A DNA stretch of 64,000 nucleotides from a bacterium HR40 (GTDB taxonomy: Bacteria > Pseudomonadota > Alphaproteobacteria > Geminicoccales > Geminicoccaceae), in the NCBI GenBank assembly GCA_002898275.1, contig BEIQ01000001.1, positions 1,109,899-1,173,898 on the forward strand, in the 5' to 3' direction. Under the pieces are notes generated by a model. The model was not told the origin of the DNA. It worked only from the letters and a program-made list of their open reading frames with translations, and ran no database searches. The translations under genes and the position numbers were made by a program. This document shows positions 1 through 64,000 of this stretch, one piece after another. Position 1 is the first letter of the stretch. Every line of letters starts with the position of its first letter.

Positions 1-1253
1 CCGTGCTCGGCCGAGATCGTACCACCGAACTCCGATACCAGGCGATAGACCAGCGCCTCGATGGCATGCGCCGACACACCCTCCGGCACGCTCGTCACCA
101 CGTGCAGATTGCCGTCGCCCAAGTGCCCGAAATAGACAGCGCGAATGCCCGGGAACTGCGTCTCGAGCAGGGGCGTGAGACGATCGACGTAGGCTCCGGC
201 GTGCTGGGGCAACAGCCCGATATCGAAGTTGATGTGGGGACCGAAAATGCGCCGGAACTCCGCCACCGCGTCGCGGATCTCCCACAGCCTTCGGATCTCG
301 GCCTCGCTGCCGGCCAGCGCCGCATCGGCGAGCAGCCCGTCCACGAGCATCCCTTCGAGCAGCTGCTCGAAGCGCGAGCCGTCACGGTGGGGATCGTATC
401 CCTGTGCCTCGAGCAGCACGTACATCCCGTGACGGCCGGAAAGCGGTCGTCGCAGATGCGCACATTCCGCGAACATGGTCTCGCAGAAGACCGGCCACAT
501 CACTTCGAAGGCCGACAGCAGTCCTCCGAGCCCGCGCCGCGCCCGGCGCAACAGTTCGACGACCGCCGGATAGTCGCGCAATCCGCAGAAAGCGGCAACG
601 CGGGTGACGGGCTGCGGCTGCAGGCGCAGCACCGCGCGCGTGACCACGCCCAGCGTGCCCTCGGAGCCGACGAACAGCTGTCGGAGATCGAAACCGGCAT
701 TGTTCTTGATGAGCCGGTTGAGGCTCGACATCACCGTGCCGTCGGCGGTCACCGCTTCGAGCCCGAGCACCATCTCGCGCGCCATGCCGAAGCGGATCAC
801 CCGGTTGCCGCCGGCATTGGTGGCGAGATTGCCGCCGATCTGGCAGGAGCCGCGCGCGCCCAGATCCAAGGGCAAGAAGAGGTCGGCAGCGGCGGCCGCT
901 TCCTGCGCGGCCTGGAGCGTGGTGCCGGCACGCACGAGCATGCTGGCGCTCGCCGGATCGATATCCTCGACCCCAGCGAGCCGCTCGAGGGAAAGGGCCA
1001 CGGCATCGGCTCGGGGTCGGGCTCCGCCCGCCAGCCCGGTGAGACCTCCCTGGGGAACCACGGGCAGCCGCCACTCGCTGCAGATACGAAGCGCTGCCGC
1101 CACTTCCTCGGTGGAGCGCGGACGCACGAGCGCGAGCGGCCGCACCGGGTCGAGGCCAGCCCAATCGTTCCAGTTGCGCACCGGAATTTCGTCGCCGGTC
1201 GCTACCACCTCGACACCGAGCGCACGCTCGAGCGCCCCGATCCCGTCGCTCAT
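1..1253 (-). CDS. FAD-linked oxidase (GlcD/D-2-hydroxyacid dehydrogenase type), 3' end cut by the window
   Basis: Flavoprotein of the VAO/FAD_binding_4 family, which oxidises D-2-hydroxyacids such as glycolate, D-lactate or D-2-hydroxyglutarate. The first 417 codons are present and the C-terminus lies beyond the left edge. Seen in the translation: the FAD-pyrophosphate motif PQGGLTGLAGG near residue 65, the GGNLATNAGG segment near 145, VGSEGTLGVVTR near 200, and the C-terminal metal-site motif GHLGDGNLH followed by ISAEHG at the edge. The start is the ATG at 1251-1253. It is divergent from the MDR dehydrogenase at 1351. The exact substrate cannot be told from sequence; D-2-hydroxyglutarate dehydrogenase is the closest-looking group. 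Confidence 0.85.
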   Translation of the reverse strand, partial: MSDGIGALERALGVEVVATGDEIPVRNWNDWAGLDPVRPLALVRPRSTEEVAAALRICSEWRLPVVPQGGLTGLAGGARPRADAVALSLERLAGVEDIDPASASMLVRAGTTLQAAQEAAAAADLFLPLDLGARGSCQIGGNLATNAGGNRVIRFGMAREMVLGLEAVTADGTVMSSLNRLIKNNAGFDLRQLFVGSEGTLGVVTRAVLRLQPQPVTRVAAFCGLRDYPAVVELLRRARRGLGGLLSAFEVMWPVFCETMFAECAHLRRPLSGRHGMYVLLEAQGYDPHRDGSRFEQLLEGMLVDGLLADAALAGSEAEIRRLWEIRDAVAEFRRIFGPHINFDIGLLPQHAGAYVDRLTPLLETQFPGIRAVYFGHLGDGNLHVVTSVPEGVSAHAIEALVYRLVSEFGGTISAEH

Positions 1254-1350
1254 CCCCGCGATCCCCTACCGACGCGCCGGGTTTGACACGCGACGCGCCC
1301 CTCGGCAAGGCGTCGGGCCGAGAACACACCGGATCTGCGGGAGAACTCGG

Positions 1351-2385
1351 ATGAGAGCCTTGGTGCTGAGCGATCGGCTCCGACCGGACGGGCTGGCGGT
1401 CCAGGAGGTAGCCGAGCCGATGCGACCTGCCGGTTGGGTCCGGGTCGCCGTGCGCCGCATGTGCCTCAACCGCGTCGACGTCTACATGCGCCGAAGCGGT
1501 GCGGGCATCACCCACCGCCTGCCACTCGTCCTCGGACTGGATGCCGCAGGCGAAGTGGTCGAGGCCGATCCCGGCTCGTCCCTGACCCCCGGCACCCGGG
1601 TCGTCGTCTACCCTGCCCTCTTCTGCGGCCGCTGCGAGGCCTGCGTGTCCGGCGACCATCCGCTGTGCGAGCGGGTGCGCTACATGGGCGAACATGTCGA
1701 TGGCGTGTTCGCCGAGTCCGTCGTGGTGCCGGAGCTCAATGTCGTGACGCTGCCGCCCGATGCCGACCTGCAGCAGGCGGCGGCATTGCCGACCGCCTAT
1801 CTTACCGCCTTCCGCATGCTCTACGGCAAGGCACCGCTGCGGCCCGAGGAAACCGTATTGATCCAAGGGGTGGGCGGCGGGGTATCGCTCGCGGCGCTGC
1901 AGCTCGCCCAGCTCGTCGGAGCCCGCACCATCGTCACCTCGAGTCGCGCCGAGGTACGGGAGCGGGCGCTCCTGCTCGGCGCCACTCACGCTCTCGATAG
2001 CGGCGATCCGGAGCTGCCGCAGCGGGTGCGCGAGCTCACCGACGGCCGCGGCGCGGACATGGTGATCGAGAACGTCGGCGAGGCGACCTGGAGCCGCTCC
2101 CTGCGCAGCCTGCGGCCGGGCGGCCGGATCGTCGTCTGCGGGGCGACGACGGGCGGCTCGCCGCCCGCCGAACTGCAGCGCCTGTTCATTCGCCAACTCG
2201 CGGTCTTCGGCTCGACCCTGGGCTCGCTCGGCGAGTTCCGCACCCTCGTTCGGATGTGGACAGAAGGCCGCTTCCAACCCCTCGTCTTCCGGGTCTTCCC
2301 CTTCGCCGAGGCGGTCGCCGCCCTCGATCTTCTCGAGCGCTGCGGTCAGTTCGGCAAGATCGGGTTGGCCTTCGACCTGGGCTGA
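1351..2385 (+). CDS. Zinc-binding MDR-family dehydrogenase / quinone oxidoreductase-like
   Basis: A 344-residue medium-chain dehydrogenase/reductase, NAD(P)-dependent. The structural-zinc loop is complete (CGRCEACVSGDHPLCE, near residues 91-106), and the Rossmann segment has IQGVGGGVSLAALQLA near 172. The catalytic-zinc motif is altered: the usual GHE is GLD (LVLGLDAAGEV), as in quinone-oxidoreductase-like members, so a zinc-dependent alcohol dehydrogenase reaction is doubtful. It is divergent from the FAD oxidase. A TTGACA lies at 1283-1288 in the shared gap, but the hexamer 17 bp downstream is poor. The substrate is unknown. Confidence 0.8.
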   Translation: MRALVLSDRLRPDGLAVQEVAEPMRPAGWVRVAVRRMCLNRVDVYMRRSGAGITHRLPLVLGLDAAGEVVEADPGSSLTPGTRVVVYPALFCGRCEACVSGDHPLCERVRYMGEHVDGVFAESVVVPELNVVTLPPDADLQQAAALPTAYLTAFRMLYGKAPLRPEETVLIQGVGGGVSLAALQLAQLVGARTIVTSSRAEVRERALLLGATHALDSGDPELPQRVRELTDGRGADMVIENVGEATWSRSLRSLRPGGRIVVCGATTGGSPPAELQRLFIRQLAVFGSTLGSLGEFRTLVRMWTEGRFQPLVFRVFPFAEAVAALDLLERCGQFGKIGLAFDLG

Positions 2386-2480
2386 CAGGCCAGCGCGTGG
2401 CAGCGATTGCGACAGCAGCCGCGCGGTGGCATGGTCGCGGCGGCAGGACGTCGTGCCGTCCCTAGGAGAGGAGGAAACCC

Positions 2481-2969
2481 ATGCCCATCGCCGTCGGAGA
2501 GCGACTGCCGAACGCCACCTTCAAGGTGAAGACCGAGAACGGCATCGAGGACATGACCGTCGAGCAACTCACCCGCGGCAAGCGGGTGGTGTTGTTCGCG
2601 GTCCCCGGCGCTTTCACGCCCACCTGCCATATCAAGCACTTGCCGAGCTTCCTGAGCAACCTCGAGGCGCTCAAAGCCAAGGGTGTCGACACGGTGGCCT
2701 GCGTGGCCGTGAACGACCCCTTCGTGCTCGATGCCTGGGCCGAAGCCTCCGGCGCCAAGGGGAAGATCCTCATGCTCTCGGATGGCAACGGCACCTTCAC
2801 CCGGGCGATCGGCATGGATTTCGATGGCAGCGCTGCCGGGCTCGGGGTGAGAAGCAAGCGCTACGCCATGCTGGTGGAGGACGGGGTGGTCAAAGCGCTC
2901 GAGGTGGAAGAGGCTCCCGGCAAGATGGAACGCTCCTCGGCCGAGCGCATGTTGGAGCTCCTGGGCTAG
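2481..2969 (+). CDS. Peroxiredoxin, Prx5 type
   Basis: A 162-residue thiol peroxidase that reduces hydrogen peroxide and alkyl hydroperoxides in the cytoplasm. The peroxidatic cysteine is C49 in the diagnostic motif PGAFTPTC; a second cysteine is at 74 ([10 protein letters not shown]). Length and the C-terminal [10 protein letters not shown] segment fit the Prx5/hybrid peroxiredoxin group. A strong Shine-Dalgarno (AGGAGAGGAGG) precedes the ATG. The gene converges on rnhA, overlapping it by 4 bp. The 95 bp upstream shows no clear promoter. Confidence 0.93.
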
Positions 2970-3451
2970 GGCTGGGGCCTCGGGGTATTCGGGTCGGCCT
3001 TGGGAATGGCGGCGCGAGCGAGCCGATCGACGCGTTCATTGAGCGGATCGTCGGCGTGCCCGGCGATCCACACCCACTCCACGCGATGCTGCCCGACGAG
3101 CTGCTCGAGGCGCTCCCAAAGGTCGCGGTTGGCGACCGGACGACGGTCCGCGGTGCGCCAGCCGCGCTTCTTCCACTCCGGCAGCCACCGTTCGATCCCC
3201 TGCTGGAGATAGCGGCTGTCGGTATACACCCGCACTCGCACCGGCCGCTTGAGGCTCTCGAGCGCCCGGATCGCCGCCGTCAGCTCCATGCGATTGTTGG
3301 TGGTCTCGGGCTCTCCGCCCGAGAGCACTTTCTCGTGTCCCCGCCAGCGCAGGATGGCTGCCCAGCCGCCCGGGCCGGGGTTGCCGCTGCAGGCACCATC
3401 GGTGTGGATCTCGACGACATCCTCTGCCGCTTCAGCTGGGGTCGAGGCCAT
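2966..3451 (-). CDS. rnhA: Ribonuclease HI
   Basis: A 161-residue endonuclease that cuts the RNA strand of RNA-DNA hybrids, needed for primer and R-loop removal. All four metal-binding acidic residues are visible: D in [15 protein letters not shown] in [10 protein letters not shown] in YTDSRY, and D in NERVDRLA; the assisting histidine is in WIAGHADD. It overlaps the end of thrB upstream by 20 bp on the same strand, the usual alphaproteobacterial ispH-thrB-rnhA order, and converges on the peroxiredoxin. Confidence 0.96.
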
Positions 3452-4400
3452 AGGCGGCAGGGCCGGCGACGTGACGGTGGAAGCGCAGTCTGTGGAGATA
3501 CTCGAGCGGGTCCTTGGGTTTCACCAGGGCTCCCTCGATCCGATTGAGCCAATCGTAGAGACGGGTGAGAAGAAAACGCATCGCCGCGCCGCGGGCAAGC
3601 ACCGGCAGGGCGGCGATCTCCGCGGGCGAGAGCGGCCGCTCGCGCCGGTAGCCGGAGAGGAGCGCGCGCGCCTTGCTGACGTTGAACTCGGCTCGCGGCT
3701 CGAAACACCACGCATTGAGGCAGATGGCGAGGTCGTAGGCGAAAAGATCGTTGCAGGCGAAGTAGAAATCGATGAGGCCGCTCACCCGGTGGTCGTCGAA
3801 GAAGACATTGTCCGGGAACAGATCGGCGTGCACCACTCCGGCCGGCAACTGCCGCGGCCAGTCGCGTTCGAGCCCGTCGAGTTCCGTCGCCAGTTCTCGG
3901 GCGAGCCCGGCCTGCACCTCGTCCGCTCGCCCGGCGCAGGCCTCGAAGATCTCGCGCCAATGGTCGACCGAGAGCCGGTTGGCGCGTCGCAACGGGAAGT
4001 CGCGGCCGGCGAGATGGAGTCGCGCCAGCGCCGCACCGAGGCTCGCGCAGTGCTCCACCTCGACCCGCCGCACCGAGCGGCCGTCGAGGAAGGTGACGAC
4101 TGCCGCCGGGCGGCCCCGAAGGCTGCGCAGGCTTGCGCCATCGCGCCCGCACACCGGCACCGGACAGGGCACGCCCTTGGCCGCGAGATGTTCCATGAGG
4201 CCGAGGAAAAACGGGAGATCCTCGGGTGCGACGCGCTTCTCGTAGAGGGTGAGGATGAAACGGCCGCGATCGGTAACGAGGAGATAGTTGCTATTCTCCA
4301 CCCCCTCGCAGATGCCTTCGAGGCGCCGGAGCCCACCGAGATCGTAGGCAGCCAGGAAGGCCTCGACCTCGGCCTCACTCACATGCGTGTAGACGGCCAC
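3432..4400 (-). CDS. thrB: Homoserine kinase, type II (APH fold)
   Basis: A 322-residue kinase phosphorylating homoserine on the way to threonine. It belongs to the aminoglycoside-phosphotransferase-like type, not the GHMP type. The N-terminus [19 protein letters not shown] and the glycine-loop region [13 protein letters not shown] are typical. The catalytic loop is [13 protein letters not shown] near residue 190 and the metal-binding aspartate follows in [11 protein letters not shown]. It sits between ispH (48 bp upstream on the same strand) and rnhA (20 bp overlap), so the three are probably one transcript. Confidence 0.95.
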
Positions 4401-4448
4401 CGGCGACCCCGCATCGGCTTGGGGAGCACGCCCATACCCGAGGCCCGC

Positions 4449-5480
4449 TCATGGCACGGGCGCGACGACCGGAATGGGCGGCAGCCGGAAGACGACGTCC
4501 TCGTCCACCAGCCGGACCTCGCGCACGGCGAGCCGGAAGCGCTGCCGGAGCGCCTCGAGGATGCCGTGGACGAGCCGTTCCGGCGCCGAGGCGCCAGCCG
4601 TGAGCCCCAGCCGCGTCACACCGTCGAGTTCCCGCCAGTCGATGTCATCGGCGTCCTGCAGGAGGCGCGCCCGGGCACAGCCGGCGCGCTGCGCCACCTC
4701 GACGAGACGCAGGGAATTCGAGGAATTGGGCGCGCCGACCACCCAGACGAGTTCGGCCTCGGCGGCGATCCGCGCCACCGCCTGCTGCCGGTTGGTGGTG
4801 GCATAGCAGATGTCCTCGCGCCGCGGACCCTCGATCCTGGGGAAGCGGGCCCGCAACCGGGCGACGATCTCTGCGGTGTCGGCGACCGAGAGTGTCGTCT
4901 GGGTGGCATAGGCGAGACGCTCGGGATCGGGCACCTCGACCCTCTCGGCATCGGCCAGGGTCTCGATCAAGATGACACGGCCCTCGGGCACCTGTCCCAT
5001 GGTGCCTTCCACTTCGGGATGACCGGCGTGGCCCACGAGCAACACCGTACGACCGGCGGCGACATGGCGCTCCACCTCGCGGTGCACCTTGGAGACCAAG
5101 GGACAGGTGGCGTCGGCATAGACGAGCCGCCGGCGGCGGGCCTCTTCCGGAACCCGTTTGGGCACACCATGGGCTGAGAACACGACGAAGGCGCCCTCTG
5201 GCACTTGGTCCAGTTCGTCGACGAAAATGGCGCCCTTGGCCTCGAGTTCGGCGACCACGTGGCGGTTGTGGACGATTTCGTGGCGGACGTAAACCGGTGG
5301 GCCGTTCTGGGCGAGCGCCCGCTCGACGATCAGGATGGCGCGTTCCACCCCGGCGCAAAAGCCGCGCGGACTGGCAAGGAGGACTTCGAGATCGGGCAGG
5401 AAAGCGTCCTCGGACACGCGCTCACCGACGGCTGCGGCCGCTAAGCCTCGAGACCCGAACCGGAGACCGGACAAGCGCAC
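4449..5480 (-). CDS. ispH: 4-hydroxy-3-methylbut-2-enyl diphosphate reductase
   Basis: The last enzyme of the non-mevalonate isoprenoid pathway, a 4Fe-4S enzyme making IPP and DMAPP. The three cluster cysteines are visible in [25 protein letters not shown] and the later [10 protein letters not shown] region. The substrate-binding motifs HEIVHN, SAHG and [14 protein letters not shown] are intact, as is the TTN motif (YATTNRQQA). The coordinates use the first ATG and give 343 residues. The conserved domain begins about 28 residues in, so the GTG at 5417 ([12 protein letters not shown]) is a realistic alternative start. It heads the ispH-thrB-rnhA group. Confidence 0.95.
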
Positions 5481-5550
5481 CAGCGCGAGACAGCACGACG
5501 CCGCTCGCTCGCCACGGCCGCTGCGGCCGGCCGCACCGGGGCGCCACCGC

Positions 5551-5676
5551 TCAACCCTGCCGCACCTTGTAACGCGGGTTGGTCTTGTTGATCACGTACA
5601 CGCGCCCCCGCCGCCGGATCAGTCGGCAGTCCTTGTGGCGATTCTTCAAGGTTTTCAGGGAATTGACGATCTTCAT
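5551..5676 (-). CDS. rpmJ: 50S ribosomal protein L36
   Basis: A 41-residue ribosomal protein: a basic N-terminal part ([17 protein letters not shown]) followed by [18 protein letters not shown] and a KVRQG tail. Only one cysteine remains, so this is the zinc-free (C-minus) form seen in alphaproteobacteria. It lies 13 bp downstream of rpmE on the same strand, so the two large-subunit proteins are made from one message, outside the large ribosomal protein operons. Confidence 0.95.
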
Positions 5677-5689
5677 CGCCGGCTCCCGT

Positions 5690-5923
5690 TCAGCTCTGCT
5701 TGTTGCGCCGGCGGAACTGTTGGAACCGCCGGTTGAATTTTTCGACCTGACCGCGTTCGATCACTTGCATCTGGCCACCGGTCCAGGCCGGATGCGATTT
5801 CGGATCGACATCGAGATGCATGACGTCCCCCTCCTTGCCCCAGGTCGAGCGGGTTTCGAAGGTGGTGCCGTCGGTCATCACCACCGTGATGCGGTGGTAA
5901 TCTGGATGAATGCCCTCCTTCAC
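5690..5923 (-). CDS. rpmE: 50S ribosomal protein L31
   Basis: L31, 77 residues with the chosen GTG start. The diagnostic blocks [30 protein letters not shown] and HPAWTGG are present; there is no CxxC zinc site, so it is the zinc-independent form. An in-frame ATG at 5954-5956 would add 11 residues, but that ATG lies inside the predicted -10 element of the promoter. The GTG at 5921-5923 has GGAGG eight bases upstream and matches the family's usual N-terminus. It is followed by rpmJ after 13 bp. Confidence 0.93.
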
Positions 5924-5953
5924 GCCGACATCCTCCGCACGCGTCGCGGCGCT

Positions 5954-5982
5954 CATATAGCGGTGGCTTCCGCCGCTGTCGA
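5954..5982 (-). promoter_or_regulatory. Predicted sigma-70 promoter of rpmE-rpmJ
   Basis: On the minus strand: -35 TCGACA (5977-5982), a 17 bp spacer, and -10 TATATG (5954-5959). The transcript would begin about 20-25 bases before the GTG start, leaving room for the GGAGG ribosome-binding site. The -10 contains the upstream in-frame ATG, which argues against that ATG as the translation start. Confidence 0.6.
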
Positions 5983-6090
5983 GGCGACGGCGGGAAAGGT
6001 CCCGAAGATGGCGCGATCGCCGCACCCGTGGACTCCGGACCGAAGTCGCCCCAAACCGGGCACGGTGCTCGAGCAGTGAGGATCCGCGAG

Positions 6091-7908
6091 ATGGAAAGCG
6101 CTTCCCAGGTCCTGAGCGGGGATGCGGCGCGCCGTCCTGGCTCGCGCGATCTGCGCCATCTGCGTCGGCTCGCCGGATATCTTCGCCCTTACCGGGGCGA
6201 GGTCGCCGGTGCCGCGGTGGCGCTCGTCGTGGCCGCAGCCTCGGTGCTGTCGATCGGTGTCGGACTGCGCCACCTTGTCGACCGTGGCTTCGCGGACGGT
6301 CGGCCACAGGCGCTCGATCATGCCCTCGAGGCCGTTCTCCTCGTGGTTTTCGCTCTGGCTATCGCGACCTTTTTTCGCTCCTATCTCGTGCATCGTCTCG
6401 GCGAGCGCGTGGTGACGGATCTGCGCCAGCAGGTTTACCAGCACGTGCTTCGGCTGTCCCCAGCCTTCTTCGAGACCCGGCGGACGGGCGAAGTGATTTC
6501 GCGCATCACCGCCGATGCCACCGTCATCCAAACGGTGATCGCCATGGGAGCCACCCAGGCGCTGCGCAACCTGCTGTTGCTCGTCGGCGGTACCGTGCTC
6601 CTCGTTCTCACCAATCCCCGACTTACCGGCATCGTCCTCCTCGTGGTCCCGTCGGCAGTGCTGCCGATCGTCGCCTTCGGTCGTCGGGTGCGCCGCTTTT
6701 CGCGCGATGCTCAGGATCGGATCGCCGCTGTCGGCAGCCAGGTCGAGGAGACCCTGAACGCCATTCGCACCGTTCAGGCTTTCACCCAAGAGGAGCGCGA
6801 GGCGGAAGCCTTCGTCGTCCGCAGCGAAGCCGCTTTTTCGGCCGCCGTGCGCCATGCCCGGGCGCGCGCTTGGCTCGCGGCGACGGTGATCGCACTGGTG
6901 TTCGGCGCCATCGTCGTGGTGCTGTGGATCGGCGGCCACGATGTGGTTGCCGGCCGCATCACTGCCGGGCAGCTGTCTTCGTTTGTCTTCTACGCCGCGG
7001 TGGTAGCCGGCGCCATCGGCGGACTGAGCGATGTCGGTGCCGACTTGCAGCGGGCAGCTGGGGCTGCCGAGCGGCTGTTCGAATTGCTCGACACTGTCCC
7101 CGACATCGCCCCGCCCGCCGAACCGCTTCCTCTGCCTCGCCCGGCCCGCGGTGCGGTGTCGCTGCGCAACGTGACCTTCGCCTATCCGGCCCATCCCGAG
7201 CGGCCGATCCTGCGCGACTTCACCCTCGACGTGCGGCCGGGCGAGTGCGTCGCCCTCGTGGGCCCATCGGGCGCGGGCAAAAGCAGCGTGTTCCAGCTGC
7301 TCCTGCGCTTCTACGACCCGCAGAAAGGAAGCATCACCTTCGACGGGGTGCCCATCGACCAGGTCGATCCCCGCGAGTTGCGCCAGCGCATCGCCATCGT
7401 GCCGCAGGAACCGGTGATCTTCTCCGCCGACGCCTGGACCAATATTCGCTACGGTCGGCCCGACGCCAGCGATCGGGAGGTGCGGGAGGCGGCGGAAGCG
7501 GCGCTCGCCGCCGAGTTCCTCGATCGGCTGCCACAGGGTTTCGCGACCTTCCTCGGCGAAAAAGGCGTCCGGCTGTCGGGTGGCCAGCGCCAGAGAATCG
7601 CCATCGCCCGAGCTATTCTCCGCGATCCCGCCCTGTTGTTGCTCGACGAGGCGACGAGCGCGCTCGATGCGGAGTCCGAACGACTCGTCCAGCAGGCGCT
7701 GGCCCACCTCATGAAAGGCCGTACCAGCCTCGTCATCGCCCACCGGCTGGCGACCGTCCAGCGCGCCGACCGCATCGTCGTGATGTCGGAGGGCCGCATC
7801 CTCGACCAAGGTCGACATGCCGAACTCATCGCCCGCGGTGGGCTCTACGCACGGCTCGCCGCCTTGCAGTTCGCTGCCGACTCTCCAGTCCCGGCGACGT
7901 TCGGCTGA
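6091..7908 (+). CDS. ABC exporter half-transporter (MsbA-like, membrane domain fused to ATPase)
   Basis: A 605-residue inner-membrane exporter subunit. Residues about 20-320 form the six-helix membrane domain, beginning [14 protein letters not shown]. The ATPase domain follows, with Walker [10 protein letters not shown] near 390, the Q-loop in [11 protein letters not shown], signature [12 protein letters not shown] near 495, Walker [15 protein letters not shown] near 515 and the H-loop IAHRLATVQ. The ATG at 6091 is preferred because GAGGA lies eight bases upstream. A lipid or drug substrate is typical of the family, but nothing here defines it. The gene stands alone, divergent from rpmE. Confidence 0.9.
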
Positions 7909-7918
7909 AACCGAACGT
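7897..7918 (+). terminator. Hairpin spanning the stop codon of the ABC exporter
   Basis: Perfect 8 bp stem ACGTTCGG / CCGAACGT around the loop CTGAAA, which contains the TGA stop. There is no T-tract after it, so it may slow or protect the transcript rather than end it. The next gene starts 61 bp downstream. Confidence 0.4.
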
Positions 7919-7978
7919 TAACGACCCGCCGGCACACTGCCTTCGCACACCATCGCCCCGCCGAGGCTGCCGAGACCG

Positions 7979-9907
7979 ATGCTGCGCATCCTCATCGCCG
8001 ATCCGGATCCCGGCACCGCGCTCGCGGTGGAGCAGCTCTTTGGCGAAAGACACGCGACTCGCCTCGAAGTGCAGGCCTGCGCCAGCCTCGAAGAAGCTTG
8101 TTCCCAGGCCGCACAGCGGCGTCCGACGGCCGTGCTGGCGGGCTCTTCCCTCCTGCCGCTCGAGCAGGAGGATCAGCTGCGCGAGCTGGTCGGCCGCTTC
8201 GCGCCAGCGCCGCTCGTCGTGCTCGCCGAACCGGAACATGCGCGCCGCTGCGGTCGGGTGGTGGTGGCCGGGGCCTATGACTGGATTCCCAAGGACTCAC
8301 CGCTCTTCCTCGCGCTCCCGCGGATCATCGTGCACGCCGTCGAGCGGGCCCAAGCGGAGCGGGCGATGGCCCAGTTCGAGCAGGCAGCGCGCAGCGCCGA
8401 GACGTTGCTCGCCGACATCCTCGAGAGTGCACCGTGGGCAGCCCTCCTCCTCGATGCCGCTGGCCGGATCCAGCAGTGCAACAGCGCGGCCGAGCGGCTG
8501 CTGTATCGTAACCGGCGGCGCATCGAAGGACGGGAATTCGCCGATTTCCTCGTGAAGAGCAGCTTGCCGTCGTTCCGCGAGGCCTTCCGCCGCGCCACCA
8601 CGCGGGTCGGTCAACAGCAAACCGCCCACGTCTGGCTCGCCACTGCCGACGAGAGCGAGGTCGTCCAGCTCGAGATGCGCGGCAGTGCAGGCGACGGCGA
8701 GGGGCCGATGGTCGTCCTGTGGCTGCACCCGGTGGACAAGGACATCACCTGGGTCGAAGCGCATCCCGATTCGGACCTTCGCCGCATTCTCGAAGAAGTG
8801 ACGGCCTCCGGGCGAAGCCAGGTGCCGATCGTCCAGGTCCATCTCCTCGGCCTCGGCGAAGTGCGGGAAGCGCTCGGCCAGCGCTGGCCGGAGATGGAGT
8901 GGCGGGTGCACCGGATCGTCCAGCGGGTGCTCGCGAATCTGCTCCAGCCGCACGAGCGCTGGTGCCGGAATGGCGAAGACGGCTATATCTTGGTGTTCAC
9001 GCGCGCCACGGCCGAGGAAGCGGCGAAGCGCGCCGAGACCATCGCCGAGGCGATTCGGGCGGCGGTGCTCGGCGCCGACGACTTGACGGCCCGTGCGCGC
9101 TCGCTGGTGCCGCCGGTACCGGAGGCCCAGCGCCATGCCCTAGCGCAAATCGTCACCGCCCTCGGCGAAGCGGACGGCAGCGGGCTCACCCTTGCCCGTC
9201 CCGCCGTCGTCGCTCCGCCGGAAAACGACCGCGTCGCCGATCTCGGCCGCCGACTGCGGGAGGTGTTGGAGGTGGACTTCGAGCCCGTCTACGACCAGAC
9301 GGGATCTCCCACCCCGCTCTTGGTCGCCGCCGCTGGATCCGAGGCGGCGCCGCTGCTGGCGGAATTGCGCGAACTGGCGGGCGAGGAACCGGAAGCCCGG
9401 CTCGCCCACGATCTCGCCCTGCTCGATTCGACCCTCGCCGCGATCGAGCGCGAGGCGGATCGCGACCAATCGGTGTTCGTCTTCGACGTCCAGTGGGAGA
9501 CCCTTGCGACCCGCCGACTCGCCGACGCCTATGTGGAGCGGTTGCGGGGCCTGGATGCCGGTCTGCGGCGCTATCTCGCCCCGGCGATCGTCGGCGTGCC
9601 GCCCGGCACCTACCCGCCGCGCATCGGGCGGGCGGTGGCGTTGCTCCGCCCCTTTTCCAAGCTCCAGTTGCTGACCGTGCCGGATCCGATCGGCGAACCG
9701 CCCCATCCCTCGCTGGGAAGGGCATCCATGCTGGCGATCGACTACGAGACACTGCAGCGGCGCTCGGCAGAGGCCGCGGATGGGCTCCGCACGTTCGTCA
9801 AGCGCGCGCACTCCCTGAACTATCGCGTGCTGGTTCGCCGCGTGCCACGGGGCACGGCCCCGCTGTTGCGCGATCGCTTCGACATCGACTTCACCTGCCC
9901 GGTGTGA
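7979..9907 (+). CDS. Degenerate receiver - PAS - GGDEF/EAL-like signalling protein
   Basis: 642 residues. Residues 1-125 look like a response-regulator receiver (MLRILIADPDPG), but the phosphorylatable aspartate position reads AGSSLLP, so phosphorylation is unlikely. Residues about 145-250 look like a PAS domain (ILESAPWAALLLDAAGRI). A segment around 270-360 ends in RNGEDGYILVFTRA, resembling a GGDEF domain without its signature. The C-terminal part has helices such as GLRTFVKRAHSLNYRVLV that recall the end of an EAL domain without catalytic residues. No membrane segment is seen. It is probably a non-catalytic sensor or scaffold in cyclic-di-GMP-type signalling; this role is inference. Confidence 0.6.
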   Translation: MLRILIADPDPGTALAVEQLFGERHATRLEVQACASLEEACSQAAQRRPTAVLAGSSLLPLEQEDQLRELVGRFAPAPLVVLAEPEHARRCGRVVVAGAYDWIPKDSPLFLALPRIIVHAVERAQAERAMAQFEQAARSAETLLADILESAPWAALLLDAAGRIQQCNSAAERLLYRNRRRIEGREFADFLVKSSLPSFREAFRRATTRVGQQQTAHVWLATADESEVVQLEMRGSAGDGEGPMVVLWLHPVDKDITWVEAHPDSDLRRILEEVTASGRSQVPIVQVHLLGLGEVREALGQRWPEMEWRVHRIVQRVLANLLQPHERWCRNGEDGYILVFTRATAEEAAKRAETIAEAIRAAVLGADDLTARARSLVPPVPEAQRHALAQIVTALGEADGSGLTLARPAVVAPPENDRVADLGRRLREVLEVDFEPVYDQTGSPTPLLVAAAGSEAAPLLAELRELAGEEPEARLAHDLALLDSTLAAIEREADRDQSVFVFDVQWETLATRRLADAYVERLRGLDAGLRRYLAPAIVGVPPGTYPPRIGRAVALLRPFSKLQLLTVPDPIGEPPHPSLGRASMLAIDYETLQRRSAEAADGLRTFVKRAHSLNYRVLVRRVPRGTAPLLRDRFDIDFTCPV

Positions 9908-10538
9908 GGCGACGGCCGCGGCACCCCTGTCTCGGCAGTGCGCCGCGGATCGCCGCGAGCCATCGAGCCGATGCGGATGTCCCGTCCTTGCGGCCCGTGG
10001 CTCGAGCCCATCCGCCCCGTCGTCCTCCCGGAGCACGGGCGCAAGCGGGCGAAGCCCGAGCGAGGGGACAGCGGGGGCGAGTGTGGGCCGGGGTTCATGC
10101 CCGATACCTCGAGAGCGTCGGGCACCGTTGACCCGAGCCGACGAAAAGCGCCGCAGGATGACGCGGCCGCTACGAAAAGCAGGCTATCGAAGGGCCCGAG
10201 GCCGGTTTGCGTGGCGCGCTCGCGGGACCAAGGGCCCCGAGAGCAGCGGGAGCTGCCGCCCTCGCCCGCACCGTCCGGACGGCGAGCTTGTCCTGTCCCG
10301 ACAGGAGATCGAGCCCCAACGACGGGGAAGGTCGTCCGGCACGGGCGCCGTGCTGGAGCCAAAAGCGAGCGCCGGTTCCAAGCACGGTCCCCACAGGTCG
10401 AACTCGAGGGTTTTGCCCATTCGAGCCGCGCACTGGCGCGAAGACCGCGAACGCGACGGTTTCCGCCGACACCCGGCGAGCGCGAGGTCCGTCCATGCTT
10501 TCTCCGACCTCCGGCTCGGTCGTGGTCGAACCTTCGAC

Positions 10539-10559
10539 TCCCACCCGACACGGGTGGGG
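10539..10559. repeat. 8 bp hairpin in the gene-free stretch
   Basis: CCCACCCG (10540-10547), loop ACA, CGGGTGGG (10551-10558), with one more T.G pair outside. It has no T-tract and lies far from any gene. Its role is unknown. Confidence 0.4.
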
Positions 10560-10846
10560 TGCGGGACCTCGACGGCAGCGTGGGCGAGAGCAACGGCGCC
10601 GGCTACGATCCGTTGTGGTAGCGAGCGGCCTCCCCGCCTATCGCCCGCCCGCGGCGCTCGCGATGCTGGAGTGCTTTTGCTCCAACCGTCCGGGTCGGGG
10701 TCCGATAGGCGGCGGTGCGCGCCGATACAGGAGCAGCGATCGAATCGCTCGGCGGTCGGCGAGCCGGAACGGGGTTCGTCGGGGGAACGCCACAGCGTGC
10801 GATCTCCCCCTGGATCGCCCGATGCAGGCGACCGTTCCGCGGGTAC

Positions 10847-10862
10847 CGTACGGGCCCGTACG
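10847..10862. repeat. 16 bp perfect palindrome
   Basis: CGTACGGGCCCGTACG reads the same on both strands with no spacer. It sits just upstream of a TTGACG at 10871. A gapless palindrome of this length suits a dimeric protein site, but no regulator or gene next to it identifies one. Confidence 0.45.
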
Positions 10863-10929
10863 ATGGTAGCTTGACGCACGCGATCGTTCGTCTAGCGTGC
10901 TGTTCTTTAGCAGTCGCTGACATCCACCG

Positions 10930-10973
10930 CGTGGCGCGAGGCCACGATCCATGCCGCCCTGGCAGCGGCATGG
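10930..10973 (+). other. Two tandem hairpins downstream of a -35-like TTGACG
   Basis: CGTGGC / GCCACG (10930-10935 with 10941-10946) is followed two bases later by CCATGCCGC / GCGGCATGG (10949-10957 with 10965-10973). Upstream, TTGACG (10871-10876) and TAGCGT (10893-10898) with a 16 bp spacer could be a weak promoter. Together they could mark a small structured RNA, but it matches no RNA family I recognise. Confidence 0.25.
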
Positions 10974-12527
10974 GTGAGAAAAGGGCTGTCTGTCCTCACG
11001 CCCGCGGTTGCGACGATACTCGGCGCATGCCTTTCCTCCTGCTGCGCCCCAGCGCGATGCATCACCAGCGGGCGTCCGCCGACAGGCGCACGAGGCTTTC
11101 GACCGAGAGCCCGATTCGCTCGGGCCAGCTGCCATGCACGGCCGAGGAGGGCCGCGAGTGGTGGAACGGTGCAATCGGCCGCCGAGGGTACGGTGTCTCG
11201 CCCTACCCCCGCCGGCTCCGCGGCGAAGGGGTCGGGGATCGTGCTGGATGCAGGCCGGCTGGCGTGGGCACCCATGCAGGCGAATCGACCGAAGCTCGGG
11301 CGCTGCGCGCGGGGCTTCCCGCTTGCGCTGGCGGCGTCCCGCGAGGGGGTGGCACCCGCGAGCGGCGCGAGGGAGGTCCACGGCGCTCGCCTCGATGCGG
11401 CGCACGCCACTCGTGTGCGCGAAGGGCGTTCGGGATGCGGTGCTGGCACTCCCTGGTCCGATCGCCTGCTACGGGGGGACAGCGAGGGGTATCGGGTCGG
11501 CACGGTCATCGCCCTCTTGTCGGCGCTGTTCGAGAGCGGGATGGCAAGACCGCTCGTCGCCGCGAACCGCCCCTCAAGGCCGGAGGGTCGGTCCCGCGAG
11601 CTGCGCCAAACGAGCACAGCTCGCTCGGTTGCCGTTCGCGCGATCTTGCCGCCGATCGCGAGGCTCCGGTGCGGATCGCCGCTTCCTGGAAGGCGGGCGA
11701 GCCTGCGCGGCCGGTGTCCGTGACGAGCGACCCGATGTCGCGAACGGTCTTCGCCTCCGCTACCTCTGCAAGGCATCGCAATGGCGCCTCGGCGTCCGGC
11801 CGGTCGTGCGCTCCCACGGCCACTCTCCGCACGGGCGCGGGACATACCGTACGGTCCATCTCGGCGGCGTGCTCCATCCCTGTTGTGCGGTGGGGGGTGT
11901 CGCGGCCGAAGTCGCTCCCCTCGCCCCGCGCAGGGAGCCAGGCGCCTCCAGGCCGAAGGCGTTTTCGGTCCCGAATTTTGGATCCCGTGCGAGGCGGCTA
12001 TGGGTCCCTTCCGCCACGCGCTTTTCGACCTCGCGACCGCGCCATCGATGGTCGGCGGCGCGGGCGGAACGGTGGACGGGTCGGGAGGTTTACGACGCCT
12101 GCCGAAGCCTCCCTCCCCGAAAGGATCGCAGCGCGGAGCGCCGTCGGACATCGCGACGGTGCGACCGATCGGGGAGCCTTTCGCGCCGGCTATATGCCAA
12201 CGCGCTGCCTCGAGCCGAGGCTCGCGTCTGGCGCGGTCACCCAATCCGGGTTCTCTACGGCGACAGGGTATCGCATCGCCCTGAATGCCGGGCGCGACCC
12301 GTGCGGCGGCAGTGTCGCGGCGAGCAGTCCTCCGACCGACCCGGCCGGAGGCGCGAAGGCACGCTCGAGGCGGCGGGGGGACGATTCGGCTACCCCGAGC
12401 GGAGCGACGGGCTCCTTCTTCGCCGCTGGTTCGCCAAAGCGGGACAGCGAGCGGACCCACGATCTCGTTCGCGGCACAGGCAGGCCCCGAAGCGTGCAGT
12501 CGTCCCTGCCACCAAGAGGAGAGCCGA

Positions 12528-13004
12528 ATGACCCCGAAGAACAGGATTTGCATCTGGTACGACCGGGAGGCCGAACAGGCTGCGCGCTTCTATGCCTCGG
12601 TCTTCCCCGACAGCCGGGTCGGCGCGATCCACCGGGCGCCCAGCGACTCTCCCGGGGGCAAGGCGGGTGACGTGCTGCTGGTCGAGTTCAGCGTCTGCGG
12701 CATCCCCTGCGTCGGACTCAATGGCGGGCCGGAGTTCCCGCACACCGAGGCCTTCTCGTTCCAGATTGCCACCGACACGCAGGAGGAAACCGACCGCTAC
12801 TGGAGCGCCATCGTCGACAACGGCGGACGGGAAAGCCAATGCGGCTGGTGCAAAGACCGCTTCGGCGTGAACTGGCAGATCGTCCCGCGCACCCTGACCG
12901 AGGCCATGGCCGCAGGAGGCGACGAAGCCCAACGAGTGTTCGCGACGATGATGACGATGAAGAAAATCGACGTCGCCGCCATCGACGCCGCGCGGCGCCG
13001 GTGA
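12528..13004 (+). CDS. VOC-superfamily protein, PhnB / 3-demethylubiquinone methyltransferase-like
   Basis: A 158-residue member of the glyoxalase/VOC fold family typified by PhnB. The N-terminus KNRICIWYDREAEQAARFYA, the FPDSRVG segment and the middle VEFSVCGIPCVGLNGGPEF are characteristic. The C-terminal SQCGWCKDRFGVNWQIVP motif is also typical. The product is a small cytoplasmic protein; despite family names no methyltransferase activity should be assumed. The start is the ATG with AGAGGAGA just upstream. It is coupled to the next gene, whose ATG is 5 bp after the stop. It is the first real gene after the 2.6 kb empty stretch. Confidence 0.88.
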   Translation: MTPKNRICIWYDREAEQAARFYASVFPDSRVGAIHRAPSDSPGGKAGDVLLVEFSVCGIPCVGLNGGPEFPHTEAFSFQIATDTQEETDRYWSAIVDNGGRESQCGWCKDRFGVNWQIVPRTLTEAMAAGGDEAQRVFATMMTMKKIDVAAIDAARRR

Positions 13005-13009
13005 AGCCC

Positions 13010-13576
13010 ATGCCCAAGCTGACCAGCTTCACCTTCCAATCCATCGACGGCTTCTACAAAGGCGTAGCCGATGACGTCTCTTGGAACCGCCAAGGGCCGG
13101 AAGAGGTCGCATTCGCCGAAGCGCAGATAGCACGGGGCCAGGTTCTGGTCTTCGGGCGGCGCACCTACGAGCACATGGCCGCGTTCTGGCCCACAGCCGA
13201 GGCTGCCGCATACCTGCCGGCCATTGCCCATGGCATGAACGCGGCGCAGAAGATCGTCGTCTCGACCGGCTTGCGCGACGCGCCATGGGGCCCGGCTCGC
13301 ATCCTCGGGGGCGATGCGACCGAGACGATGCGCGCACTCAAGGCAGCTGACGGACCCGACATGACGATCCTCGGCAGCGGAGTCTTGGTCGCATCTCTAG
13401 CCGCCCAGGGACTGATCGATGCACTGGAGATCCTGATCTATCCCGTCGCCATCGGCGCAGGAACGCCGCTTTTCGCTGGGATCGGGCGGCATCTGGATTT
13501 CACCCTGATCGGACATCGCGTTTTCGCGAGCGGCACGGTGCTGCTCGCTTACGCCCCGCGGAATCGGTCCACATGA
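13010..13576 (+). CDS. Dihydrofolate-reductase-fold (RibD C-terminal type) protein
   Basis: A 188-residue protein of the RibD_C / DHFR-like family. The N-terminus KLTSFTFQSIDGFYKG, the central LVFGRRTYEHMAAFWP and the C-terminal EILIYPVAIGAGTPLF match the family. Members are predicted NADPH-dependent reductases; physiological substrates are mostly unknown. The ATG at 13010 is chosen; a GTG at 13001 overlapping the previous stop would add three residues. It forms a two-gene unit with the VOC protein, a pairing seen in small accessory cassettes. Confidence 0.85.
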   Translation: MPKLTSFTFQSIDGFYKGVADDVSWNRQGPEEVAFAEAQIARGQVLVFGRRTYEHMAAFWPTAEAAAYLPAIAHGMNAAQKIVVSTGLRDAPWGPARILGGDATETMRALKAADGPDMTILGSGVLVASLAAQGLIDALEILIYPVAIGAGTPLFAGIGRHLDFTLIGHRVFASGTVLLAYAPRNRST

Positions 13577-14045
13577 CCCGAAGTATTCGTCGATACCGTC
13601 CCATCGTCCCATGGTCCCGAGGCTGGACGGTTCCATGGCGCGCGAACGCACGGCCATGGGACACCTCGGCGACCCGGGCTCCATGGGCCGGGGCGGGAAG
13701 TGAAGCGCGTGGATGGCCCGCCGATCTTCGAGCGACGTCCGATCGGACGGCTGGCGTGCAGCGAACCTGGCCTGGTCCACGACCTGTTTCCTCGCCCGTT
13801 CGCGCGTACCGGCGCGGCTATCGCGGATCGATGCACGTTGGAACAACGAGGCTTTTTGGCCGGAACTGGCGGCGTTGCTCGGACCGATCTATCGTCCGCC
13901 ATTCGCGCCTGTCCCGGACGCCTGGGCGATACGGTATTCGCCCTTGTCGGCGAGACCGCGAGCGCCGAGCGTTCGCCGGCTCGCGCCGCGAGCGAGAGCG
14001 CTCGAAACGAACCGCGCAACCGGAACCGATCGTGCTCGGGGGCAT
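13577..14045. other. Gap between the reductase-like gene and tRNA-Ala
   Basis: No gene found. The only structure noted is a widely spaced 9 bp inverted repeat, GTCCCATGG (13606-13614) and CCATGGGAC (13654-13662), just after the stop of the upstream gene, with several more CCATGG hexamers nearby. It lacks a T-tract. Nothing resembling an integrase gene or a duplicated tRNA end was seen. Confidence 0.5.
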
Positions 14046-14121
14046 TGGTGGAGCCGAGGGGAGTCGAACCCCCGACCTCCAGAGTGCGATTCTGGCGCTC
14101 TCCCAACTGAGCTACGGCCCC
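14046..14121 (-). tRNA. tRNA-Ala (anticodon CGC)
   Basis: A 76-base tRNA with encoded CCA. It folds into a 7 bp acceptor stem (GGGGCCG / CGGCTCC) with the G3:U70 pair that marks alanine tRNAs, a D arm (GCTC...GAGC), an anticodon stem CCAGA / TCTGG with loop ATCGCAC, and a T arm with TTCGACT. Anticodon CGC reads the GCG codon, frequent in this GC-rich genome. Confidence 0.97.
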
Positions 14122-14132
14122 ACGCGGCGGCT

Positions 14133-14161
14133 GGTATGGGTTGCAGCGGCCTGGCTGTCAA
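14133..14161 (-). promoter_or_regulatory. Predicted promoter of tRNA-Ala
   Basis: Minus strand: -35 TTGACA (14156-14161), 17 bp spacer, -10 CATACC (14133-14138), ending 11 bp before the tRNA. The -35 is perfect and the -10 weak, the pattern seen at other promoters in this window. Confidence 0.55.
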
Positions 14162-14389
14162 GCCGTTGCAGCCATCGCCACGAGGAGCCGCCGACCCGAG
14201 TCCGACACGGGAGGACGCGAGGGACGACGGACCCCTCGCTGCACCTCTCGGTTTCGCACAGCTGCCCCTTGTCCTCTCGCTGCCATCGCCGGCAGCCGAT
14301 GCCAGCCGCGCGTTGGCCGCTATTCGCCGTACCCTCGCTGCGAGCCGTCACCGGCCCGCTCGGCCGCCCGATGCGGAGCGGGTTTGCCG

Positions 14390-15025
14390 CTATTCGCCGG
14401 CCCCTTCCCCGGTGTTGCGGGCCAACTTGAGCCGCAGGCGCTCGCGGCTCGCGGCGAGCGTCAAACGCGGTCGGGTGCCTTCCGGCGTCTGTGCCGGCGC
14501 CGGCTTCGCTACCACCGTCGGTTCGCTGGTCTCCGGTTCCGGCTTCGTCGGCGGTGCCGGCTCGCCTGCCGGGACGCGCGTGCTGGCGGCCAGCGACAGA
14601 GCGAGCGCGCGCAGCCGCTCCGGCGACACTTCCGGAGGCGGTGCGGTCGCGGCTTCCGCCTGCTTGGCTTCCTCCTCTTCCGCCGCCTCGGCGAGCATGG
14701 CCTCGGCGTCGGCGACCGTGAGCTTGAGGCGCGCCAGCTGCTCGAAGAACTCCTCGCGGCGCGCCGGCGGCAGACGATCGAGTACCCGGTCCTGAGCGAG
14801 CTTTTCGGCCTGCTCCAGAATATTGCGGGCGTGGACCAGTTGGCCCGAAGAGCGCGTGTGACCGGCCAACATCTGGGCGAGGGCCTTGGTCGCGGGCTGG
14901 ATGAGCGGCAGGAGTTCCGCCGGTGACTGCGGAATCCGGCGGTGACCCTCGCGCCGGTGGCCTGCCCTGTTGCCTTTGGCCTTTTTGCGATTGCGCCGGT
15001 AGGGGAAGATGGGTTTGCTGCTCAT
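14390..15025 (-). CDS. Conserved-looking protein of unknown function, basic N-terminus and charged coiled region
   Basis: 211 residues; not recognised. Strong third-position G/C bias supports coding. Residues 1-32 are very basic (FPYRRNRKKAKGNRAG), suggesting nucleic-acid or ribosome contact. Residues about 35-125 are predicted helical with a run EEEEAKQAEA near 117-127. The rest is low-complexity and rich in Pro, Ala and Glu, ending in a second basic patch. No signal peptide or membrane segment. A GAGGA sits too close to the ATG to be an ideal ribosome-binding site. It lies downstream of the 15263-15886 gene on the same strand, before tRNA-Ala. Confidence 0.7.
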   Translation of the reverse strand: MSSKPIFPYRRNRKKAKGNRAGHRREGHRRIPQSPAELLPLIQPATKALAQMLAGHTRSSGQLVHARNILEQAEKLAQDRVLDRLPPARREEFFEQLARLKLTVADAEAMLAEAAEEEEAKQAEAATAPPPEVSPERLRALALSLAASTRVPAGEPAPPTKPEPETSEPTVVAKPAPAQTPEGTRPRLTLAASRERLRLKLARNTGEGAGE

Positions 15026-15262
15026 TCCTCGGTCCGCTTCGGCGTGAGACGGTCACGCTCCGGTGGACATCGACGGGAGCCCGGACTGTTGTACTCCGGA
15101 ACGTACCACGAGCGACTGCGTGCGCCGCCTGCCGCGGCGCTCCGGCCCGATCGCGCCGGCAGCGCTCTGCCGGCCGGCTGCCCGCCACATCGTCGACGAA
15201 AAGGGGCTCGGATCGGACGGGTTCCGGGATCACCCGAACAAGTACCGACTCGCGCCGGGATT

Positions 15263-15886
15263 TCAAGAGCCGCCGCGGCCGCCGTCAAGCGGTGATGGGC
15301 CGAATGCATCCCGATTCGACCATGCAGGTACGCTGTGGCGCCAGGTCACCACCCATCCCCGGGCCGTCGCCCGTACCCGGGCTCCAGCGGCGAGCAAGTG
15401 GCGTCGAGCGAAGCGTCGATGAATGAGCCCTTCTCCCGACCCCGACTCCCCGACTCGCGGCAAAAGGAGTACCAGATGACGGAAACCTGAGCATACCCGG
15501 ACCACCGCGGCCGGCGGATACGGATGGAGGACCTCCTGCAGCGCCTGGCGTGCGGTTGCGAGTCGGCTGACGACGGCGAGGACCGGTAGAGCGCCTCCGA
15601 GCCGGGCATCGAGCCCCAAGGCCGCGAGCAGGGAGCTCGTCGGCACCGGCTCGAGTTGCCGCGGTGTGCGCCGCCCCGCCGCTTCGCTCTCGCCCAGGAG
15701 CCTGAGATGATGCTCGAGCCGCCGCATCGCCGCGGCAAGCCGCGCCAGCGTCTCGAGGGCCTCGAGCGACAGTCCCCCGACTTCCCCAGCCAGCAGCCGC
15801 TCCGTCTCGGCGCGCAGGCGGTGGAGTTCGCTGAACAGCTCGTGTGCGGCGAACCAAGCCAAGAGGGGCTCCCGGGGCGACGGCAT
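15263..15886 (-). CDS. Hypothetical protein, leucine-rich helical; start and 3' end uncertain
   Basis: About 207 residues from the ATG at 15884-15886; not recognised. The first 140 residues look like a real protein, with helical segments LFSELHRLRAETERLLAG and LETLARLAAAMRRLEHHLRL. After about residue 135 codon bias weakens and the tail is Arg/Gly/Ser-rich, so the 3' part may be decayed or frameshifted. No Shine-Dalgarno precedes the ATG. A perfect AGGAGG lies at 15930-15935, seven bases before an in-frame CTG at 15920-15922, so a longer non-ATG start is possible. It is divergent from galM. Confidence 0.45.
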   Translation of the reverse strand: MPSPREPLLAWFAAHELFSELHRLRAETERLLAGEVGGLSLEALETLARLAAAMRRLEHHLRLLGESEAAGRRTPRQLEPVPTSSLLAALGLDARLGGALPVLAVVSRLATARQALQEVLHPYPPAAVVRVCSGFRHLVLLLPRVGESGSGEGLIHRRFARRHLLAAGARVRATARGWVVTWRHSVPAWSNRDAFGPSPLDGGRGGS

Positions 15887-16082
15887 GCGGCAGAAGCCAT
15901 TCTCGGGCCCATCCTTTAACAGCAGGTTACCTCCTGCCGGGTCGGGACGCGCGCGAGCCTTCCGGGGTCGCTGGCTTCGGGGAGAGGCCGAGACTTCTGC
16001 CTCTTCCTGTGGCGCCGCTGCAGGGCTAGGGAAGGATTCGGGATCGCGCCGCGAGCGTCGGCTTCGCGAGGAGGACCATGGC

Positions 16083-17099
16083 GTGGCGGTCTTCGTCGAA
16101 CGGGTCGGGGAATATCGTGACAGGCCCGTCCATGCTTTCGTGCTGCGTTCGTCCTGCGGCATGGAGGCGCGGCTTCTGGATTTCGGCGCCACACTGCAGT
16201 CGCTGCGGCTGCCCGTTGCGGAAACCACGCGGGAGCTCGTGCTGGGTTTTCGCGACTTCGCCGATTATCCTGCGAAATCGCCCTATTTCGGGGCCACCAT
16301 CGGCCGCTACGCCAATCGCATTGGCCACGGACGCTTCGCCCTGAACGACCGCTTCTTCGCGCTTTCGCGCAACCAGGATGGCCGCCACACTCTGCACGGC
16401 GGCGCCGACAATTTCTCCTTCCGCCCATGGGATGGCGAGGTGCTCCCGAGTGGCGACGGCGTTCGCTTCACGTTGCGCTCGCCCGACGGCGATCAAGGCT
16501 TTCCGGGCAATCTCTATGCCGAGGTGACCTTCCGCTTGGCCGAGCGGGCGCTCGTCATCGAAATGGAGGCGCGCGCCGATGCCCCGACCCCGGTCAACCT
16601 CGCCCACCACAGCTATTGGAACTTGGATGGCGGCGGCTGCATCGACGCCCACCGACTCGAGCTCGCTGCGGACTTCTACCTTCCGGTCGACGCCGAGCGG
16701 GTGCCAACCGGCGAAATCCGGGAGGTTGCCGGGACTGCACTCGATTTCCGCCGTCTGCGCCGGCTCGACGCCACGGGCGAGCCCCGCTTCGACCATTGCT
16801 TCGCGGTGCGCGGCCGCGGCTGGCGGCGGGTCGCGCGGCTGATTTCCGGCGATGGCCGAGTCGCCATGGAGCTGTTCTCGGATCAGCCGGGCGTGCAGCT
16901 CTATACCGCTTTCAACCTCGAGGTCACGGCGAGCGACGGCCGGCATTTCGGTCCGCGCAGTGGCCTGTGCCTCGAGACCCAGAATTTCCCCGACGCACCG
17001 AACCGATCCCACTTTCCGGACCCCTTCCTGCTCCCCGGTCAGATCTACCGTCACGTCATGGCCCACCGCTTTGCGGTTCTCTCGGTCCCCTGCGACTAA
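16083..17099 (+). CDS. galM: Aldose 1-epimerase (mutarotase)
   Basis: A 338-residue enzyme interconverting alpha and beta anomers of aldoses such as galactose and glucose. The catalytic histidine pair is visible in DGRHTLHGG and NLAHHSYWNL, the catalytic glutamate in LETQNFPDAPN near the C-terminus, and the substrate loops GRYANRIGHGRF and DHCFAV are typical. The start is the GTG at 16083, eight bases after GAGGAGG; the ATG at 16078 is out of frame. It converges on the phosphatase-superfamily gene with a 4 bp overlap. Its operon context gives no specific sugar. Confidence 0.93.
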   Translation: MAVFVERVGEYRDRPVHAFVLRSSCGMEARLLDFGATLQSLRLPVAETTRELVLGFRDFADYPAKSPYFGATIGRYANRIGHGRFALNDRFFALSRNQDGRHTLHGGADNFSFRPWDGEVLPSGDGVRFTLRSPDGDQGFPGNLYAEVTFRLAERALVIEMEARADAPTPVNLAHHSYWNLDGGGCIDAHRLELAADFYLPVDAERVPTGEIREVAGTALDFRRLRRLDATGEPRFDHCFAVRGRGWRRVARLISGDGRVAMELFSDQPGVQLYTAFNLEVTASDGRHFGPRSGLCLETQNFPDAPNRSHFPDPFLLPGQIYRHVMAHRFAVLSVPCD

Positions 17100-18490
17100 T
17101 CCGGGATTCTGCGGAAGAGGTGAGCGAGCACGAGCTCCTTGAAGGCGGTTGCCGCCACCTCGCCCTCCGGCAAGAGCTCGGGCGCATTGGACATCACGAG
17201 CGGTCCGTCGTCGGCGCGGTCGACGAGTCGGCCATGGGAACCGCGCACGAGGGAGGTAGGCGCAATGGGGACGACATCGAGCAAGGTTCGGAAGCCGAGG
17301 GCGCGGGCGAAAAGACGACGGCCGATGGCCAATTTGGGAAAGCGGAAGCGGGGATCGACGAAGAGTTCCATGGGATCGTAGCCGGGCTTGCGGTGGATCT
17401 CGACGAGCCGGGCGAAGTCAGGGGCACGAGCGTCGTCCAGCCACCAATAGTAGGAGAACCAGCGGTCGGCTCGGCTTATGGCCACGAGTTCCCCCGAGCG
17501 CGGATGATCGAGACCGAAGGCTCGCTTCCCCTCCTCGTCGAGCACGAGCTCGACGCCCTCCGTCGCCTCGAGCAGCCGTTTCACCTCGGCGACCGGCGTG
17601 CCGTGCTGGAGATAGACATGCGCCACCTGGTGGTCGGCGACGGCAAAGGCGCGCGAGGCGCCAGCATCGAGAAGCTCGCGACCGAGCTCTTCGCGCACGG
17701 CGAGGAGCCCCGCCTGTCGCAGCACGCGGTTGATGGCCACCGCATCGACCACCGGCGTGATCCCGTATTCGGACACTACGATCACGCGCGTTCCGTCGCG
17801 CTCCGCTGCCTCGATGAGTTCCCCCACGATCGCATCGATGGCCGCGAGTTCCCGGGCGACCCGTGGATCCGTCGGATCCGGGCCGAATTTCTGCAGGCCA
17901 TAGTCGAGGTGGGGAAGGTAGCAGAGGGTGAGCGTCGGGTCGAAGGTCCGCCGCACCCACAAGGTGGCATCGGCGATCCAACGGCTCGAGCGGATATCCG
18001 CCCCGGGACCCCAGAATTGGAACAAGGGAAAACGGCCCAAGCGGCGGGTGAGCTCGTCGCGGATCCCTGGCGGATAGCTGTAGCAGTCGGGAATCTTGCG
18101 GCCGTCGGCGAGATAGATCGGCCGCGGCGTGACGCCATAGTCGGCGCTCGTATACATGTTGTACCACCAGAACATCACCGCACAGGTGAAGGCGGGATCG
18201 CGGCGCTTGGCCGCCTCCCACACTTTCTCGCCCGCCACCAGCCGGTTCGACTGCCGCCACAGCCAAACCTCGGCGAGCTCGCGGAAGTACCAGCCGTTGG
18301 CCACCGCGCCATGACCGGAGGGCAAAAGCCCGGTGAGCAGAGTCGATTGCACGCTGCAGGTCACGGCAGGGACCACGGTCCGCAGCGGGCGCATGCCGCC
18401 GCGAGCGGCGAAGCGCGCGAGATGGGGGGTGTGCGCGCCGAGCAGCCGCGGAGTCAGACCGACGACGAGCAGGACGAGCGTGCGGTGCAC
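17096..18490 (-). CDS. Alkaline-phosphatase-superfamily protein (type I phosphodiesterase/nucleotide pyrophosphatase-like)
   Basis: 464 residues. The nucleophile region AVTCSVQSTLLTGLLPSGHG near residue 40 and the later FWWYNMYTSADYGVTPRP match a subfamily of the alkaline phosphatase fold. Metal ligands partly differ from the classic pattern: the N-terminal VDGL-type aspartate reads VVGL, and the usual SDHG reads SEYG, while LPHLDYG and DHQVAHVYL are kept. Substrate unknown. The start is the GTG at 18490 with GGGAGG five bases upstream; no export signal is seen. It is divergent from the thiamine-diphosphate enzyme. Confidence 0.75.
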   Translation of the reverse strand: MHRTLVLLVVGLTPRLLGAHTPHLARFAARGGMRPLRTVVPAVTCSVQSTLLTGLLPSGHGAVANGWYFRELAEVWLWRQSNRLVAGEKVWEAAKRRDPAFTCAVMFWWYNMYTSADYGVTPRPIYLADGRKIPDCYSYPPGIRDELTRRLGRFPLFQFWGPGADIRSSRWIADATLWVRRTFDPTLTLCYLPHLDYGLQKFGPDPTDPRVARELAAIDAIVGELIEAAERDGTRVIVVSEYGITPVVDAVAINRVLRQAGLLAVREELGRELLDAGASRAFAVADHQVAHVYLQHGTPVAEVKRLLEATEGVELVLDEEGKRAFGLDHPRSGELVAISRADRWFSYYWWLDDARAPDFARLVEIHRKPGYDPMELFVDPRFRFPKLAIGRRLFARALGFRTLLDVVPIAPTSLVRGSHGRLVDRADDGPLVMSNAPELLPEGEVAATAFKELVLAHLFRRIPD

Positions 18491-18633
18491 TCGGGCCTCC
18501 CGGCGATGTCCGTCTCCGGCCGCGGTTTCGCAGGCCCGGGCGGATGGCGCAAGGGGTGCTGCGCCGTTGCCGGATGCTTGCCGTCGACCGCGGTGAGCGC
18601 TAGGCGGAGGCCGAATCCGGAGAAGGCAAACCC

Positions 18634-20343
18634 ATGGCCGCACCGCTCACCGTCGCCGAGGCTTGGCTCGCCCTTCTCAAGGCGCGGGGTGTGGACTTTC
18701 TGTTCGGCAATGCCGGGACCGATTTCGCCCCGGTCATCGAGGCGCTGGTGCGCGGTCGCGAGGCGGGAATCCCGATGCCGGAGCCGGTCACCGTCACCCA
18801 CGAACACGCTGCGGTCTCGATCGCCCACGGCTACTGGCTCGCCACCGGCCGACCGCAGGCGGTGATGGTGCATGTCAACGTCGGCACCGCCAATGCGGTG
18901 ATGGGACTTTTCAATGCGGCGCGCGACCGCGTGCCCATCCTCTTCACCGCCGGTCGCACGCCGCTCACCGAGGAAGGGCCGCTCGGCGCCCGCGATCTGC
19001 CCATCCACTGGGGGCAGGACATGCCCGACCAGGGCGGGCTCGTGCGCGGCGCCTGCAAGTGGACGGCGGAACTCCTCCATCCGGCCCAACTCCCCCTGCT
19101 CGTCGAGCGAGCGTTGGCGATCGCCACCAGCCCACCCATGGGACCGGTCTATGTGGGCCTGCCACGCGAGATCCTGGCGATGCCTGTCGACGGCCGCGTC
19201 CTCGGCCCGGCCGGGCTGCACGCAGCCTCCCGCCCCGCTCCCGATCCGGCTGCGATCGACGAGGCCGCTCGGCTCGTGGCGCGCGCCGAACGGCCGCTCC
19301 TGATCGCTGCCCGGGAAAGCGGCGGCGGCCGCGGCTTCGACCATCTCCTGCGGTTCGCCGAACGTTTCGCCGTGCCGGTGGTGGAGTTCTGGCCCTCGCG
19401 CCTGTCCTTCCCGACCACCCATCCGCTGCACGGCGGATTCGATCCCGCACCCTGGCTCGCCGAGGCCGATCTGGTCCTCGTGCTCGACGCCCTGGTGCCC
19501 TGGATCCCGAAGATAGCGAAGCCGCGACCGGGAGTCCCGGTGATCGCGATCGGCTGTGATCCGCTCTTCACCGATACCCCGTTTCGGGGACACCGCAGCG
19601 ACCTCTCGATCCTCGCCGATACGGCGCTCGCCCTCGACGCCCTCTCCGCCGCCCTCGCGGACCGCGTCACCGGTCGAGACGACCGGCTGGAGGAGCGGCG
19701 ACGAGCGATCGCCGCCCGCGCCCGGGAGTTGCGCGAACAGCGGCTTGCGGCGGCGCGCGCCCAGGCCGGGCCGCCGATGTCGCCGGCGTTCGTCTCCACC
19801 GTCCTGTCGGAGGTGCTGGCCGCCCAGCCAGAGGAAGCAGTGGTGGTGAGCGAGCTCGGTTGCCTGCCCCAGGTCATGCGTCTCGAGCGTCCAGGCAGCT
19901 ATTTCGGTCACTCGCTCGCTGGCGGCCTCGGCTGGGGGTTGCCCTGCGCCATCGGTCTGCGCATGGCGCGACCCGACGCCCTGGTGGTGGCGACCGTCGG
20001 AGATGGGTCCTACATCTTCGCGAACCCCCTCGCCTGCCACCAATTCGCCGCAGCGCAACAGGCGCCGGTGCTCACCGTCGTGTTCGACAATGGCGAATGG
20101 CACGCCGTGCGGCGCACGACGGCTATGGTCTATCCCGAGGGATGTGCGGTGCGGGCGAACGTCATGCCTTTCACCGCACTCGCTCCGGCACCGGACTATC
20201 GCCGCGTGGTCGAGGCCTGCGGCGGACGGGCGGAGCGCGTGGAGCAACCCGCGGACCTGCGGCCAGCCCTCGAACGAGCTCTCGCCACCCTGCGCGAGGA
20301 CGGATGTCAGGTGTTGCTCGATGTGGTCGTGCGCTCGGGCTGA
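18634..20343 (+). CDS. Thiamine-diphosphate-dependent enzyme (acetolactate synthase / benzoylformate decarboxylase-like)
   Basis: 569 residues with the three-domain layout of the family. The activating glutamate is E57 in THEHAAVSIAHGYW. The ThDP-magnesium motif is GDGSYIFANPLACHQ about 450 residues in, with the conserved asparagine in TVVFDNGEW. The central domain (about 200-330) lacks an obvious FAD signature, which points to a decarboxylase or lyase rather than anabolic acetolactate synthase; the product is unknown. The ATG has GGAGAAGG nearby. A 143 bp gap separates it from the divergent phosphatase-like gene. Confidence 0.82.
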   Translation: MAAPLTVAEAWLALLKARGVDFLFGNAGTDFAPVIEALVRGREAGIPMPEPVTVTHEHAAVSIAHGYWLATGRPQAVMVHVNVGTANAVMGLFNAARDRVPILFTAGRTPLTEEGPLGARDLPIHWGQDMPDQGGLVRGACKWTAELLHPAQLPLLVERALAIATSPPMGPVYVGLPREILAMPVDGRVLGPAGLHAASRPAPDPAAIDEAARLVARAERPLLIAARESGGGRGFDHLLRFAERFAVPVVEFWPSRLSFPTTHPLHGGFDPAPWLAEADLVLVLDALVPWIPKIAKPRPGVPVIAIGCDPLFTDTPFRGHRSDLSILADTALALDALSAALADRVTGRDDRLEERRRAIAARARELREQRLAAARAQAGPPMSPAFVSTVLSEVLAAQPEEAVVVSELGCLPQVMRLERPGSYFGHSLAGGLGWGLPCAIGLRMARPDALVVATVGDGSYIFANPLACHQFAAAQQAPVLTVVFDNGEWHAVRRTTAMVYPEGCAVRANVMPFTALAPAPDYRRVVEACGGRAERVEQPADLRPALERALATLREDGCQVLLDVVVRSG

Positions 20344-20376
20344 GGGTCGGAGAGCAGACCGGATGGGTCCGGGGCA

Positions 20377-20454
20377 TGGGGCGAGCGACGGGATTCGAAC
20401 CCGTGACCCCCAGGACCACAACCTGGTGCTCTAGCCAGCTGAGCTACGCTCGCC
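20377..20454 (-). tRNA. tRNA-His (anticodon GTG)
   Basis: 78 bases with encoded CCA. The extra 5' G(-1) faces C73, the mark of histidine tRNAs. Acceptor GCGAGCG / CGCTCGC, anticodon stem CCAGG / CCTGG with loop TTGTGGT, and T arm ACGGG / CCCGT with TTCGAAT all pair correctly. Confidence 0.97.
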
Positions 20455-20467
20455 ACGGGGTGGGCGA

Positions 20468-20496
20468 CATTTGGCGCGGCGCACTCTTTCGGTCAA
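20468..20496 (-). promoter_or_regulatory. Predicted promoter of tRNA-His
   Basis: Minus strand: -35 TTGACC (20491-20496), 17 bp spacer, -10 CAAATG (20468-20473), 13 bp before the tRNA. Confidence 0.5.
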
Positions 20497-20547
20497 GCCG
20501 GATGGCCGTGCCGGTCTCGGTTCTTCCGTTATCTGGCGCTGCGACGG

Positions 20548-21906
20548 TCAGCCGGCCCATACCCGCGGTAGCCACAGAGTGAGCCCAGGCCATAGCAGGA
20601 GCAGGGTCACGCGCACCAACTCGATGCCGAAAAACGGCGCCACGCCGCGGAAGATCTCGCGCATCGGCACATCCGGTGCGAGCGCCGCGATGACGAACAC
20701 GTTCATACCCACCGGCGGGGTGATCAAGCCGAGCTCGACCACGATGAGGGCGAGGATGCCGAACCAGACTTTGAGATCCTCGGTCGACAGGCCGAACCCC
20801 GCCCCCTCCGCCAGCTGATAGACACCGCCGTTGAGCTCCACCAGAACCGGCCAAAAAAATGGCACGACGAGCAGGATCATGCTGAGGCTGTCCATGAGGC
20901 AGCCGAGGAAGATGAGGGCGACGAGCAGGGCGAGCAGGACCGCCATCGGCTCGAGCCCCGAGGCCAGCGCCCACTGCGCGGTGAGCTGCGGCAAGCCGAG
21001 CCGCGAGACGAAGATCTTCATCATCTCGGCACCGAGCAGGATGAGATAGATCATGCCCGTGGTGCGAGCGGTCTCGAAGATCGCCTCGACCAGCTGACGA
21101 AGACCGACGGTGCGGGTCAGGAGCCCGTAGAGAAGGACGAGGAACACCCCCACCGAGGCGGCTGGCGTGGGATTGTAGAAGCCGGCGTAGATCCCGCCGA
21201 GCACCAGGCCGAAGATCGCGACCACGGGCAACACGCCCAGCGTGGCGGAAACGAGTTCTTCGCGCCGCGGCCGCTCGGCGCGCGGGCCCGCTTCGGGGCG
21301 GAGCCATACGTAGAGGGCGGTCGTCAGAAGGAACAACACCACCGCCAAAAGCCCCGGCACCAATGCGGCGGTGAACATGGTGACGATGTTGGCCTCGACG
21401 ATGATGGCATAGACGATGAGCACCACCGAGGGCGGGATGAGGATGCCGAGGGTGCCGCCAGCCGCCAGCACGCCCGTTGCCAGTGCCGGCTCGAAGCGAT
21501 AGCGTCGAAGTTCAGGCAGCGCCACGCGCCCCATGGTCGAAGCGGTGGCGAGGGACGAACCGCAGACCGTCCCGAAACCGGCACAGGCGGCGATCGCCGC
21601 CATGGCCGTGCCGCCGGGAAATCGTCCGAGCCAAGCGGATGCGGCACGGAAGAGGGCCTGACTGAGGCCGGCATGGGCAGCCAGCGCCCCCATGAGGACG
21701 AACATCGGCACCACCGACAGGTCGTAGATGGCGAATTGGCCCCAGGCGAGGGTCTTGAGCTGGGAGAGCATGCGGCCGGGGCCGTCGACGAGGGTGGTGC
21801 CGAGCCCCCCGACGACGATCATGGCGTAGGCGATCGGCATGCGGATGGCGATGAGCACCACGAGCAGGCCGAAGCCTGCAAGGCCGAGCGTCACCGGATC
21901 GTTCAA
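20548..21906 (-). CDS. dctM: TRAP transporter large membrane subunit (DctM)
   Basis: 452 residues, about twelve membrane helices, the ion-coupled transport channel of a TRAP importer. Family blocks are clear: VPMFVLMGALAAHAGLS, GFGTVCGSSLATASTMG, GTLGILIPPSVVLIVYA, GCLMDSLSMILLVVPFF and ELGLITPPVGMNVFVI. Translation starts at a TTG (21904-21906) with GAGGGGG seven bases upstream; no better start is in frame. It is the last gene of the dctP-dctQ-dctM unit, 4 bp after dctQ, ending just before tRNA-His. Confidence 0.95.
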   Translation of the reverse strand: MNDPVTLGLAGFGLLVVLIAIRMPIAYAMIVVGGLGTTLVDGPGRMLSQLKTLAWGQFAIYDLSVVPMFVLMGALAAHAGLSQALFRAASAWLGRFPGGTAMAAIAACAGFGTVCGSSLATASTMGRVALPELRRYRFEPALATGVLAAGGTLGILIPPSVVLIVYAIIVEANIVTMFTAALVPGLLAVVLFLLTTALYVWLRPEAGPRAERPRREELVSATLGVLPVVAIFGLVLGGIYAGFYNPTPAASVGVFLVLLYGLLTRTVGLRQLVEAIFETARTTGMIYLILLGAEMMKIFVSRLGLPQLTAQWALASGLEPMAVLLALLVALIFLGCLMDSLSMILLVVPFFWPVLVELNGGVYQLAEGAGFGLSTEDLKVWFGILALIVVELGLITPPVGMNVFVIAALAPDVPMREIFRGVAPFFGIELVRVTLLLLWPGLTLWLPRVWAG

Positions 21907-21910
21907 GTGC

Positions 21911-22423
21911 CTACCCCCTCTTCACGAGATCCGCGATGGCATCCCGCAGGGTCAGAACCGCAGCGACCGACCACAGAACGATGGAGGCAAGCGCGAGCGC
22001 AAAGCCGATCCAGATGGGGAACTGGAGCACGGCAGTGACATGGCCGTAGGCGCGCTGGTCCAGCATGCCCTCGAACATCCGCCACAACAAGAGGAGGGAG
22101 AACAGCACCGCGACCGCCGAGGCGAGCAAGCGGAAGAGAGCGAGGAGCCGCGGGCCGGCACGCTCGGTGAAGATGTCCGCCGTGACATTGCCGCCCACGA
22201 GCTGCACATAGGGGAGGAAGGCGAAGGCCGCGACCGCGACCCCCACTTCGGTGAGTTCGAAGTCCCCCGGAAAGGACGAGCCGAAGGCGGCGAGCACGAC
22301 GGCGAGGACATTCATCGCCATCACGAGCAAAAGGAGGACGCCACCGGCGAGCGCCCACAGTCGGATCCAACGCACCGCTGGCCCGCCTGCATGTGGGCGC
22401 CCGCCAGAACCGAAGTCCTGCAT
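21911..22423 (-). CDS. dctQ: TRAP transporter small membrane subunit (DctQ)
   Basis: 170 residues with four predicted membrane helices, starting at WIRLWALAGGVLLLLVMAMN. The segment GDFELTEVGVAVAAFAFLPY carries the family's conserved acidic residue pair near the second helix. It couples to dctP through TGATG, where stop and start share one base; a GTG one codon earlier is also possible. It works with DctM in the inner membrane. Confidence 0.92.
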   Translation of the reverse strand: MQDFGSGGRPHAGGPAVRWIRLWALAGGVLLLLVMAMNVLAVVLAAFGSSFPGDFELTEVGVAVAAFAFLPYVQLVGGNVTADIFTERAGPRLLALFRLLASAVAVLFSLLLLWRMFEGMLDQRAYGHVTAVLQFPIWIGFALALASIVLWSVAAVLTLRDAIADLVKRG

Positions 22424-23475
22424 CACCGGCTGCTGTTGGCGGCCATCAGTTGGCGGGCCCTGTCGACCAGAGCGGCACCGTCCACGCCCTTGGCTTTGAC
22501 ATCGTCGACCCAGCGCGCCACCACAGGCTCGAGCCAGGCTCGGTAGGCCTCGGTCTCTTCCTGGCTGAGCTCGATGTGCTCGTTGCCGCTCTTCACGGCG
22601 AACTCGAGGCCCTCATTCTCGGTCTGGCGCCAAATCCGCCCGACCTCCGCCACCCATTCGCGATTGCTGGCGGTGCGGAAGACCTCCTTGATCTCGTTCG
22701 GCAGGCTTGCCCACCGAGCGGCATTCATCGACACCTGGAACGTCGTATTGCCGAAACGGGTGTTGGCGTGGCCCTCGATCTGGTAGCGGGTCTGCTCGTG
22801 CAGCCGCAGCGCCGGAATGATCTCGAAGGGGATGAGGGCGGCATCGACCACGCCCTTGGCGAGCGCCTGCGGCAGTTCGGTGACTGGCATGGCCGACGGG
22901 CTCGCCTTCATCGCCTCGATCACCCAAGCGCCGGTGCGCGTCGGGATGCGGATCTTGAGGCCTGCCCAGTCCTCCGGGCGCCGTACCAGGCGATCGCGGG
23001 TATGCAGCGCCTGACCGGCATGCACGTGCAGGAACATCACTTCGACACCGCTGTACTCCTCGCGAAGATGGTCGTCGAACATGTCGTAGAGGGTGAGATT
23101 GGCGGCGACCGGATCGTTCACGTAGACGAACGGCAGCTCCATCACCTCGGTGCGCGGGAACAGACCCGGGGTATAGCCGTTCACCGTCCACACGAGGTCG
23201 ACCACCCCATCGCGAGCCTGGTTGATGAGTTCCGGCGGCCGACCGCCGAGGGTCATGCTCGGATAGATCTCGATCTTGACCGCACCTCCCGCGAGCGCTT
23301 CCACGCGCCGGGCCCAGGGCTCGAGGAAGCGCGCATGGGAGGGTGAGGTCGGGCCCAGGAAATGGTGGAACTTGAAGGTGAAGGTCTGGGCGCGCAGAAC
23401 CGCCGGCGCGCCGATGCCGGCCGCTGCCGCAGCCGTAGCAGCGAGGAAACCGCGACGGGTGATTGCAGTCGACAT
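22423..23475 (-). CDS. dctP: TRAP transporter substrate-binding protein (DctP family)
   Basis: A 350-residue periplasmic binding protein. It opens with a twin-arginine-like signal (ITRRGFLAATAAAAAG) and likely cleavage after LRA. Family motifs include FKFHHFLGPTSPSHARF, YPSMTLGG, the DLVWTVNGYTPG ligand region and the conserved arginine block GLKIRIPT. The ligand is probably an organic acid, but sequence does not say which. The ATG at 23475 is chosen over an upstream in-frame start because the signal peptide begins there and GGGAGG lies before it. It is the first gene of the TRAP operon; no regulator is adjacent. Confidence 0.93.
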   Translation of the reverse strand: MSTAITRRGFLAATAAAAAGIGAPAVLRAQTFTFKFHHFLGPTSPSHARFLEPWARRVEALAGGAVKIEIYPSMTLGGRPPELINQARDGVVDLVWTVNGYTPGLFPRTEVMELPFVYVNDPVAANLTLYDMFDDHLREEYSGVEVMFLHVHAGQALHTRDRLVRRPEDWAGLKIRIPTRTGAWVIEAMKASPSAMPVTELPQALAKGVVDAALIPFEIIPALRLHEQTRYQIEGHANTRFGNTTFQVSMNAARWASLPNEIKEVFRTASNREWVAEVGRIWRQTENEGLEFAVKSGNEHIELSQEETEAYRAWLEPVVARWVDDVKAKGVDGAALVDRARQLMAANSSR

Positions 23476-23666
23476 GGGGTCAACCTCCCTCTTCCCTGAC
23501 GACCCGGCCGGCAGGCGAGCTCCGGCTGCCGCTGCTTGCCGCAAATGACGGCTTGCGTCCAGTCCCGCGGCAGCCGCCGCAGGGGATGTCCCTGGCCGTC
23601 GCGTTAACCGGATCTATACGATATCGGTCCACCATAGGAAGAAGGCGAAAGGAGCGACGGAGGCCT

Positions 23667-24278
23667 ATGGCGATCCACCTCCATCGCGGCGATTTGCCGG
23701 ACGGCCTCGAGTTCGGCGAGATCGTCGCCATCGACACCGAGACCATGGGGCTTGTCCCCGGCCGCGACCGCCTCTGCCTCGTGCAGCTGTCGGCCGGCGA
23801 TGGCCATGCCCATCTCGTGCAGTTCGTCGACCGCCGCTACGAGGCACCCAATCTCGTCCGCCTGCTCGCCGACCCCGGCCGGCTCAAGCTGTTCCATTTC
23901 GCCCGTTTCGATCTGGCGGTGCTCTACCACTATCTCGGCGTCGAGTGCCGTCCGGTCTGGTGCACCAAGATCGCTTCGAAGCTCGCGCGCACCTATACGG
24001 ATCGGCACGGGCTCAAGGACCTTTGCCGCGATCTCCTCGGAATCGACCTGCCCAAGGAAAAGCAGACCTCCGACTGGGGTGCGGTGGAGCTCGACGAGGC
24101 GCAGCTCGCTTACGCCGCCAACGATGTCCTCCATCTGCATCGGCTGCGGGAAGCCCTGGTCCCGCTGCTCGAACGCGAGGGCAGGCTCGCCCTCGCCGAG
24201 GCGTGCTTCGCCTTTTTGCCGGCGCGCGCCCAGCTCGATCTTTTGGGCTTCGACGAACCCGACATCTTCGCCCACTGA
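23667..24278 (+). CDS. rnd: Ribonuclease D-like 3'-5' exonuclease
   Basis: A 203-residue DEDDy exonuclease, the short alphaproteobacterial form without the HRDC domain of E. coli RNase D. The exonuclease motifs are visible: Exo I AIDTETMGL, Exo II HFARFDLAVLYH, Exo III YAANDVLHL with the tyrosine. It probably trims tRNA and other RNA 3' ends. GGAGG lies just before the ATG. It starts the conserved rnd-kdsD-lptA-lptB-rpoN run; the next gene begins within or shortly after its stop. Confidence 0.9.
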   Translation: MAIHLHRGDLPDGLEFGEIVAIDTETMGLVPGRDRLCLVQLSAGDGHAHLVQFVDRRYEAPNLVRLLADPGRLKLFHFARFDLAVLYHYLGVECRPVWCTKIASKLARTYTDRHGLKDLCRDLLGIDLPKEKQTSDWGAVELDEAQLAYAANDVLHLHRLREALVPLLEREGRLALAEACFAFLPARAQLDLLGFDEPDIFAH

Positions 24279-24402
24279 GATGCCACGACTCTTCGCCCCC
24301 CTCGCGTTGACGCCCGCCGGAGCGGCTCTCATACTCCTGCCGTCCTTCTGCGACCAAGGGGGCCGCTTGGACCCCAGCGAAGAACAGCCGGATTTCCCGG
24401 AG

Positions 24403-25410
24403 ATGGCAGGAGAACGGGCAGCCTTCACCGATGCCGCCGAGCTCGACGAACGACAGCGAGCGGCGATCGCCGCCGGCCGGCGCGTGCTCGAGGCGGAGGC
24501 GGAAGCCCTGCGGCGCGTCGCCGAGCATCTCGGGACCAGCTTCGCCCGTGCCGTCGACATGCTCGCCGCATTGCGCGGCCGGGTAGTGGTCACCGGCATG
24601 GGCAAGAGCGGGCATGTCGCCCGCAAGATCGCCGCCACCTTCGCCTCGACTGGCACGCCCGCCATCTACGTCCATCCCGCCGAAGCCAGCCATGGCGATC
24701 TCGGGATGATCGTCGAGGGCGATCTCGTGCTGGCGCTCTCCAATTCCGGCGAGACGGCGGAGCTGCGGGACCTCACTCTCTACACACGCCGGTTCCACAT
24801 CCCGCTCGTCGCCATGGTCGGTCGCCCGAAGAGCACCTTGGCCGAGGCAGCCGATCTCGTCCTCCTCCTCCCCGACATTCGCGAAGCCTGCCCCATGGGC
24901 CTGGCTCCGACGAGTTCCACCACCGCCATGCTCGCCCTCGGCGACGCCCTGGCGGTGGCGCTCCTCGAGCGCAAGGGTTTTTCCGCCCGCCAGTTCGCCG
25001 TGTTGCATCCGGGCGGCAGGCTCGGCGCACAGCTGCAGCGGGTGGAACAGCTGATGCGGCGCGATGACGAGCTGCCGCTCGTGCCGCTCGGCACGCCGAT
25101 GCCCGAGGCGGTGCTCGAGATGACCCGCAAGTGCCTCGGCTGCGTCGGGGTGGTGGGGAACGACGGCCGACTCGTCGGCATCGTCACCGATGGCGACTTG
25201 CGCCGCCACATGGGGCCGGATCTGATGGCTCGACAGGTCGAGGAGATCATGACCACGCGGCCGCGTACCATCGATGGCCGCGCCCTCGCGGTGGAGGCGC
25301 TCGCCCTCATGAACGAATGCGCGATCACCGTGCTGTTCGTGCTGGACGCCCGGGGTCGCCCGGTAGGCGCCCTGCACCTGCACGACTGTTTGCGCGCCGG
25401 TATCGCTTGA
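24403..25410 (+). CDS. kdsD: Arabinose-5-phosphate isomerase (KpsF/GutQ family)
   Basis: A 335-residue enzyme converting ribulose 5-phosphate to arabinose 5-phosphate for Kdo, the inner sugar of lipopolysaccharide. The SIS domain has VVTGMGKSGHVARKIAATFA, then HPAEASHGDLGM, SNSGET and LAPTSSTTAMLALGDALA. Two CBS domains follow from about residue 220, including IVTDGDLRRHM and the LHDCLRAGIA end. The ATG at 24403 fits the family N-terminus; an in-frame ATG at 24280, touching the rnd stop, would add 41 residues that do not resemble the family. Confidence 0.93.
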   Translation: MAGERAAFTDAAELDERQRAAIAAGRRVLEAEAEALRRVAEHLGTSFARAVDMLAALRGRVVVTGMGKSGHVARKIAATFASTGTPAIYVHPAEASHGDLGMIVEGDLVLALSNSGETAELRDLTLYTRRFHIPLVAMVGRPKSTLAEAADLVLLLPDIREACPMGLAPTSSTTAMLALGDALAVALLERKGFSARQFAVLHPGGRLGAQLQRVEQLMRRDDELPLVPLGTPMPEAVLEMTRKCLGCVGVVGNDGRLVGIVTDGDLRRHMGPDLMARQVEEIMTTRPRTIDGRALAVEALALMNECAITVLFVLDARGRPVGALHLHDCLRAGIA

Positions 25411-25420
25411 GGAGGTGGCG

Positions 25421-25960
25421 GTGCCGGCGTGCCCTCCCCCACGCGGTTTCGCCGGTTGGCTGCTCCTCGCCTGCTGGCTCGTGGTGGGCGCTCCCGCCCG
25501 CGGCCAAACCGGCCTCGCCCAGCACGACTCCACCCTGCCGATCGAGATTGCAGCGGACCAGCTCACCGTCGAACAGGGACGGCAGCAGGCCGCTTTTTCC
25601 GGCAATGTGCAAGCCGTTCAGGGCGATCTCACCCTGCGCGCCGACCGCCTCCTCGTGCATTACGACCTCGGCAAGGAAGGGGCCGCCGCCCAGGCGGTCC
25701 GGTTGATCGAAGCGGAAGGACAGGTGGTCATCGCGTCGCCGGCAGAAAGCGCGACGGCGAATCGTGCTGTCTACGACGTGGTGGCCGGCACCATCGTGCT
25801 CGAGGGCTCGGTGGTGCTCACCCGCGGGGAGGACGTGGTGAAGGGCGGCCGTCTCGACATCGACCTCGCGAACAAGACCGCCGTGCTGCACGCGGCAGGA
25901 TCCGAACGGGTGCGGGCCCTGTTCCGTCCCTCCTCGCTCGGCAGGAAAAGCGGCGGATGA
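25421..25960 (+). CDS. lptA: Lipopolysaccharide transport protein LptA
   Basis: A 179-residue periplasmic bridge protein carrying lipopolysaccharide from inner to outer membrane. It has a signal peptide ([17 protein letters not shown]) and the OstA beta-jellyroll pattern: [35 protein letters not shown] and [14 protein letters not shown]. The start is the GTG at 25421, five bases after GGAGG; the GTG at 25415 overlaps that site and is less likely. It lies 10 bp after kdsD. The gene normally between them, lptC, is absent here. Confidence 0.92.
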
Positions 25961-26745
25961 GCACCGTCACCCTCGAACAGCCACGGGCAGCGCCGAGCCG
26001 CTCGGATCCAACTCCCGGCCACCACCGTCGGCTGGCGGCGGAACGCATCGGCAAATCCTTCCGCGGTCGGCGGGTACTGCGCGACGTGTCGATCGAGGTG
26101 ATACCCGGCGAAGCGGTCGGATTGCTCGGACCCAACGGCGCGGGCAAGACCACGACCTTCTACATCGTCACCGGCCTCGTCGCAGCCGACAGCGGGCGCG
26201 TGCTGCTCGACGGCCGCGACGTCACCCGCCTGCCGATGCACCGGCGCGCCCGCCTCGGCATCGGCTATCTGCCCCAAGAGGCCTCGATATTCCGCGGCCT
26301 CGACGTCGAGAACAACATCCGCGCCATTGCCGAGCTCCACACCCCTGACCGGCGCAGCTGCGAGGAGCGGGTCGAGATGCTGTTGGCGGAATTCGGCCTG
26401 CTCCATTTGCGCCGAAGCCCCGCTTTGGCCCTTTCGGGCGGTGAGCGCCGGAGGGTCGAGATCGCCCGTGCGCTGGCGAGCAATCCCCGCTACCTCCTGC
26501 TCGACGAGCCCCTGGCCGGCATCGATCCGATCACGGTCGCGGAGATCCGCCACCTCGTCGCCCACCTCAAGGATCGCGGACTCGGGGTCTTGGTGACGGA
26601 TCACAATGTGCGGGATGCGCTCGAGATCATCGATCGAGCCTACATCCTCCACGACGGCACGGTGCTGCGCGAGGGCACGCCAGCCGAGATCGTCGCCGAC
26701 CCCATGGTACGGCGGGTCTATCTCGGCGACGGCTTTCGCCTCTAG
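25957..26745 (+). CDS. lptB: Lipopolysaccharide export ATPase LptB
   Basis: A 262-residue cytoplasmic ATPase powering lipopolysaccharide extraction with LptF/G. Walker [12 protein letters not shown] near residue 57, the LptB-type Q-loop [13 protein letters not shown], signature [15 protein letters not shown], Walker [13 protein letters not shown] and the switch histidine in [10 protein letters not shown] are all present. An N-terminal 25-residue tail rich in Pro, Ser and Arg precedes the domain. ATGA overlap with the lptA stop shows translational coupling. Confidence 0.95.
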
Positions 26746-26751
26746 GTCGCC

Positions 26752-28173
26752 ATGAGCATCGCCCTCGGCCTCGAACTCCGCCAGACTCCGAGCCTCGTGC
26801 TGACACCGCAGCTGCAGCAGGCCATCCGCCTCTTGCAGCTGGCCGGACCGGAGCTCGAAGCGGCGGTGGCGAGCGAGGTCGCCCGCAACCCCTTCCTCGT
26901 GCGCAGCGAGGCGACGCAACCGGCTGGCCGGCTGCGGCCAGAGCGCCAGACGGCCGCCGTCGCCGACGATCCCGACGGCTGGCTCCAGCCCGCGGGCCCG
27001 CTCGCGGCAGATCGCAGGCTGCGCGCGCGCCGGGTGTCGCCCGCGGCGGAGGGCGAAGCGCTGCCGTCGCTCGCCGAGCGCCTCACCCGACCCCCGGGGC
27101 TGCACGAGCGCCTCGCCGAGCAGATCGGGGCCGATGTGCGGGATCCGCATCTCCGGACGCTGGCCCTGGGGCTCGTCGGTTTCGTCGACGAAGATGGCTA
27201 TTTGCGGGAGAGCGACGAGGAGCTCGCCAACCTTTTGGGTGCGCCGCGGGAACTGGTAGCGGCGGCGCGGGCGGCGCTGCAACGCTGCGAGCCGACCGGA
27301 GTCGGAGCGCGGGACCTCGCCGAATGCCTGGCCCTCCAGCTCGCCGAGCGCCAACGTCTCGATCCGGCGATGCGGGCCCTCCTCGCCCGTCTCGACCTGG
27401 TCGCTCGGGCCGACTTCCGGCGGCTCGAGCGCATCTGCGGGGTGGGGCGCGAGGATCTCGAGGCGATGGTGGCCGAGTTGCGGACCCTCGATCCGCGCCC
27501 GGGCGCCCGCTTTGGCGTCGCGGACCCGGACTTCGCCGTACCCGATCTCGTGGTCCGGCGCGACGGACCTTCGGGTTGGCGGATCGCCCTCAACCCCGCC
27601 GCTTTCCCGAAGCTTTCCGTCGATCGCGCCTACTACGCCGAGCTCACCTCGCTCTCCCTCGACTCCGAGACCCGTCGCTTCCTCGACGGCCAAGTCCAGG
27701 AAGCGTCCTTTCTCGTGCGCGCGCTGCAGCAGCGCGCACGCACCATCCTGCGCGTCGGCCGTGCCATCTTCGCTCGCCAGCGACGATTCCTCGAAGAAGG
27801 CCCGGCTGCCCTCGCCCCCCTCGTCCTGCGCGAGGTCGCCGAGGCGCTCGGTCTGCACGAAAGTACGGTGAGCCGAGCGGTGGCTGGAAAGAGCGTCGCC
27901 ACGCCCCACGGCGTCTTCGCCCTCCGTTACTTCTTCACCGCTCGCGTCAACCAAGGCGCTGGCGAGGAGCTGGGCGCCGAGGCGATCCGCGTGCGCATCC
28001 GTCGCCTGATCGACCAGGAGAGTGCCGAGACCGTGCTGTCCGACGAAGAGATCGTCGCGCGGCTCGCCGCCGAGGGCATCCGTATCGCCCGCCGCACCGT
28101 GGCCAAGTACCGCGAGGCGATGGGCATTCCCTCGTCGGTGGAACGGCGTCGCCTGCGGACCCTCGGGCGATGA
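26752..28173 (+). CDS. rpoN: RNA polymerase sigma-54 factor
   Basis: 473 residues. Region I is seen as glutamine-rich QTPSLVLTPQLQQAIRLLQL, followed by an acidic/Pro-Gly linker and the core-binding region with DLDP-like SLDSETRRFLDG. The helix-turn-helix EVAEALGLHESTVSRAV recognises the -12 element, and the RpoN box ARRTVAKYRE near the end recognises the -24 element. It follows lptB by 6 bp, the usual gene order. The usual next gene, hpf, is absent; a hairpin and promoter lie downstream instead. Confidence 0.95.
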   Translation: MSIALGLELRQTPSLVLTPQLQQAIRLLQLAGPELEAAVASEVARNPFLVRSEATQPAGRLRPERQTAAVADDPDGWLQPAGPLAADRRLRARRVSPAAEGEALPSLAERLTRPPGLHERLAEQIGADVRDPHLRTLALGLVGFVDEDGYLRESDEELANLLGAPRELVAAARAALQRCEPTGVGARDLAECLALQLAERQRLDPAMRALLARLDLVARADFRRLERICGVGREDLEAMVAELRTLDPRPGARFGVADPDFAVPDLVVRRDGPSGWRIALNPAAFPKLSVDRAYYAELTSLSLDSETRRFLDGQVQEASFLVRALQQRARTILRVGRAIFARQRRFLEEGPAALAPLVLREVAEALGLHESTVSRAVAGKSVATPHGVFALRYFFTARVNQGAGEELGAEAIRVRIRRLIDQESAETVLSDEEIVARLAAEGIRIARRTVAKYREAMGIPSSVERRRLRTLGR

Positions 28174-28229
28174 CGGGCGAGCGGCGGGGCGTGCGGTGGC
28201 CGGGAACGAGGCTCGCGCGGCCGGGCAGG

Positions 28230-28245
28230 CGGGCGGTTTCGCCCG
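28230..28245 (+). terminator. Hairpin after rpoN
   Basis: CGGGCG, loop GTTT, CGCCCG: a 6 bp perfect stem 57 bp after the rpoN stop and just before the predicted ptsN promoter. It has no T-tract, so it may only partly end the lpt-rpoN transcript. Confidence 0.45.
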
Positions 28246-28253
28246 GTCCCGTC

Positions 28254-28282
28254 TTGACAGTCGCGCGCCCGGGCTCTAGCTG
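28254..28282 (+). promoter_or_regulatory. Predicted sigma-70 promoter for ptsN-hprK-rapZ cluster
   Basis: TTGACA (28254-28259), 17 bp spacer, TAGCTG (28277-28282). It leaves a leader of about 165 bases before ptsN. The perfect -35 and the hairpin just upstream suggest the PTS cluster is transcribed apart from rpoN. Confidence 0.5.
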
Positions 28283-28453
28283 GCAGCGCCTCCACAGGCC
28301 GGGCACCACCCGGACCGGAACAACGACCACGAAGCACGTGCTCCGCGCGTCCCGCCGGCGGAGTCGGAGGGATCGCCGGCATCGGGCGGATGGGACTCGC
28401 GGCCGATGGGTGGAGCCCCCGTGCCGCTGCCGGCATGGCCGGGAGGACTGGTG

Positions 28454-28921
28454 ATGGTCGAGCTCGCCGAATTGCTCTCGCCGCGGCGCATCGCCCTCGA
28501 CCTGAGGCCGGGCAGCCGCAGGCAGCTGTTCCGAGAGATCGCGGCGCTCGTCGCCCCCGACATCGGCGTCGACGTCGAGAGGATCGTCGATGCCCTGCTG
28601 GAGCGGGAAAAACTCGGCACGACCGCCATCGGCGGCGGAATCGCCATTCCCCACGCCAAGCTGCCGGAGCTCGACCGCATGGTCGGTGCCTTCGCGCGGC
28701 TTGCCGAACCGGTGGACTTCGAAGCCCTCGACGGCAAACCGGTGGATCTGGTCTTCGTCCTGCTCGCTCCCGAAAACGCGAGCGCCGAACATTTGAAGGC
28801 GCTCGCCCGTCTCGCTCGGCTGCTGCGCGATCCCGCACTGTGCGAACGGCTGCGCCGCGAGCAGGACATCAAGCGACTGCACGCGGCGCTGACCGGACGC
28901 GCCAAGAGCCAAGCCGCCTGA
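28454..28921 (+). CDS. ptsN: PTS nitrogen-regulatory protein EIIA-Ntr
   Basis: A 155-residue EIIA domain of the regulatory nitrogen PTS, which does not transport sugar but controls potassium and nitrogen-related targets. The phosphorylated histidine is H67 in GGGIAIPHAKL. The start is the ATG at 28454, with GGGAGG seven bases upstream; a longer in-frame start at 28406 lacks such support. It normally follows rpoN and hpf; here it has its own promoter. Confidence 0.93.
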   Translation: MVELAELLSPRRIALDLRPGSRRQLFREIAALVAPDIGVDVERIVDALLEREKLGTTAIGGGIAIPHAKLPELDRMVGAFARLAEPVDFEALDGKPVDLVFVLLAPENASAEHLKALARLARLLRDPALCERLRREQDIKRLHAALTGRAKSQAA

Positions 28922-28930
28922 GGCGCGGTC

Positions 28931-29365
28931 GTGCCGGCTGCAGCCGGTCGTCCGCTTCGTCGCCATGGCTGCTGTGTCCTCTGGCGGGGCCGCGGCCTTT
29001 TCATCCGCGGCCGCTCGGGAGCCGGCAAATCGGCCCTGGTGCTCCGCCTGCTCGCCCACGGCGCCTGGCTCGTTGCCGACGATCTCGTGGAGCTGCGAGC
29101 GGTGGACGGGTGCCTCCACGCCTGCGCTCCGAGCCCTCGGGGCCACCTCGAGGTGCGCGGGCTCGGGCTCTTCCGACTCGTGGGTCTGGCCGGTTGCCGG
29201 ATCCATCTCGTGGTCGAGGTGTCCGCAGCACGCCGTGCACGGTTGCCGGAGCCGCGCGAGGCTTCCATATGCGGCGTGCCACTACCGGAGGTGACCATCG
29301 ACGCCGCTTCGCCGACCGCCCTGGCACGCATCGAACTGGCGTTGTTCGCCATGCGGGTTCTGTGA
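28931..29365 (+). CDS. hprK: HPr kinase/phosphorylase, short alphaproteobacterial form
   Basis: 144 residues against about 310 for the Firmicute enzyme; only the catalytic domain remains, normal for alphaproteobacteria. The P-loop is GRSGAGKSALVLRLL near residue 27, the following LVADDLVEL carries the metal-binding acidic pair, and the signature LEVRGLGLFRL is intact. It would phosphorylate HPr on a serine. GTG start, 9 bp after ptsN; its TGA overlaps the rapZ ATG by one base. Confidence 0.92.
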   Translation: MPAAAGRPLRRHGCCVLWRGRGLFIRGRSGAGKSALVLRLLAHGAWLVADDLVELRAVDGCLHACAPSPRGHLEVRGLGLFRLVGLAGCRIHLVVEVSAARRARLPEPREASICGVPLPEVTIDAASPTALARIELALFAMRVL

Positions 29366-30249
29366 TGACGCGGATCGTGGTGGTGACCGGTCTTTCGGGG
29401 GCCGGCCGAACGAGTGCCCTCCGAGCCCTCGAGGACATCGGCTTCGAAGCCGTCGACAATCTGCCCATCGGCCTCTTGCCTCGGCTCCTGCACACCGACC
29501 GCGGCCTCGACCGACCGCTGGCGGTTGGCGTCGACCCCCGCACCCGCGCCTTCGATCCGGCCCTGCTGCTCGCCACGGTGGAGCGCTTGCGACGCCGCCA
29601 GCTGCCGGTTCGGTTGCTCTATCTCGAGGCCGACGACGACACCCTGCTGCGCCGCTTCTCCGAGACCCGCAGGCGCCATCCGCTCGCTGCCGACCGTCCG
29701 GTCGCCGACGGCATCGCCCGCGAGCGACAGATCCTCGCCCCCCTTCGCGCGGCTGCCGATCTCGTGGTCGACACCACCGGCCTCGCGCTCACCGCGCTGC
29801 GTGCTCTGCTCGCTGGCCATTTCGGCGATCGCCCCGGAGACGAACTCCTCGTCCACATCGTCTCCTTCGGCTACCGGGCCGGGCTGCCGCGCGAAGCCGA
29901 TTTGGTGTTCGACGTACGCTTTCTCGCCAACCCCCACTATGTCCCGGCGCTGCGTCCGCGCACCGGACGCGATCCGGAGGTGGTGGCGCATGTCTGTGCG
30001 GATCCCTTCTATCCGCACTTCGAGCAGATGCTGGATGCGTTCGTGAGCGAACTCGTGCCGCGCTTTCGCGCGGAGGGTCGCAGCTACCTCACCGTGGCGA
30101 TCGGCTGCACCGGAGGTCGCCACCGCTCGGTCGTGGTGGCGGAACGTCTTTCCGCCCTGCTCGCGGCGCGCGGCTTGCGCACCGAAGTCCGCCACCGCGA
30201 CCTCGAGCCGGCTGATCCCGCACGCGAACCGGTACCGATGACCCCATGA
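29365..30249 (+). CDS. rapZ: RNase adapter protein RapZ (YvcJ family nucleotide-binding protein)
   Basis: 294 residues. The P-loop is GLSGAGRTSALRALED, with arginine where many relatives have lysine. The GFEAVDNLP motif follows at once, and the C-terminal domain has SFGYRAGLPREADLVFDVRFL, NPHYVPALRPRTG and AIGCTGGRHRSVVVAERL. In enterobacteria RapZ guides RNase E to small RNAs controlling glmS; its alphaproteobacterial role is less known. It overlaps hprK (TGATG) and the EIIA gene (ATGA). Confidence 0.93.
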   Translation: MTRIVVVTGLSGAGRTSALRALEDIGFEAVDNLPIGLLPRLLHTDRGLDRPLAVGVDPRTRAFDPALLLATVERLRRRQLPVRLLYLEADDDTLLRRFSETRRRHPLAADRPVADGIARERQILAPLRAAADLVVDTTGLALTALRALLAGHFGDRPGDELLVHIVSFGYRAGLPREADLVFDVRFLANPHYVPALRPRTGRDPEVVAHVCADPFYPHFEQMLDAFVSELVPRFRAEGRSYLTVAIGCTGGRHRSVVVAERLSALLAARGLRTEVRHRDLEPADPAREPVPMTP

Positions 30250-30653
30250 TCGGCATCGTCCTCGTCACCCACGGTCGACTAGCGGCCGAGTTCGTCGCCG
30301 CGCTCGAGCACATCGTCGGCCGCCAGGAGCGCATCCGTCCGGTATGCATCGCCCCCGATGACGACATCGAGGCGAAACGGCGCGAGATCGCGCAGGCGAT
30401 CGAGAGCGTCGACGGGGGCCAGGGGGTCGTGGTCCTCACCGATATGTTCGGCGGCACACCCTCGAATCTGGCGATCTCCCTCATGGACCGTCCGGGCGTC
30501 GAGGTGGTGGCCGGGGTGAATCTGCCGATGTTGGTCAAGCTCGCGGCGGTTCGCCGCACCCTCCCGCTCGCCGAAGCGATCCAGGTGTCCTGCGAAGCGG
30601 GCCGCAAATACATCAGCGTCGCGAGTCATTTACTGTCAGGTGGACGTTCCTGA
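30246..30653 (+). CDS. PTS mannose-family EIIA component
   Basis: A 135-residue EIIA-Man-type protein. The phosphorylated histidine is H9 in IVLVTHGRLAAEF, and the DMFGGTPSNLA motif is diagnostic. With no EIIB, EIIC or EIID nearby it belongs to the regulatory, non-transporting PTS of alphaproteobacteria, with HPr and EIIA-Ntr. It overlaps rapZ by 4 bp, and HPr follows after 8 bp. Confidence 0.92.
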   Translation: MIGIVLVTHGRLAAEFVAALEHIVGRQERIRPVCIAPDDDIEAKRREIAQAIESVDGGQGVVVLTDMFGGTPSNLAISLMDRPGVEVVAGVNLPMLVKLAAVRRTLPLAEAIQVSCEAGRKYISVASHLLSGGRS

Positions 30654-30661
30654 GTGACGCC

Positions 30662-30940
30662 ATGGAGGGCGAGCCCAGCGTCGTCCGCGAGGTGACCATC
30701 GTCAACGAGCGCGGCCTGCACGCCCGGGCTGCCGCGCGCTTCGTCCGCCTCGCCGAAGGTTTCGACGCCGAGATCACGGTCTGCCGCGACGAGGTCGCGG
30801 TGCCAGGGACCTCGATTCTCGGCCTCATGATGCTCGCCGCCGCACGCGGCACGCAGCTGCGCCTCGAGGGGCGCGGCCGCGAGGCGGAAGCGGCAGTGGC
30901 GGCGCTCGCCGAACTTGTCGAGCGAGGTTTCGACGAATAG
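30662..30940 (+). CDS. ptsH: HPr phosphocarrier protein
   Basis: 92 residues. The active histidine is H20 in [10 protein letters not shown], and the regulatory serine is S51 in [12 protein letters not shown], the target of HprK. It carries phosphate from enzyme I (not in this window) to the two EIIA proteins upstream. It completes the ptsN-hprK-rapZ-EIIA-ptsH run; ahcY follows after 53 bp, an association common in alphaproteobacteria. Confidence 0.94.
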
Positions 30941-30993
30941 GACCTGCGGCCACGACCGCAATCGCGCAAACCAGCCGGAGAGGCCGTACACCG

Positions 30994-32289
30994 ATGAGCC
31001 GTTTCACCGATTACCGCGTCGCCGACATGTCCCTCGCCGAGTGGGGGCGACGGGAAATCGCGATCGCCGAGCGGGAGATGCCCGGCCTCATGGCCATCCG
31101 CGAAGAATACGGGCCGAGCCAGCCGCTCAAGGGCGCCCGCATTGCCGGTTGCCTGCATATGACCGTCGAGACCGCGGTGCTGATCCGCACCCTCCGCCAC
31201 CTCGGCGCGGAGGTGCGCTGGTCCTCTTGCAACATCTTCTCCACCCAGGACCATGCGGCGGCCGCCATGGCCGCCGAGGGGGTGCCGGTCTTCGCCTGGA
31301 AGGGCGAGACGGAAGAAGAGTACGAGTGGTGCATCGAGCAGACCATCCTCGGTCCCGACGGCTGGCGACCGAACCTGCTGCTCGACGACGGCGGCGATCT
31401 CACCCGCATCATGCACGACCGTTTTCCCGAGCTTCTGTCCGGGGTCCGCGGCGTGTCCGAGGAGACTACCACCGGCGTCCACCGTCTCTACGAGATGGAG
31501 CGCACGGGCCGGCTCCGGATCCCCGCCATCAACGTCAACGACAGCGTCACCAAATCCAAGTTCGACAACCTCTATGGCTGCCGCGAGAGCCTGCTCGATG
31601 GCCTCAAGCGGGCCACCGGCACGATGATCGCCGGCAAAGTGGCGGTGGTATGCGGCTACGGCGATGTCGGCAAGGGCTCGGCCCAAGCCCTGCGGGGCCA
31701 GGGCGCACGGGTCATCGTCACCGAGATCGACCCGATCTGCGCCCTGCAAGCGGCCATGGAAGGCTTCGAAGTGTCGACCATGGAGGAGGTCGCGCCCATC
31801 GGTGACATCTTCGTCACCGCCACCGGCAACATCGATGTCATCACCCTCGACCACATGCGGGCGATGAAAAACGGCGCCATCGTCTGCAACATCGGACATT
31901 TCGACAGTGAAATTCAGGTGTCTGCCCTGCGAAACTTCAAATGGCACGAGGTCAAGCCACAGGTCGACGAGGTGGAGTTTCCTGACGGCAAGCGGATCAT
32001 CGTCTTGGCGAAGGGCAGACTCGTCAATCTCGGGTGTGCAAAGGGACACCCGAGCTTCGTCATGAGCTTCTCTTTTAGCAACCAGGTCCTGGCTCAGATC
32101 GAGCTGTGGACGAACTCCGGCAAGTACGAGAATCGGGTCTACATGCTGCCAAAGAAACTCGACGAAAAAGTGGCTCGCCTGCACCTCGACAAGCTCGGCG
32201 TCAAGTTGACACGGCTCACGCCGAAACAGGCCGCCTACATCGGTGTCGATCCCGAAGGTCCCTACAAACCCGACCACTACCGTTACTGA
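30994..32289 (+). CDS. ahcY: Adenosylhomocysteinase
   Basis: 431 residues, hydrolysing S-adenosylhomocysteine to adenosine and homocysteine and so relieving methyltransferase inhibition. The segments [15 protein letters not shown] and [12 protein letters not shown] carry substrate and catalytic residues. The NAD-binding loop is [11 protein letters not shown] near residue 225, and the C-terminus [12 protein letters not shown] is the conserved end that reaches the partner subunit. GGAGAGG precedes the ATG. The 53 bp leader is too short for an SAH riboswitch. Confidence 0.97.
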
Positions 32290-32296
32290 GAATCGG

Positions 32297-32782
32297 GTGA
32301 CAGAGGCACAGCGGATTGTCGTCGCCGATCTCGAGTCGACTCGCCGCTTCGCTGCGGCGCTCGCCGCTCTGCTGCGCCCGGGTGACGTCGTCGCGCTCTC
32401 GGGCGAGCTCGGCTCCGGCAAGACCGAACTCGTCCGCGCCATGATCCGCGCCCTCGCCGGCTCGGATGTCGAGGTGCCAAGCCCGAGCTTCGCGCTCGTC
32501 CAGCATTATGCGTTGCCCGGCCTGGAGCTCTGGCACGCCGACCTCTACCGTCTGTCGACGCCCGGCGAGGTCGCCGAGCTCGGCCTCGAGGAGGCGGTGG
32601 AGAGGGGGGCTGTCGTCGTCGAATGGCCGGAGCGGGCGGCCGGCGAGCTGCCCGCCGACCGCCTCGATCTCCGGCTTTCCTTCGCCCCTCATCTCGGCGA
32701 GAATGCCCGCATCCTCGAGCTTCGCGCCGGTCCGTCGTGGCGCGAGCGACTCGCGGTCCTCGTCGAGCGGGCAGGAGCATGA
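32297..32782 (+). CDS. tsaE: tRNA threonylcarbamoyladenosine biosynthesis ATPase TsaE
   Basis: 161 residues with the chosen GTG start. TsaE works with TsaB and TsaD to make t6A37 in tRNAs reading ANN codons. The P-loop GELGSGKTELVRAM near residue 40, the SPSFALVQHY motif, WHADLYRL and VVVEWPER are diagnostic. It sits 7 bp after ahcY and overlaps addB by ATGA. In many relatives amgK and murU lie between tsaE and addB; here they do not. tsaB is at 45.8 kb. Confidence 0.93.
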   Translation: MTEAQRIVVADLESTRRFAAALAALLRPGDVVALSGELGSGKTELVRAMIRALAGSDVEVPSPSFALVQHYALPGLELWHADLYRLSTPGEVAELGLEEAVERGAVVVEWPERAAGELPADRLDLRLSFAPHLGENARILELRAGPSWRERLAVLVERAGA

Positions 32783-35760
32783 GCGAAAGCGGTCTACCAC
32801 CGCCTGGCGTTTATTCCATCGATCCGCATCTGCCCTTTCTCGAGCTCCTGGCTTCGGCGCTCGTAGCGGAGCCGCCGGAGCGCCTCGCCGATACCCTCGT
32901 GTTGTTGCCCTCGCGGCGAACGTGTGGCGCGCTGCGGGAGCTGTTGCTCGCGCACGCTGGTGGACGCACCCTCCTTCTGCCACGGCTGCGGCCGGTGGGC
33001 GAACCGGACGAGCCGGAGCTCGCCCTCGACCCCGACCTCGAGGTCGCCGTCCCGCCCGCGATTTCGCCGCTGCGGCGACACCTCCTGCTCACCCGCCTCG
33101 TCCATGCCTTTGCCGGTGTGCCTCACGAACAGGCGGTACGGCTCGCGGGCGAGCTCGCCCGGCTGCTCGACGAGCTGCAGACCGAGGAAGTCGACCTCCG
33201 CGCCCTCGATCGAGTCGTTCCCGACCGCTTCGCCGAGCACTGGCAGCGCACGCTCGCCTTCCTCGCCATCCTGCGGGAGCATTGGCCGCGCATTCTCGCC
33301 GCAGAGGGCCGGCTCGATCCGGCCGAACGTCGCCGGCGGCTGCTCGAGCTGCAGGCGGAGCGCTGGCGCCGGCATCCGCCCAAGGAGCGGGTGGTCGCTG
33401 CCGGTATCACCGGCAGCATCCCGGCGGTCGCGCGTCTGCTCGCGGTCGTGCGCACCATCGGGGGCATCGTCGTCTTGCCGGGCCTCGACCGCGACCTCGA
33501 CCGGGCGAGCTGGCAGGCGGTCGGGACCGAGCCCACCCATCCGCAGCATGTGTTCGTGCGACTGCTCGAGACCATGGGGATCGAGCGCGAAGCGGTGCGG
33601 CCATGGCCGGGCCCTCCCCCGAAAGGGGTGCGCCCGGCTCGTCTCGCCCTCTGGCGGGAGAGCATGCGGCCGCCGGCGACGAGCGAACTGTGGAGCCGCA
33701 ATCCGCCCTTCTCCGAGGAGGCGCTCGCCGACCTCACCCTCATCGAGGCCCCCGATCTCGCCCGCGAGGCCATTCAGATCGCCCTGCTGTTGCGCCGCAC
33801 CCTCGAGGTTCCAGGCAAGCGCGCGCTCCTCGTCACCACCAACCGCCATCTCGCCCGCCGGGTCGCGGTCGAGCTCGCGCGCTGGCAGATCGAGGTCGAC
33901 GATAGCGCCGGCGTGCCCCTCGACCAGACACCGCCCGGGAGCTTCTTTCTGCTCGCCGGCCATCTCCTCGCGGAGGGCGCCTCGCCATCCATCCTGCTCG
34001 CGACCCTGGGTCATCCTCTCGCCCGCGGCGGCAGCGATCAGGGGCAGTTCCGCCGCTACGTGCGCGCCCTCGAGCGGGCGATCCTGCGCGGGCCGCGGCC
34101 GGCTTCCGATCTCGAGGGTATCGTCGCGGCCCTGCGCGCGTTGCCCGCCGACCGCGAGCGCATGCGCTACTACAAGAGCCCCATCCCACCGCTCGAGCTC
34201 GCCGACTGGCTCGCCCATATCGCTTCGTTCGCCGCGCCCTTTGCGAGACTGCGGGCAGCAGGCGAGCGGGCGCCGCTCTCGGCGCTGCTCGACGCCCATC
34301 TCGCTTTCGCGACCCAGCTCGCTGCCGACGAGAACGGGGATGCGAGCGAGCTTTGGACGAAAGAGGCGGGCCAGGCGCTGTCCACCTTCCTCCTCGAGTT
34401 GTCGTTGGCCGCCGACAGCCTGCCCGACCTGCCGATCGCCGTGTGGCCGGCATTCCTCGCCGTGCTGATGGCGGGTGTCACCGTTCGGCCGATGCGGCCC
34501 GGCCATCCCCGCATCGCCATCCTCGGCCAGTTCGAGAGTCGGTTGCAGCAAGCCGACCTGGTGATCGTCGGAGGCCTCGTCGAGGGCAGCTGGCCGCGGT
34601 CGGTGCAGAGCGGTCCCTGGCTCAACCGGACGATGCGGCAGGAACTGGGTTTGCCGCCACCGGAACGCCATGTGGGCTATGCCGCCCTCGATTTCCTCGC
34701 CGCGGCTTCGGCGCCCGAAGTGGCGCTTTCCCGCGCCCGGCGCGACGAGACCGGGGCCCCGACGGTGCCCTCGCGCTGGCTCGTGCGATTGCTCGCGGTG
34801 TTGCGCGCCGCGGGCACCGATCCGGCTCGCCTGGAGGATCGCGAGCTCGCCGCCCTTGCCGCCGGACTCGATCGCCCGCCGGGGCCGCGCCGTCCATGCC
34901 CGCGACCGAAACCGCGCCCCCCCGCACCGAGTCGGCCTACGCGCCTGTGGGTCACGGACATCGAGGACCTGATGCGCGATCCCTACCGCTTCTACGCCCG
35001 GCGCATCCTCGCCCTCGAGCCCCTCGATCCGCTCGATGCCGAACCGGGCCCGGCGGAGCGCGGCCTCCTCGTTCACCGCGCCCTGCACCGATTCGTGGTG
35101 CGCTATCCCGACGGCTTGCCCGAGGATGGCGTGAGCCAGCTGCTCGCCATCGGTCACGAACTGTTCGCACCCCTTGCCGCGAGCCCGGACGTCTACGCCC
35201 TGTGGTGGCCGCGTTTCCAGCGCATCGCCATCTGGTTCTGCCGGCGGGAGCGCGAACGGCGGGTCCGGCTCGAGCGCGTTTTGGCCGAGGTCGAGGGGCG
35301 GATGGCGGTCGAGGCGGAAGGCCGCCGTTTCGAGATCCGGGCGCGCGCCGATCGCATCGAGCTGCACAATCCGGCGGGACTCGTCATCGTCGACTACAAG
35401 ACCGGCACCCCGCCCTCGCGCCGCGAAGTGAGAGCCGGTCTTGCCCCGCAGCTCGCCGTCGAGGGGTTGATCGCCCAGGAGGGCAGCTTCGACGGAGCCT
35501 CCGGGCCGGTCGTCGGACTGGAGTACTGGCAGCTCCGGGGCGACGAAGCGGGCGGCTGCGCGCGCGAGGTGTGTGCCCGGAAGGAGCTCGAGGATTTGCT
35601 CAACATCACGAGAGACGGGCTGTCGAAGCTGCTCGCCCACTTCGCACGCGAGGACATTCCGTTCCTCGCCATCCCCAGGCCGGAGGTGGCAGCCCGCCAC
35701 GATCCCTACGCCCACCTCGCACGTCGGCAGGAATGGTGGGGACAGGAGAGCCCACAATGA
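32779..35760 (+). CDS. addB: Double-strand-break repair protein AddB
   Basis: 993 residues, one subunit of the AddAB helicase-nuclease that resects DNA ends for recombination. The N-terminal half is a helicase-like domain without a canonical Walker A, as in alphaproteobacterial AddB (VLLPSRRTCGALRELLL). The C-terminal nuclease domain has the RecB-family motif GLVIVDYKTGTPP near residue 870 and QLAVEGLIAQEG. ATG overlaps the tsaE stop, and its own stop overlaps the addA start. Confidence 0.94.
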   Translation: MSESGLPPPGVYSIDPHLPFLELLASALVAEPPERLADTLVLLPSRRTCGALRELLLAHAGGRTLLLPRLRPVGEPDEPELALDPDLEVAVPPAISPLRRHLLLTRLVHAFAGVPHEQAVRLAGELARLLDELQTEEVDLRALDRVVPDRFAEHWQRTLAFLAILREHWPRILAAEGRLDPAERRRRLLELQAERWRRHPPKERVVAAGITGSIPAVARLLAVVRTIGGIVVLPGLDRDLDRASWQAVGTEPTHPQHVFVRLLETMGIEREAVRPWPGPPPKGVRPARLALWRESMRPPATSELWSRNPPFSEEALADLTLIEAPDLAREAIQIALLLRRTLEVPGKRALLVTTNRHLARRVAVELARWQIEVDDSAGVPLDQTPPGSFFLLAGHLLAEGASPSILLATLGHPLARGGSDQGQFRRYVRALERAILRGPRPASDLEGIVAALRALPADRERMRYYKSPIPPLELADWLAHIASFAAPFARLRAAGERAPLSALLDAHLAFATQLAADENGDASELWTKEAGQALSTFLLELSLAADSLPDLPIAVWPAFLAVLMAGVTVRPMRPGHPRIAILGQFESRLQQADLVIVGGLVEGSWPRSVQSGPWLNRTMRQELGLPPPERHVGYAALDFLAAASAPEVALSRARRDETGAPTVPSRWLVRLLAVLRAAGTDPARLEDRELAALAAGLDRPPGPRRPCPRPKPRPPAPSRPTRLWVTDIEDLMRDPYRFYARRILALEPLDPLDAEPGPAERGLLVHRALHRFVVRYPDGLPEDGVSQLLAIGHELFAPLAASPDVYALWWPRFQRIAIWFCRRERERRVRLERVLAEVEGRMAVEAEGRRFEIRARADRIELHNPAGLVIVDYKTGTPPSRREVRAGLAPQLAVEGLIAQEGSFDGASGPVVGLEYWQLRGDEAGGCAREVCARKELEDLLNITRDGLSKLLAHFAREDIPFLAIPRPEVAARHDPYAHLARRQEWWGQESPQ

Positions 35761-38700
35761 CCGCGGCTCCGGGTCTCGCACCGACCCCCGAACAGCGGCG
35801 CGCGGCCGACCCCTCCCTTTCGGTCTGGGTCACCGCCAATGCCGGGACGGGCAAGACCCGGGTGCTTTCGGACCGGGTGTTGCGGCTTTTGCTCGCCGGC
35901 GCCCGGCCGGAGAGTATCCTCTGCCTCACCTTCACCCGGGCGGCGGCGGCGGAGATGACGGAACGGATCGAAAAGCGCCTCGCCGCTTGGGCGGTGGAGC
36001 CCGACGACAGGCAGCTCGCCGCCGACATCGAGGCGCTCGTCGGGTGTCCGGTCGACTCCCCGACCCTCATGCGGGCACGACGTCTGTTCGCGTCCGTCCT
36101 GGATCTGCCGCGCGGCCTGCCGGTGACCACCATCCACGCCTTCGCCGCCGAGCTCTTGTCGCTTTTCCCGCTCGAAGCCGGCGTGTCGCCGCACTTCGAG
36201 GTCCTGGATCCGCGCACGCGCGCCGAGCTCGATCTCGAGGCACGCAGCCAGGTGCTCGAGAGCGTGCGGCGGGCGCGCGGTCAGGGTCGACTCGCCGAAG
36301 CGATCCAGCGCCTCGCCGTGTGGGTCGGCGAGCGCGGGTTCGGCGAGGCCCTGCACACCATCCTCGAGGACCGGCTCGCGCTCCTCGCAGCATGGGCGCG
36401 CCACGGTGGCGAGGAAGGTCTGCTCGAGGCGATCCGCAAGGCCCTCGACGTGCCGCTCGACGAGCGCGAGCCCGTCGAGATCGTGGCGGAGGCGGCGGAG
36501 CGGGCCGACTTCGATGCCCCGGCCCTGCGCGCTGCGGCCGAGGAGCTGCTCCGCTCGACCACCGCGAGCGACCAGGAACGGGGACGGGCCATCCTGGCCT
36601 GGCTCGAGGGCCAGTTCGCCGATCCCATCGAAGCCTTTCATGCCTATCGCCGAGCGTTCCTCACCGAGGAGGGAAAGGATCGCCGGCGGCTCGGCACGAA
36701 AGCGATCTCCGCGGCCAGTCTGCGCACCCTCGCGCGCGAGCAGGCGCGCCTGCTGCGGGTCGAGGAGCGGATCCGATGCCTGCTCGCCTTCCGCCGCAGC
36801 GAGGCCCTGTTGCGCGTGGGCCATGCCCTCGTCGAAGCGGGGGAGCGCCTTCGCGCCCGTCGCGCCGCCCTCGACTTCGACGACCTCGTCGAGCGGGCGC
36901 GACGACTCCTCGATTCCGCCGTCGACTGGGTGCGCTTCAAGCTCGACGCGCGAATCGACCACATCCTCGTCGACGAAGCGCAGGACACGAGCCCTGCCCA
37001 GTGGGCGATCGTCGAAAAGTTGGCGGAGGAATTCTTTTCTGGCGAAGGGGCGAAGGAGGGTCCGCGCACCCTCTTCGTCGTCGGCGACGAAAAACAATCG
37101 ATCTACGGCTTTCAGGGTGCCGACCTTGCCACTTTCCGGGCCGTGCGGGCACGCATCCGCCAGCGTGCCCAGGCTGCCGGCATCCCCTTCGCCGAGGTAT
37201 CGCTCACTCGCTCCTTCCGCTCGACCGAGGCGGTGCTCCGGCTCGTCGACGCCGTCTTCGCCCGGCCCGAGGCCCGCTCGGGGGTCCTGTGCGCGGGCGA
37301 AGCGCTCCGCCACGATACGGTCCGCCGCGGCGAGCCGGGGCTCGTCGAGCTGTGGCCCCTCGCCGAGAACGAGGAAGAGCCGTCGGCCGACCGGTCGTGG
37401 CCGCTGCCGGACGAGGTGCGGGCGCGGCCGGAGGCGGAGGCCCAGGTCGCGACGGCGATCGTGCGCACCGTCCGCGGTTGGCTCCAAGGCGGCGAGATCC
37501 TCGAAAGTCGGGGCCGCCCGATCGCGCCCGGCGACATCATGGTGCTGGTGCGCCGCCGCGGCACCATCCAGGAGCGCATCGTGCGCGGACTCGAGGCCGC
37601 GGGTGTGCCGGTCGCCGGCATCGATCGGCTCACCCTCGCCGAACATCTGGCGGTGGCCGATCTTCTCGCCCTCGGCCGGGTGATGCTGCTGCCCGAGGAC
37701 GACTACTCTCTCGCCTGCCTGCTCAAAAGCCCCCTCGTCGGCCTCGACGAGGAGCAGCTGTTCGAGCTCGCCCACGGGCGCGGGCAGACGAGCCTCATGG
37801 AGAGGCTGCGGGCCCGTGGCCGCCGGGATGCGCCCGATGGCCCCTTTGCCCAGGCCTTGCGGAGGCTCGAGGAGTGGCTGCGGCGTGCCGATTTCATGCC
37901 GCCGTTCGAGTTCTATGGCTGGGTGCTCGGGGCGGATGGCGGGCGGCGGCGACTGCTCGAGCGACTCGGGCCCGAGGCCGAAGAACCCATCGAGGCCTTC
38001 CTCGGCCAGACCCTCGCCTACGAGGAGGGCCATCCGGCCTCGCTGCGCGGCTTTTTGCACTGGTTCGAACTCGCTTCGGGTGAGCTGCAACGCGATCCTG
38101 GTCGCAGCCCGGATGCGGTGCAGGTGCTGACCGTGCACGGCGCCAAGGGGCTCGAGGCACCGATCGTGTTCCTCGCCGACGCCGGTCCGCACGCCGAGCC
38201 CAGACGGGAACGCCTCCTCTGGGCATCCCTCGGCGGCAACGGCGAACGACTGCCGTTCTGGCGTCTCGCCGAGCGCGAGCGGCCGGAGAAACTGGCGGCC
38301 GCCTGCCAAGCGGAAAGGATCGCCGACACCGAGGAGGACCTCCGACTCCTCTATGTCGCTCTCACCCGCGCCGCCGACCGTCTCTACATCACCGGCTGGA
38401 AACCCCGGCGCGAGATCTCGGGCGTCTGCTGGCACGAGCATGTGCGCCGTGCCCTGAAGGACCTGGCCGAAGTGGAGCGATGGCCCTGCCATCTCGGTCC
38501 GGGTTTTCGCGGCGAGATCCTGCGACTGCGCTGTGGCGCCGCGACCCTTCGCCCGACCGAGGAACCGGCGGTGCAACCACCACCGGGAACCGCGCGCCCG
38601 CCCTGGCTCCACCGACCGGCCCCGGTCGAGAGCGCGCGCCTCTCGTCCATCGCCCCTTCGGCGCGAGCGCCCGAGGAACCGCCGCGAACGCCGCCACGGG

Positions 38701-39281
38701 GGACAGAGGAACGGCGCCTGTTCGCCCGCGGCGCAGCGCTCCACCGGCTGTTCGAGTTGCTGCCGCGGGTCGCCGCCGAGGAACGGGAAGGGACGGCGCT
38801 TCGCCTCCTGAAGCTGTTGCTTCCCGAGGCCGATGCACGCAGCCATCTCTCCCTCTGGCAGGAAGTCGAGCGCGTCCTGACTCTGCCCGAACTCGAGGCC
38901 GCCTTCGCCCCCGAGGCGCGGGCCGAACAGCCCCTTTGTGGCGAGATCGACGGAGTGCCGGTGGTGGGCCAAGTCGACCGCTTCGTCGTGCGCGACGACG
39001 AGGTGCTCCTCGTCGACTTCAAGAGCCACCTCGATCCACCCGACCGCCAGGCGATCCCTCCTGCCTACCGTCGCCAGCTCGAGCTCTACGGCCAGCTGCT
39101 CAAGCGGCTCTATCCGGGCCGGAGGATCCGGGCAGCGCTGGTATGGACAGCGATCCCGCGAGTGGATCTGTTCGACCTCGGGCAGGGCGAGGATCGGAAA
39201 GATGGCCTTTTGCTGCCATCGTCCTCCGCCGCATGGGATGGAGCGGCGGCAGCCTCGAACGCGGAACGACATCCCCGGTGA
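35757..39281 (+). CDS. addA: Double-strand-break repair helicase-nuclease AddA
   Basis: 1174 residues, a UvrD/RecB-like superfamily 1 helicase. Motif I is ANAGTGKTRVLSDRVLRLL near residue 25, motif Ia LTFTRAAAAEM, motif II ILVDEAQDTSPAQW, motif III VGDEKQSIYGFQGAD, motif V QVLTVHGAKGLEAPIV and motif VI LLYVALTRAADRLYI. The C-terminal nuclease domain carries EVLLVDFKSHL near residue 1085. It loads RecA after Chi-like recognition with AddB. The stop is followed by a 338 bp gap; the trxA gene often found there is missing. Confidence 0.95.
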   Translation: MTAAPGLAPTPEQRRAADPSLSVWVTANAGTGKTRVLSDRVLRLLLAGARPESILCLTFTRAAAAEMTERIEKRLAAWAVEPDDRQLAADIEALVGCPVDSPTLMRARRLFASVLDLPRGLPVTTIHAFAAELLSLFPLEAGVSPHFEVLDPRTRAELDLEARSQVLESVRRARGQGRLAEAIQRLAVWVGERGFGEALHTILEDRLALLAAWARHGGEEGLLEAIRKALDVPLDEREPVEIVAEAAERADFDAPALRAAAEELLRSTTASDQERGRAILAWLEGQFADPIEAFHAYRRAFLTEEGKDRRRLGTKAISAASLRTLAREQARLLRVEERIRCLLAFRRSEALLRVGHALVEAGERLRARRAALDFDDLVERARRLLDSAVDWVRFKLDARIDHILVDEAQDTSPAQWAIVEKLAEEFFSGEGAKEGPRTLFVVGDEKQSIYGFQGADLATFRAVRARIRQRAQAAGIPFAEVSLTRSFRSTEAVLRLVDAVFARPEARSGVLCAGEALRHDTVRRGEPGLVELWPLAENEEEPSADRSWPLPDEVRARPEAEAQVATAIVRTVRGWLQGGEILESRGRPIAPGDIMVLVRRRGTIQERIVRGLEAAGVPVAGIDRLTLAEHLAVADLLALGRVMLLPEDDYSLACLLKSPLVGLDEEQLFELAHGRGQTSLMERLRARGRRDAPDGPFAQALRRLEEWLRRADFMPPFEFYGWVLGADGGRRRLLERLGPEAEEPIEAFLGQTLAYEEGHPASLRGFLHWFELASGELQRDPGRSPDAVQVLTVHGAKGLEAPIVFLADAGPHAEPRRERLLWASLGGNGERLPFWRLAERERPEKLAAACQAERIADTEEDLRLLYVALTRAADRLYITGWKPRREISGVCWHEHVRRALKDLAEVERWPCHLGPGFRGEILRLRCGAATLRPTEEPAVQPPPGTARPPWLHRPAPVESARLSSIAPSARAPEEPPRTPPRGTEERRLFARGAALHRLFELLPRVAAEEREGTALRLLKLLLPEADARSHLSLWQEVERVLTLPELEAAFAPEARAEQPLCGEIDGVPVVGQVDRFVVRDDEVLLVDFKSHLDPPDRQAIPPAYRRQLELYGQLLKRLYPGRRIRAALVWTAIPRVDLFDLGQGEDRKDGLLLPSSSAAWDGAAAASNAERHPR

Positions 39282-39619
39282 GAGGAGGCTCGGGCGAGCC
39301 GCGAAGGCGATCGATACGTGCATGCGCCTCGGGGCGAAATGGACGAACCGGACATGGGCGTCGCCGACCACCACCCGCTCCCTCGTGGGAACGGATCGGA
39401 AAGGGACCGCCTCTGCGCGCGCGAGCGGCGGGGAGGAGGATGCCCCGTGGCGGGAGCGAGGTGTGGCCTACCGGCGGCGAACGGTCGGTTCCTGCGCGCC
39501 CCGCTTTCGCCGATGTCCGAGGCTGGCAGCCTTTCTCGGGATCGTCCCCCGCAGGTCGGAGGCTCGCGCGGCGCTGGCGAGCCGAGCTCCCAACGCCGCT
39601 TTTCCCTGAACGAACCTCC
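39282..39619. other. Gap between addA and the RND pump gene
   Basis: No gene seen. A small hairpin, GGCTC / GAGCC with loop GGGC, at 39287-39300 follows the addA stop and could help end that transcript. The two flanking genes converge, so no promoter is expected, and none was found. Confidence 0.5.
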
Positions 39620-42600
39620 TCATCCGCCCCGCCGCGCGAAGCGGAACAGCGGACCCGATCCGCGCAGCAATACCCACACCGCCGGAATGACAAGCAGCGT
39701 GAGCGCCGTCGAGGCGGCAAGGCCAAAGACCAGGGACACAGCGAGACCCTGGAAGATCGGATCCATCAGGATGAAGGCAGCCCCGGCCATGGCGGCGAGC
39801 GCGGTGAGGGCGATCGGCTTGAAACGGATGGCACCCGCCCGCATCACCGCCTCCTCCACGCTCCTGCCCTCCGCCCGTTCCATGCGGATGAAGTCCGCGA
39901 GCAGGATGGAGTTGCGCACCACGATGCCGGCGAGAGCGATGAAGCCGATCATCGAGGTAGCGGTGAAATGGGCTCCCCAGAGCCAATGGCCCGGCAGGAT
40001 GCCGGCGAAGGTGAGCGGGATCGGCAGCATCACCGCGAGCGGGACGCGGAAATTGCCGAACTGCCAGACGATGAGCAGGTAGATCAACAGCAGGGCGGCC
40101 ACGAACGCTCCGCCGAGATCGCGAAAGGTGGTGAAGGTGATCTCCCACTCGCCGTCCCACAACAGGGTCGGCTGCGCATCCTCCCGCGGCTGACCGTACC
40201 AACGGATGACCGGGGGCCCCAGGGGACCCCAGTCGTCGCGCAGGGGGAGGCGTCGCATGACCTCGAGCATGCCGTAGATCGGTGCCTCGAAGCGACCGGC
40301 GAGCTCGCCCGTGACCATCTCCAGGGGCACCGCATCCTTGCGGAAGATGGGAAGCGAGGCCGGCTCTCGGGTCACGGCGACGACATCGCCGAGCTCGACA
40401 TTGCGCACATCGATGCCCGCTGGGCCGCGCGCGGGAACCGGTGTCGCGAGCAGTCGCTCGGTCACCTGACGAGCCCGTTCCGGCACCCGCACCACGATCT
40501 CGGCCGGATCGGCTCCGCCGCCGCGGTGCGAGTAACCCACGACCACACCCGGCCCCAGCAGGGCGGCGATGGTGTCGTAGACCGCCCGTTCCTCGACCCC
40601 GTGGAACTCGAGATTGGCATGGTCGATGGTGATCCGCAGGCGGTCGAAGGCGGTGCCGAAGCTGTCGTCGACATCGACGACGAAGTCGATCCCTTCGAAG
40701 ATCTCGCGCACCTTCCGGGCATATTCCCTGCGGGTCTCGGCATCCGGCCCGTAGATCTCGGCGAGCAGGGTGGCGAGCACGGGCGGACCCGGCGGCACTT
40801 CCACTACCTTGATCGCGGTCCCCTCTGGCACCGCCACCCGGGCGAGGCGCTCCCGCACCTCAAGAGCAATCTCGTGGCTCGTCCGCTGGCGCTCGGCCTT
40901 GGGCCGGAGCACGAGGTAGAGGTCGCCGAGCTCGGGGCTGTTGCGGATGTAGTAGTGGCGCACCAGGCCGTTGAAGTTGAAGGGTGCCGCCGTCCCGGCA
41001 TAGAGCTGAAGCGAGGCGAGCTCCGGCAGATCGGCGACGGCCCGGGCAAGGGCCTCGAGGGTGCGCTCGGTGGCTTCGAGCGTCGAGCCCTCGCGCAAGT
41101 CGACCACCACCTGCAGTTCCGATTTGTTGTCGAACGGTAGGAGCTTCACCGTCACGTCGCGGGTCCAAAAGAGGAGAAAGGAACCCAGGGTCGCCGTGCC
41201 GACAGCGAGCAACAGCAGCAGCGCTCGCAACCGCGTGCGGTAGAATGGCGGAGCCACGCGCAAGTAGAATCGGCCTACGGCATCGATCCCTTCCGCCGAC
41301 GACCCGCCGCCCTGGCTGGCATGCCCCCGACCCAGTTTCACCCGCATCCACGGCGCGACGATGACCGCCACGAAGAAGCTGAAGAGCATCGCAGCCGAGG
41401 CGTTGACCGGGATCGGTTCCATGTAGGGGCCCATGAGCCCCGAGACGAAGAGCATCGGCAGCAGCGCCGCCACCACGGTGAGGGTGGCGACGATGGTCGG
41501 GTTGCCGACCTCCGCCACCGCTCGCACCGCCAGCTGCACCAGGTCGCCGCGAGGCTCCATGCGCCAGTGGCGCGCGATGTTCTCGATGAAGACGATGGCA
41601 TCGTCGACGAGGATACCGATCGCGAAGATCAGGGCGAAGAGGCTCACCCGGTTGATGGTGTAGCCGAGCACCCAGGAGGCGAAAAAGGTGAGCAGGATGG
41701 TGACCGGGATCGTCCACAAGACGACCCACGCTTCCCGGAGCCCGATGGCGAGGGCGACGATGACGACGATCGACACGGTCGCGAGCAAGAGGTGGAAGAG
41801 GAGTTCGTCCGCCTTTTCCGCCGCGGTCTCGCCGTAGTTGCGCGTGACCGCCACCTCGACATCTTCGGGAATCAGACGGCCGCGCAGGCCCTCGAGGCGC
41901 TGGAGCAGCTCCTCCGCCACCACCACCGCATTGGCCCCTTCGCGCTTGGCTATGGCCACCGTCACGGCGGGAAGCCGCACGAGCCCGCCCCTTCCATCGG
42001 GCAACAGCTGCCACACCCGGCTCAGCGTCTCCTTGGTGCCGACGACGATGTCCGCGACGTCCTGCACATAGACGGGTCGACCATCGCGAGTGGTGACGAG
42101 CAGCAGCCCGATGTCCGGCACACCCCTGAGGGTCTGGCCACCGAGCACCTCGATCGAGCGGTCCCGCTCCCGCAGCCGGCCCATGAGGAATTGACGGTTG
42201 GCGTTGCGCACCTTGTCGACCAGCTGCTCGAGGGTCACCCCGTAGAGCGCCATGCGCTCGGGATCGGGCTCGATTCGGATTTGGTCGGGGCGGCCGCCGA
42301 CGATGAAGGCGAGGCCGACGTCGGCGGCTCGCACCAGCTCGTTGAGGGTCTCCTCGGCAATTCGGTAGAGCGCATTGTCGGTCCAGGCGGAGAGCCGGTC
42401 GGCAGGCAGATCGGGACGCGGGTGGAACGTCAGGGTCAGGATCGGGACGTCATTGATGCCCCGCTTGACGATGAGCGGCTCGGGGATGCCGAAGGGAATG
42501 CGGTCGAAGTTGGCGCGGATACGCTCGTGCACCCGGAGGATGGCGTCGTCCTCGGAGGTGCCGACGAAGAAGCGAGCGGTGACCACGACCCGGTCGTCGC

Positions 42601-42883
42601 GGGTCTGGGAATAGACATGCTCCACCTCCTTGATGCCCTTGACGATGGTCTCGAGCGGTTCGGTCACCAGTTCCACCGCATCCTCGGCGCGCAGACCGTT
42701 GGCCTCGACGAAGATGTCGACCATCGGCACGGAGATTTGCGGCTCTTCTTCGCGCGGCAGGAGCCACAGGGCGATGGCTCCGGCCACAAGCGAAGCGATG
42801 AGCAGGAGCGGCGTGATGGGCGAGCGGATGAAGGCGCGGGCTAGGTGTCCGGACAAGCCGAGTCCGTCGCGTTCGGCCGTCAT
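39620..42883 (-). CDS. RND-family efflux pump membrane subunit
   Basis: 1087 residues with the AcrB/HAE1-like layout: one helix near the N-terminus (ITPLLLIASLVAGAIALWLLP), a large periplasmic loop, six helices, a second loop and six more. The proton-relay aspartates are in GILVDDAIVFIENI in the fourth helix region. Motif EEEPQISVPMVDI after helix 1 resembles the branch without a matched outer-membrane gene. It starts with ATGA overlap of the adaptor stop. The substrate is unknown; no TolC gene is in the window. Confidence 0.92.
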   Translation of the reverse strand: MTAERDGLGLSGHLARAFIRSPITPLLLIASLVAGAIALWLLPREEEPQISVPMVDIFVEANGLRAEDAVELVTEPLETIVKGIKEVEHVYSQTRDDRVVVTARFFVGTSEDDAILRVHERIRANFDRIPFGIPEPLIVKRGINDVPILTLTFHPRPDLPADRLSAWTDNALYRIAEETLNELVRAADVGLAFIVGGRPDQIRIEPDPERMALYGVTLEQLVDKVRNANRQFLMGRLRERDRSIEVLGGQTLRGVPDIGLLLVTTRDGRPVYVQDVADIVVGTKETLSRVWQLLPDGRGGLVRLPAVTVAIAKREGANAVVVAEELLQRLEGLRGRLIPEDVEVAVTRNYGETAAEKADELLFHLLLATVSIVVIVALAIGLREAWVVLWTIPVTILLTFFASWVLGYTINRVSLFALIFAIGILVDDAIVFIENIARHWRMEPRGDLVQLAVRAVAEVGNPTIVATLTVVAALLPMLFVSGLMGPYMEPIPVNASAAMLFSFFVAVIVAPWMRVKLGRGHASQGGGSSAEGIDAVGRFYLRVAPPFYRTRLRALLLLLAVGTATLGSFLLFWTRDVTVKLLPFDNKSELQVVVDLREGSTLEATERTLEALARAVADLPELASLQLYAGTAAPFNFNGLVRHYYIRNSPELGDLYLVLRPKAERQRTSHEIALEVRERLARVAVPEGTAIKVVEVPPGPPVLATLLAEIYGPDAETRREYARKVREIFEGIDFVVDVDDSFGTAFDRLRITIDHANLEFHGVEERAVYDTIAALLGPGVVVGYSHRGGGADPAEIVVRVPERARQVTERLLATPVPARGPAGIDVRNVELGDVVAVTREPASLPIFRKDAVPLEMVTGELAGRFEAPIYGMLEVMRRLPLRDDWGPLGPPVIRWYGQPREDAQPTLLWDGEWEITFTTFRDLGGAFVAALLLIYLLIVWQFGNFRVPLAVMLPIPLTFAGILPGHWLWGAHFTATSMIGFIALAGIVVRNSILLADFIRMERAEGRSVEEAVMRAGAIRFKPIALTALAAMAGAAFILMDPIFQGLAVSLVFGLAASTALTLLVIPAVWVLLRGSGPLFRFARRGG

Positions 42884-43857
42884 CGACCGGTCTCCGGCGG
42901 TAGGAGGCGGTCGCCGGCCCGTAGCCCGGCGAGGATCTCGATCCTGCCGTCGCGCGTCAAGCCGCGTTGCACCACGACCTCGCGCCCGTCCTCGAGCCGC
43001 ACGAAGTCGACGCCGTAGCGGTTGCCCACATAGTCGGGCGGGAGGAGGAAGACCTCGCGGGCGCCGGCCTCGATCTCGATCCGCGCGCGCTCGCCGACGA
43101 AATAGTCGCCAAGGCCGTCGGCCTCGATATCGACGACCACCCGTCCGCCCTCGAGTTCGGGATAGACCATGACGATCCGGCCCTCGCCCACCGGCTCCCC
43201 GGGGCCGAGACCGCGCGGGCCGATTCGCACCCGATCGCCCGGTCGGACGAATCGGGCATGGCGTTCCGGCAGTCGGGCGCGCAGCAGATACCGCTCGACC
43301 GCGAGCTCGGCCACCGGCTCCCCGGGCAACACGAAGGTACCGGCGGTGACCCTGACGCTCAGGATGCGGCCGGCACGCGGCGCGAGCACTCGCCCCTCGG
43401 CGATCCGCTCCTCGAGCAACGCGAGTTCGGCGCGCTTGGCAGCGAGATTGCCCTCGACCACCTGGAAGGCGGACTCCGCCTCGTCGAGCCGCGCCTGCGG
43501 GATCGCCTGGCGGCTGCGCAGCTCGCGCGCCCGCTCGAGCTCGGTGGCGGCGAGCCGGCGCTGCGCTTCCAGGGCTCGGATCTGCGCCTCGATCGCCGCC
43601 TTCTCGCGGTCGAGCTTGGGGTCGCTCACCCGCGCGAGCGGCTGTCCCTCGGCAACCCGGCTGCCCTCGTCGACGAGGAGCTCGGCGACGGTGCCGGCAA
43701 TGCGGCTGCGCGCGAGGGTGCGGTCGACGGGCTCGACGGTGGCGAACACCGCCTTGAGGTCGGCGATCCGCACTGGCTGCACCTCGAGTGGCGGTGCGGC
43801 GACTGCCGATTGGGCGGACGCTCCCACGAGAAGCATCAGGGCGACGAGACGACGCAC
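42880..43857 (-). CDS. RND efflux periplasmic adaptor (HlyD/membrane-fusion protein)
   Basis: 325 residues. A signal peptide (VALMLLVGASAQSAVAA) leads to a lipoyl-like half (IAGTVAELLVDEGSRVAEGQPLA), a coiled-coil hairpin of about 75 residues (EAQIRALEAQRRLAATELER) and the returning half GRVLAPRAGRILSVRVTAG. The GTG at 43857 is preferred: GGGAG lies seven bases upstream and the signal peptide starts there. An ATG at 43881 is in frame but abuts an AT-rich tract. It pairs with the pump subunit downstream. Confidence 0.9.
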   Translation of the reverse strand: MRRLVALMLLVGASAQSAVAAPPLEVQPVRIADLKAVFATVEPVDRTLARSRIAGTVAELLVDEGSRVAEGQPLARVSDPKLDREKAAIEAQIRALEAQRRLAATELERARELRSRQAIPQARLDEAESAFQVVEGNLAAKRAELALLEERIAEGRVLAPRAGRILSVRVTAGTFVLPGEPVAELAVERYLLRARLPERHARFVRPGDRVRIGPRGLGPGEPVGEGRIVMVYPELEGGRVVVDIEADGLGDYFVGERARIEIEAGAREVFLLPPDYVGNRYGVDFVRLEDGREVVVQRGLTRDGRIEILAGLRAGDRLLPPETGR

Positions 43858-43884
43858 CGGAGTTCTCCCTTCACGTTGCATTCG

Positions 43885-43897
43885 AAATTTCTAATTT
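43885..43897. promoter_or_regulatory. AT-rich palindromic element between adaptor and YgaP-like gene
   Basis: AAATT-TCT-AATTT, in a 22-base stretch almost free of G and C within a very GC-rich region. It lies between two divergent genes, so it is a natural place for a shared operator/promoter; ArsR-family regulators often bind such AT-rich dyads. No regulator gene is adjacent, so the binder is unknown. Confidence 0.4.
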
Positions 43898-43929
43898 GTT
43901 CGATGGTTCCCCAAGCCGGGTGAGACGAA

Positions 43930-44133
43930 ATGACCGTCGACCGTGCCGTGATGCTGTTCGCAGGGCTCGTGATCCTCGCGAGCGTCGCGCTCGCCCTCGT
44001 GCACTCGCCGTGGTGGCTGCTGCTCACCGCCTTCGTCGGCGCCAACATGGCCCAGGCGGCGATCACCGGGTTCTGTCCCCTGGCGATCCTGCTCAAAAAG
44101 CTCGGGGTGCGTCCCGGCGCCGCCTTCCGCTGA
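43930..44133 (+). CDS. Small inner-membrane protein, YgaP-like (DUF2892)
   Basis: 67 residues with two membrane helices (VMLFAGLVILASVALAL and WWLLLTAFVGANMAQAA) and the family ending GFCPLAILLKKLGV, with a single cysteine. It matches the membrane part of YgaP without the rhodanese domain. It is divergent from the RND adaptor across the AT-rich element, an arrangement I recall from other proteobacteria with sulfur- or metal-related control; the link here is inference. Confidence 0.85.
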   Translation: MTVDRAVMLFAGLVILASVALALVHSPWWLLLTAFVGANMAQAAITGFCPLAILLKKLGVRPGAAFR

Positions 44134-44219
44134 ACGGCTAGCCCTGACGGCGGCCCCTTTCCAAGCTTCGGACCGCGGGTCATTTCGCTTGCCGTAGCCG
44201 GCATCCGGAGGGGACCGCC

Positions 44220-45167
44220 GTGGCACAGCCGACGCAAGCAGAATCGCGCCGACGCGGATGGAGGTGGCTTTTCCGCCTGCCCTTCGCGGTCGCCGCTCTC
44301 GTCGTCCTCTATTACCTGGTCGGCATGGCGCTCATCCATCGGATCGATGACGATCCGGAATTTGCCGCCGACCTCGAAGTGCCGGAGAAGGCCTCGCACG
44401 CGGTGGCCGTGGCGGCAGCGCTGATCGGGCGCGAGGTCGACAGCCACCGCTGGGTGGCCAACGACCCCTTCTTCATGCCCGGCTGGATGCTCGACAATAT
44501 GCCGAACTTCCAGCAGGGCATCATCTACGCCCTCTCGCGCTTCGCCGTCGAGCTCACCGACCAACTCGCCCGGGTCCGCGGCTCGAGCGAGATCGATCCG
44601 GATGCCGACCGAGCGGCCGGCTTGCTCAAATATCCTGGGGATGTGTGGATCCTCGAATGGTCGGCGGTGCCGGTGCAGCGCAGTTCGGAGCGTCAGTACC
44701 GCGAGGCGCGCGACGCCCTTCTCGCCTACAATGCGCGGCTCGCCCAGGGAGCTGCCGTGTTCGACCGGCGGGCCGACAATCTGCGCACGACCCTCGAGCG
44801 CATGGCCTCGGATCTCGGCTCCTCGAGCGCTGCCATAGCCGAGCAGATCGCACGCGGTTCGGGCTGGCTGCCGGACGTGCACGCCGATGATCTCTTCTAT
44901 GCCATCAAAGGGCGCAGCTACGCCTATTTCCTGCTGCTGCGCGGCCTCGGCGCCGATTTCGCCCAGGTGATCGCCGAGCGCAACCTGCAGAATGTGTGGA
45001 ACCAGATGGTCGACACCATGCGTCAGACAGCGGTGCTGGATCCGTGGGTGGTGAGCAACGGCGCACTGGACGGCCAGCTGTTGCCGAACCATCTGGCAGC
45101 GCAGGGCTTTCTGCTGCTGCGGGCACGCACGCAGCTGCGCGAAGTCTCCGACATCCTGCTCAAGTGA
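44220..45167 (+). CDS. DUF2333 family protein
   Basis: 315 residues of unknown function. One N-terminal membrane helix (FAVAALVVLYYLVGMALIH) anchors a mostly helical domain, probably periplasmic. Conserved-looking blocks are VANDPFFMPGWMLDNMPNFQ, FAVELTDQLAR and FYAIKGRSYAYFLLLRGLG. The start is a GTG with GGAGGGG upstream. It precedes nfu by 43 bp and may share its transcript. The family is known mainly from alphaproteobacteria. Confidence 0.85.
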   Translation: MAQPTQAESRRRGWRWLFRLPFAVAALVVLYYLVGMALIHRIDDDPEFAADLEVPEKASHAVAVAAALIGREVDSHRWVANDPFFMPGWMLDNMPNFQQGIIYALSRFAVELTDQLARVRGSSEIDPDADRAAGLLKYPGDVWILEWSAVPVQRSSERQYREARDALLAYNARLAQGAAVFDRRADNLRTTLERMASDLGSSSAAIAEQIARGSGWLPDVHADDLFYAIKGRSYAYFLLLRGLGADFAQVIAERNLQNVWNQMVDTMRQTAVLDPWVVSNGALDGQLLPNHLAAQGFLLLRARTQLREVSDILLK

Positions 45168-45210
45168 CGCGAGGACCGGAATCGCCGGTCGCCGCCTGAG
45201 GAGCTGGACG

Positions 45211-45762
45211 ATGTTCATCGAGACCGAGCCGACCCCCAATCCGGCCACGATCAAGTTCCTGCCCGGACGGGAGGTATCGCCGCAGGGTGCGGTCGATTTC
45301 ACCGACCCCGAGACGGCATCCGCCAAGTCGCCCCTCGCCCGCCGCATCTTCGCCGTCGGCGGTATCGTCGGCGTGCACCTCGGGCGCGACTTCGTAGCGG
45401 TGACCAAGGCCGACACCGAGGATTGGTATTTCCTGAAGCCGGCCGTACTCGGCGCGATCATGGAACACTATCTCTCCGGCGAGCCGGTGATCGCGGGCGA
45501 GCTGCCGCAGGAGCGAGCGGCCGCAGACGAGGACGAGACCTCGCGGCGCATCCGCGAGCTCATCGACACCCGGGTGCGGCCGGTCGTGGCGCGCGATGGC
45601 GGCGACATCGTCTTCTACGGCTTCGAGCGCGGCGTGGTCTATCTGCATCTGCGGGGTGCTTGTTCGGGTTGCCCGAGCTCCATCGTCACCCTGAAGAACG
45701 GCATCGAGAATCTGCTCAGACACTATGTTCCCGAAGTGGTCGAGGTCCGCGCCGTCTCCTGA
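45211..45762 (+). CDS. NifU-family iron-sulfur scaffold/carrier protein
   Basis: 183 residues. The N-terminal Nfu domain begins MFIETEPTPNPATIKFLPG, typical of mitochondrial and alphaproteobacterial Nfu. The C-terminal NifU domain has the cluster-binding CxxC in GACSGCPSSIVTLKNGIEN. It delivers 4Fe-4S clusters to targets such as lipoate synthase or MiaB-type enzymes; miaB is 2 kb downstream. tsaB starts 8 bp after the stop, so they are probably cotranscribed. Confidence 0.93.
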   Translation: MFIETEPTPNPATIKFLPGREVSPQGAVDFTDPETASAKSPLARRIFAVGGIVGVHLGRDFVAVTKADTEDWYFLKPAVLGAIMEHYLSGEPVIAGELPQERAAADEDETSRRIRELIDTRVRPVVARDGGDIVFYGFERGVVYLHLRGACSGCPSSIVTLKNGIENLLRHYVPEVVEVRAVS

Positions 45763-45769
45763 ATCCGCC

Positions 45770-46471
45770 TTGGCGACGGCGCGCATCCTCGCCTTCGACT
45801 TCTCCTTTAGCCCCTTGGTCGCGGTCCTCGTCGAGGGCGGGACGGCGAAGGCCTCGCTCGATGCCCATGCCGGTTGCGACCGCGGCGAGATGCTGGTGGC
45901 GGAGCTCGCACGGCTGCTCGCGCGAGCCGGCGTCGGCTGGCAGGAGATCGACCTCTTCGCCGTCGCTCGCGGGCCCGGCAGCTTCACCGGCATCCGTGCG
46001 GCAGTGGCTGCGGCGCGCGGTCTTTCGCTCGCCACGGGTCGGCCGGTGCTGCCGCTTTCCAGCCTCGAAGTGCTGGAGGCGGAAGCGCGCGCTCGCGCCG
46101 CGACCGAGGGACCGCTTTACGTGGTCGCGCCAGGCCGCCACGGCAGCTGGTACGCCCAGCTGTTCGCCCGTTCCGGCTTGGCCGCCGGCCCGCCCGAGCT
46201 CGTCGATGCCGCCTCCCTGCGCGAGCGGGTACGGGCGGCATCCGCGGTGGCCGGGGTGCGCAGCGGGCGACTCGCGGACGAGCTCGGCGATCGGCCTGTG
46301 GTCGAGGTGACGGCGACCGCGCAAGCGCTCCTTCGGGTCGTGACACGAGCCCTCGCCGAGGGACGCGCGGCCGTCGCCGGCGCGGAAATGGATCCGCTCT
46401 ATCTCCGGGATGCCGATGCGGATCCCAAAGCCGGGCTGCCGCTTCTCGAGCGGCTGGGACTCGGATGCTGA
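45770..46471 (+). CDS. tsaB: tRNA threonylcarbamoyladenosine biosynthesis protein TsaB
   Basis: 233 residues with the chosen TTG start. TsaB is the inactive partner of TsaD in t6A synthesis. The N-terminus ARILAFDFSFSPL corresponds to the family's ILAIDTS, with the threonine replaced. Blocks DLFAVARGPGSFTGIRAAVAAARGL and VLPLSSLEVLEA are diagnostic. The TTG fits the family N-terminus, but no Shine-Dalgarno is clear; the ATG at 45725 would overlap nfu by 38 bp. The stop overlaps rimI by 7 bp. Confidence 0.88.
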   Translation: MATARILAFDFSFSPLVAVLVEGGTAKASLDAHAGCDRGEMLVAELARLLARAGVGWQEIDLFAVARGPGSFTGIRAAVAAARGLSLATGRPVLPLSSLEVLEAEARARAATEGPLYVVAPGRHGSWYAQLFARSGLAAGPPELVDAASLRERVRAASAVAGVRSGRLADELGDRPVVEVTATAQALLRVVTRALAEGRAAVAGAEMDPLYLRDADADPKAGLPLLERLGLGC

Positions 46472-47025
46472 CGCTGCGCCGGCCGGCGGCGATCGTGCTC
46501 AAGCCGGTAGGTCCGTTCGATCTCGGCCGGATGGCACGGCTGCACCGGATGTGTTTCGAAGACGGGTGGAGCCGCACCGATCTCTCCCAGCTCCTCGCCA
46601 TGCCCGGGGCCTTCGGGCTGCTCGCCCGCTGCCGCGAGCGCTCGCCGTTCCGGGTCGACACCCTGCGCACCGCGGGTTTTGCCCTGGTGCGCATCGTCGG
46701 CGAGGAGTCGGAGCTGCTGTCGATCGGCGTCGCCCCCGCCTTCCGTCGCCGAGGGGTGGGGCGAGAGCTGCTGCGCGCCTGCCTCGAGCGCTGCCGGCGG
46801 GCTGGCTGTACCACCATGTTCCTCGAAGTCGCCGTCGACAATCTCGCGGCCCAGCGGCTTTACGAGAGCCACGGTTTCCGTCGGGTGGGCGTGCGGCCCG
46901 ACTACTATCGCCATACCGACGGTAGCCGCTCGCACGCCTTCACCATGCGCTGCGATCTCGCGCTCGGCCCCTCGCCTACAGCCGACAATGGCGACCCGAC
47001 CGGTCTCAGCGATCGCCCTTCTTGA
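46465..47025 (+). CDS. rimI: GNAT-family acetyltransferase, RimI-like
   Basis: 186 residues. The acetyl-CoA motif is VAPAFRRRGVGRELLRACLE near residue 95, followed by EVAVDNLAAQRLYESHGFRRVG and YYRHTDGSRSHAFTM, all typical of ribosomal-protein S18 alanine acetyltransferase RimI. tsaB-rimI adjacency is standard in bacteria. The ATG at 46465 overlaps tsaB. The 3' end converges with the tusA-like gene with a 20 bp overlap. Confidence 0.9.
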   Translation: MLTLRRPAAIVLKPVGPFDLGRMARLHRMCFEDGWSRTDLSQLLAMPGAFGLLARCRERSPFRVDTLRTAGFALVRIVGEESELLSIGVAPAFRRRGVGRELLRACLERCRRAGCTTMFLEVAVDNLAAQRLYESHGFRRVGVRPDYYRHTDGSRSHAFTMRCDLALGPSPTADNGDPTGLSDRPS

Positions 47026-47245
47026 CCAGGATTTCGGCAAGTCCGTCCGCTAGGCGCCGGATGGCGAGGACTTGATGTCCGTGGTCGAGCAGGGCCCGCG
47101 GCACATTGTGGAGCGGTTCTTCCCCTCGCAAGCGCAGGCGGAGGACGCTGCCGGCAGGCATCGTCTCGAGCCGCAGCTTGGTGCGGACGAACGTCATCGG
47201 ACAGACTTCGGCGGTGATGTCGAGCTCGTCGTCGACCCGCTCCAC
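47006..47245 (-). CDS. TusA-like sulfur-carrier protein
   Basis: 79 residues. The CPMTFVRTKLRLETM motif carries the sulfur-binding cysteine, here CPMTF in place of the more usual CPxP, as in many alphaproteobacterial relatives. It may relay sulfur in tRNA thiolation or cofactor synthesis. The GTG at 47245 is chosen because GAGGGG lies seven bases upstream and the family N-terminus starts there; an ATG at 47299 would add 18 residues. It is divergent from mucR. Confidence 0.88.
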   Translation of the reverse strand: MERVDDELDITAEVCPMTFVRTKLRLETMPAGSVLRLRLRGEEPLHNVPRALLDHGHQVLAIRRLADGLAEILVKKGDR

Positions 47246-47281
47246 GCTATTTCCCCTCTTCTCTTCGCCTTCGGAAAAGGC

Positions 47282-47309
47282 TTGCCATATCCAGTCCATG
47301 CACTATTGT
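47282..47309 (+). promoter_or_regulatory. Predicted promoter of mucR
   Basis: TTGCCA (47282-47287), 16 bp spacer, TATTGT (47304-47309), 48 bp before the ATG. A small dyad GTGCC / GGCAC (47314-47329) straddles the likely transcription start and could be an autoregulatory site, since MucR proteins repress their own genes in relatives. Another dyad, GCCTT / AAGGC, is at 47267-47281. Confidence 0.5.
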
Positions 47310-47357
47310 CTGGGTGCCTTTTGTGGCACATCTCCAGCATGAGGGCCCTGAACCGTC

Positions 47358-47783
47358 ATGACCGAGAAAATAAGCCAGAGTGAGCTCTTGTCCCTCACCA
47401 CCGAGATCGTGGCATCGCACGTCTCCAACAACACCGTGGCGGTGAGCGATCTGCCGAAACTCATCGAGCTCGTGTACACTACGCTGGCAAAGCAGGGCGG
47501 CGAGGCCGAGCCGGAGAAGGAAAAGCCCCAGCCCGCCGTACCGATCCGCAAGTCGGTCACGCCCGACTACATCATCTGCCTCGAGGATGGCAAGAAGCTC
47601 AAGATGCTCAAGCGCCACCTCAAGACCCACTACAACATGACGCCGGAGGAGTACCGGCGCAAGTGGGGTTTGCCGGACGACTATCCGATGGTGGCGCCCA
47701 ACTACGCCGCGCAGCGGAGCTCGCTCGCCAAGAAGATCGGCCTCGGCACCCAGCCGCGTGCCCGCGGTCGTCGGGCGGTGTGA
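47358..47783 (+). CDS. mucR: MucR/Ros-family transcriptional regulator
   Basis: 141 residues. The N-terminal oligomerisation part (LLSLTTEIVASHVSNNTV) is followed by the Ros-type zinc finger from IICLEDGKKLKMLKRHLKTH to YNMTPEEYRRKWGL, with the first cysteine present and aspartate in place of the second, a known MucR/Ml variation. It binds AT-rich DNA with low specificity and controls surface polysaccharide, motility and cell-cycle genes in relatives. It is monocistronic, with a promoter upstream and a strong hairpin downstream. Confidence 0.93.
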   Translation: MTEKISQSELLSLTTEIVASHVSNNTVAVSDLPKLIELVYTTLAKQGGEAEPEKEKPQPAVPIRKSVTPDYIICLEDGKKLKMLKRHLKTHYNMTPEEYRRKWGLPDDYPMVAPNYAAQRSSLAKKIGLGTQPRARGRRAV

Positions 47784-47818
47784 GGGGCGAGCCGCGAATC
47801 CTTCGACCACAGCTGGCC

Positions 47819-47847
47819 GCACCGGCGCTGGCGCGCCGCGCCGGTGC
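47819..47847 (+). terminator. Terminator hairpin of mucR
   Basis: GCACCGGCGC and GCGCCGGTGC form a perfect 10 bp stem around a 9-base loop, 36 bp after the mucR stop. Only TT follows, but the stem is very stable and it directly precedes the miaB promoter. Confidence 0.6.
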
Positions 47848-47875
47848 TTGACCGGGGTCGGCGCACGGATATCTG
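47848..47875 (+). promoter_or_regulatory. Predicted promoter of the miaB-phoH-ybeY-lnt operon
   Basis: TTGACC (47848-47853) starts at the foot of the mucR terminator, with a 16 bp spacer to TATCTG (47870-47875). It is 39 bp before the miaB GTG. Confidence 0.55.
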
Positions 47876-47914
47876 GAGCTCGGGCCGCAGTTCTCCGCTT
47901 CGAACCGAAGGCGC

Positions 47915-49255
47915 GTGCGCAGAAAGCTGTTCATCAAGACTTGGGGCTGCCAGATGAACGTCTACGACTCGGATCGTATGGCGGCCCTTTTGGCACGGCA
48001 CGGCTACGAGCGGACGGACAGAGCGGAAGAGGCCGATCTCATCCTGCTCAACACCTGCCACATCCGCGAGAAGGCGGCCGAGAAGGTCTATTCCGAACTC
48101 GGCCGCCTGCGGCAGTTGCGCGAGCGGCGGCGGCAGCAGGGAGCCGAGACGCTGATCGCCGTGGCGGGTTGCGTCGCTCAGGCGGAAGGCGAGCTCGTCT
48201 TCGAGCGCGCTCCGTTCGTCGACATCGTCGTCGGGCCCCAGGCCTACCATCGGCTACCCGAGCTGCTCGCCCGGCGAGCCCGCGCCCTGGGCGGGGTGAT
48301 CGACACCGACTTCGCCGTCGATCGCAAGTTCGACGAGGTGTCGCTGCCGGAGGTCAATGGAGCGGTCTCCGCCTTCCTGACGATCCAGGAAGGTTGCGAC
48401 AAATTCTGCACCTTTTGCGTCGTGCCCTACACCCGCGGCGCCGAGATCAGTCGGCCGGCTGCCGAGGTGCTGGCGGAAGCCCGCAGGCTCGTCGCTGCGG
48501 GCGTGCGCGAGATCACGCTTCTCGGCCAGAACGTCGATGCCTGGCACGGCGAGGGTCCGGACGGGCGTTCCTGGAACCTCGCCCGCCTCATTCGCGCGCT
48601 CGCCGAAATGCCAGGGCTCGCCCGCATCCGCTACACCACCTCGCATCCCCTCGACATGGACGCGGACCTCGTTCGCGCCCATGGCGAGGTGCCGCAGCTC
48701 GCTCCCTTCCTGCATCTGCCGCTGCAATCCGGCTCCGACCGCGTGCTGCGGGCGATGAACCGCCGCTATACCGCCGACGACTACCGCCGGCTCGTCGGAG
48801 AACTGCGAACGGTTCGCCCCGATATCGCTCTCTCCTCCGACTTCATCGTCGGCTTTCCCGGCGAACGCGAGGAGGATCACGAGGCCACCCTGCGACTGGT
48901 CGAGGAGATCGGTTTCGCCCAAGCCTATTCCTTCAAGTTCAGCGCTCGTCCGGGGACACCCGCCGCCGCCATGCGCCAGCAAGTGCCGGACGACGTCAAG
49001 GAACGGCGGCTCGCCGAACTGCAAGCGCTGCTCGATGCCCAGATGCGGGCGTTCAATGCCGCTCAGGTCGGTCGGACGCTCGAAGTCCTGTTCGAGCGGC
49101 CAGGGCGCCACCCAGGTCAACTGGTCGGGCGTTCGCCCTATATGCAGGCCGTGCACGTCAGCGATCCCGAGCTGGCGATCGGCGATCTCGCTTCTGTCGA
49201 AATCACGGAGTATCATCCGCACAGCCTCGCGGGGAGGGTCGTCACCCCGCACTGA
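47915..49255 (+). CDS. miaB: tRNA-2-methylthio-N6-dimethylallyladenosine synthase
   Basis: 446 residues, a radical-SAM enzyme adding the methylthio group at A37 of tRNAs. The N-terminal cluster cysteines are in [24 protein letters not shown] and [10 protein letters not shown]; the radical-SAM CxxxCxxC is [16 protein letters not shown] near residue 155. A TRAM domain for tRNA binding ends the protein. GTG start. It heads a coupled operon with phoH, ybeY, a CBS protein and lnt, the standard order in alphaproteobacteria. Confidence 0.96.
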
Positions 49256-49256
49256 G

Positions 49257-50309
49257 ATGGGAGAGAACGCTCTGACTCGTTTCGCACCGCTTGCCGAGCT
49301 CGCTCGTGCGAGCCAGCGTGTCCGGTTCGAAGACAACGAATCCTGCGCCCGTCTCTACGGCTTCCACCAGGTCAATCTCGCCCGCATCGAGCAGCATCTC
49401 GCCGTGAGCCTCGTAGCCCGCGGCAACGAGGTGTTCGTGCAGGGCGAGGACGAGGCCAGTGTGCGGACCGCCGTGCGGGTGCTCGAGCATCTCTATGCCG
49501 AGCTGCAGCGTGGCACCCCCATCGACCGCGAGGAGGTGGATGCCGCGGTGCGCATGCTGCGCAGTGGCGATCTGCCGCCCGATCGCAGCCTGTTCGAACT
49601 CCAGCTGCGGGCGGAGCGGCGCACGGTGGTGCCGCGTTCGCCCAACCAGGCCGCGTATGTGCGGGCACTCCTCCAGCACGAGCTGGTGTTCGCCCTCGGG
49701 CCTGCCGGCACCGGCAAGACCTATCTCGCCGTCGCCGCCGCGGTGGCGATGCTGCGCCAGCGCCGCGTGGATCGCATCATCCTGTCGCGTCCGGCGGTGG
49801 AGGCGGGGGAACGGCTCGGCTTTCTTCCGGGCGATCTCAAAGAAAAGGTCGACCCTTATCTGCGGCCGCTCTACGATGCGCTCCACGATCTGCTCTCCGA
49901 GGGCCGGCTCAGTCAGCGCATGGAGCAGGGACAGATCGAGATCGCGCCGCTCGCCTTCATGCGCGGGCGCACCCTCGCGAACGCCTTCATCATCCTGGAC
50001 GAGGCCCAGAACACCACCGTCGCGCAGATGAAGATGTTCCTCACGCGACTGGGCGAGAACAGCCGCATGGTGGTCACCGGCGATCCCACCCAGACCGACC
50101 TGCCGCCCGGCACCGTGTCCGGCCTTGCCGATGCGGTCGAGCGTTTGGGTCATCTCCCGGGTGTCGGGCTCGTCCGCTTCGACCGCTCCGACGTCGTTCG
50201 CCATCCCCTCGTGGCGCGCATCATCGAAGCCTACGAGGGTGCACCGGGCGTCCGTCGGCAGGAGGAGGGAGAGACGCCGGAGAAAGGAGCCGGCGCCCCC
50301 GGGAACTGA
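49257..50309 (+). CDS. PhoH-family ATPase
   Basis: 350 residues. The Walker A is ALGPAGTGKTYLAVAAAV near residue 145 and Walker B is AFIILDEAQNTTVAQMK, followed by FLTRLGENSRMVVTGDPTQ. A KH-like N-terminal part (about 50-120) suggests RNA binding. PhoH proteins are predicted RNA helicase-like ATPases, often working with YbeY, the next gene. The ATG lies 1 bp after the miaB stop, and a gap of 2 bp separates it from ybeY. Confidence 0.94.
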   Translation: MGENALTRFAPLAELARASQRVRFEDNESCARLYGFHQVNLARIEQHLAVSLVARGNEVFVQGEDEASVRTAVRVLEHLYAELQRGTPIDREEVDAAVRMLRSGDLPPDRSLFELQLRAERRTVVPRSPNQAAYVRALLQHELVFALGPAGTGKTYLAVAAAVAMLRQRRVDRIILSRPAVEAGERLGFLPGDLKEKVDPYLRPLYDALHDLLSEGRLSQRMEQGQIEIAPLAFMRGRTLANAFIILDEAQNTTVAQMKMFLTRLGENSRMVVTGDPTQTDLPPGTVSGLADAVERLGHLPGVGLVRFDRSDVVRHPLVARIIEAYEGAPGVRRQEEGETPEKGAGAPGN

Positions 50310-50311
50310 CC

Positions 50312-50830
50312 ATGGACGACGACAGTCCGATCGCGCTCGCGGTGGAGATCGCCGACCCGCGCTGGCGACGGAGCATTCCCGATCTCGAAGACCAGCTCGC
50401 ACAAGCAGTCGCCGTCACCCTGCCGGAGCTCGACCTGCCAGCGGGATGCCGTTTCGAGGTCGCGGTGACCCTCGCCGACGACCGGATGGTCCGGGAGCTC
50501 AACGCCCGCTACCGCGGCCGCGATGCCGCCACCGACGTGTTGTCTTTCCCCCAGTTCGAGGCCGACGAACTGGCGCGGTTGGCGTCGCCAGCCGGGGTGG
50601 TTCCGCTCGGCGATATCGTCCTCGCCTTCGAGACGGTGAGCCGGGATGCCGCCGATCTCGGGCGGCCGCTCCTCGCCCATCTGCTCCACCTCTTCGTCCA
50701 CGGGCTTTTGCATCTGGTGGGATTCGACCACGTCGGGGAAGCCGAGGCCATGCGCATGGAACGGCTCGAGGCCGCCATCCTCGCCCGCCTCGGCCTTCCC
50801 GATCCGTATCGGGAGGAACGAGAGCCATGA
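50312..50830 (+). CDS. ybeY: Endoribonuclease YbeY
   Basis: 172 residues, a zinc-dependent RNase for 16S rRNA 3' maturation and ribosome quality control. The metal-binding motif HGLLHLVGFDH near residue 130 holds the three histidines, and RELNARYRGRDAATDVLSFP is the conserved upstream block. The start is 2 bp after phoH; the stop overlaps the next ATG. Confidence 0.95.
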   Translation: MDDDSPIALAVEIADPRWRRSIPDLEDQLAQAVAVTLPELDLPAGCRFEVAVTLADDRMVRELNARYRGRDAATDVLSFPQFEADELARLASPAGVVPLGDIVLAFETVSRDAADLGRPLLAHLLHLFVHGLLHLVGFDHVGEAEAMRMERLEAAILARLGLPDPYREEREP

Positions 50831-51729
50831 AGCCGCTGGCGCGGCGAGCCGAGGCGCGCGCCGCACCGTCGCTGTTCGTCGCCCTCTTGCGGCGGCTGCG
50901 GGCGATCGCCGGTCGCGAGGAAGAGGATACCCGTGACGCCCTCGAGGAGATCATCGAGGAGGCAGAGGCGGAGGGCGACCAGACCCTGTCTCCGGAGGAG
51001 CGCGAGATCCTGCGCAATGTGCTGGCCTTCGGGGAGCTCCGGGTCGACGACATCATGGTCCCGCGCACCGACATCGTCGCCGTCGACATCGACACGGGAC
51101 TTGCCGGAGTGGTCGCGGCTATGCGGGATTCGGGCCATTCGCGTCTGGTCGTTTACCGCGGCAACCTCGACGAAGTGGTGGGCCTCGTCCACGTCAAGGA
51201 TCTGCTGCGCTACTGGGGCGACGGCGAGAGCTTCCGCCTGGCCGATATCCTGAGGCCGGTCCTGGTGGTGCCGCCGAGCATGCGCCTCGTCGACCTGCTC
51301 ATCGAGATGCGCGAACGCCACCAGAACATGGCCGTGGTGGTGGACGAGTTCGGCGGTACCGACGGACTCGTCACCATCGAGGACGTGGTCGAAGAGATCG
51401 TGGGCGATTTGCCGGAGGAGGACGAGGACGCCGAGCCCGAGCTCGTGTCCCTTCCCGACGGCAGCCTGGAAGCGGATGCCCGCCTCCCGGTCGAGGAGCT
51501 CGAACGGGAACTCGGGACGTCGCTGCTCGGCCCGGAGGAGCATGAGGAGATCGACACTCTGGCCGGTCTGATCTTCCATCTCCTCAACCGCGTACCGGCG
51601 CGCGGCGAATTCGTCGACCATCCAGCGGGGTTGCGCTTCGTGATCCTCGACGCCGATCCGCGGCGCATCCTGCGTCTGCGCATCGAGCGCACCCGGACTT
51701 GGCCACGGTCGAGAGCGGCCAATGAATGA
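50827..51729 (+). CDS. CorC/HlyC-type protein with paired CBS domains
   Basis: 300 residues. After a charged N-terminus, EEREILRNVLAFGELRVDDIMVPRTDIVAVD opens the first CBS domain, and ERHQNMAVVVDEFGGTDGLVTIEDVVEEIVGD the second. The C-terminal CorC_HlyC domain ends the protein. It lacks the membrane DUF21 domain, so it is the cytosolic CorC form, linked in other bacteria to magnesium and cobalt efflux. Coupled to ybeY by ATGA and to lnt by an 8 bp overlap. Confidence 0.92.
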   Translation: MKPLARRAEARAAPSLFVALLRRLRAIAGREEEDTRDALEEIIEEAEAEGDQTLSPEEREILRNVLAFGELRVDDIMVPRTDIVAVDIDTGLAGVVAAMRDSGHSRLVVYRGNLDEVVGLVHVKDLLRYWGDGESFRLADILRPVLVVPPSMRLVDLLIEMRERHQNMAVVVDEFGGTDGLVTIEDVVEEIVGDLPEEDEDAEPELVSLPDGSLEADARLPVEELERELGTSLLGPEEHEEIDTLAGLIFHLLNRVPARGEFVDHPAGLRFVILDADPRRILRLRIERTRTWPRSRAANE

Positions 51730-53338
51730 CCCGCTTTTCGGCGGCCGCATCGCCGCCATCGCGCGCGCCCGTCCCCTGAGCCTGTCCATCCTCGCCGGGC
51801 TCCTGCTGGCGGCCGCGCTGCCGCCCTTTCATGTGCTGCCTGGCATCCTGGCCCTGGCGGTACCCTTTTGGATCCTGCGCAGCGAGCCGCGGTCGGCCCG
51901 CGCTTTGGCCGCCACGGGGCTCTTCGCCTTCGCCTTCGCTCTCGCGAGCCTATGGTGGGTGGCCATCGCCTTTTGGACCGACCCGACCCGCTGGGGAGCG
52001 CTGGCCGCACCCGCGGTCCTCGGTCTGTGCCTCGCCTATGCCGCCACCATCCTCCTGTGCTGGTCGGCGCTGCGGCTGCTGCGGCGGCTTCCGTTGGCGC
52101 TCTTTGGCTTTCTGTTCGCCCTCGCCTGGACGGCTTCCGAGCTCCTGCGAGCGAGCCCCTGGCTGCGTTTTCCCTGGAACCCGATCGCCTCGGTCTGGGC
52201 CTTCTCCGACCTCACCCTTTCCGCCGTCGCGGTGTTCGGGGTTGCGACCACCGGTCTCGTCACCGTCGCCGGTGCCGTGCTAGCCGGCAGCGTCCTGCTG
52301 TACCCGCAACCCTGGCGCACCGTCGGCGTCGCCGCCCTCCTCTTGCTCGTGGCGGTACCCGCAGCCGGCGGGTTTCGCCTTGTCTTTCTCGAGGATGTGC
52401 CCGACACGGAGGTGCGGGTGCGACTGGTCCAGGCCGGTCTCGGTGAGCATCACGGCTGGCAGGCGGAGCGGATGGAAGCCTGGCTCCGCCGGCATCTCGA
52501 ACTCACGGTTGCGCCACCGGCGGAGGGACCGCCGCGCCTCGTGGTCTGGCCGGAAAGCGCCATTCCCTACGATCTCGAACCCTTCGACGCCTCGGCCGAG
52601 TTGCGCGCGGCGATCGGCCGAGCCCTCCCGGCCCATGCCGTGCTCGCCGCCGGAGCGGACCGCTTCGTGCAGCACGAACGGGGCTACGAACTCACCAACA
52701 GCCTCTATTTCCTCGACCCTTCCGGGCAGGTCCTCGACCGCTACGACAAGGTCGATCTCGTCCCCTTCGGCGAGTTCTTGCCCTTCCGCCGCCTGCTGCG
52801 CCGGCTCGGATTGCGCGCCTTTACCGCGAGCAGCGTCGATTTCCAGCCTGGGCCGGGCCGCCGCACCCTCCTGCTCGATTCGCTGCCACCCTTGAGCCCT
52901 CTCATCTGCTACGAGGCGGCCTATGCTGGGCGAGCGACCGACGACAGCGGTCGCGCTCGGCTCCTGCTCAATGTCACCAACGACGGCTGGTTCGGCACCA
53001 GCCCTGGTCCCTACCAGCACTTCGCCATGGCCCGCATGCGCGCGGTAGAGACCGGATTGCCGCTTTTGCGGGCGGCCAACACCGGGATTTCGGCGATCGT
53101 CGATGGCGCCGGCCGCGTACGCGCCTCTCTGGCTCTCGGCACCGTCGGGGTGCTCGACGGCGTCGTTCCGGCCGCTCTCCCGCCTCCGCCCATCGCCCGC
53201 TTCCCGGGACTCGCGGTCCTCGCCGCGCTCGCCGCGGGTGCGCTCTGCCTGTTCGCCGACGTCCGGGCGAAGCCTCGGCTCGGGACAGCCGCAATGGCGA
53301 GCTCGATGGCGATCGTCCGCGGGGAAAGCGAGCGGTGA
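51722..53338 (+). CDS. lnt: Apolipoprotein N-acyltransferase
   Basis: 538 residues, the inner-membrane enzyme that adds the third acyl chain to lipoproteins. Several membrane helices fill the first 220 residues (SLSILAGLLLAAALPPFHVL first). The nitrilase-like domain has catalytic Glu in VVWPESAIPYDL near 277, Lys in RYDKVDLVPFGEF near 343, and Cys in SPLICYEAAYAG near 396. It overlaps the CBS gene and the XRE regulator. Confidence 0.96.
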   Translation: MNDPLFGGRIAAIARARPLSLSILAGLLLAAALPPFHVLPGILALAVPFWILRSEPRSARALAATGLFAFAFALASLWWVAIAFWTDPTRWGALAAPAVLGLCLAYAATILLCWSALRLLRRLPLALFGFLFALAWTASELLRASPWLRFPWNPIASVWAFSDLTLSAVAVFGVATTGLVTVAGAVLAGSVLLYPQPWRTVGVAALLLLVAVPAAGGFRLVFLEDVPDTEVRVRLVQAGLGEHHGWQAERMEAWLRRHLELTVAPPAEGPPRLVVWPESAIPYDLEPFDASAELRAAIGRALPAHAVLAAGADRFVQHERGYELTNSLYFLDPSGQVLDRYDKVDLVPFGEFLPFRRLLRRLGLRAFTASSVDFQPGPGRRTLLLDSLPPLSPLICYEAAYAGRATDDSGRARLLLNVTNDGWFGTSPGPYQHFAMARMRAVETGLPLLRAANTGISAIVDGAGRVRASLALGTVGVLDGVVPAALPPPPIARFPGLAVLAALAAGALCLFADVRAKPRLGTAAMASSMAIVRGESER

Positions 53339-53787
53339 GGGAACGCAAGCTCCATCCCTTCGACCGCCATCTGGGCGAACGCCTCCGGCTCGCCCGGACG
53401 CTCGCCGGCTTGAGCCAGAGCGAGCTTGCCGCGCGGCTCGCGGTGAGCTTCCAGCGGGTCCAAAAATACGAGCGCGGCGAGAGCCGCATCGGCGCGAGCC
53501 GACTGTTCGAGCTCGCCCGCATCCTCGGGGTGGAGGTGGCCTTCTTCTTCGAGGGCCTCGAGTCGGCAGCGCCGGAAGCCTCCACCTCGCCGGCACCGGG
53601 CCTCGCCGATCCGGGTTCGTCCTTCGTTTACGACGGCCCGCCGGCAGCTGCCCCGGCGGCGAGCCGGCTCGATCGCCGCGAGAGCCTCGAGCTCTTGCGC
53701 GCCTTCAACGGGATTGCCGATCCGCTGGTGCGTCGACGGCTGTGCGAACTGGCACGGGCCCTCGCCGCCCTCCGTTACCGCCGCTGA
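53335..53787 (+). CDS. XRE-family helix-turn-helix regulator
   Basis: 150 residues. Residues about 12-70 are a Cro/CI helix-turn-helix (GLSQSELAARLAVSFQRVQKYE), followed by a linker rich in Ala, Pro and Ser and a helical C-terminus. The layout resembles alphaproteobacterial regulators found after lnt. Targets are unknown. GTG start overlaps the lnt stop (GTGA). It ends the miaB operon; the metK gene often found next is not here. Confidence 0.88.
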   Translation: MRERKLHPFDRHLGERLRLARTLAGLSQSELAARLAVSFQRVQKYERGESRIGASRLFELARILGVEVAFFFEGLESAAPEASTSPAPGLADPGSSFVYDGPPAAAPAASRLDRRESLELLRAFNGIADPLVRRRLCELARALAALRYRR

Positions 53788-53810
53788 GTGCTGCCCAGGG
53801 CGTCGGAGGC

Positions 53811-55241
53811 CTAGCGCTGTTCGCGCTCCCGGCGCGCCTCGGCGAGGGTCGCACGAAACGTCTCGAGCCGCTCGCCCAACAGATGGCAGCCGTAGAGCAG
53901 GCGCAGGATGACAGGCCTCGCGCCGGGCAGCGGAAAGCGCGGCGGCACCTGCGCCAAAAAGGGCGGCAGCGGCCAGTCGGGGGTACGTCCGGCGAGACGG
54001 AAGGCCGCCAGTCGGCCGGCGAGGGTGGCGAGCGCGACACCACTGCCATGCCAGCAACCGGCCAACCAGGCACCGGCAAGCCCGGGCAGCGGACCGAGGT
54101 GCGGCAGGCCATCGCGGGCGAGAGCGACGAGCCCCCACCAGGCATACTCGACGCTCACATGGCGCCAAGCGGGAAAGCGCTCCCGCATACGGGCCTCCAG
54201 CCAGGCTCGGCGTCGCAGGAAGCTGGCAGGGTCGGCGCGGAGACCGCCGCGGGCGCCGAACAGCAGCCGCTGGTCGGGCAAAAGGCGCATGTAGAACAAC
54301 AGCTCGCGCGTATCGGAGACGAGTGCGGGCACGAGAAAGCCCTGGGCCTCGCGCTCCGAGACGGTGAGCGGCCGGGTGACCAGGATCGCGGAGAGGACCG
54401 GCAGAGTGCGGCCCTCGAGCTCGCGGGCGAGGGTCTCGGGGGTGTAGGCATCGGTGGCGAACAGTACCCGCTCGGCCCACACCGTGCCCGAGGGTGTGAC
54501 CAGCCGGTGGAGCCGCCCCTCCCGTCGCCACTCGATCACGGGCGTTCGCTCGTGCACGCGGGCGCCATATTCGATCGACGCTCGCGCCAGGCCGCGGAGG
54601 TAGCGTAGCGGATGGAGGCCGAAGGCCGGCTGGAGGTGGAGTGCAGCGTACGCCTCCGCGAGCGCGATGCCGCGCTCGCGAAGCTCCGCTGGCGACAGCA
54701 ACGGCCACTCGGCAGCGGCGATGGCACGGGCCTCCTCGGCCGCTCGCTCGAGCATGCGGATGTGCCGGGGGGTGTGGGCCACCACATACTCGCCCTCGCC
54801 CGCCGCCCGCAGGTCGATCCGGTGGCGGAGCGCGAGGTCGCGTACGAGCTCCACGGCGTGGACCTGCAGCTGGTACCACTGGCGCGCCGCCTCGCTGCCG
54901 AAGCGGCGGGCGATCCAACCGAGCGAGCGCCGCGCCCCGCCCGGGCCGCAAAACCCGGCATTGCGTCCCGACGCGCCCCAGCCGAGGGGTCCCGCTTCCA
55001 GCACTCGCGCTTCGATGCCATGGTCGCGAGCGAGGTGCAGCGCCGCCGACAGGCCGGTCAGCCCACCGCCGACGATGGCGACCTCGGCATCGACATCCCC
55101 CTGGAGCGGGTCGACGGCCACCGGAGGCGGACCGCCGCTCGCGTGCCAGAAGGTGGCCGGTGCCCGCGACCAGTCGTAGTGATCGGCATGATAGAGGTGC
55201 GATGCCGGTGGTGGCCCGGCGGCGCGGACGGGACTGGACAT
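53811..55241 (-). CDS. FAD-dependent amine/amino-acid oxidase (DAO family, PuuB-like)
   Basis: 476 residues. The FAD-binding motif is VAIVGGGLTGLSAALHLARDHG near residue 53, followed by ARVLEAGPLGWGASGRNAGF, a hallmark of gamma-glutamylputrescine oxidase-like enzymes. The C-terminal FAD contact is WHGSGVALATLAGRLAA near 405. It probably oxidises an amine or amino acid with release of hydrogen peroxide. It is divergent from the 55310 gene with 68 bp between; whether it belongs to that module is unclear. Confidence 0.87.
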   Translation of the reverse strand: MSSPVRAAGPPPASHLYHADHYDWSRAPATFWHASGGPPPVAVDPLQGDVDAEVAIVGGGLTGLSAALHLARDHGIEARVLEAGPLGWGASGRNAGFCGPGGARRSLGWIARRFGSEAARQWYQLQVHAVELVRDLALRHRIDLRAAGEGEYVVAHTPRHIRMLERAAEEARAIAAAEWPLLSPAELRERGIALAEAYAALHLQPAFGLHPLRYLRGLARASIEYGARVHERTPVIEWRREGRLHRLVTPSGTVWAERVLFATDAYTPETLARELEGRTLPVLSAILVTRPLTVSEREAQGFLVPALVSDTRELLFYMRLLPDQRLLFGARGGLRADPASFLRRRAWLEARMRERFPAWRHVSVEYAWWGLVALARDGLPHLGPLPGLAGAWLAGCWHGSGVALATLAGRLAAFRLAGRTPDWPLPPFLAQVPPRFPLPGARPVILRLLYGCHLLGERLETFRATLAEARREREQR

Positions 55242-55309
55242 CGGCGGGTCCGGGCTCTAGCCATTCGAGCCTGTGAGGCCACCACCAGCGGAATGCCAGA
55301 GGAGGCGGT

Positions 55310-56017
55310 TTGGTCAAGCCACAGCTGCCGTCGGCCTACGATCTCGTGGTGCTCGAGGGCGAGCGCGATCCGGTAGCTCGCGCCTGTGCGCTCGCCCGCG
55401 ACAGGGGATCGGACGGCACGCTCGTATGGGCCGACCGGCCCGATCGCCTGTCGCTCGCGCTCCTCCTCGAACCGGACGCCGACCTGCGCACCACCGCCCT
55501 CGATTGGCACACCTTCACGGTTGCCGCCCAAGACGCGCTCGCCGGCCTCACCCTCGCTGCCTATCCCCTCCACTTCCGTTTCCCCAACCGGGTCCTCTTC
55601 GACGGTTGCGAGCTGGCGCGGCTACGCTGCGTCTGGCCGCGCAGGACTGCGCCCTGCGAGCGTCCGGCGTGGATCGTCTTCGGTCTCGAGGCGGAGATGC
55701 AGGAGCCGGCGGAACCCGGAGCCCAGCCCGAGCGCATGACCCTGGCCGGCGCCGGGGCGGAAGCCCCTCCTGTGGCCTTCGTCGAAGCCATCGCCCGACA
55801 GTTCCTCTATTGGCTCCAGCGGCGCGACGCGGTCGGATTCGAGGGCGTACGCCGGATCTGGAACCACCGACTCGAGCGGCGTGGCGAGCTCGGTAGCCTG
55901 CGGCTGGGCGGGATCGAGGCGGCAGGGGTGATCGAAGGACTCGATGCGGAAGGCCTGTTCCGGATCGGCGGACAGGCCATCGGCCTGTGGGACATCCCCG
56001 AGGAGATCCTCGCGTGA
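55310..56017 (+). CDS. Biotin/lipoate-protein-ligase-like protein lacking the catalytic lysine
   Basis: 235 residues. The fold pattern of BirA/LplA ligases can be followed: DGTLVWADRPDRLSLALLLEP stands where ligases have their adenylate-binding loop, and HFRFPNRVLFDGCELARLR (88-106) where they have KWPND...GRKLAGIL. The KWPND lysine is Arg90 and the GRK lysine is replaced by Cys100-Glu101, so a normal ligase reaction is unlikely. The C-terminus (RLGGIEAAGVIEGLDAEG) resembles DUF4444. TTG start with GGAGG upstream. First gene of the module; GTGA overlap with the next. Confidence 0.75.
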   Translation: MVKPQLPSAYDLVVLEGERDPVARACALARDRGSDGTLVWADRPDRLSLALLLEPDADLRTTALDWHTFTVAAQDALAGLTLAAYPLHFRFPNRVLFDGCELARLRCVWPRRTAPCERPAWIVFGLEAEMQEPAEPGAQPERMTLAGAGAEAPPVAFVEAIARQFLYWLQRRDAVGFEGVRRIWNHRLERRGELGSLRLGGIEAAGVIEGLDAEGLFRIGGQAIGLWDIPEEILA

Positions 56018-56511
56018 GCGGCCTGCGGCTCCTGCGCACCCTGCGCTTCGATGCCACCGACGAGCTCGTCTTCGAGCACGCCGCGGCGCCCGACGAGTGG
56101 GCGGTTCCCGGTGGGTTCGCGTTCGCCAACGACACCCCCGAAACCCTGATCGGCAAGCGCCTGCAGGCTTTCCGCCACGGCTTCCTCGGGCTCGACAGCT
56201 TCGGCTGGTCGACTTTTGTCGCCGTGGCCGCCGTCAGTCCCGAAATCCTCGATGAGCTGACCGTTCGCCTCGCTCGCCATTTCGTCGATCGTTACGGCGC
56301 TCCCGACCTTGCAGCGGCGCTGCCGGTAGCGCGCCACGAGTTGGACTTCGCCCGCTCGCTTGCCGAGCCGCACCCGACCAACACCGTGCTCGCGGTCGAG
56401 CGCGAGCTGGTCGACGAGGGCGTGCGCGAACGCTTCCGGGTGGTGAAGCCCGCGGGCGGCGAAGTGCACGCGCGGGTCTTCGACATCGTGGCCGGTGAAG
56501 AGGAGCCGTGA
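56014..56511 (+). CDS. DUF6505-like protein of unknown function
   Basis: 165 residues from a GTG overlapping the previous stop. No catalytic motif is seen. The N-terminus GLRLLRTLRFDATDELVFEH, the block GGFAFANDTPETLIGKRLQAF and FLGLDSFGWSTFVAVA match my memory of the DUF6505 family. No signal peptide or membrane helix. Coupled on both sides, with ATG/GTG-TGA overlaps, to the ligase-like and DUF6352-like genes, so the three are probably made in step and may form a complex. Confidence 0.75.
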   Translation: MSGLRLLRTLRFDATDELVFEHAAAPDEWAVPGGFAFANDTPETLIGKRLQAFRHGFLGLDSFGWSTFVAVAAVSPEILDELTVRLARHFVDRYGAPDLAAALPVARHELDFARSLAEPHPTNTVLAVERELVDEGVRERFRVVKPAGGEVHARVFDIVAGEEEP

Positions 56512-57530
56512 GCCGTTCGCTGTCCTTCTGGCCCTCCGACCGCCTCGACTTGCTCGCGCACGACGACACGGGCCGCCTGCGCCTCACCGATGCTTGGCTC
56601 CTCTCCTGGCTCGACCGTCCGGAGCTCGCGCTCGCACCCGAAAGCTGCGCTGCGGAGCGCCAGCTCCACGCCGCCCTCACCGAGGATCCGCGGTGCACGG
56701 TCGGGCCAGCCGCGGTCGCCGCCATCCGCGATCCGGACGTGCGGGAGAACTGGCAGCTGTTCCTCGCCTTCCGCGACCATTTGCTCGCCCATGGCACCAT
56801 CGATGAGGCCTGGGCCGCACTCTTCCGGACACCGCACCCGCCCGTAGCACCTCCTTTCGTCGATGCCCTCGCTCGGCTGCTCGTCCACGATATGCTCCGG
56901 ACGGAGCGTGACGCTTTCGTGCTGCGCGCGGCCGAGATGTTCTTCCGACCGCAGAGGGCGAGCGTGCAGAACGGGCGGGTGTTGGTCGCCGATGCCGAGA
57001 CCGTGGAGCGGCTCGCTCGCGGCGAAGCCTTTGGCCGCCTCGGCACCCTGCTGCGCGAGACGGGGATCCCGCTGCAGCCGGTCGAACTCGACGTCCTCGA
57101 TGAGGAACGCGCGTCCGACTGGTTCTCTCGTTCCGAGCGGTTCGATTTCGTGCTCGACCTCGGCTTCGGCGGTCGCGGCCTCGACGCGCTCTGTCGGGTG
57201 CTGGAGCGCTGGGTGGTGCGGCTGTTCGGCATCGAGGTCGCGGTCCAGCCGCTCGCCCGGATCCGCGACGAACGCTGGCGTTGGCACCTGGGCCTCGACG
57301 GCGAGGCGACAGCCATTTTGAACGATCTCTATGCCGGCCGCGAGGTCAGCGACGAGCGGCTCGCCCGGCTCGTTGCCCTGTTCCGACTCGATTTCCGCGA
57401 CCCCGAGGTGGTGCGGCCGGAGGTCCGGGGCTTCCCCGTCTACATGGGGCTCGCCATGGATGCCGGCAGCCGGGTGCGGCTCAAGCCGCAGAACCTGCTC
57501 GTCAACCTGCCCCTGGTAAGGGCGGCCTAG
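56508..57530 (+). CDS. DUF6352-like protein of unknown function
   Basis: 340 residues, GTG start coupled to the previous stop. It opens SRSLSFWPSDRLDLLAHD, then has LRLTDAWLLSWLDRPELAL, a long helical middle (NWQLFLAFRDHLLAHGTIDEAW), FVLRAAEMFFRPQRASVQNGRV near 140 and ends YMGLAMDAGSRVRLKPQNLL. This agrees with the DUF6352 family as I recall it. Cytoplasmic, no cofactor motif, no cysteine clusters. A small gene follows after 17 bp. Confidence 0.75.
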   Translation: MSRSLSFWPSDRLDLLAHDDTGRLRLTDAWLLSWLDRPELALAPESCAAERQLHAALTEDPRCTVGPAAVAAIRDPDVRENWQLFLAFRDHLLAHGTIDEAWAALFRTPHPPVAPPFVDALARLLVHDMLRTERDAFVLRAAEMFFRPQRASVQNGRVLVADAETVERLARGEAFGRLGTLLRETGIPLQPVELDVLDEERASDWFSRSERFDFVLDLGFGGRGLDALCRVLERWVVRLFGIEVAVQPLARIRDERWRWHLGLDGEATAILNDLYAGREVSDERLARLVALFRLDFRDPEVVRPEVRGFPVYMGLAMDAGSRVRLKPQNLLVNLPLVRAA

Positions 57531-57547
57531 CGGGAAGGAGCACAAAG

Positions 57548-57754
57548 ATGGACGAGAACGTGCTCAACCTGAGCGTGCGCAAGTTCCTCAAGAAGCTCGG
57601 CGTGACCGCCCAGCGCGAGATCGAGCGTCGCGTGGCGGAAGCGGCAGCGCAGGCTCGCCTCGGCAGAGATGCCAGGCTTGCGATCGCGGCGCATATCACG
57701 GTGCCGGCGATCGGTCTCGAGCTCGCGGTCGACGGCACCCTCGAACTGGAGTAA
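57548..57754 (+). CDS. DUF6494-like small protein
   Basis: 68 residues. MDENVLNLSVRKFLKKLGVT followed by an arginine/glutamate-rich helix and ITVPAIGLELAVDGTLELE fits the small DUF6494 family. AAGGAG lies before the ATG. It is part of the 55310-57992 run. Its size and charged helix suggest a binding partner rather than an enzyme; this is inference. Confidence 0.75.
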   Translation: MDENVLNLSVRKFLKKLGVTAQREIERRVAEAAAQARLGRDARLAIAAHITVPAIGLELAVDGTLELE

Positions 57755-57824
57755 AAGGCTCTCCGGTCGGCCGCCCCTTCACCCTTGCCGTACGGACGGA
57801 GACCGAAGGGGAGAGAGGTGGATC

Positions 57825-57992
57825 ATGCGCCCAGGACCTGCGCTCGCTCTCGTTCTCCTCATCCCCCTCGTGGCCTGCGTCGCCAAGGTCACCCCGCCCA
57901 AGGTCGAGGTCGGGACGGCGCCGGTCGTGGTGGAAGTCGGCGGTCGGCCGGGCTTCTGCCCACCTGGCCAGGCGAAGAAGGGCAACTGCTGA
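57825..57992 (+). CDS. Small lipoprotein with CPPGQAKK tail
   Basis: 55 residues. A lipoprotein signal ends in the lipobox LVAC (residues 15-18), and a short Val/Pro-rich stretch leads to GFCPPGQAKKGNC at the end. The CPPGxAKK motif is also seen in RcnB-like periplasmic proteins. GGGAGAGAGG before the ATG supports translation. It lies 70 bp after the DUF6494-like gene and converges on the ferredoxin gene with only 7 bp between. Confidence 0.7.
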   Translation: MRPGPALALVLLIPLVACVAKVTPPKVEVGTAPVVVEVGGRPGFCPPGQAKKGNC

Positions 57993-57999
57993 GGCGGCC

Positions 58000-60081
58000 T
58001 CAGCTCCGTCCAGCTGGGCCTTCGCCACCGGGCTTCCCGTCCGCGCGCGGCTGGCGACGGATCGCTTCGCCTTCCTCGCGCTCGCGCAGATAGTCTTCGG
58101 TCGTCCGTGGCTTGCGCGGGGTGCCGAGGACGAACGGCCTGTCCTCGGCCTCGAACTGCGCGACGACACGACAGTCGGCGCACATCTGCAGCCAGGCGAT
58201 CTGGCGTTCCGAGCGATACATCCAGTGGCTGCCGGCGAGCTTGGCGAGGATGCGGTCGATCGAGCTCTTCACTCCGAACGGCTTGCCGCAGCGGATGCAG
58301 GAGAACGGTTCCTCCTCCTTGACCAGGCGAGGGCCAGCGACGAGGGCGCCGAAGGCGAGCCGCGGCTCGAGCCGAATCACTTTTTCCGGGCAGGTGTTGC
58401 GGCAGAGGCCGCACTGCACGCAAAGAGCCTCGTCGAAACGCAACATCGGCCGGTCGGGATTGTCGAGGAGCGCCCCCGTCGGGCAAGCGCCGACGCAGGA
58501 GAGACAGAGCGTGCACCCCTCGGTATCGACGACGACCGTGCCATAGGGTGCCCCAGGCGGAAGCGGGATCGCTTCGACCGGGTTTGCCGCCTGCGCGTGG
58601 AGATGATCGAAGGCGAGCCGGGCGAGCTGGCGCTTCGTCCCGAGGGCAGCGTGAGTGGCCGGCGCAAGGGATGGACCGTCGAACGGCGCCCGCAACAGCC
58701 CGTCCACGACTTCCGGATCGTCCTCGAACAGCAGCAGGAGCCGCTCCCGGCCGTAACCCAGCCCGTCCAGCACCTCCTGCACCACCTGCACGTTCTGCTC
58801 GAGACCGGGGAGCTCCGCCCTCTTGCTGGGCGGTGCCAACACCATCACCCGGCGCGCGCCCCAGGCGAAGGCCGAAGCGAGAAGCTCGATGCCGATCAAG
58901 CCGATCTCGGGCAGACGGAACGGCAGGGTGCGCGCCGGCAGGCCGCGTCCGAGGCGCGCCCACAGGCTCAACATCTCGCCGCCATGCCGATCCTCGTAGA
59001 GAAGGAGATCCGGCGCCGCACCGCCCGCCCGCAGGAAGGTCAGGAGCAGGGTGCGCAGACGCTCGAGCAGAAAGGACGGCGCAGGGGAGGCGTAGCTCAC
59101 CGCGGCGGTCGGGCAAACCCCGCTACAACTGCCGCAGCCGGCGCAGACATGCGGTTCGATCACCACCCGGTCCTCGCCCGAGGTGATGGCCCCGGTGGGA
59201 CAGACATCGAGACAGCGCGTGCAGCCCACGATGCGCGAGCGCATGTGCACGCACACGCCCTCGTCGTAGGTGACATAACGCGGCTTCTCGAACTCGCCCA
59301 CCATGTCGGTGAGCTGGAAGAGCGCGCGTTCGACGGCGAGGGGATCGGCGGGATCGACCCAGAGATAGCCGTCGCGCTTGGCCGGAGCGGGAAAGAGCGG
59401 CGTTTCGCCCGAGAGATCGAGGATCAGATCGCAGGTGAGCTGGCTCTGGGGAACGGGCTCGCCGAAGACCAGCGCGGCCCGCGAGGAAGGCCGCGCAGCG
59501 GCGAAATCCTCGACCTCGAGCTCGAAACGGCCGAGCCAGCCGCGTGCCTGCCGGATGCGTCCGCGGAACACCGGCACGTTCCACGCCCGCGGTGGGATGA
59601 TGTCGCCAGCCTCCCGCAACAACACCCTCGGCGCCAGGCGATCGGCGAGCCGGCGGGCGGCCTCGAGGGCGAGCTCGCCGCGACCGTAGACCACGATCTC
59701 TCCACCCGAACTCAGGCTCACCGACGGCGCCGGCTCCCCCTCCAACAGCGCTTCGGCGAGCAATGCCGCCATCTTGGCAGCCGCGCCCTCCCCCTCGTCC
59801 GACCAGCCGGCGCGATCGCGGAGATCGACGAACCGCAAGGCGCTCCCGAAACCCGCAGCCTGCGCCACCTCGTCGAACACGGCGGCCTCTTGTTCACAGG
59901 CCACCAGCAGGGGTTCGCCGCTGGCGAGCGCCCGTTGAAAGTGCGCGATCTGAGCGCGGCAGAGCTGATCGAAGGGCTCTTCGACCGCGCTCGCCCCGAG
60001 AGCGGAGGCGATGGCCCGCACATCGACGGACATCGTCCCCTCGCAACGGCAGAGAAGACAGCGTCGGCCTGCCACCCGCAT
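58000..60081 (-). CDS. Multi-cluster 4Fe-4S ferredoxin-domain protein
   Basis: 693 residues from the ATG at 60081. Cysteine motifs in order: RRCLLCRCEGTM at residues 7-17; CTRCLDVCPTGAI and CAGCGSCSGVCPTAAV near 283-325; CTLCLSCVGACPTGAL and CVQCGLCRNTCPEKVI near 523-565; then CIRCGKPFG and CADCRVV near 595-635, like a zinc ribbon. That is four 4Fe-4S sites plus metal-binding extras. The first 280 residues contain a CoA-disulfide-like fold fragment (IVVYGRGELALEAARRLADR). It is a soluble electron carrier or hub; partners of this type are linked to formate dehydrogenase loci in relatives. Confidence 0.85.
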   Translation of the reverse strand: MRVAGRRCLLCRCEGTMSVDVRAIASALGASAVEEPFDQLCRAQIAHFQRALASGEPLLVACEQEAAVFDEVAQAAGFGSALRFVDLRDRAGWSDEGEGAAAKMAALLAEALLEGEPAPSVSLSSGGEIVVYGRGELALEAARRLADRLAPRVLLREAGDIIPPRAWNVPVFRGRIRQARGWLGRFELEVEDFAAARPSSRAALVFGEPVPQSQLTCDLILDLSGETPLFPAPAKRDGYLWVDPADPLAVERALFQLTDMVGEFEKPRYVTYDEGVCVHMRSRIVGCTRCLDVCPTGAITSGEDRVVIEPHVCAGCGSCSGVCPTAAVSYASPAPSFLLERLRTLLLTFLRAGGAAPDLLLYEDRHGGEMLSLWARLGRGLPARTLPFRLPEIGLIGIELLASAFAWGARRVMVLAPPSKRAELPGLEQNVQVVQEVLDGLGYGRERLLLLFEDDPEVVDGLLRAPFDGPSLAPATHAALGTKRQLARLAFDHLHAQAANPVEAIPLPPGAPYGTVVVDTEGCTLCLSCVGACPTGALLDNPDRPMLRFDEALCVQCGLCRNTCPEKVIRLEPRLAFGALVAGPRLVKEEEPFSCIRCGKPFGVKSSIDRILAKLAGSHWMYRSERQIAWLQMCADCRVVAQFEAEDRPFVLGTPRKPRTTEDYLREREEGEAIRRQPRADGKPGGEGPAGRS

Positions 60082-60193
60082 GCTCTGGCTCCGCCCCTCG
60101 CGATCCCGGCCGTAGCGCCGGTCGGCCTGCCCACGGGAGTTGAGCGGCGGCACCGGCAAATCAAGCCGCTCCCACACTCCCGAGCTTCTGCGG

Positions 60194-60222
60194 TTGCAAG
60201 GCCGGGGACACTCGGGCAGGAT
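60194..60222 (+). promoter_or_regulatory. Possible promoter of the sugar ABC importer
   Basis: TTGCAA (60194-60199), 17 bp spacer, CAGGAT (60217-60222), 66 bp before the binding-protein ATG. The -10 is weak. Confidence 0.35.
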
Positions 60223-60238
60223 GCGCGCCGCGTCCCGA

Positions 60239-60255
60239 GGGAGCGTTCCGCTCCC
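60239..60255. promoter_or_regulatory. Inverted repeat, candidate operator of the sugar ABC importer
   Basis: GGGAGCG-TTC-CGCTCCC, perfect 7 bp arms, just downstream of the predicted promoter. The arm sequence resembles LacI-family operators of sugar genes in alphaproteobacteria (GGGAGCGCTCCC-like) but with a 3-base spacer. No regulator gene is in view; a leader hairpin is the alternative. Confidence 0.4.
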
Positions 60256-60287
60256 GTTCACGTTGCGTGCCCGAGGGAGGCCTTTCC

Positions 60288-61622
60288 ATGACCCGATTCA
60301 CGCGTCGCGATACCCTCCAGCTGGGGCTCGGCGCGCTCGCCGGCTCCACCATGCTGGGCAGCCGCGCTCTGCTCGCCGAGGTCCCGGTCAAGAGCGTGCC
60401 GGTGCCCAACTGGCCCATCGAGAAGGGAGCAAGCCTGCGGGTATTGCGTCCTTCCAAATTCGTGGCCGCCGACGAGGAATGGTTCCTCAAGAACACCGAA
60501 AAATTCACCGCCGAGACGGGTGTGCCGGTCAAGGTGGAGTTCGAGAGCTGGGAGGACCTGCGTCCGAAAACCGCCGTCGCCGCCAACGTCGGCAGCGGCC
60601 CGGACGTCATTGTCGGCTGGAGCGACGATCCGTTCCAGTACGCCGACAAGCTCCACGACATGACCGATCTCGCGACTTACCTCGGCGAGAAATACGGTGG
60701 CTGGTGGCCCCTTGCCGAGAAGTACGGGATCAAGAACGGTCGCTGGATCTCCATCCCCTTCGGCGCCGCGGGCGGCCGCATCGTCTATCGCAAGTCCTGG
60801 ATCGAGCAGGCGGGCTACAGCGACGTGCCGCAGGACCTCGACGGGTTCCTCGATCTCTGCCGCAAGCTCAAGCAGATCGGCCATCCCGCTGGCTTCGCCC
60901 TCGGCAATGCGGTGGGCGATGCCAATGCCTGGTGCTACTGGCTGCTGTGGGCGCATGGCGGGGCGGTGGTGGACGAGAACGATCGGGTGATCCTCGACAG
61001 CAAGGAAACGGTCGAGGCCCTGAAATACGGCAAAGCCCTCTACGAGACGTTCATTCCGGGTACCGAGTCGTGGCTGGATCCGGCCAACAACAAGGCATTT
61101 TTGGCCGGCCAGATCAGTCTCACGCAAAACGGCATCTCGATCTATTTCGCTGCTCTCAATTCCAACGACCCGAATGTCCGCGCGCTCGCCGACGACATCT
61201 ATCACGCTCGTATGCCGATCGGCCCGGTGGGCTTTCCGACCGAGCGCTGCCTCGTCGTCAATTGCATGGTCTTCAAGTACACCCCCTATCCCAATGCGGC
61301 GAAGCACTACATTCGCTTCATGATGGAGCGGGAGCAGTACGATACCTTCCTCACCAAGTGCATCGGTTACTGGAATCACCCGCTCAAGGCCTACGACGAG
61401 AGCGACGTGTGGAAGACCGATCCCAAGGTCACGCCCTACCAGCACGTCATGGCGGACTCGCTGTGGGACGGCTACAAGGGCAGCCTCGGTCCGGCTTCCC
61501 AGGCGGTGCTGGCCGACTTCGTGGTGGTCCAGATGGTGGCCGCGGTCTGCACCGGGCAGCTGAGCCCGGAGGAGGCCGCTCGCGAGGCCGCCAAGCGGGC
61601 GAAGCGTTACTACCGGAGCTGA
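60288..61622 (+). CDS. Sugar ABC transporter substrate-binding protein
   Basis: 444 residues, family 1 extracellular binding protein. A twin-arginine-like signal (TRFTRRDTLQLGLGALAGS) with likely cleavage after LLA precedes the mature domain; export folded is possible. PVKVEFESWEDLRPKTAVAA and GSGPDVIVGWSDDPFQY are typical of the carbohydrate class. The start at 60288 has GAGGGAGG upstream. It is first in the operon, followed by a very stable hairpin and two permeases. The sugar is not identifiable. Confidence 0.92.
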   Translation: MTRFTRRDTLQLGLGALAGSTMLGSRALLAEVPVKSVPVPNWPIEKGASLRVLRPSKFVAADEEWFLKNTEKFTAETGVPVKVEFESWEDLRPKTAVAANVGSGPDVIVGWSDDPFQYADKLHDMTDLATYLGEKYGGWWPLAEKYGIKNGRWISIPFGAAGGRIVYRKSWIEQAGYSDVPQDLDGFLDLCRKLKQIGHPAGFALGNAVGDANAWCYWLLWAHGGAVVDENDRVILDSKETVEALKYGKALYETFIPGTESWLDPANNKAFLAGQISLTQNGISIYFAALNSNDPNVRALADDIYHARMPIGPVGFPTERCLVVNCMVFKYTPYPNAAKHYIRFMMEREQYDTFLTKCIGYWNHPLKAYDESDVWKTDPKVTPYQHVMADSLWDGYKGSLGPASQAVLADFVVVQMVAAVCTGQLSPEEAAREAAKRAKRYYRS

Positions 61623-61633
61623 AGCGGAGGGCG

Positions 61634-61665
61634 GGCCGCCGGGAGCCCTCCGGTTCCCGGCGGCC
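61634..61665 (+). other. Intercistronic hairpin between binding protein and permease genes
   Basis: GGCCGCCGGGAGCC (61634-61647), loop CTCC, GGTTCCCGGCGGCC (61652-61665): 14 pairs with a single G.U. It begins 11 bp after the binding-protein stop and ends before the permease ribosome-binding site. Such structures protect the upstream message and raise the binding protein over the membrane subunits. Confidence 0.75.
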
Positions 61666-61686
61666 GTGCCTTCGGGGGAGGAGGTG

Positions 61687-62640
61687 GTGGCGTCGCGGAG
61701 CGAAGCCTCGCTGTGGCAGGGACGGCAGGAGAACTGGCTGGTCCGCCTGTTCGACTGGAAGCCGTTCCTCATCGTCATGTGCATGCTACCGGCGGTGGGT
61801 CTGCTTCTCGTCTTTCTCACCTATCCGCTGGGACTCGGCATTTGGCTCGCGTTCACCGACACCCGGATCGGCCGTGCCGGCGAGTTCGTCGGTCTGCTCA
61901 ACTACGAACTGCTCGAGACCGACCGCATCTTCTGGATGTCCGTGGGCAATACCATCCTCTACACGGTGGTGGCCACCATCGGGAAATTCGGGCTCGGCCT
62001 GTGGCTGGCGCTGCTGCTCAACCGCCACCTGCCGTTCAAGTCTTTCCTGCGGGCCATCATTCTCGTGCCATGGATCGTGCCCACCGTGCTCTCGGCCATC
62101 GCCTTCTGGTGGATCTACGATCCGCAGTTCTCCATCGTCTCTTATGTGCTCGTCGACGTCCTCGGATTGCGCGAGACCTACATCAATTTCCTCGGCGATC
62201 CATGGAACGCGCGCTGGTCCCTGATCGCCGCCAACATCTGGCGGGGCATCCCCTTCGTCGCCATTTGCCTGCTCGCCGGGCTCCAGACGATCTCGCCTTC
62301 CCTCTACGAGGCGGCGCTGCTCGACGGTGCCACTCCTTGGCAGCGCTTCCGCTACATCACCTTCCCGATGCTGTTGCCGATCCTGGCGGTGGTCCTCACC
62401 TTCTCCGTGCTGTTCACCTTCACCGACTTCCAGCTGGTCTACGCCATCACTCGCGGCGGCCCGGTGAACTCGACCCATCTCATGGCCACCCTCGCCTTCC
62501 AGCGGGCGATCCCCGGTGGCCAGCTCGGGGAAGGTTCGGCGATCGCCGTGGCGATGATCCCCTTCCTCGTATTTGCCACGATCTTCAGCTATTTCGCGTT
62601 GGCGCGGCGCAAGTGGCAGCAGGGCGAGGGCAACGACTGA
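61687..62640 (+). CDS. Sugar ABC transporter permease (first membrane subunit)
   Basis: 317 residues, about six membrane helices, MalF-like. The N-terminal helix FLIVMCMLPAVGLLLVFLTYPL is followed by the periplasmic loop and helices, with the EAA loop YEAALLDGATPWQRFRYITFPML near residue 205 that contacts the ATPase. The start is a GTG six bases after GGAG; GTGs at 61684 and 61666 are in frame, but the latter has no ribosome-binding site. Coupled to the next permease by TGATG. Confidence 0.9.
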   Translation: MASRSEASLWQGRQENWLVRLFDWKPFLIVMCMLPAVGLLLVFLTYPLGLGIWLAFTDTRIGRAGEFVGLLNYELLETDRIFWMSVGNTILYTVVATIGKFGLGLWLALLLNRHLPFKSFLRAIILVPWIVPTVLSAIAFWWIYDPQFSIVSYVLVDVLGLRETYINFLGDPWNARWSLIAANIWRGIPFVAICLLAGLQTISPSLYEAALLDGATPWQRFRYITFPMLLPILAVVLTFSVLFTFTDFQLVYAITRGGPVNSTHLMATLAFQRAIPGGQLGEGSAIAVAMIPFLVFATIFSYFALARRKWQQGEGND

Positions 62641-63545
62641 TGGTCGAAACGAGACCGGAACAAGCGGAGCGTCCGATCGGAGGGCGCGAGCGCGTCGGCG
62701 TCATCCAGTGGGAATCCGTTCCCCGGCAGATCGTCACCGTCTGGGTGCCGCTGGCCTGTTTCGTCATCGTCCTCCTGTTCCCTTTCTACTGGATGGCTGT
62801 GACCACCCTCAAGTCGAACGAGGAACTCTATAACTACAGAGACTTCAATCCGTTCTGGGTTCACTCTCCTACGCTCGCGAATGTCTACAAGCTCCTGTTC
62901 GAGACCGATTATCCGCAGTGGCTGTGGAACACCATGCTGGTCGCGGTGGTCTCGACGTTCCTGTCGCTGTTCGCCAGCGTGCTCGCTGCCTATGCCATCC
63001 AGCGCCTGCGCTTTCGCGGCTCGCAGTGGGTCGGCCTCGCCATATACCTCGCCTACCTGGTGCCGCCGTCGATCCTGTTCATTCCGCTCGCTACCATGGT
63101 CTACAATCTCGGTCTGTTCGATAGCCCCCTGGCCCTGATCCTGACCTACCCGACCTTTCTGATCCCGTTCTGCACCTGGCTCCTCATCGGCTACTTCAAG
63201 TCGATTCCCTACGAGCTCGAGGAATGCGCTCTGATCGACGGGGCGACTCGACTGCAGATCCTGTGGAAGATCACCCTTCCGTTGGCGGTGCCGGGGTTGA
63301 TCTCAGCTGGTATCTTCGCCTTCACCCTGAGCTGGAACGAATTCATCTACGCGCTTACCTTCATCCAGTCGAGCGAGAAGAAGACCGTACCGGTCGCTGT
63401 CCTGACGCAACTCGTGGAAGGCGACGTCTATCACTGGGGATCCCTGATGGCAGGCGCGTTGCTCGGCTCGATCCCGGTCGCCATTATCTACAGCTTTTTC
63501 GTCGAATATTACGTATCGAGCCTGACCGGCGCGGTCAAGGAATAG
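62640..63545 (+). CDS. Sugar ABC transporter permease (second membrane subunit)
   Basis: 301 residues, MalG-like with six helices, the first being LACFVIVLLFPFYWMAVTTLK. The EAA loop is YELEECALIDGATRLQILWKITLP near residue 200, and the protein ends VEYYVSSLTGAVKE, a common MalG-type terminus. It forms the channel with the preceding subunit. No ATPase gene follows; xthA on the other strand ends 3 bp after the stop. Confidence 0.92.
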   Translation: MVETRPEQAERPIGGRERVGVIQWESVPRQIVTVWVPLACFVIVLLFPFYWMAVTTLKSNEELYNYRDFNPFWVHSPTLANVYKLLFETDYPQWLWNTMLVAVVSTFLSLFASVLAAYAIQRLRFRGSQWVGLAIYLAYLVPPSILFIPLATMVYNLGLFDSPLALILTYPTFLIPFCTWLLIGYFKSIPYELEECALIDGATRLQILWKITLPLAVPGLISAGIFAFTLSWNEFIYALTFIQSSEKKTVPVAVLTQLVEGDVYHWGSLMAGALLGSIPVAIIYSFFVEYYVSSLTGAVKE

Positions 63546-63548
63546 GCT

Positions 63549-64000
63549 TCAGTCGAGCTCGATCAGCACCGGCGTGTGGTCGGAAGCCTTGGGCATGGCG
63601 CGCGGCCGGCGGTCGATGCGGGCGGCGCGCAGCCGGTCGACGGCCTGCGGCGACAACAGCAGATGGTCGATGCGGATGCCGTGATCGAGCTGGAACGCCC
63701 CGCCCTGATAGTCCCAGAAGGTCCAAGCGTTCTTGTCTTCGGGATGGAGCGCGCGAAAGGCGTCGTAGAGGCCGAGCCACAGCAGCGCTCGGAATCCCCG
63801 GCGCGATTCCGGTCGGAACAGGGCATCGTCCTGCCAGGCCGCCGGATCGTGGCAGTCGATGGTCTCCGGGATCACGTTGTAGTCGCCGCCGAGCACGAGC
63901 GGCTCGTCTTCCTCGAGGAGACAGGCGGCGTGGTGGCGCAGGCGCTCGAGCCAACGCAGCTTGTAAGCGAACTTGTCGCTGCCCACCGGATTGCCGTTCG
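63549..64000 (-). CDS. xthA: Exodeoxyribonuclease III, 5' end cut by the window
   Basis: The C-terminal 150 codons of the AP endonuclease/exonuclease that repairs abasic sites. Visible motifs are PLVLGGDYNVIPETIDCHD, the segment LGLYDAFRALHPEDKNAWTFWDY, DHGIRIDHLLLSP and the final catalytic ASDHTPVLIELD with the Asp-His pair. The N-terminus lies beyond the right edge. Confidence 0.94.
   Translation of the reverse strand, partial: NGNPVGSDKFAYKLRWLERLRHHAACLLEEDEPLVLGGDYNVIPETIDCHDPAAWQDDALFRPESRRGFRALLWLGLYDAFRALHPEDKNAWTFWDYQGGAFQLDHGIRIDHLLLSPQAVDRLRAARIDRRPRAMPKASDHTPVLIELD

Follow-up and report, generated by a model that had tools for sequence, protein, structure and literature searches.

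The genes encoding a biotin/lipoate ligase-like pseudoenzyme, DUF6505, DUF6352 and the large ferredoxin Fer4x in bacterium HR40 probably derive from a formate dehydrogenase (FDH) locus of the FDH3 type that has split, and make up its cytoplasmic accessory half; their products would form a cytoplasmic, FdhE-independent maturation system in which Fer4x plays a NapF-like role. These genes lie within the 64,000-nucleotide stretch of DNA analysed here (the window). The link of the module genes with the locus of a Tat-exported FDH of the FDH3 type is nearly certain. The literature searches revealed no functional studies of the module genes and no mention of DUF6352, DUF6505 or DUF6494.

Genes and proteins of the accessory module

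Gene calls and Pfam profiles show that all six genes of the module exist. The ligase-like gene (55310..56017, forward strand; PF16917, E = 2e-31) is the first gene of the accessory operon and has a TTG start with AGGAGG upstream. It is followed on the same strand by the genes for DUF6505 (56014..56511, 165 aa; PF20115, E = 1e-56), which starts at 56014 and not at the longer ORF start at 55987, and DUF6352 (56508..57530, 340 aa; PF19879, E = 2e-62). Both have GTG starts, which overlap the TGA stop of the preceding gene in the sequence GTGA. The original prediction proposed translational coupling to the ligase-like gene; overlaps are seen for DUF6505 and DUF6352 only, and not for DUF6494 (57548..57754, forward strand, 68 aa; PF20104, E = 7e-23), a recurrent but looser member that starts 17 bp beyond DUF6352 with no overlap. 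A gene for a predicted lipoprotein (57825..57992, forward strand, 55 aa; lipobox LVAC) starts 70 bp beyond DUF6494, and its stop converges with that of Fer4x (58000..60081, reverse strand, 693 aa; several Fer4 Pfam models) at a distance of 7 bp, as described earlier. Scans of the other loci revealed no homologue of the lipoprotein gene, which probably does not belong to the set.

The ligase-like protein shares the PF16917 fold family with BirA-type biotin protein ligases and has a relative in the PDB (3bfm, E = 2e-9), a solved orphan structure. In all 48 non-canonical members aligned, the GRGRxG adenylate/biotin loop is deleted and the catalytic lysine of the KWPND motif is replaced by Arg, Gly, Asp, His, Leu or another residue, while the sequence from locus L278 retains both. 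Lacking both catalytic motifs, the ligase-like protein is predicted to be catalytically dead. The PF16917 match in genome G016 (95.9 bits) was rejected as a pseudoenzyme since this protein is a canonical ligase that has the two motifs; the pseudoenzyme is therefore present in 18, not 19, of the DUF6505 genomes.

The AlphaFold models of DUF6352 and DUF6505 are confident, both with a pLDDT of 92, and neither gave a usable fold match in the PDB with Foldseek (best E 1.7 and 0.46, respectively) or VIA-align (best Z 3.2 and 2.8), which is no proof of new folds. PDB profile searches with the two families returned nothing significant, and profile-profile comparison uncovered no notable remote relationship between the module families, or between them and TorD or FdhD. 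The folds of DUF6352 and DUF6505 offer no functional hint.

Fer4x contains 26 Cys residues and the four standard [4Fe-4S] sites expected from its original description as a four-cluster ferredoxin. That description is an undercount, as the protein also has four conserved Cys residues in an N-terminal domain (11, 13, 41 and 62) and, near the C-terminus, a CxxC...CxxC site (595/598/634/637). Its full-length homologue is the haloarchaeal HdrA-N/FlpD fusion P0006 (BLASTP 9e-27; hhalign 1e-41), which in turn matches FlpD (3.5e-18) and HdrA (3e-12). Judged by its sequence, Fer4x is an HdrA-N/FlpD-derived multi-[4Fe-4S] protein and more than a ferredoxin. Direct profile comparisons of the N-terminal domain with the PDB or with one HdrA were not significant, and therefore the link to HdrA holds only through P0006. 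Although Fer4x is collinear with the HdrA-FlpD fusion, it differs from HdrA and FlpD/MvhD, the Fe-S subunits of heterodisulfide reductase and hydrogenase, in having an extra ferredoxin pair and a Cys4 tail and in its partner genes, which are TorD and FdhABC instead of HdrBC. It also has no recognisable FAD domain: a Pfam Rossmann/FAD domain is clear in HdrA P0007 and was found neither in Fer4x nor in P0006. The homologue of Fer4x in Haladaptatus adjoins genes for an FDH alpha subunit and TorD, and that in Natronorubrum adjoins TorD and an NrfD-type molybdoenzyme.

Linkage to FDH3 loci and the split locus of HR40

In the commonest layout of Pseudomonadota, Fer4x is divergent from the gene series ligase-like-DUF6505-DUF6352-DUF3305-DUF3306-TorD-FdhA-Fdh3B-FdhC. 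The locus is conserved on annotated plasmids in Sinorhizobium, Bradyrhizobium, Microvirga and Pseudosulfitobacter, and frequent neighbours include FdhD, MobA, MobB, MoeA, molybdopterin-binding proteins and TupABC-like transporters. The presence of TorD together with DUF3305/DUF3306 in FDH3 loci has been reported before (PMC4464133). Co-occurrence was profiled in 199 genomes, 31 of which have FdhA of the FDH3 type. All 13 genomes carrying DUF6352 (p about 2e-12; by genus 3e-8) and all 19 carrying DUF6505 (p about 9e-19; by genus 2e-12) also have FdhA, as do 11 of the 13 with DUF6494, and Fer4x is present in 31/31 FdhA genomes. The association with formate dehydrogenase and TorD put forward in the original prediction proved correct and very strong.

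DUF6352 often lies apart from the FDH locus. Among 30 genomes with a detached DUF6352 gene, 28 encode FdhA elsewhere (27 full-length and one fragment at a contig edge), and FdhA is present in all four solo-DUF6352 genomes of the first sample. The independent scatter that would have spoken against a link to a redox enzyme was not seen, since genomes with detached genes almost always keep FDH. The composition of the accessory layer varies with the clade: DUF6352 is missing in Rhodobacteraceae, it occurs in betaproteobacteria without DUF6505 or a strong ligase-like match, and gammaproteobacteria have neither. Because this layer is not universal, a single fixed complex of the module proteins is unlikely.

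The HR40 genome contains fdhA-fdh3B-fdhC with TorD in locus L054 (G000:C1, about 583.6-592 kb), which shares a contig with the accessory genes and lies about 575 kb from them, and its FdhA is 63-64% identical to that of Sinorhizobium. This split explains why no dehydrogenase is visible near the module; the earlier remark on its absence is right for the window but not for the genome. The accessory genes are contiguous with fdhABC in family relatives, where DAO-BPL-(6505)-6352-6494-Fer4x-DUF3305...FdhC form one piece, and the FDH half still adjoins Fer4x in the relatives' loci L296, L297 and L174. In the HR40 lineage the break in the ancestral locus seems to fall within 60082..60266 (no strand), where DUF3305-DUF3306-TorD-FdhABC begins in the relatives and beyond which the window continues with a gene for a sugar-type ABC binding protein starting at 60267. 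The locus in G212 is also split, but at another point.

Candidate maturation role and its alternatives

The original prediction offered an electron-transfer or a cofactor-handling complex as a possible reading. We infer that cofactor handling fits better than catalytic electron transfer because FdhA carries a Tat signal (RRTFLRR), whereas no export signal or membrane segment was found in any module protein, and because the accessory operon of several clades includes a gene for an ApbC/NUBPL-type Fe-S carrier ATPase. This gene adjoins Fer4x, BPL or FDH genes in 13 of the 59 loci and also occurs at the Natronorubrum and Pseudosulfitobacter loci; its products are short (281-292 aa) in the f40 and Bradyrhizobium loci. 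It resembles the ApbC/Mrp/NUBPL carriers, but most loci, including the window, have no copy near the module genes. DUF6352 and ApbC/NUBPL are not mutual replacements, as both are present in L065 and L066.

The FDH3 enzyme, consisting of FdhA (bis-MGD and Fe-S), Fdh3B (several [4Fe-4S] clusters) and the cytochrome b-type FdhC, would be put together in the cytoplasm before Tat export. The FdhA precursor would be held by TorD, while the cytoplasmic Fer4x, with no recognisable flavin site, may dock on the apo-enzyme and supply Fe-S clusters or keep them reduced, as NapF does for NapA. In several lineages the clusters may be brought by a dedicated ApbC/NUBPL ATPase. The presumably dead ligase-like protein, DUF6505 and DUF6352 would act in assembly or quality control, each in certain clades, and the system would thus not need FdhE. 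Fe-S assembly in NapA requires NapF (PMC10609526), and Fer4x is likewise predicted to be cytoplasmic, with at least four [4Fe-4S] motifs, and accompanies a Tat-exported molybdoenzyme and a Tat-signal chaperone. However, Fer4x is about four times larger, combines HdrA-N-like with FlpD-like parts and bears a Cys4 site, and its role is putative.

FdhE (FdhE_N, PF04216), the helper that usually serves periplasmic FDHs, was detected in none of 33 genomes, with the E. coli positive control detected, which also excludes FdhE as a complement of DUF6352. Like the FdhE/FdhD system of E. coli FDH-N and FDH-O, the module proteins would be accessory to a respiratory FDH exported by Tat, and FdhD is kept in many FDH3 loci, but TorD and the module occur in place of FdhE. 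The TorD gene of FDH3 loci relates them to the NarJ/TorD/DmsD redox-enzyme maturation proteins, for which the ligase-like/DUF6505/DUF6352 layer was not mentioned in the literature searched.

Fer4x could equally pass electrons in catalysis. A working redox partner between FDH3 and a cytoplasmic carrier, with the DUF proteins as structural subunits, would suit its four or more clusters, its presence in 31/31 FdhA genomes and its HdrA-N and FlpD ancestry, as HdrA/FlpD proteins do likewise in heterodisulfide reductase-FDH complexes. We nevertheless regard this arrangement as unlikely, given that the Tat signal is on FdhA and not on Fer4x, that the expected quinone-side outlet is FdhC, that Fer4x and P0006 have no Pfam FAD domain, and that the companions of the Natronorubrum homologue are TorD and an NrfD-type enzyme, not an FDH. 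Still less probable is that the set selects, sulfurates or inserts the W (or Mo) bis-MGD cofactor rather than Fe-S clusters: the molybdenum- and tungsten-related neighbours would agree with this, but TorD, FdhD and MobA already cover those functions in the same loci, the module has no pterin-binding domain, and the carrier gene within the operon is of the Fe-S type. A sensing or regulatory function of the ligase-like protein and DUF6352 in FDH3 synthesis, separate from Fer4x, is very improbable, for although a catalytically inactive ligase fold could serve to bind a ligand and DUF6352 is frequently away from the locus, no module member has a DNA-binding domain in Pfam, the genes overlap tightly with FDH-locus genes and the co-occurrence is with the enzyme.

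Beyond the maturation system proposed for HR40, we tentatively suggest a dedicated, FdhE-independent machine for Fe-S loading and proofreading of exported FDHs and, in haloarchaea, of other Tat molybdoenzymes. It might combine the HdrA-derived polyferredoxin with, depending on the clade, the ApbC/NUBPL paralogue, the ligase-like pseudoenzyme and two proteins of no recognised fold, and its Fer4x-TorD core might be common to Bacteria and Archaea.

Implications for formate dehydrogenase maturation

The supply of Fe-S clusters to periplasmic FDHs and their inspection ahead of export are open questions, including that of FdhE, which a recent review describes as systematically associated with these enzymes (PMC10609526). 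A large group of genomes without detectable FdhE keeps another gene set instead, which resembles a toolkit, so far undescribed, that would load Fe-S and metal cofactors before FDH export. Three uncharacterised Pfam families and the orphan structure 3bfm thereby gain a testable role. Maturation of the catalytic subunit is reported as a bottleneck in the production of W/Mo formate dehydrogenases in new hosts (PMC13396061), and the genes named here are candidates for making these enzymes in active form in such hosts.

Gene set in the window and its formate dehydrogenase half

As the original prediction described, six ORFs were found in the window. The genes for the biotin/lipoate ligase-like protein (PF16917, 55310-56017), DUF6505 and DUF6352 overlap through GTGA stop/start pairs, and DUF6494 starts 17 bp past DUF6352, preceded by a good ribosome-binding site. 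Another 70 bp beyond DUF6494 lies a gene for a predicted lipoprotein of 55 aa (57825-57992, terminal sequence FCPPGQAKKGNC), for which no counterpart was found in the other loci examined; it converges with the gene for the large multi-[4Fe-4S] ferredoxin Fer4x (58000-60081, minus strand), with 7 bp separating both stops. A divergent DAO-family FAD oxidoreductase gene (53811-55241, minus strand) adjoins the ligase-like gene here and in the relatives' loci L296, L297, L300 and L301, and may be a conserved neighbour in this family.

The suggested link of this set to formate dehydrogenase and TorD was borne out by plasmid annotations from Sinorhizobium, Bradyrhizobium and Microvirga, which share the order Fer4x, divergent from ligase-like-DUF6505-DUF6352-DUF3305-DUF3306-TorD-small Tat-signal protein-FdhA-Fdh3B-FdhC (DUF3305 of Microvirga being assigned by profile), the last three encoding the Tat-exported formate dehydrogenase FDH3. 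Genes for cytochrome c, FdhD, MobA/MoeA and a Tup-type transporter lie near these loci. When profiles built from the plasmid loci were run across about 130 loci, this set turned up again in groups including Rhizobiales, Rhodospirillales, Elioraea and Geminicoccaceae.

The original prediction saw no dehydrogenase, which holds for the window but not for the HR40 genome, where DUF3305-DUF3306-TorD-FdhA-Fdh3B-FdhC and one further downstream gene are located 575 kb away on the same contig (about 583.6-592 kb). The encoded FdhA is 959 residues long, carries a Tat motif and has Cys at the active site. In family relatives (L296, L297, L300) the halves are joined as DAO, ligase-like, DUF6505 (not in all), DUF6352, DUF6494, Fer4x and DUF3305 to FdhC; the break in the window locus falls precisely at the Fer4x/DUF3305 boundary. 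The relative G212 is cut elsewhere, between DUF6494 and Fer4x, and thus both halves were retained in the genome after separate events. Beside the HR40 FDH3 operon there is another molybdopterin FDH alpha-like gene, together with a NuoE/NuoF-like fusion protein (L054 16809-18566 and L055; contig 1, about 593-597 kb); the pair probably represents a cytoplasmic NAD-dependent formate dehydrogenase. In the family relatives G199, G212 and G213, too, a second molybdoenzyme lies at a distance of about 9 kb from FDH3.

Co-occurrence with FdhA

The phylogenetic-profile check used one fixed set of 199 Pseudomonadota genomes, 31 of which encode FDH3-type FdhA, all with Fer4x. Every genome with DUF6352 (13/13, hypergeometric p 2e-12), DUF6505 (19/19, 9e-19) or the pseudo-ligase (18/18, also with DUF6505; 1e-17) falls within this FdhA set, as do 11 of the 13 with DUF6494 (1e-8); by genus, p is 3e-8 for DUF6352 and 2e-12 for DUF6505. 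All these p-values overstate the strength because the sampled genomes are related. At least one further setting exists for the small DUF6494 family, since G107 and G166 (L282 7600, L283 7000) carry it without FDH3-type FdhA.

DUF6352 often stands alone: at 22 of 41 full-flank loci, at most one other module gene was in view. When 30 genomes with solitary DUF6352 were searched whole, 27 contained a full-length FdhA (1125 bits or more) and one a contig-edge fragment (59% identity); FdhA was not found in the other two, both MAGs. In the DUF6352 tree, the window and two linked Geminicoccaceae-type loci form a supported clade, and five changes between the linked, alone and window states are needed. 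Linkage therefore changed several times, with the enzyme staying in the genome.

Properties of the module proteins

Of 49 aligned PF16917 proteins from the examined loci, 48 have lost the GRGRxG loop through a deletion of about 15 residues and carry another residue in place of the KWPND lysine; the single canonical ligase, L278 of G016, keeps both motifs. Judged by these motifs, the ligase-like protein is a pseudoenzyme. The solved orphan structure 3bfm is a distant relative.

Predicted models of DUF6505 (165 aa) and DUF6352 (340 aa) had a mean pLDDT of 92. Foldseek gave no match in the PDB (best E 0.46 and 1.7, respectively), and VIA-align Z-scores were at most 2.8 and 3.2. Both proteins are unlikely to bind Fe-S clusters themselves because neither family has conserved Cys pairs.

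Fer4x combines two ferredoxin-type pairs, in which the expected cysteines are present, with four invariant cysteines (11, 13, 41, 62) in an N-terminal domain and a CxxC...CxxC site in the C-terminal part. Starting from the N-terminal sequence of an HdrA, tblastn led to a Haladaptatus protein annotated as "hydrogenase iron-sulfur subunit" and flanked by FDH alpha and TorD. The window Fer4x aligns with this protein from end to end (BLASTP 9e-27, hhalign 1e-41), and the Haladaptatus protein itself matches annotated HdrA (3e-12) and Pfam FlpD (3.5e-18). No FAD domain was found in either protein. In Natronorubrum, the neighbours of the homologue are TorD and an NrfD-type molybdoenzyme, an ApbC-like ORF follows directly downstream, and the role of the Fer4x family may extend beyond formate dehydrogenases. 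In N. bangense (L310 8980-12490), this HdrA-FlpD fusion, TorD and molybdoenzyme adjoin arsenic-resistance genes, and the trailing ApbC-like ORF is unannotated. In seven gammaproteobacterial Fer4x proteins (L261, L262, L264, L265, L268, L269, L271), the N-terminal Cys domain is absent and the first ferredoxin pair is short of one ligand (mostly CxxCxxC to CxxVxxC), which suggests a reduced cluster set.

ApbC/NUBPL-type carrier and proposed role in maturation

A gene for an Fe-S carrier ATPase of the ApbC/NUBPL type occurs in 13 of the 59 loci that have FdhA or Fer4x. The Rhodobacteraceae, in which DUF6352 is missing, carry this gene (PF10609 1.6e-101, also PF01883) within the operon, with the ligase-like gene on one side and DUF6494 or Fer4x on the other; the same gene type is next to Fer4x in the f40 family and in two Bradyrhizobium-type loci, and is found upstream of DUF3305 in G175 and of TorD in L242. 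Short copies (281-292 aa) are present at L266 12434-13279, L267 12292-13137, L065 5080-5949 and L066 5004-5882; the one tested (L266) has no N-terminal FeS_assembly_P domain.

A simple hydropathy check detected no Tat signals or membrane segments in the module proteins, unlike FdhA with its Tat motif. FdhE, a known helper of periplasmic FDHs and described in a review as systematically associated with them (PMC10609526), was found in 0 of 33 genomes, with the E. coli positive control detected. NapF, a cytoplasmic four-cluster protein, is required for Fe-S assembly of NapA (PMC10609526), and a comparable Fe-S role is proposed here for Fer4x.

The analysis shows the linkage, the co-occurrence with FdhA, the split of the locus, the loss of the ligase motifs and the ancestry of Fer4x, whereas the functional steps are inferred. 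The main rival reading is that Fer4x transfers electrons directly. The best reading of the module is a cytoplasmic maturation system of FDH3, in which TorD would act as the chaperone, Fer4x would play its NapF-like part, the ApbC-type carrier would participate in loci that have its gene, and the pseudo-ligase, DUF6505 and DUF6352 may be clade-specific assembly or quality-control factors.
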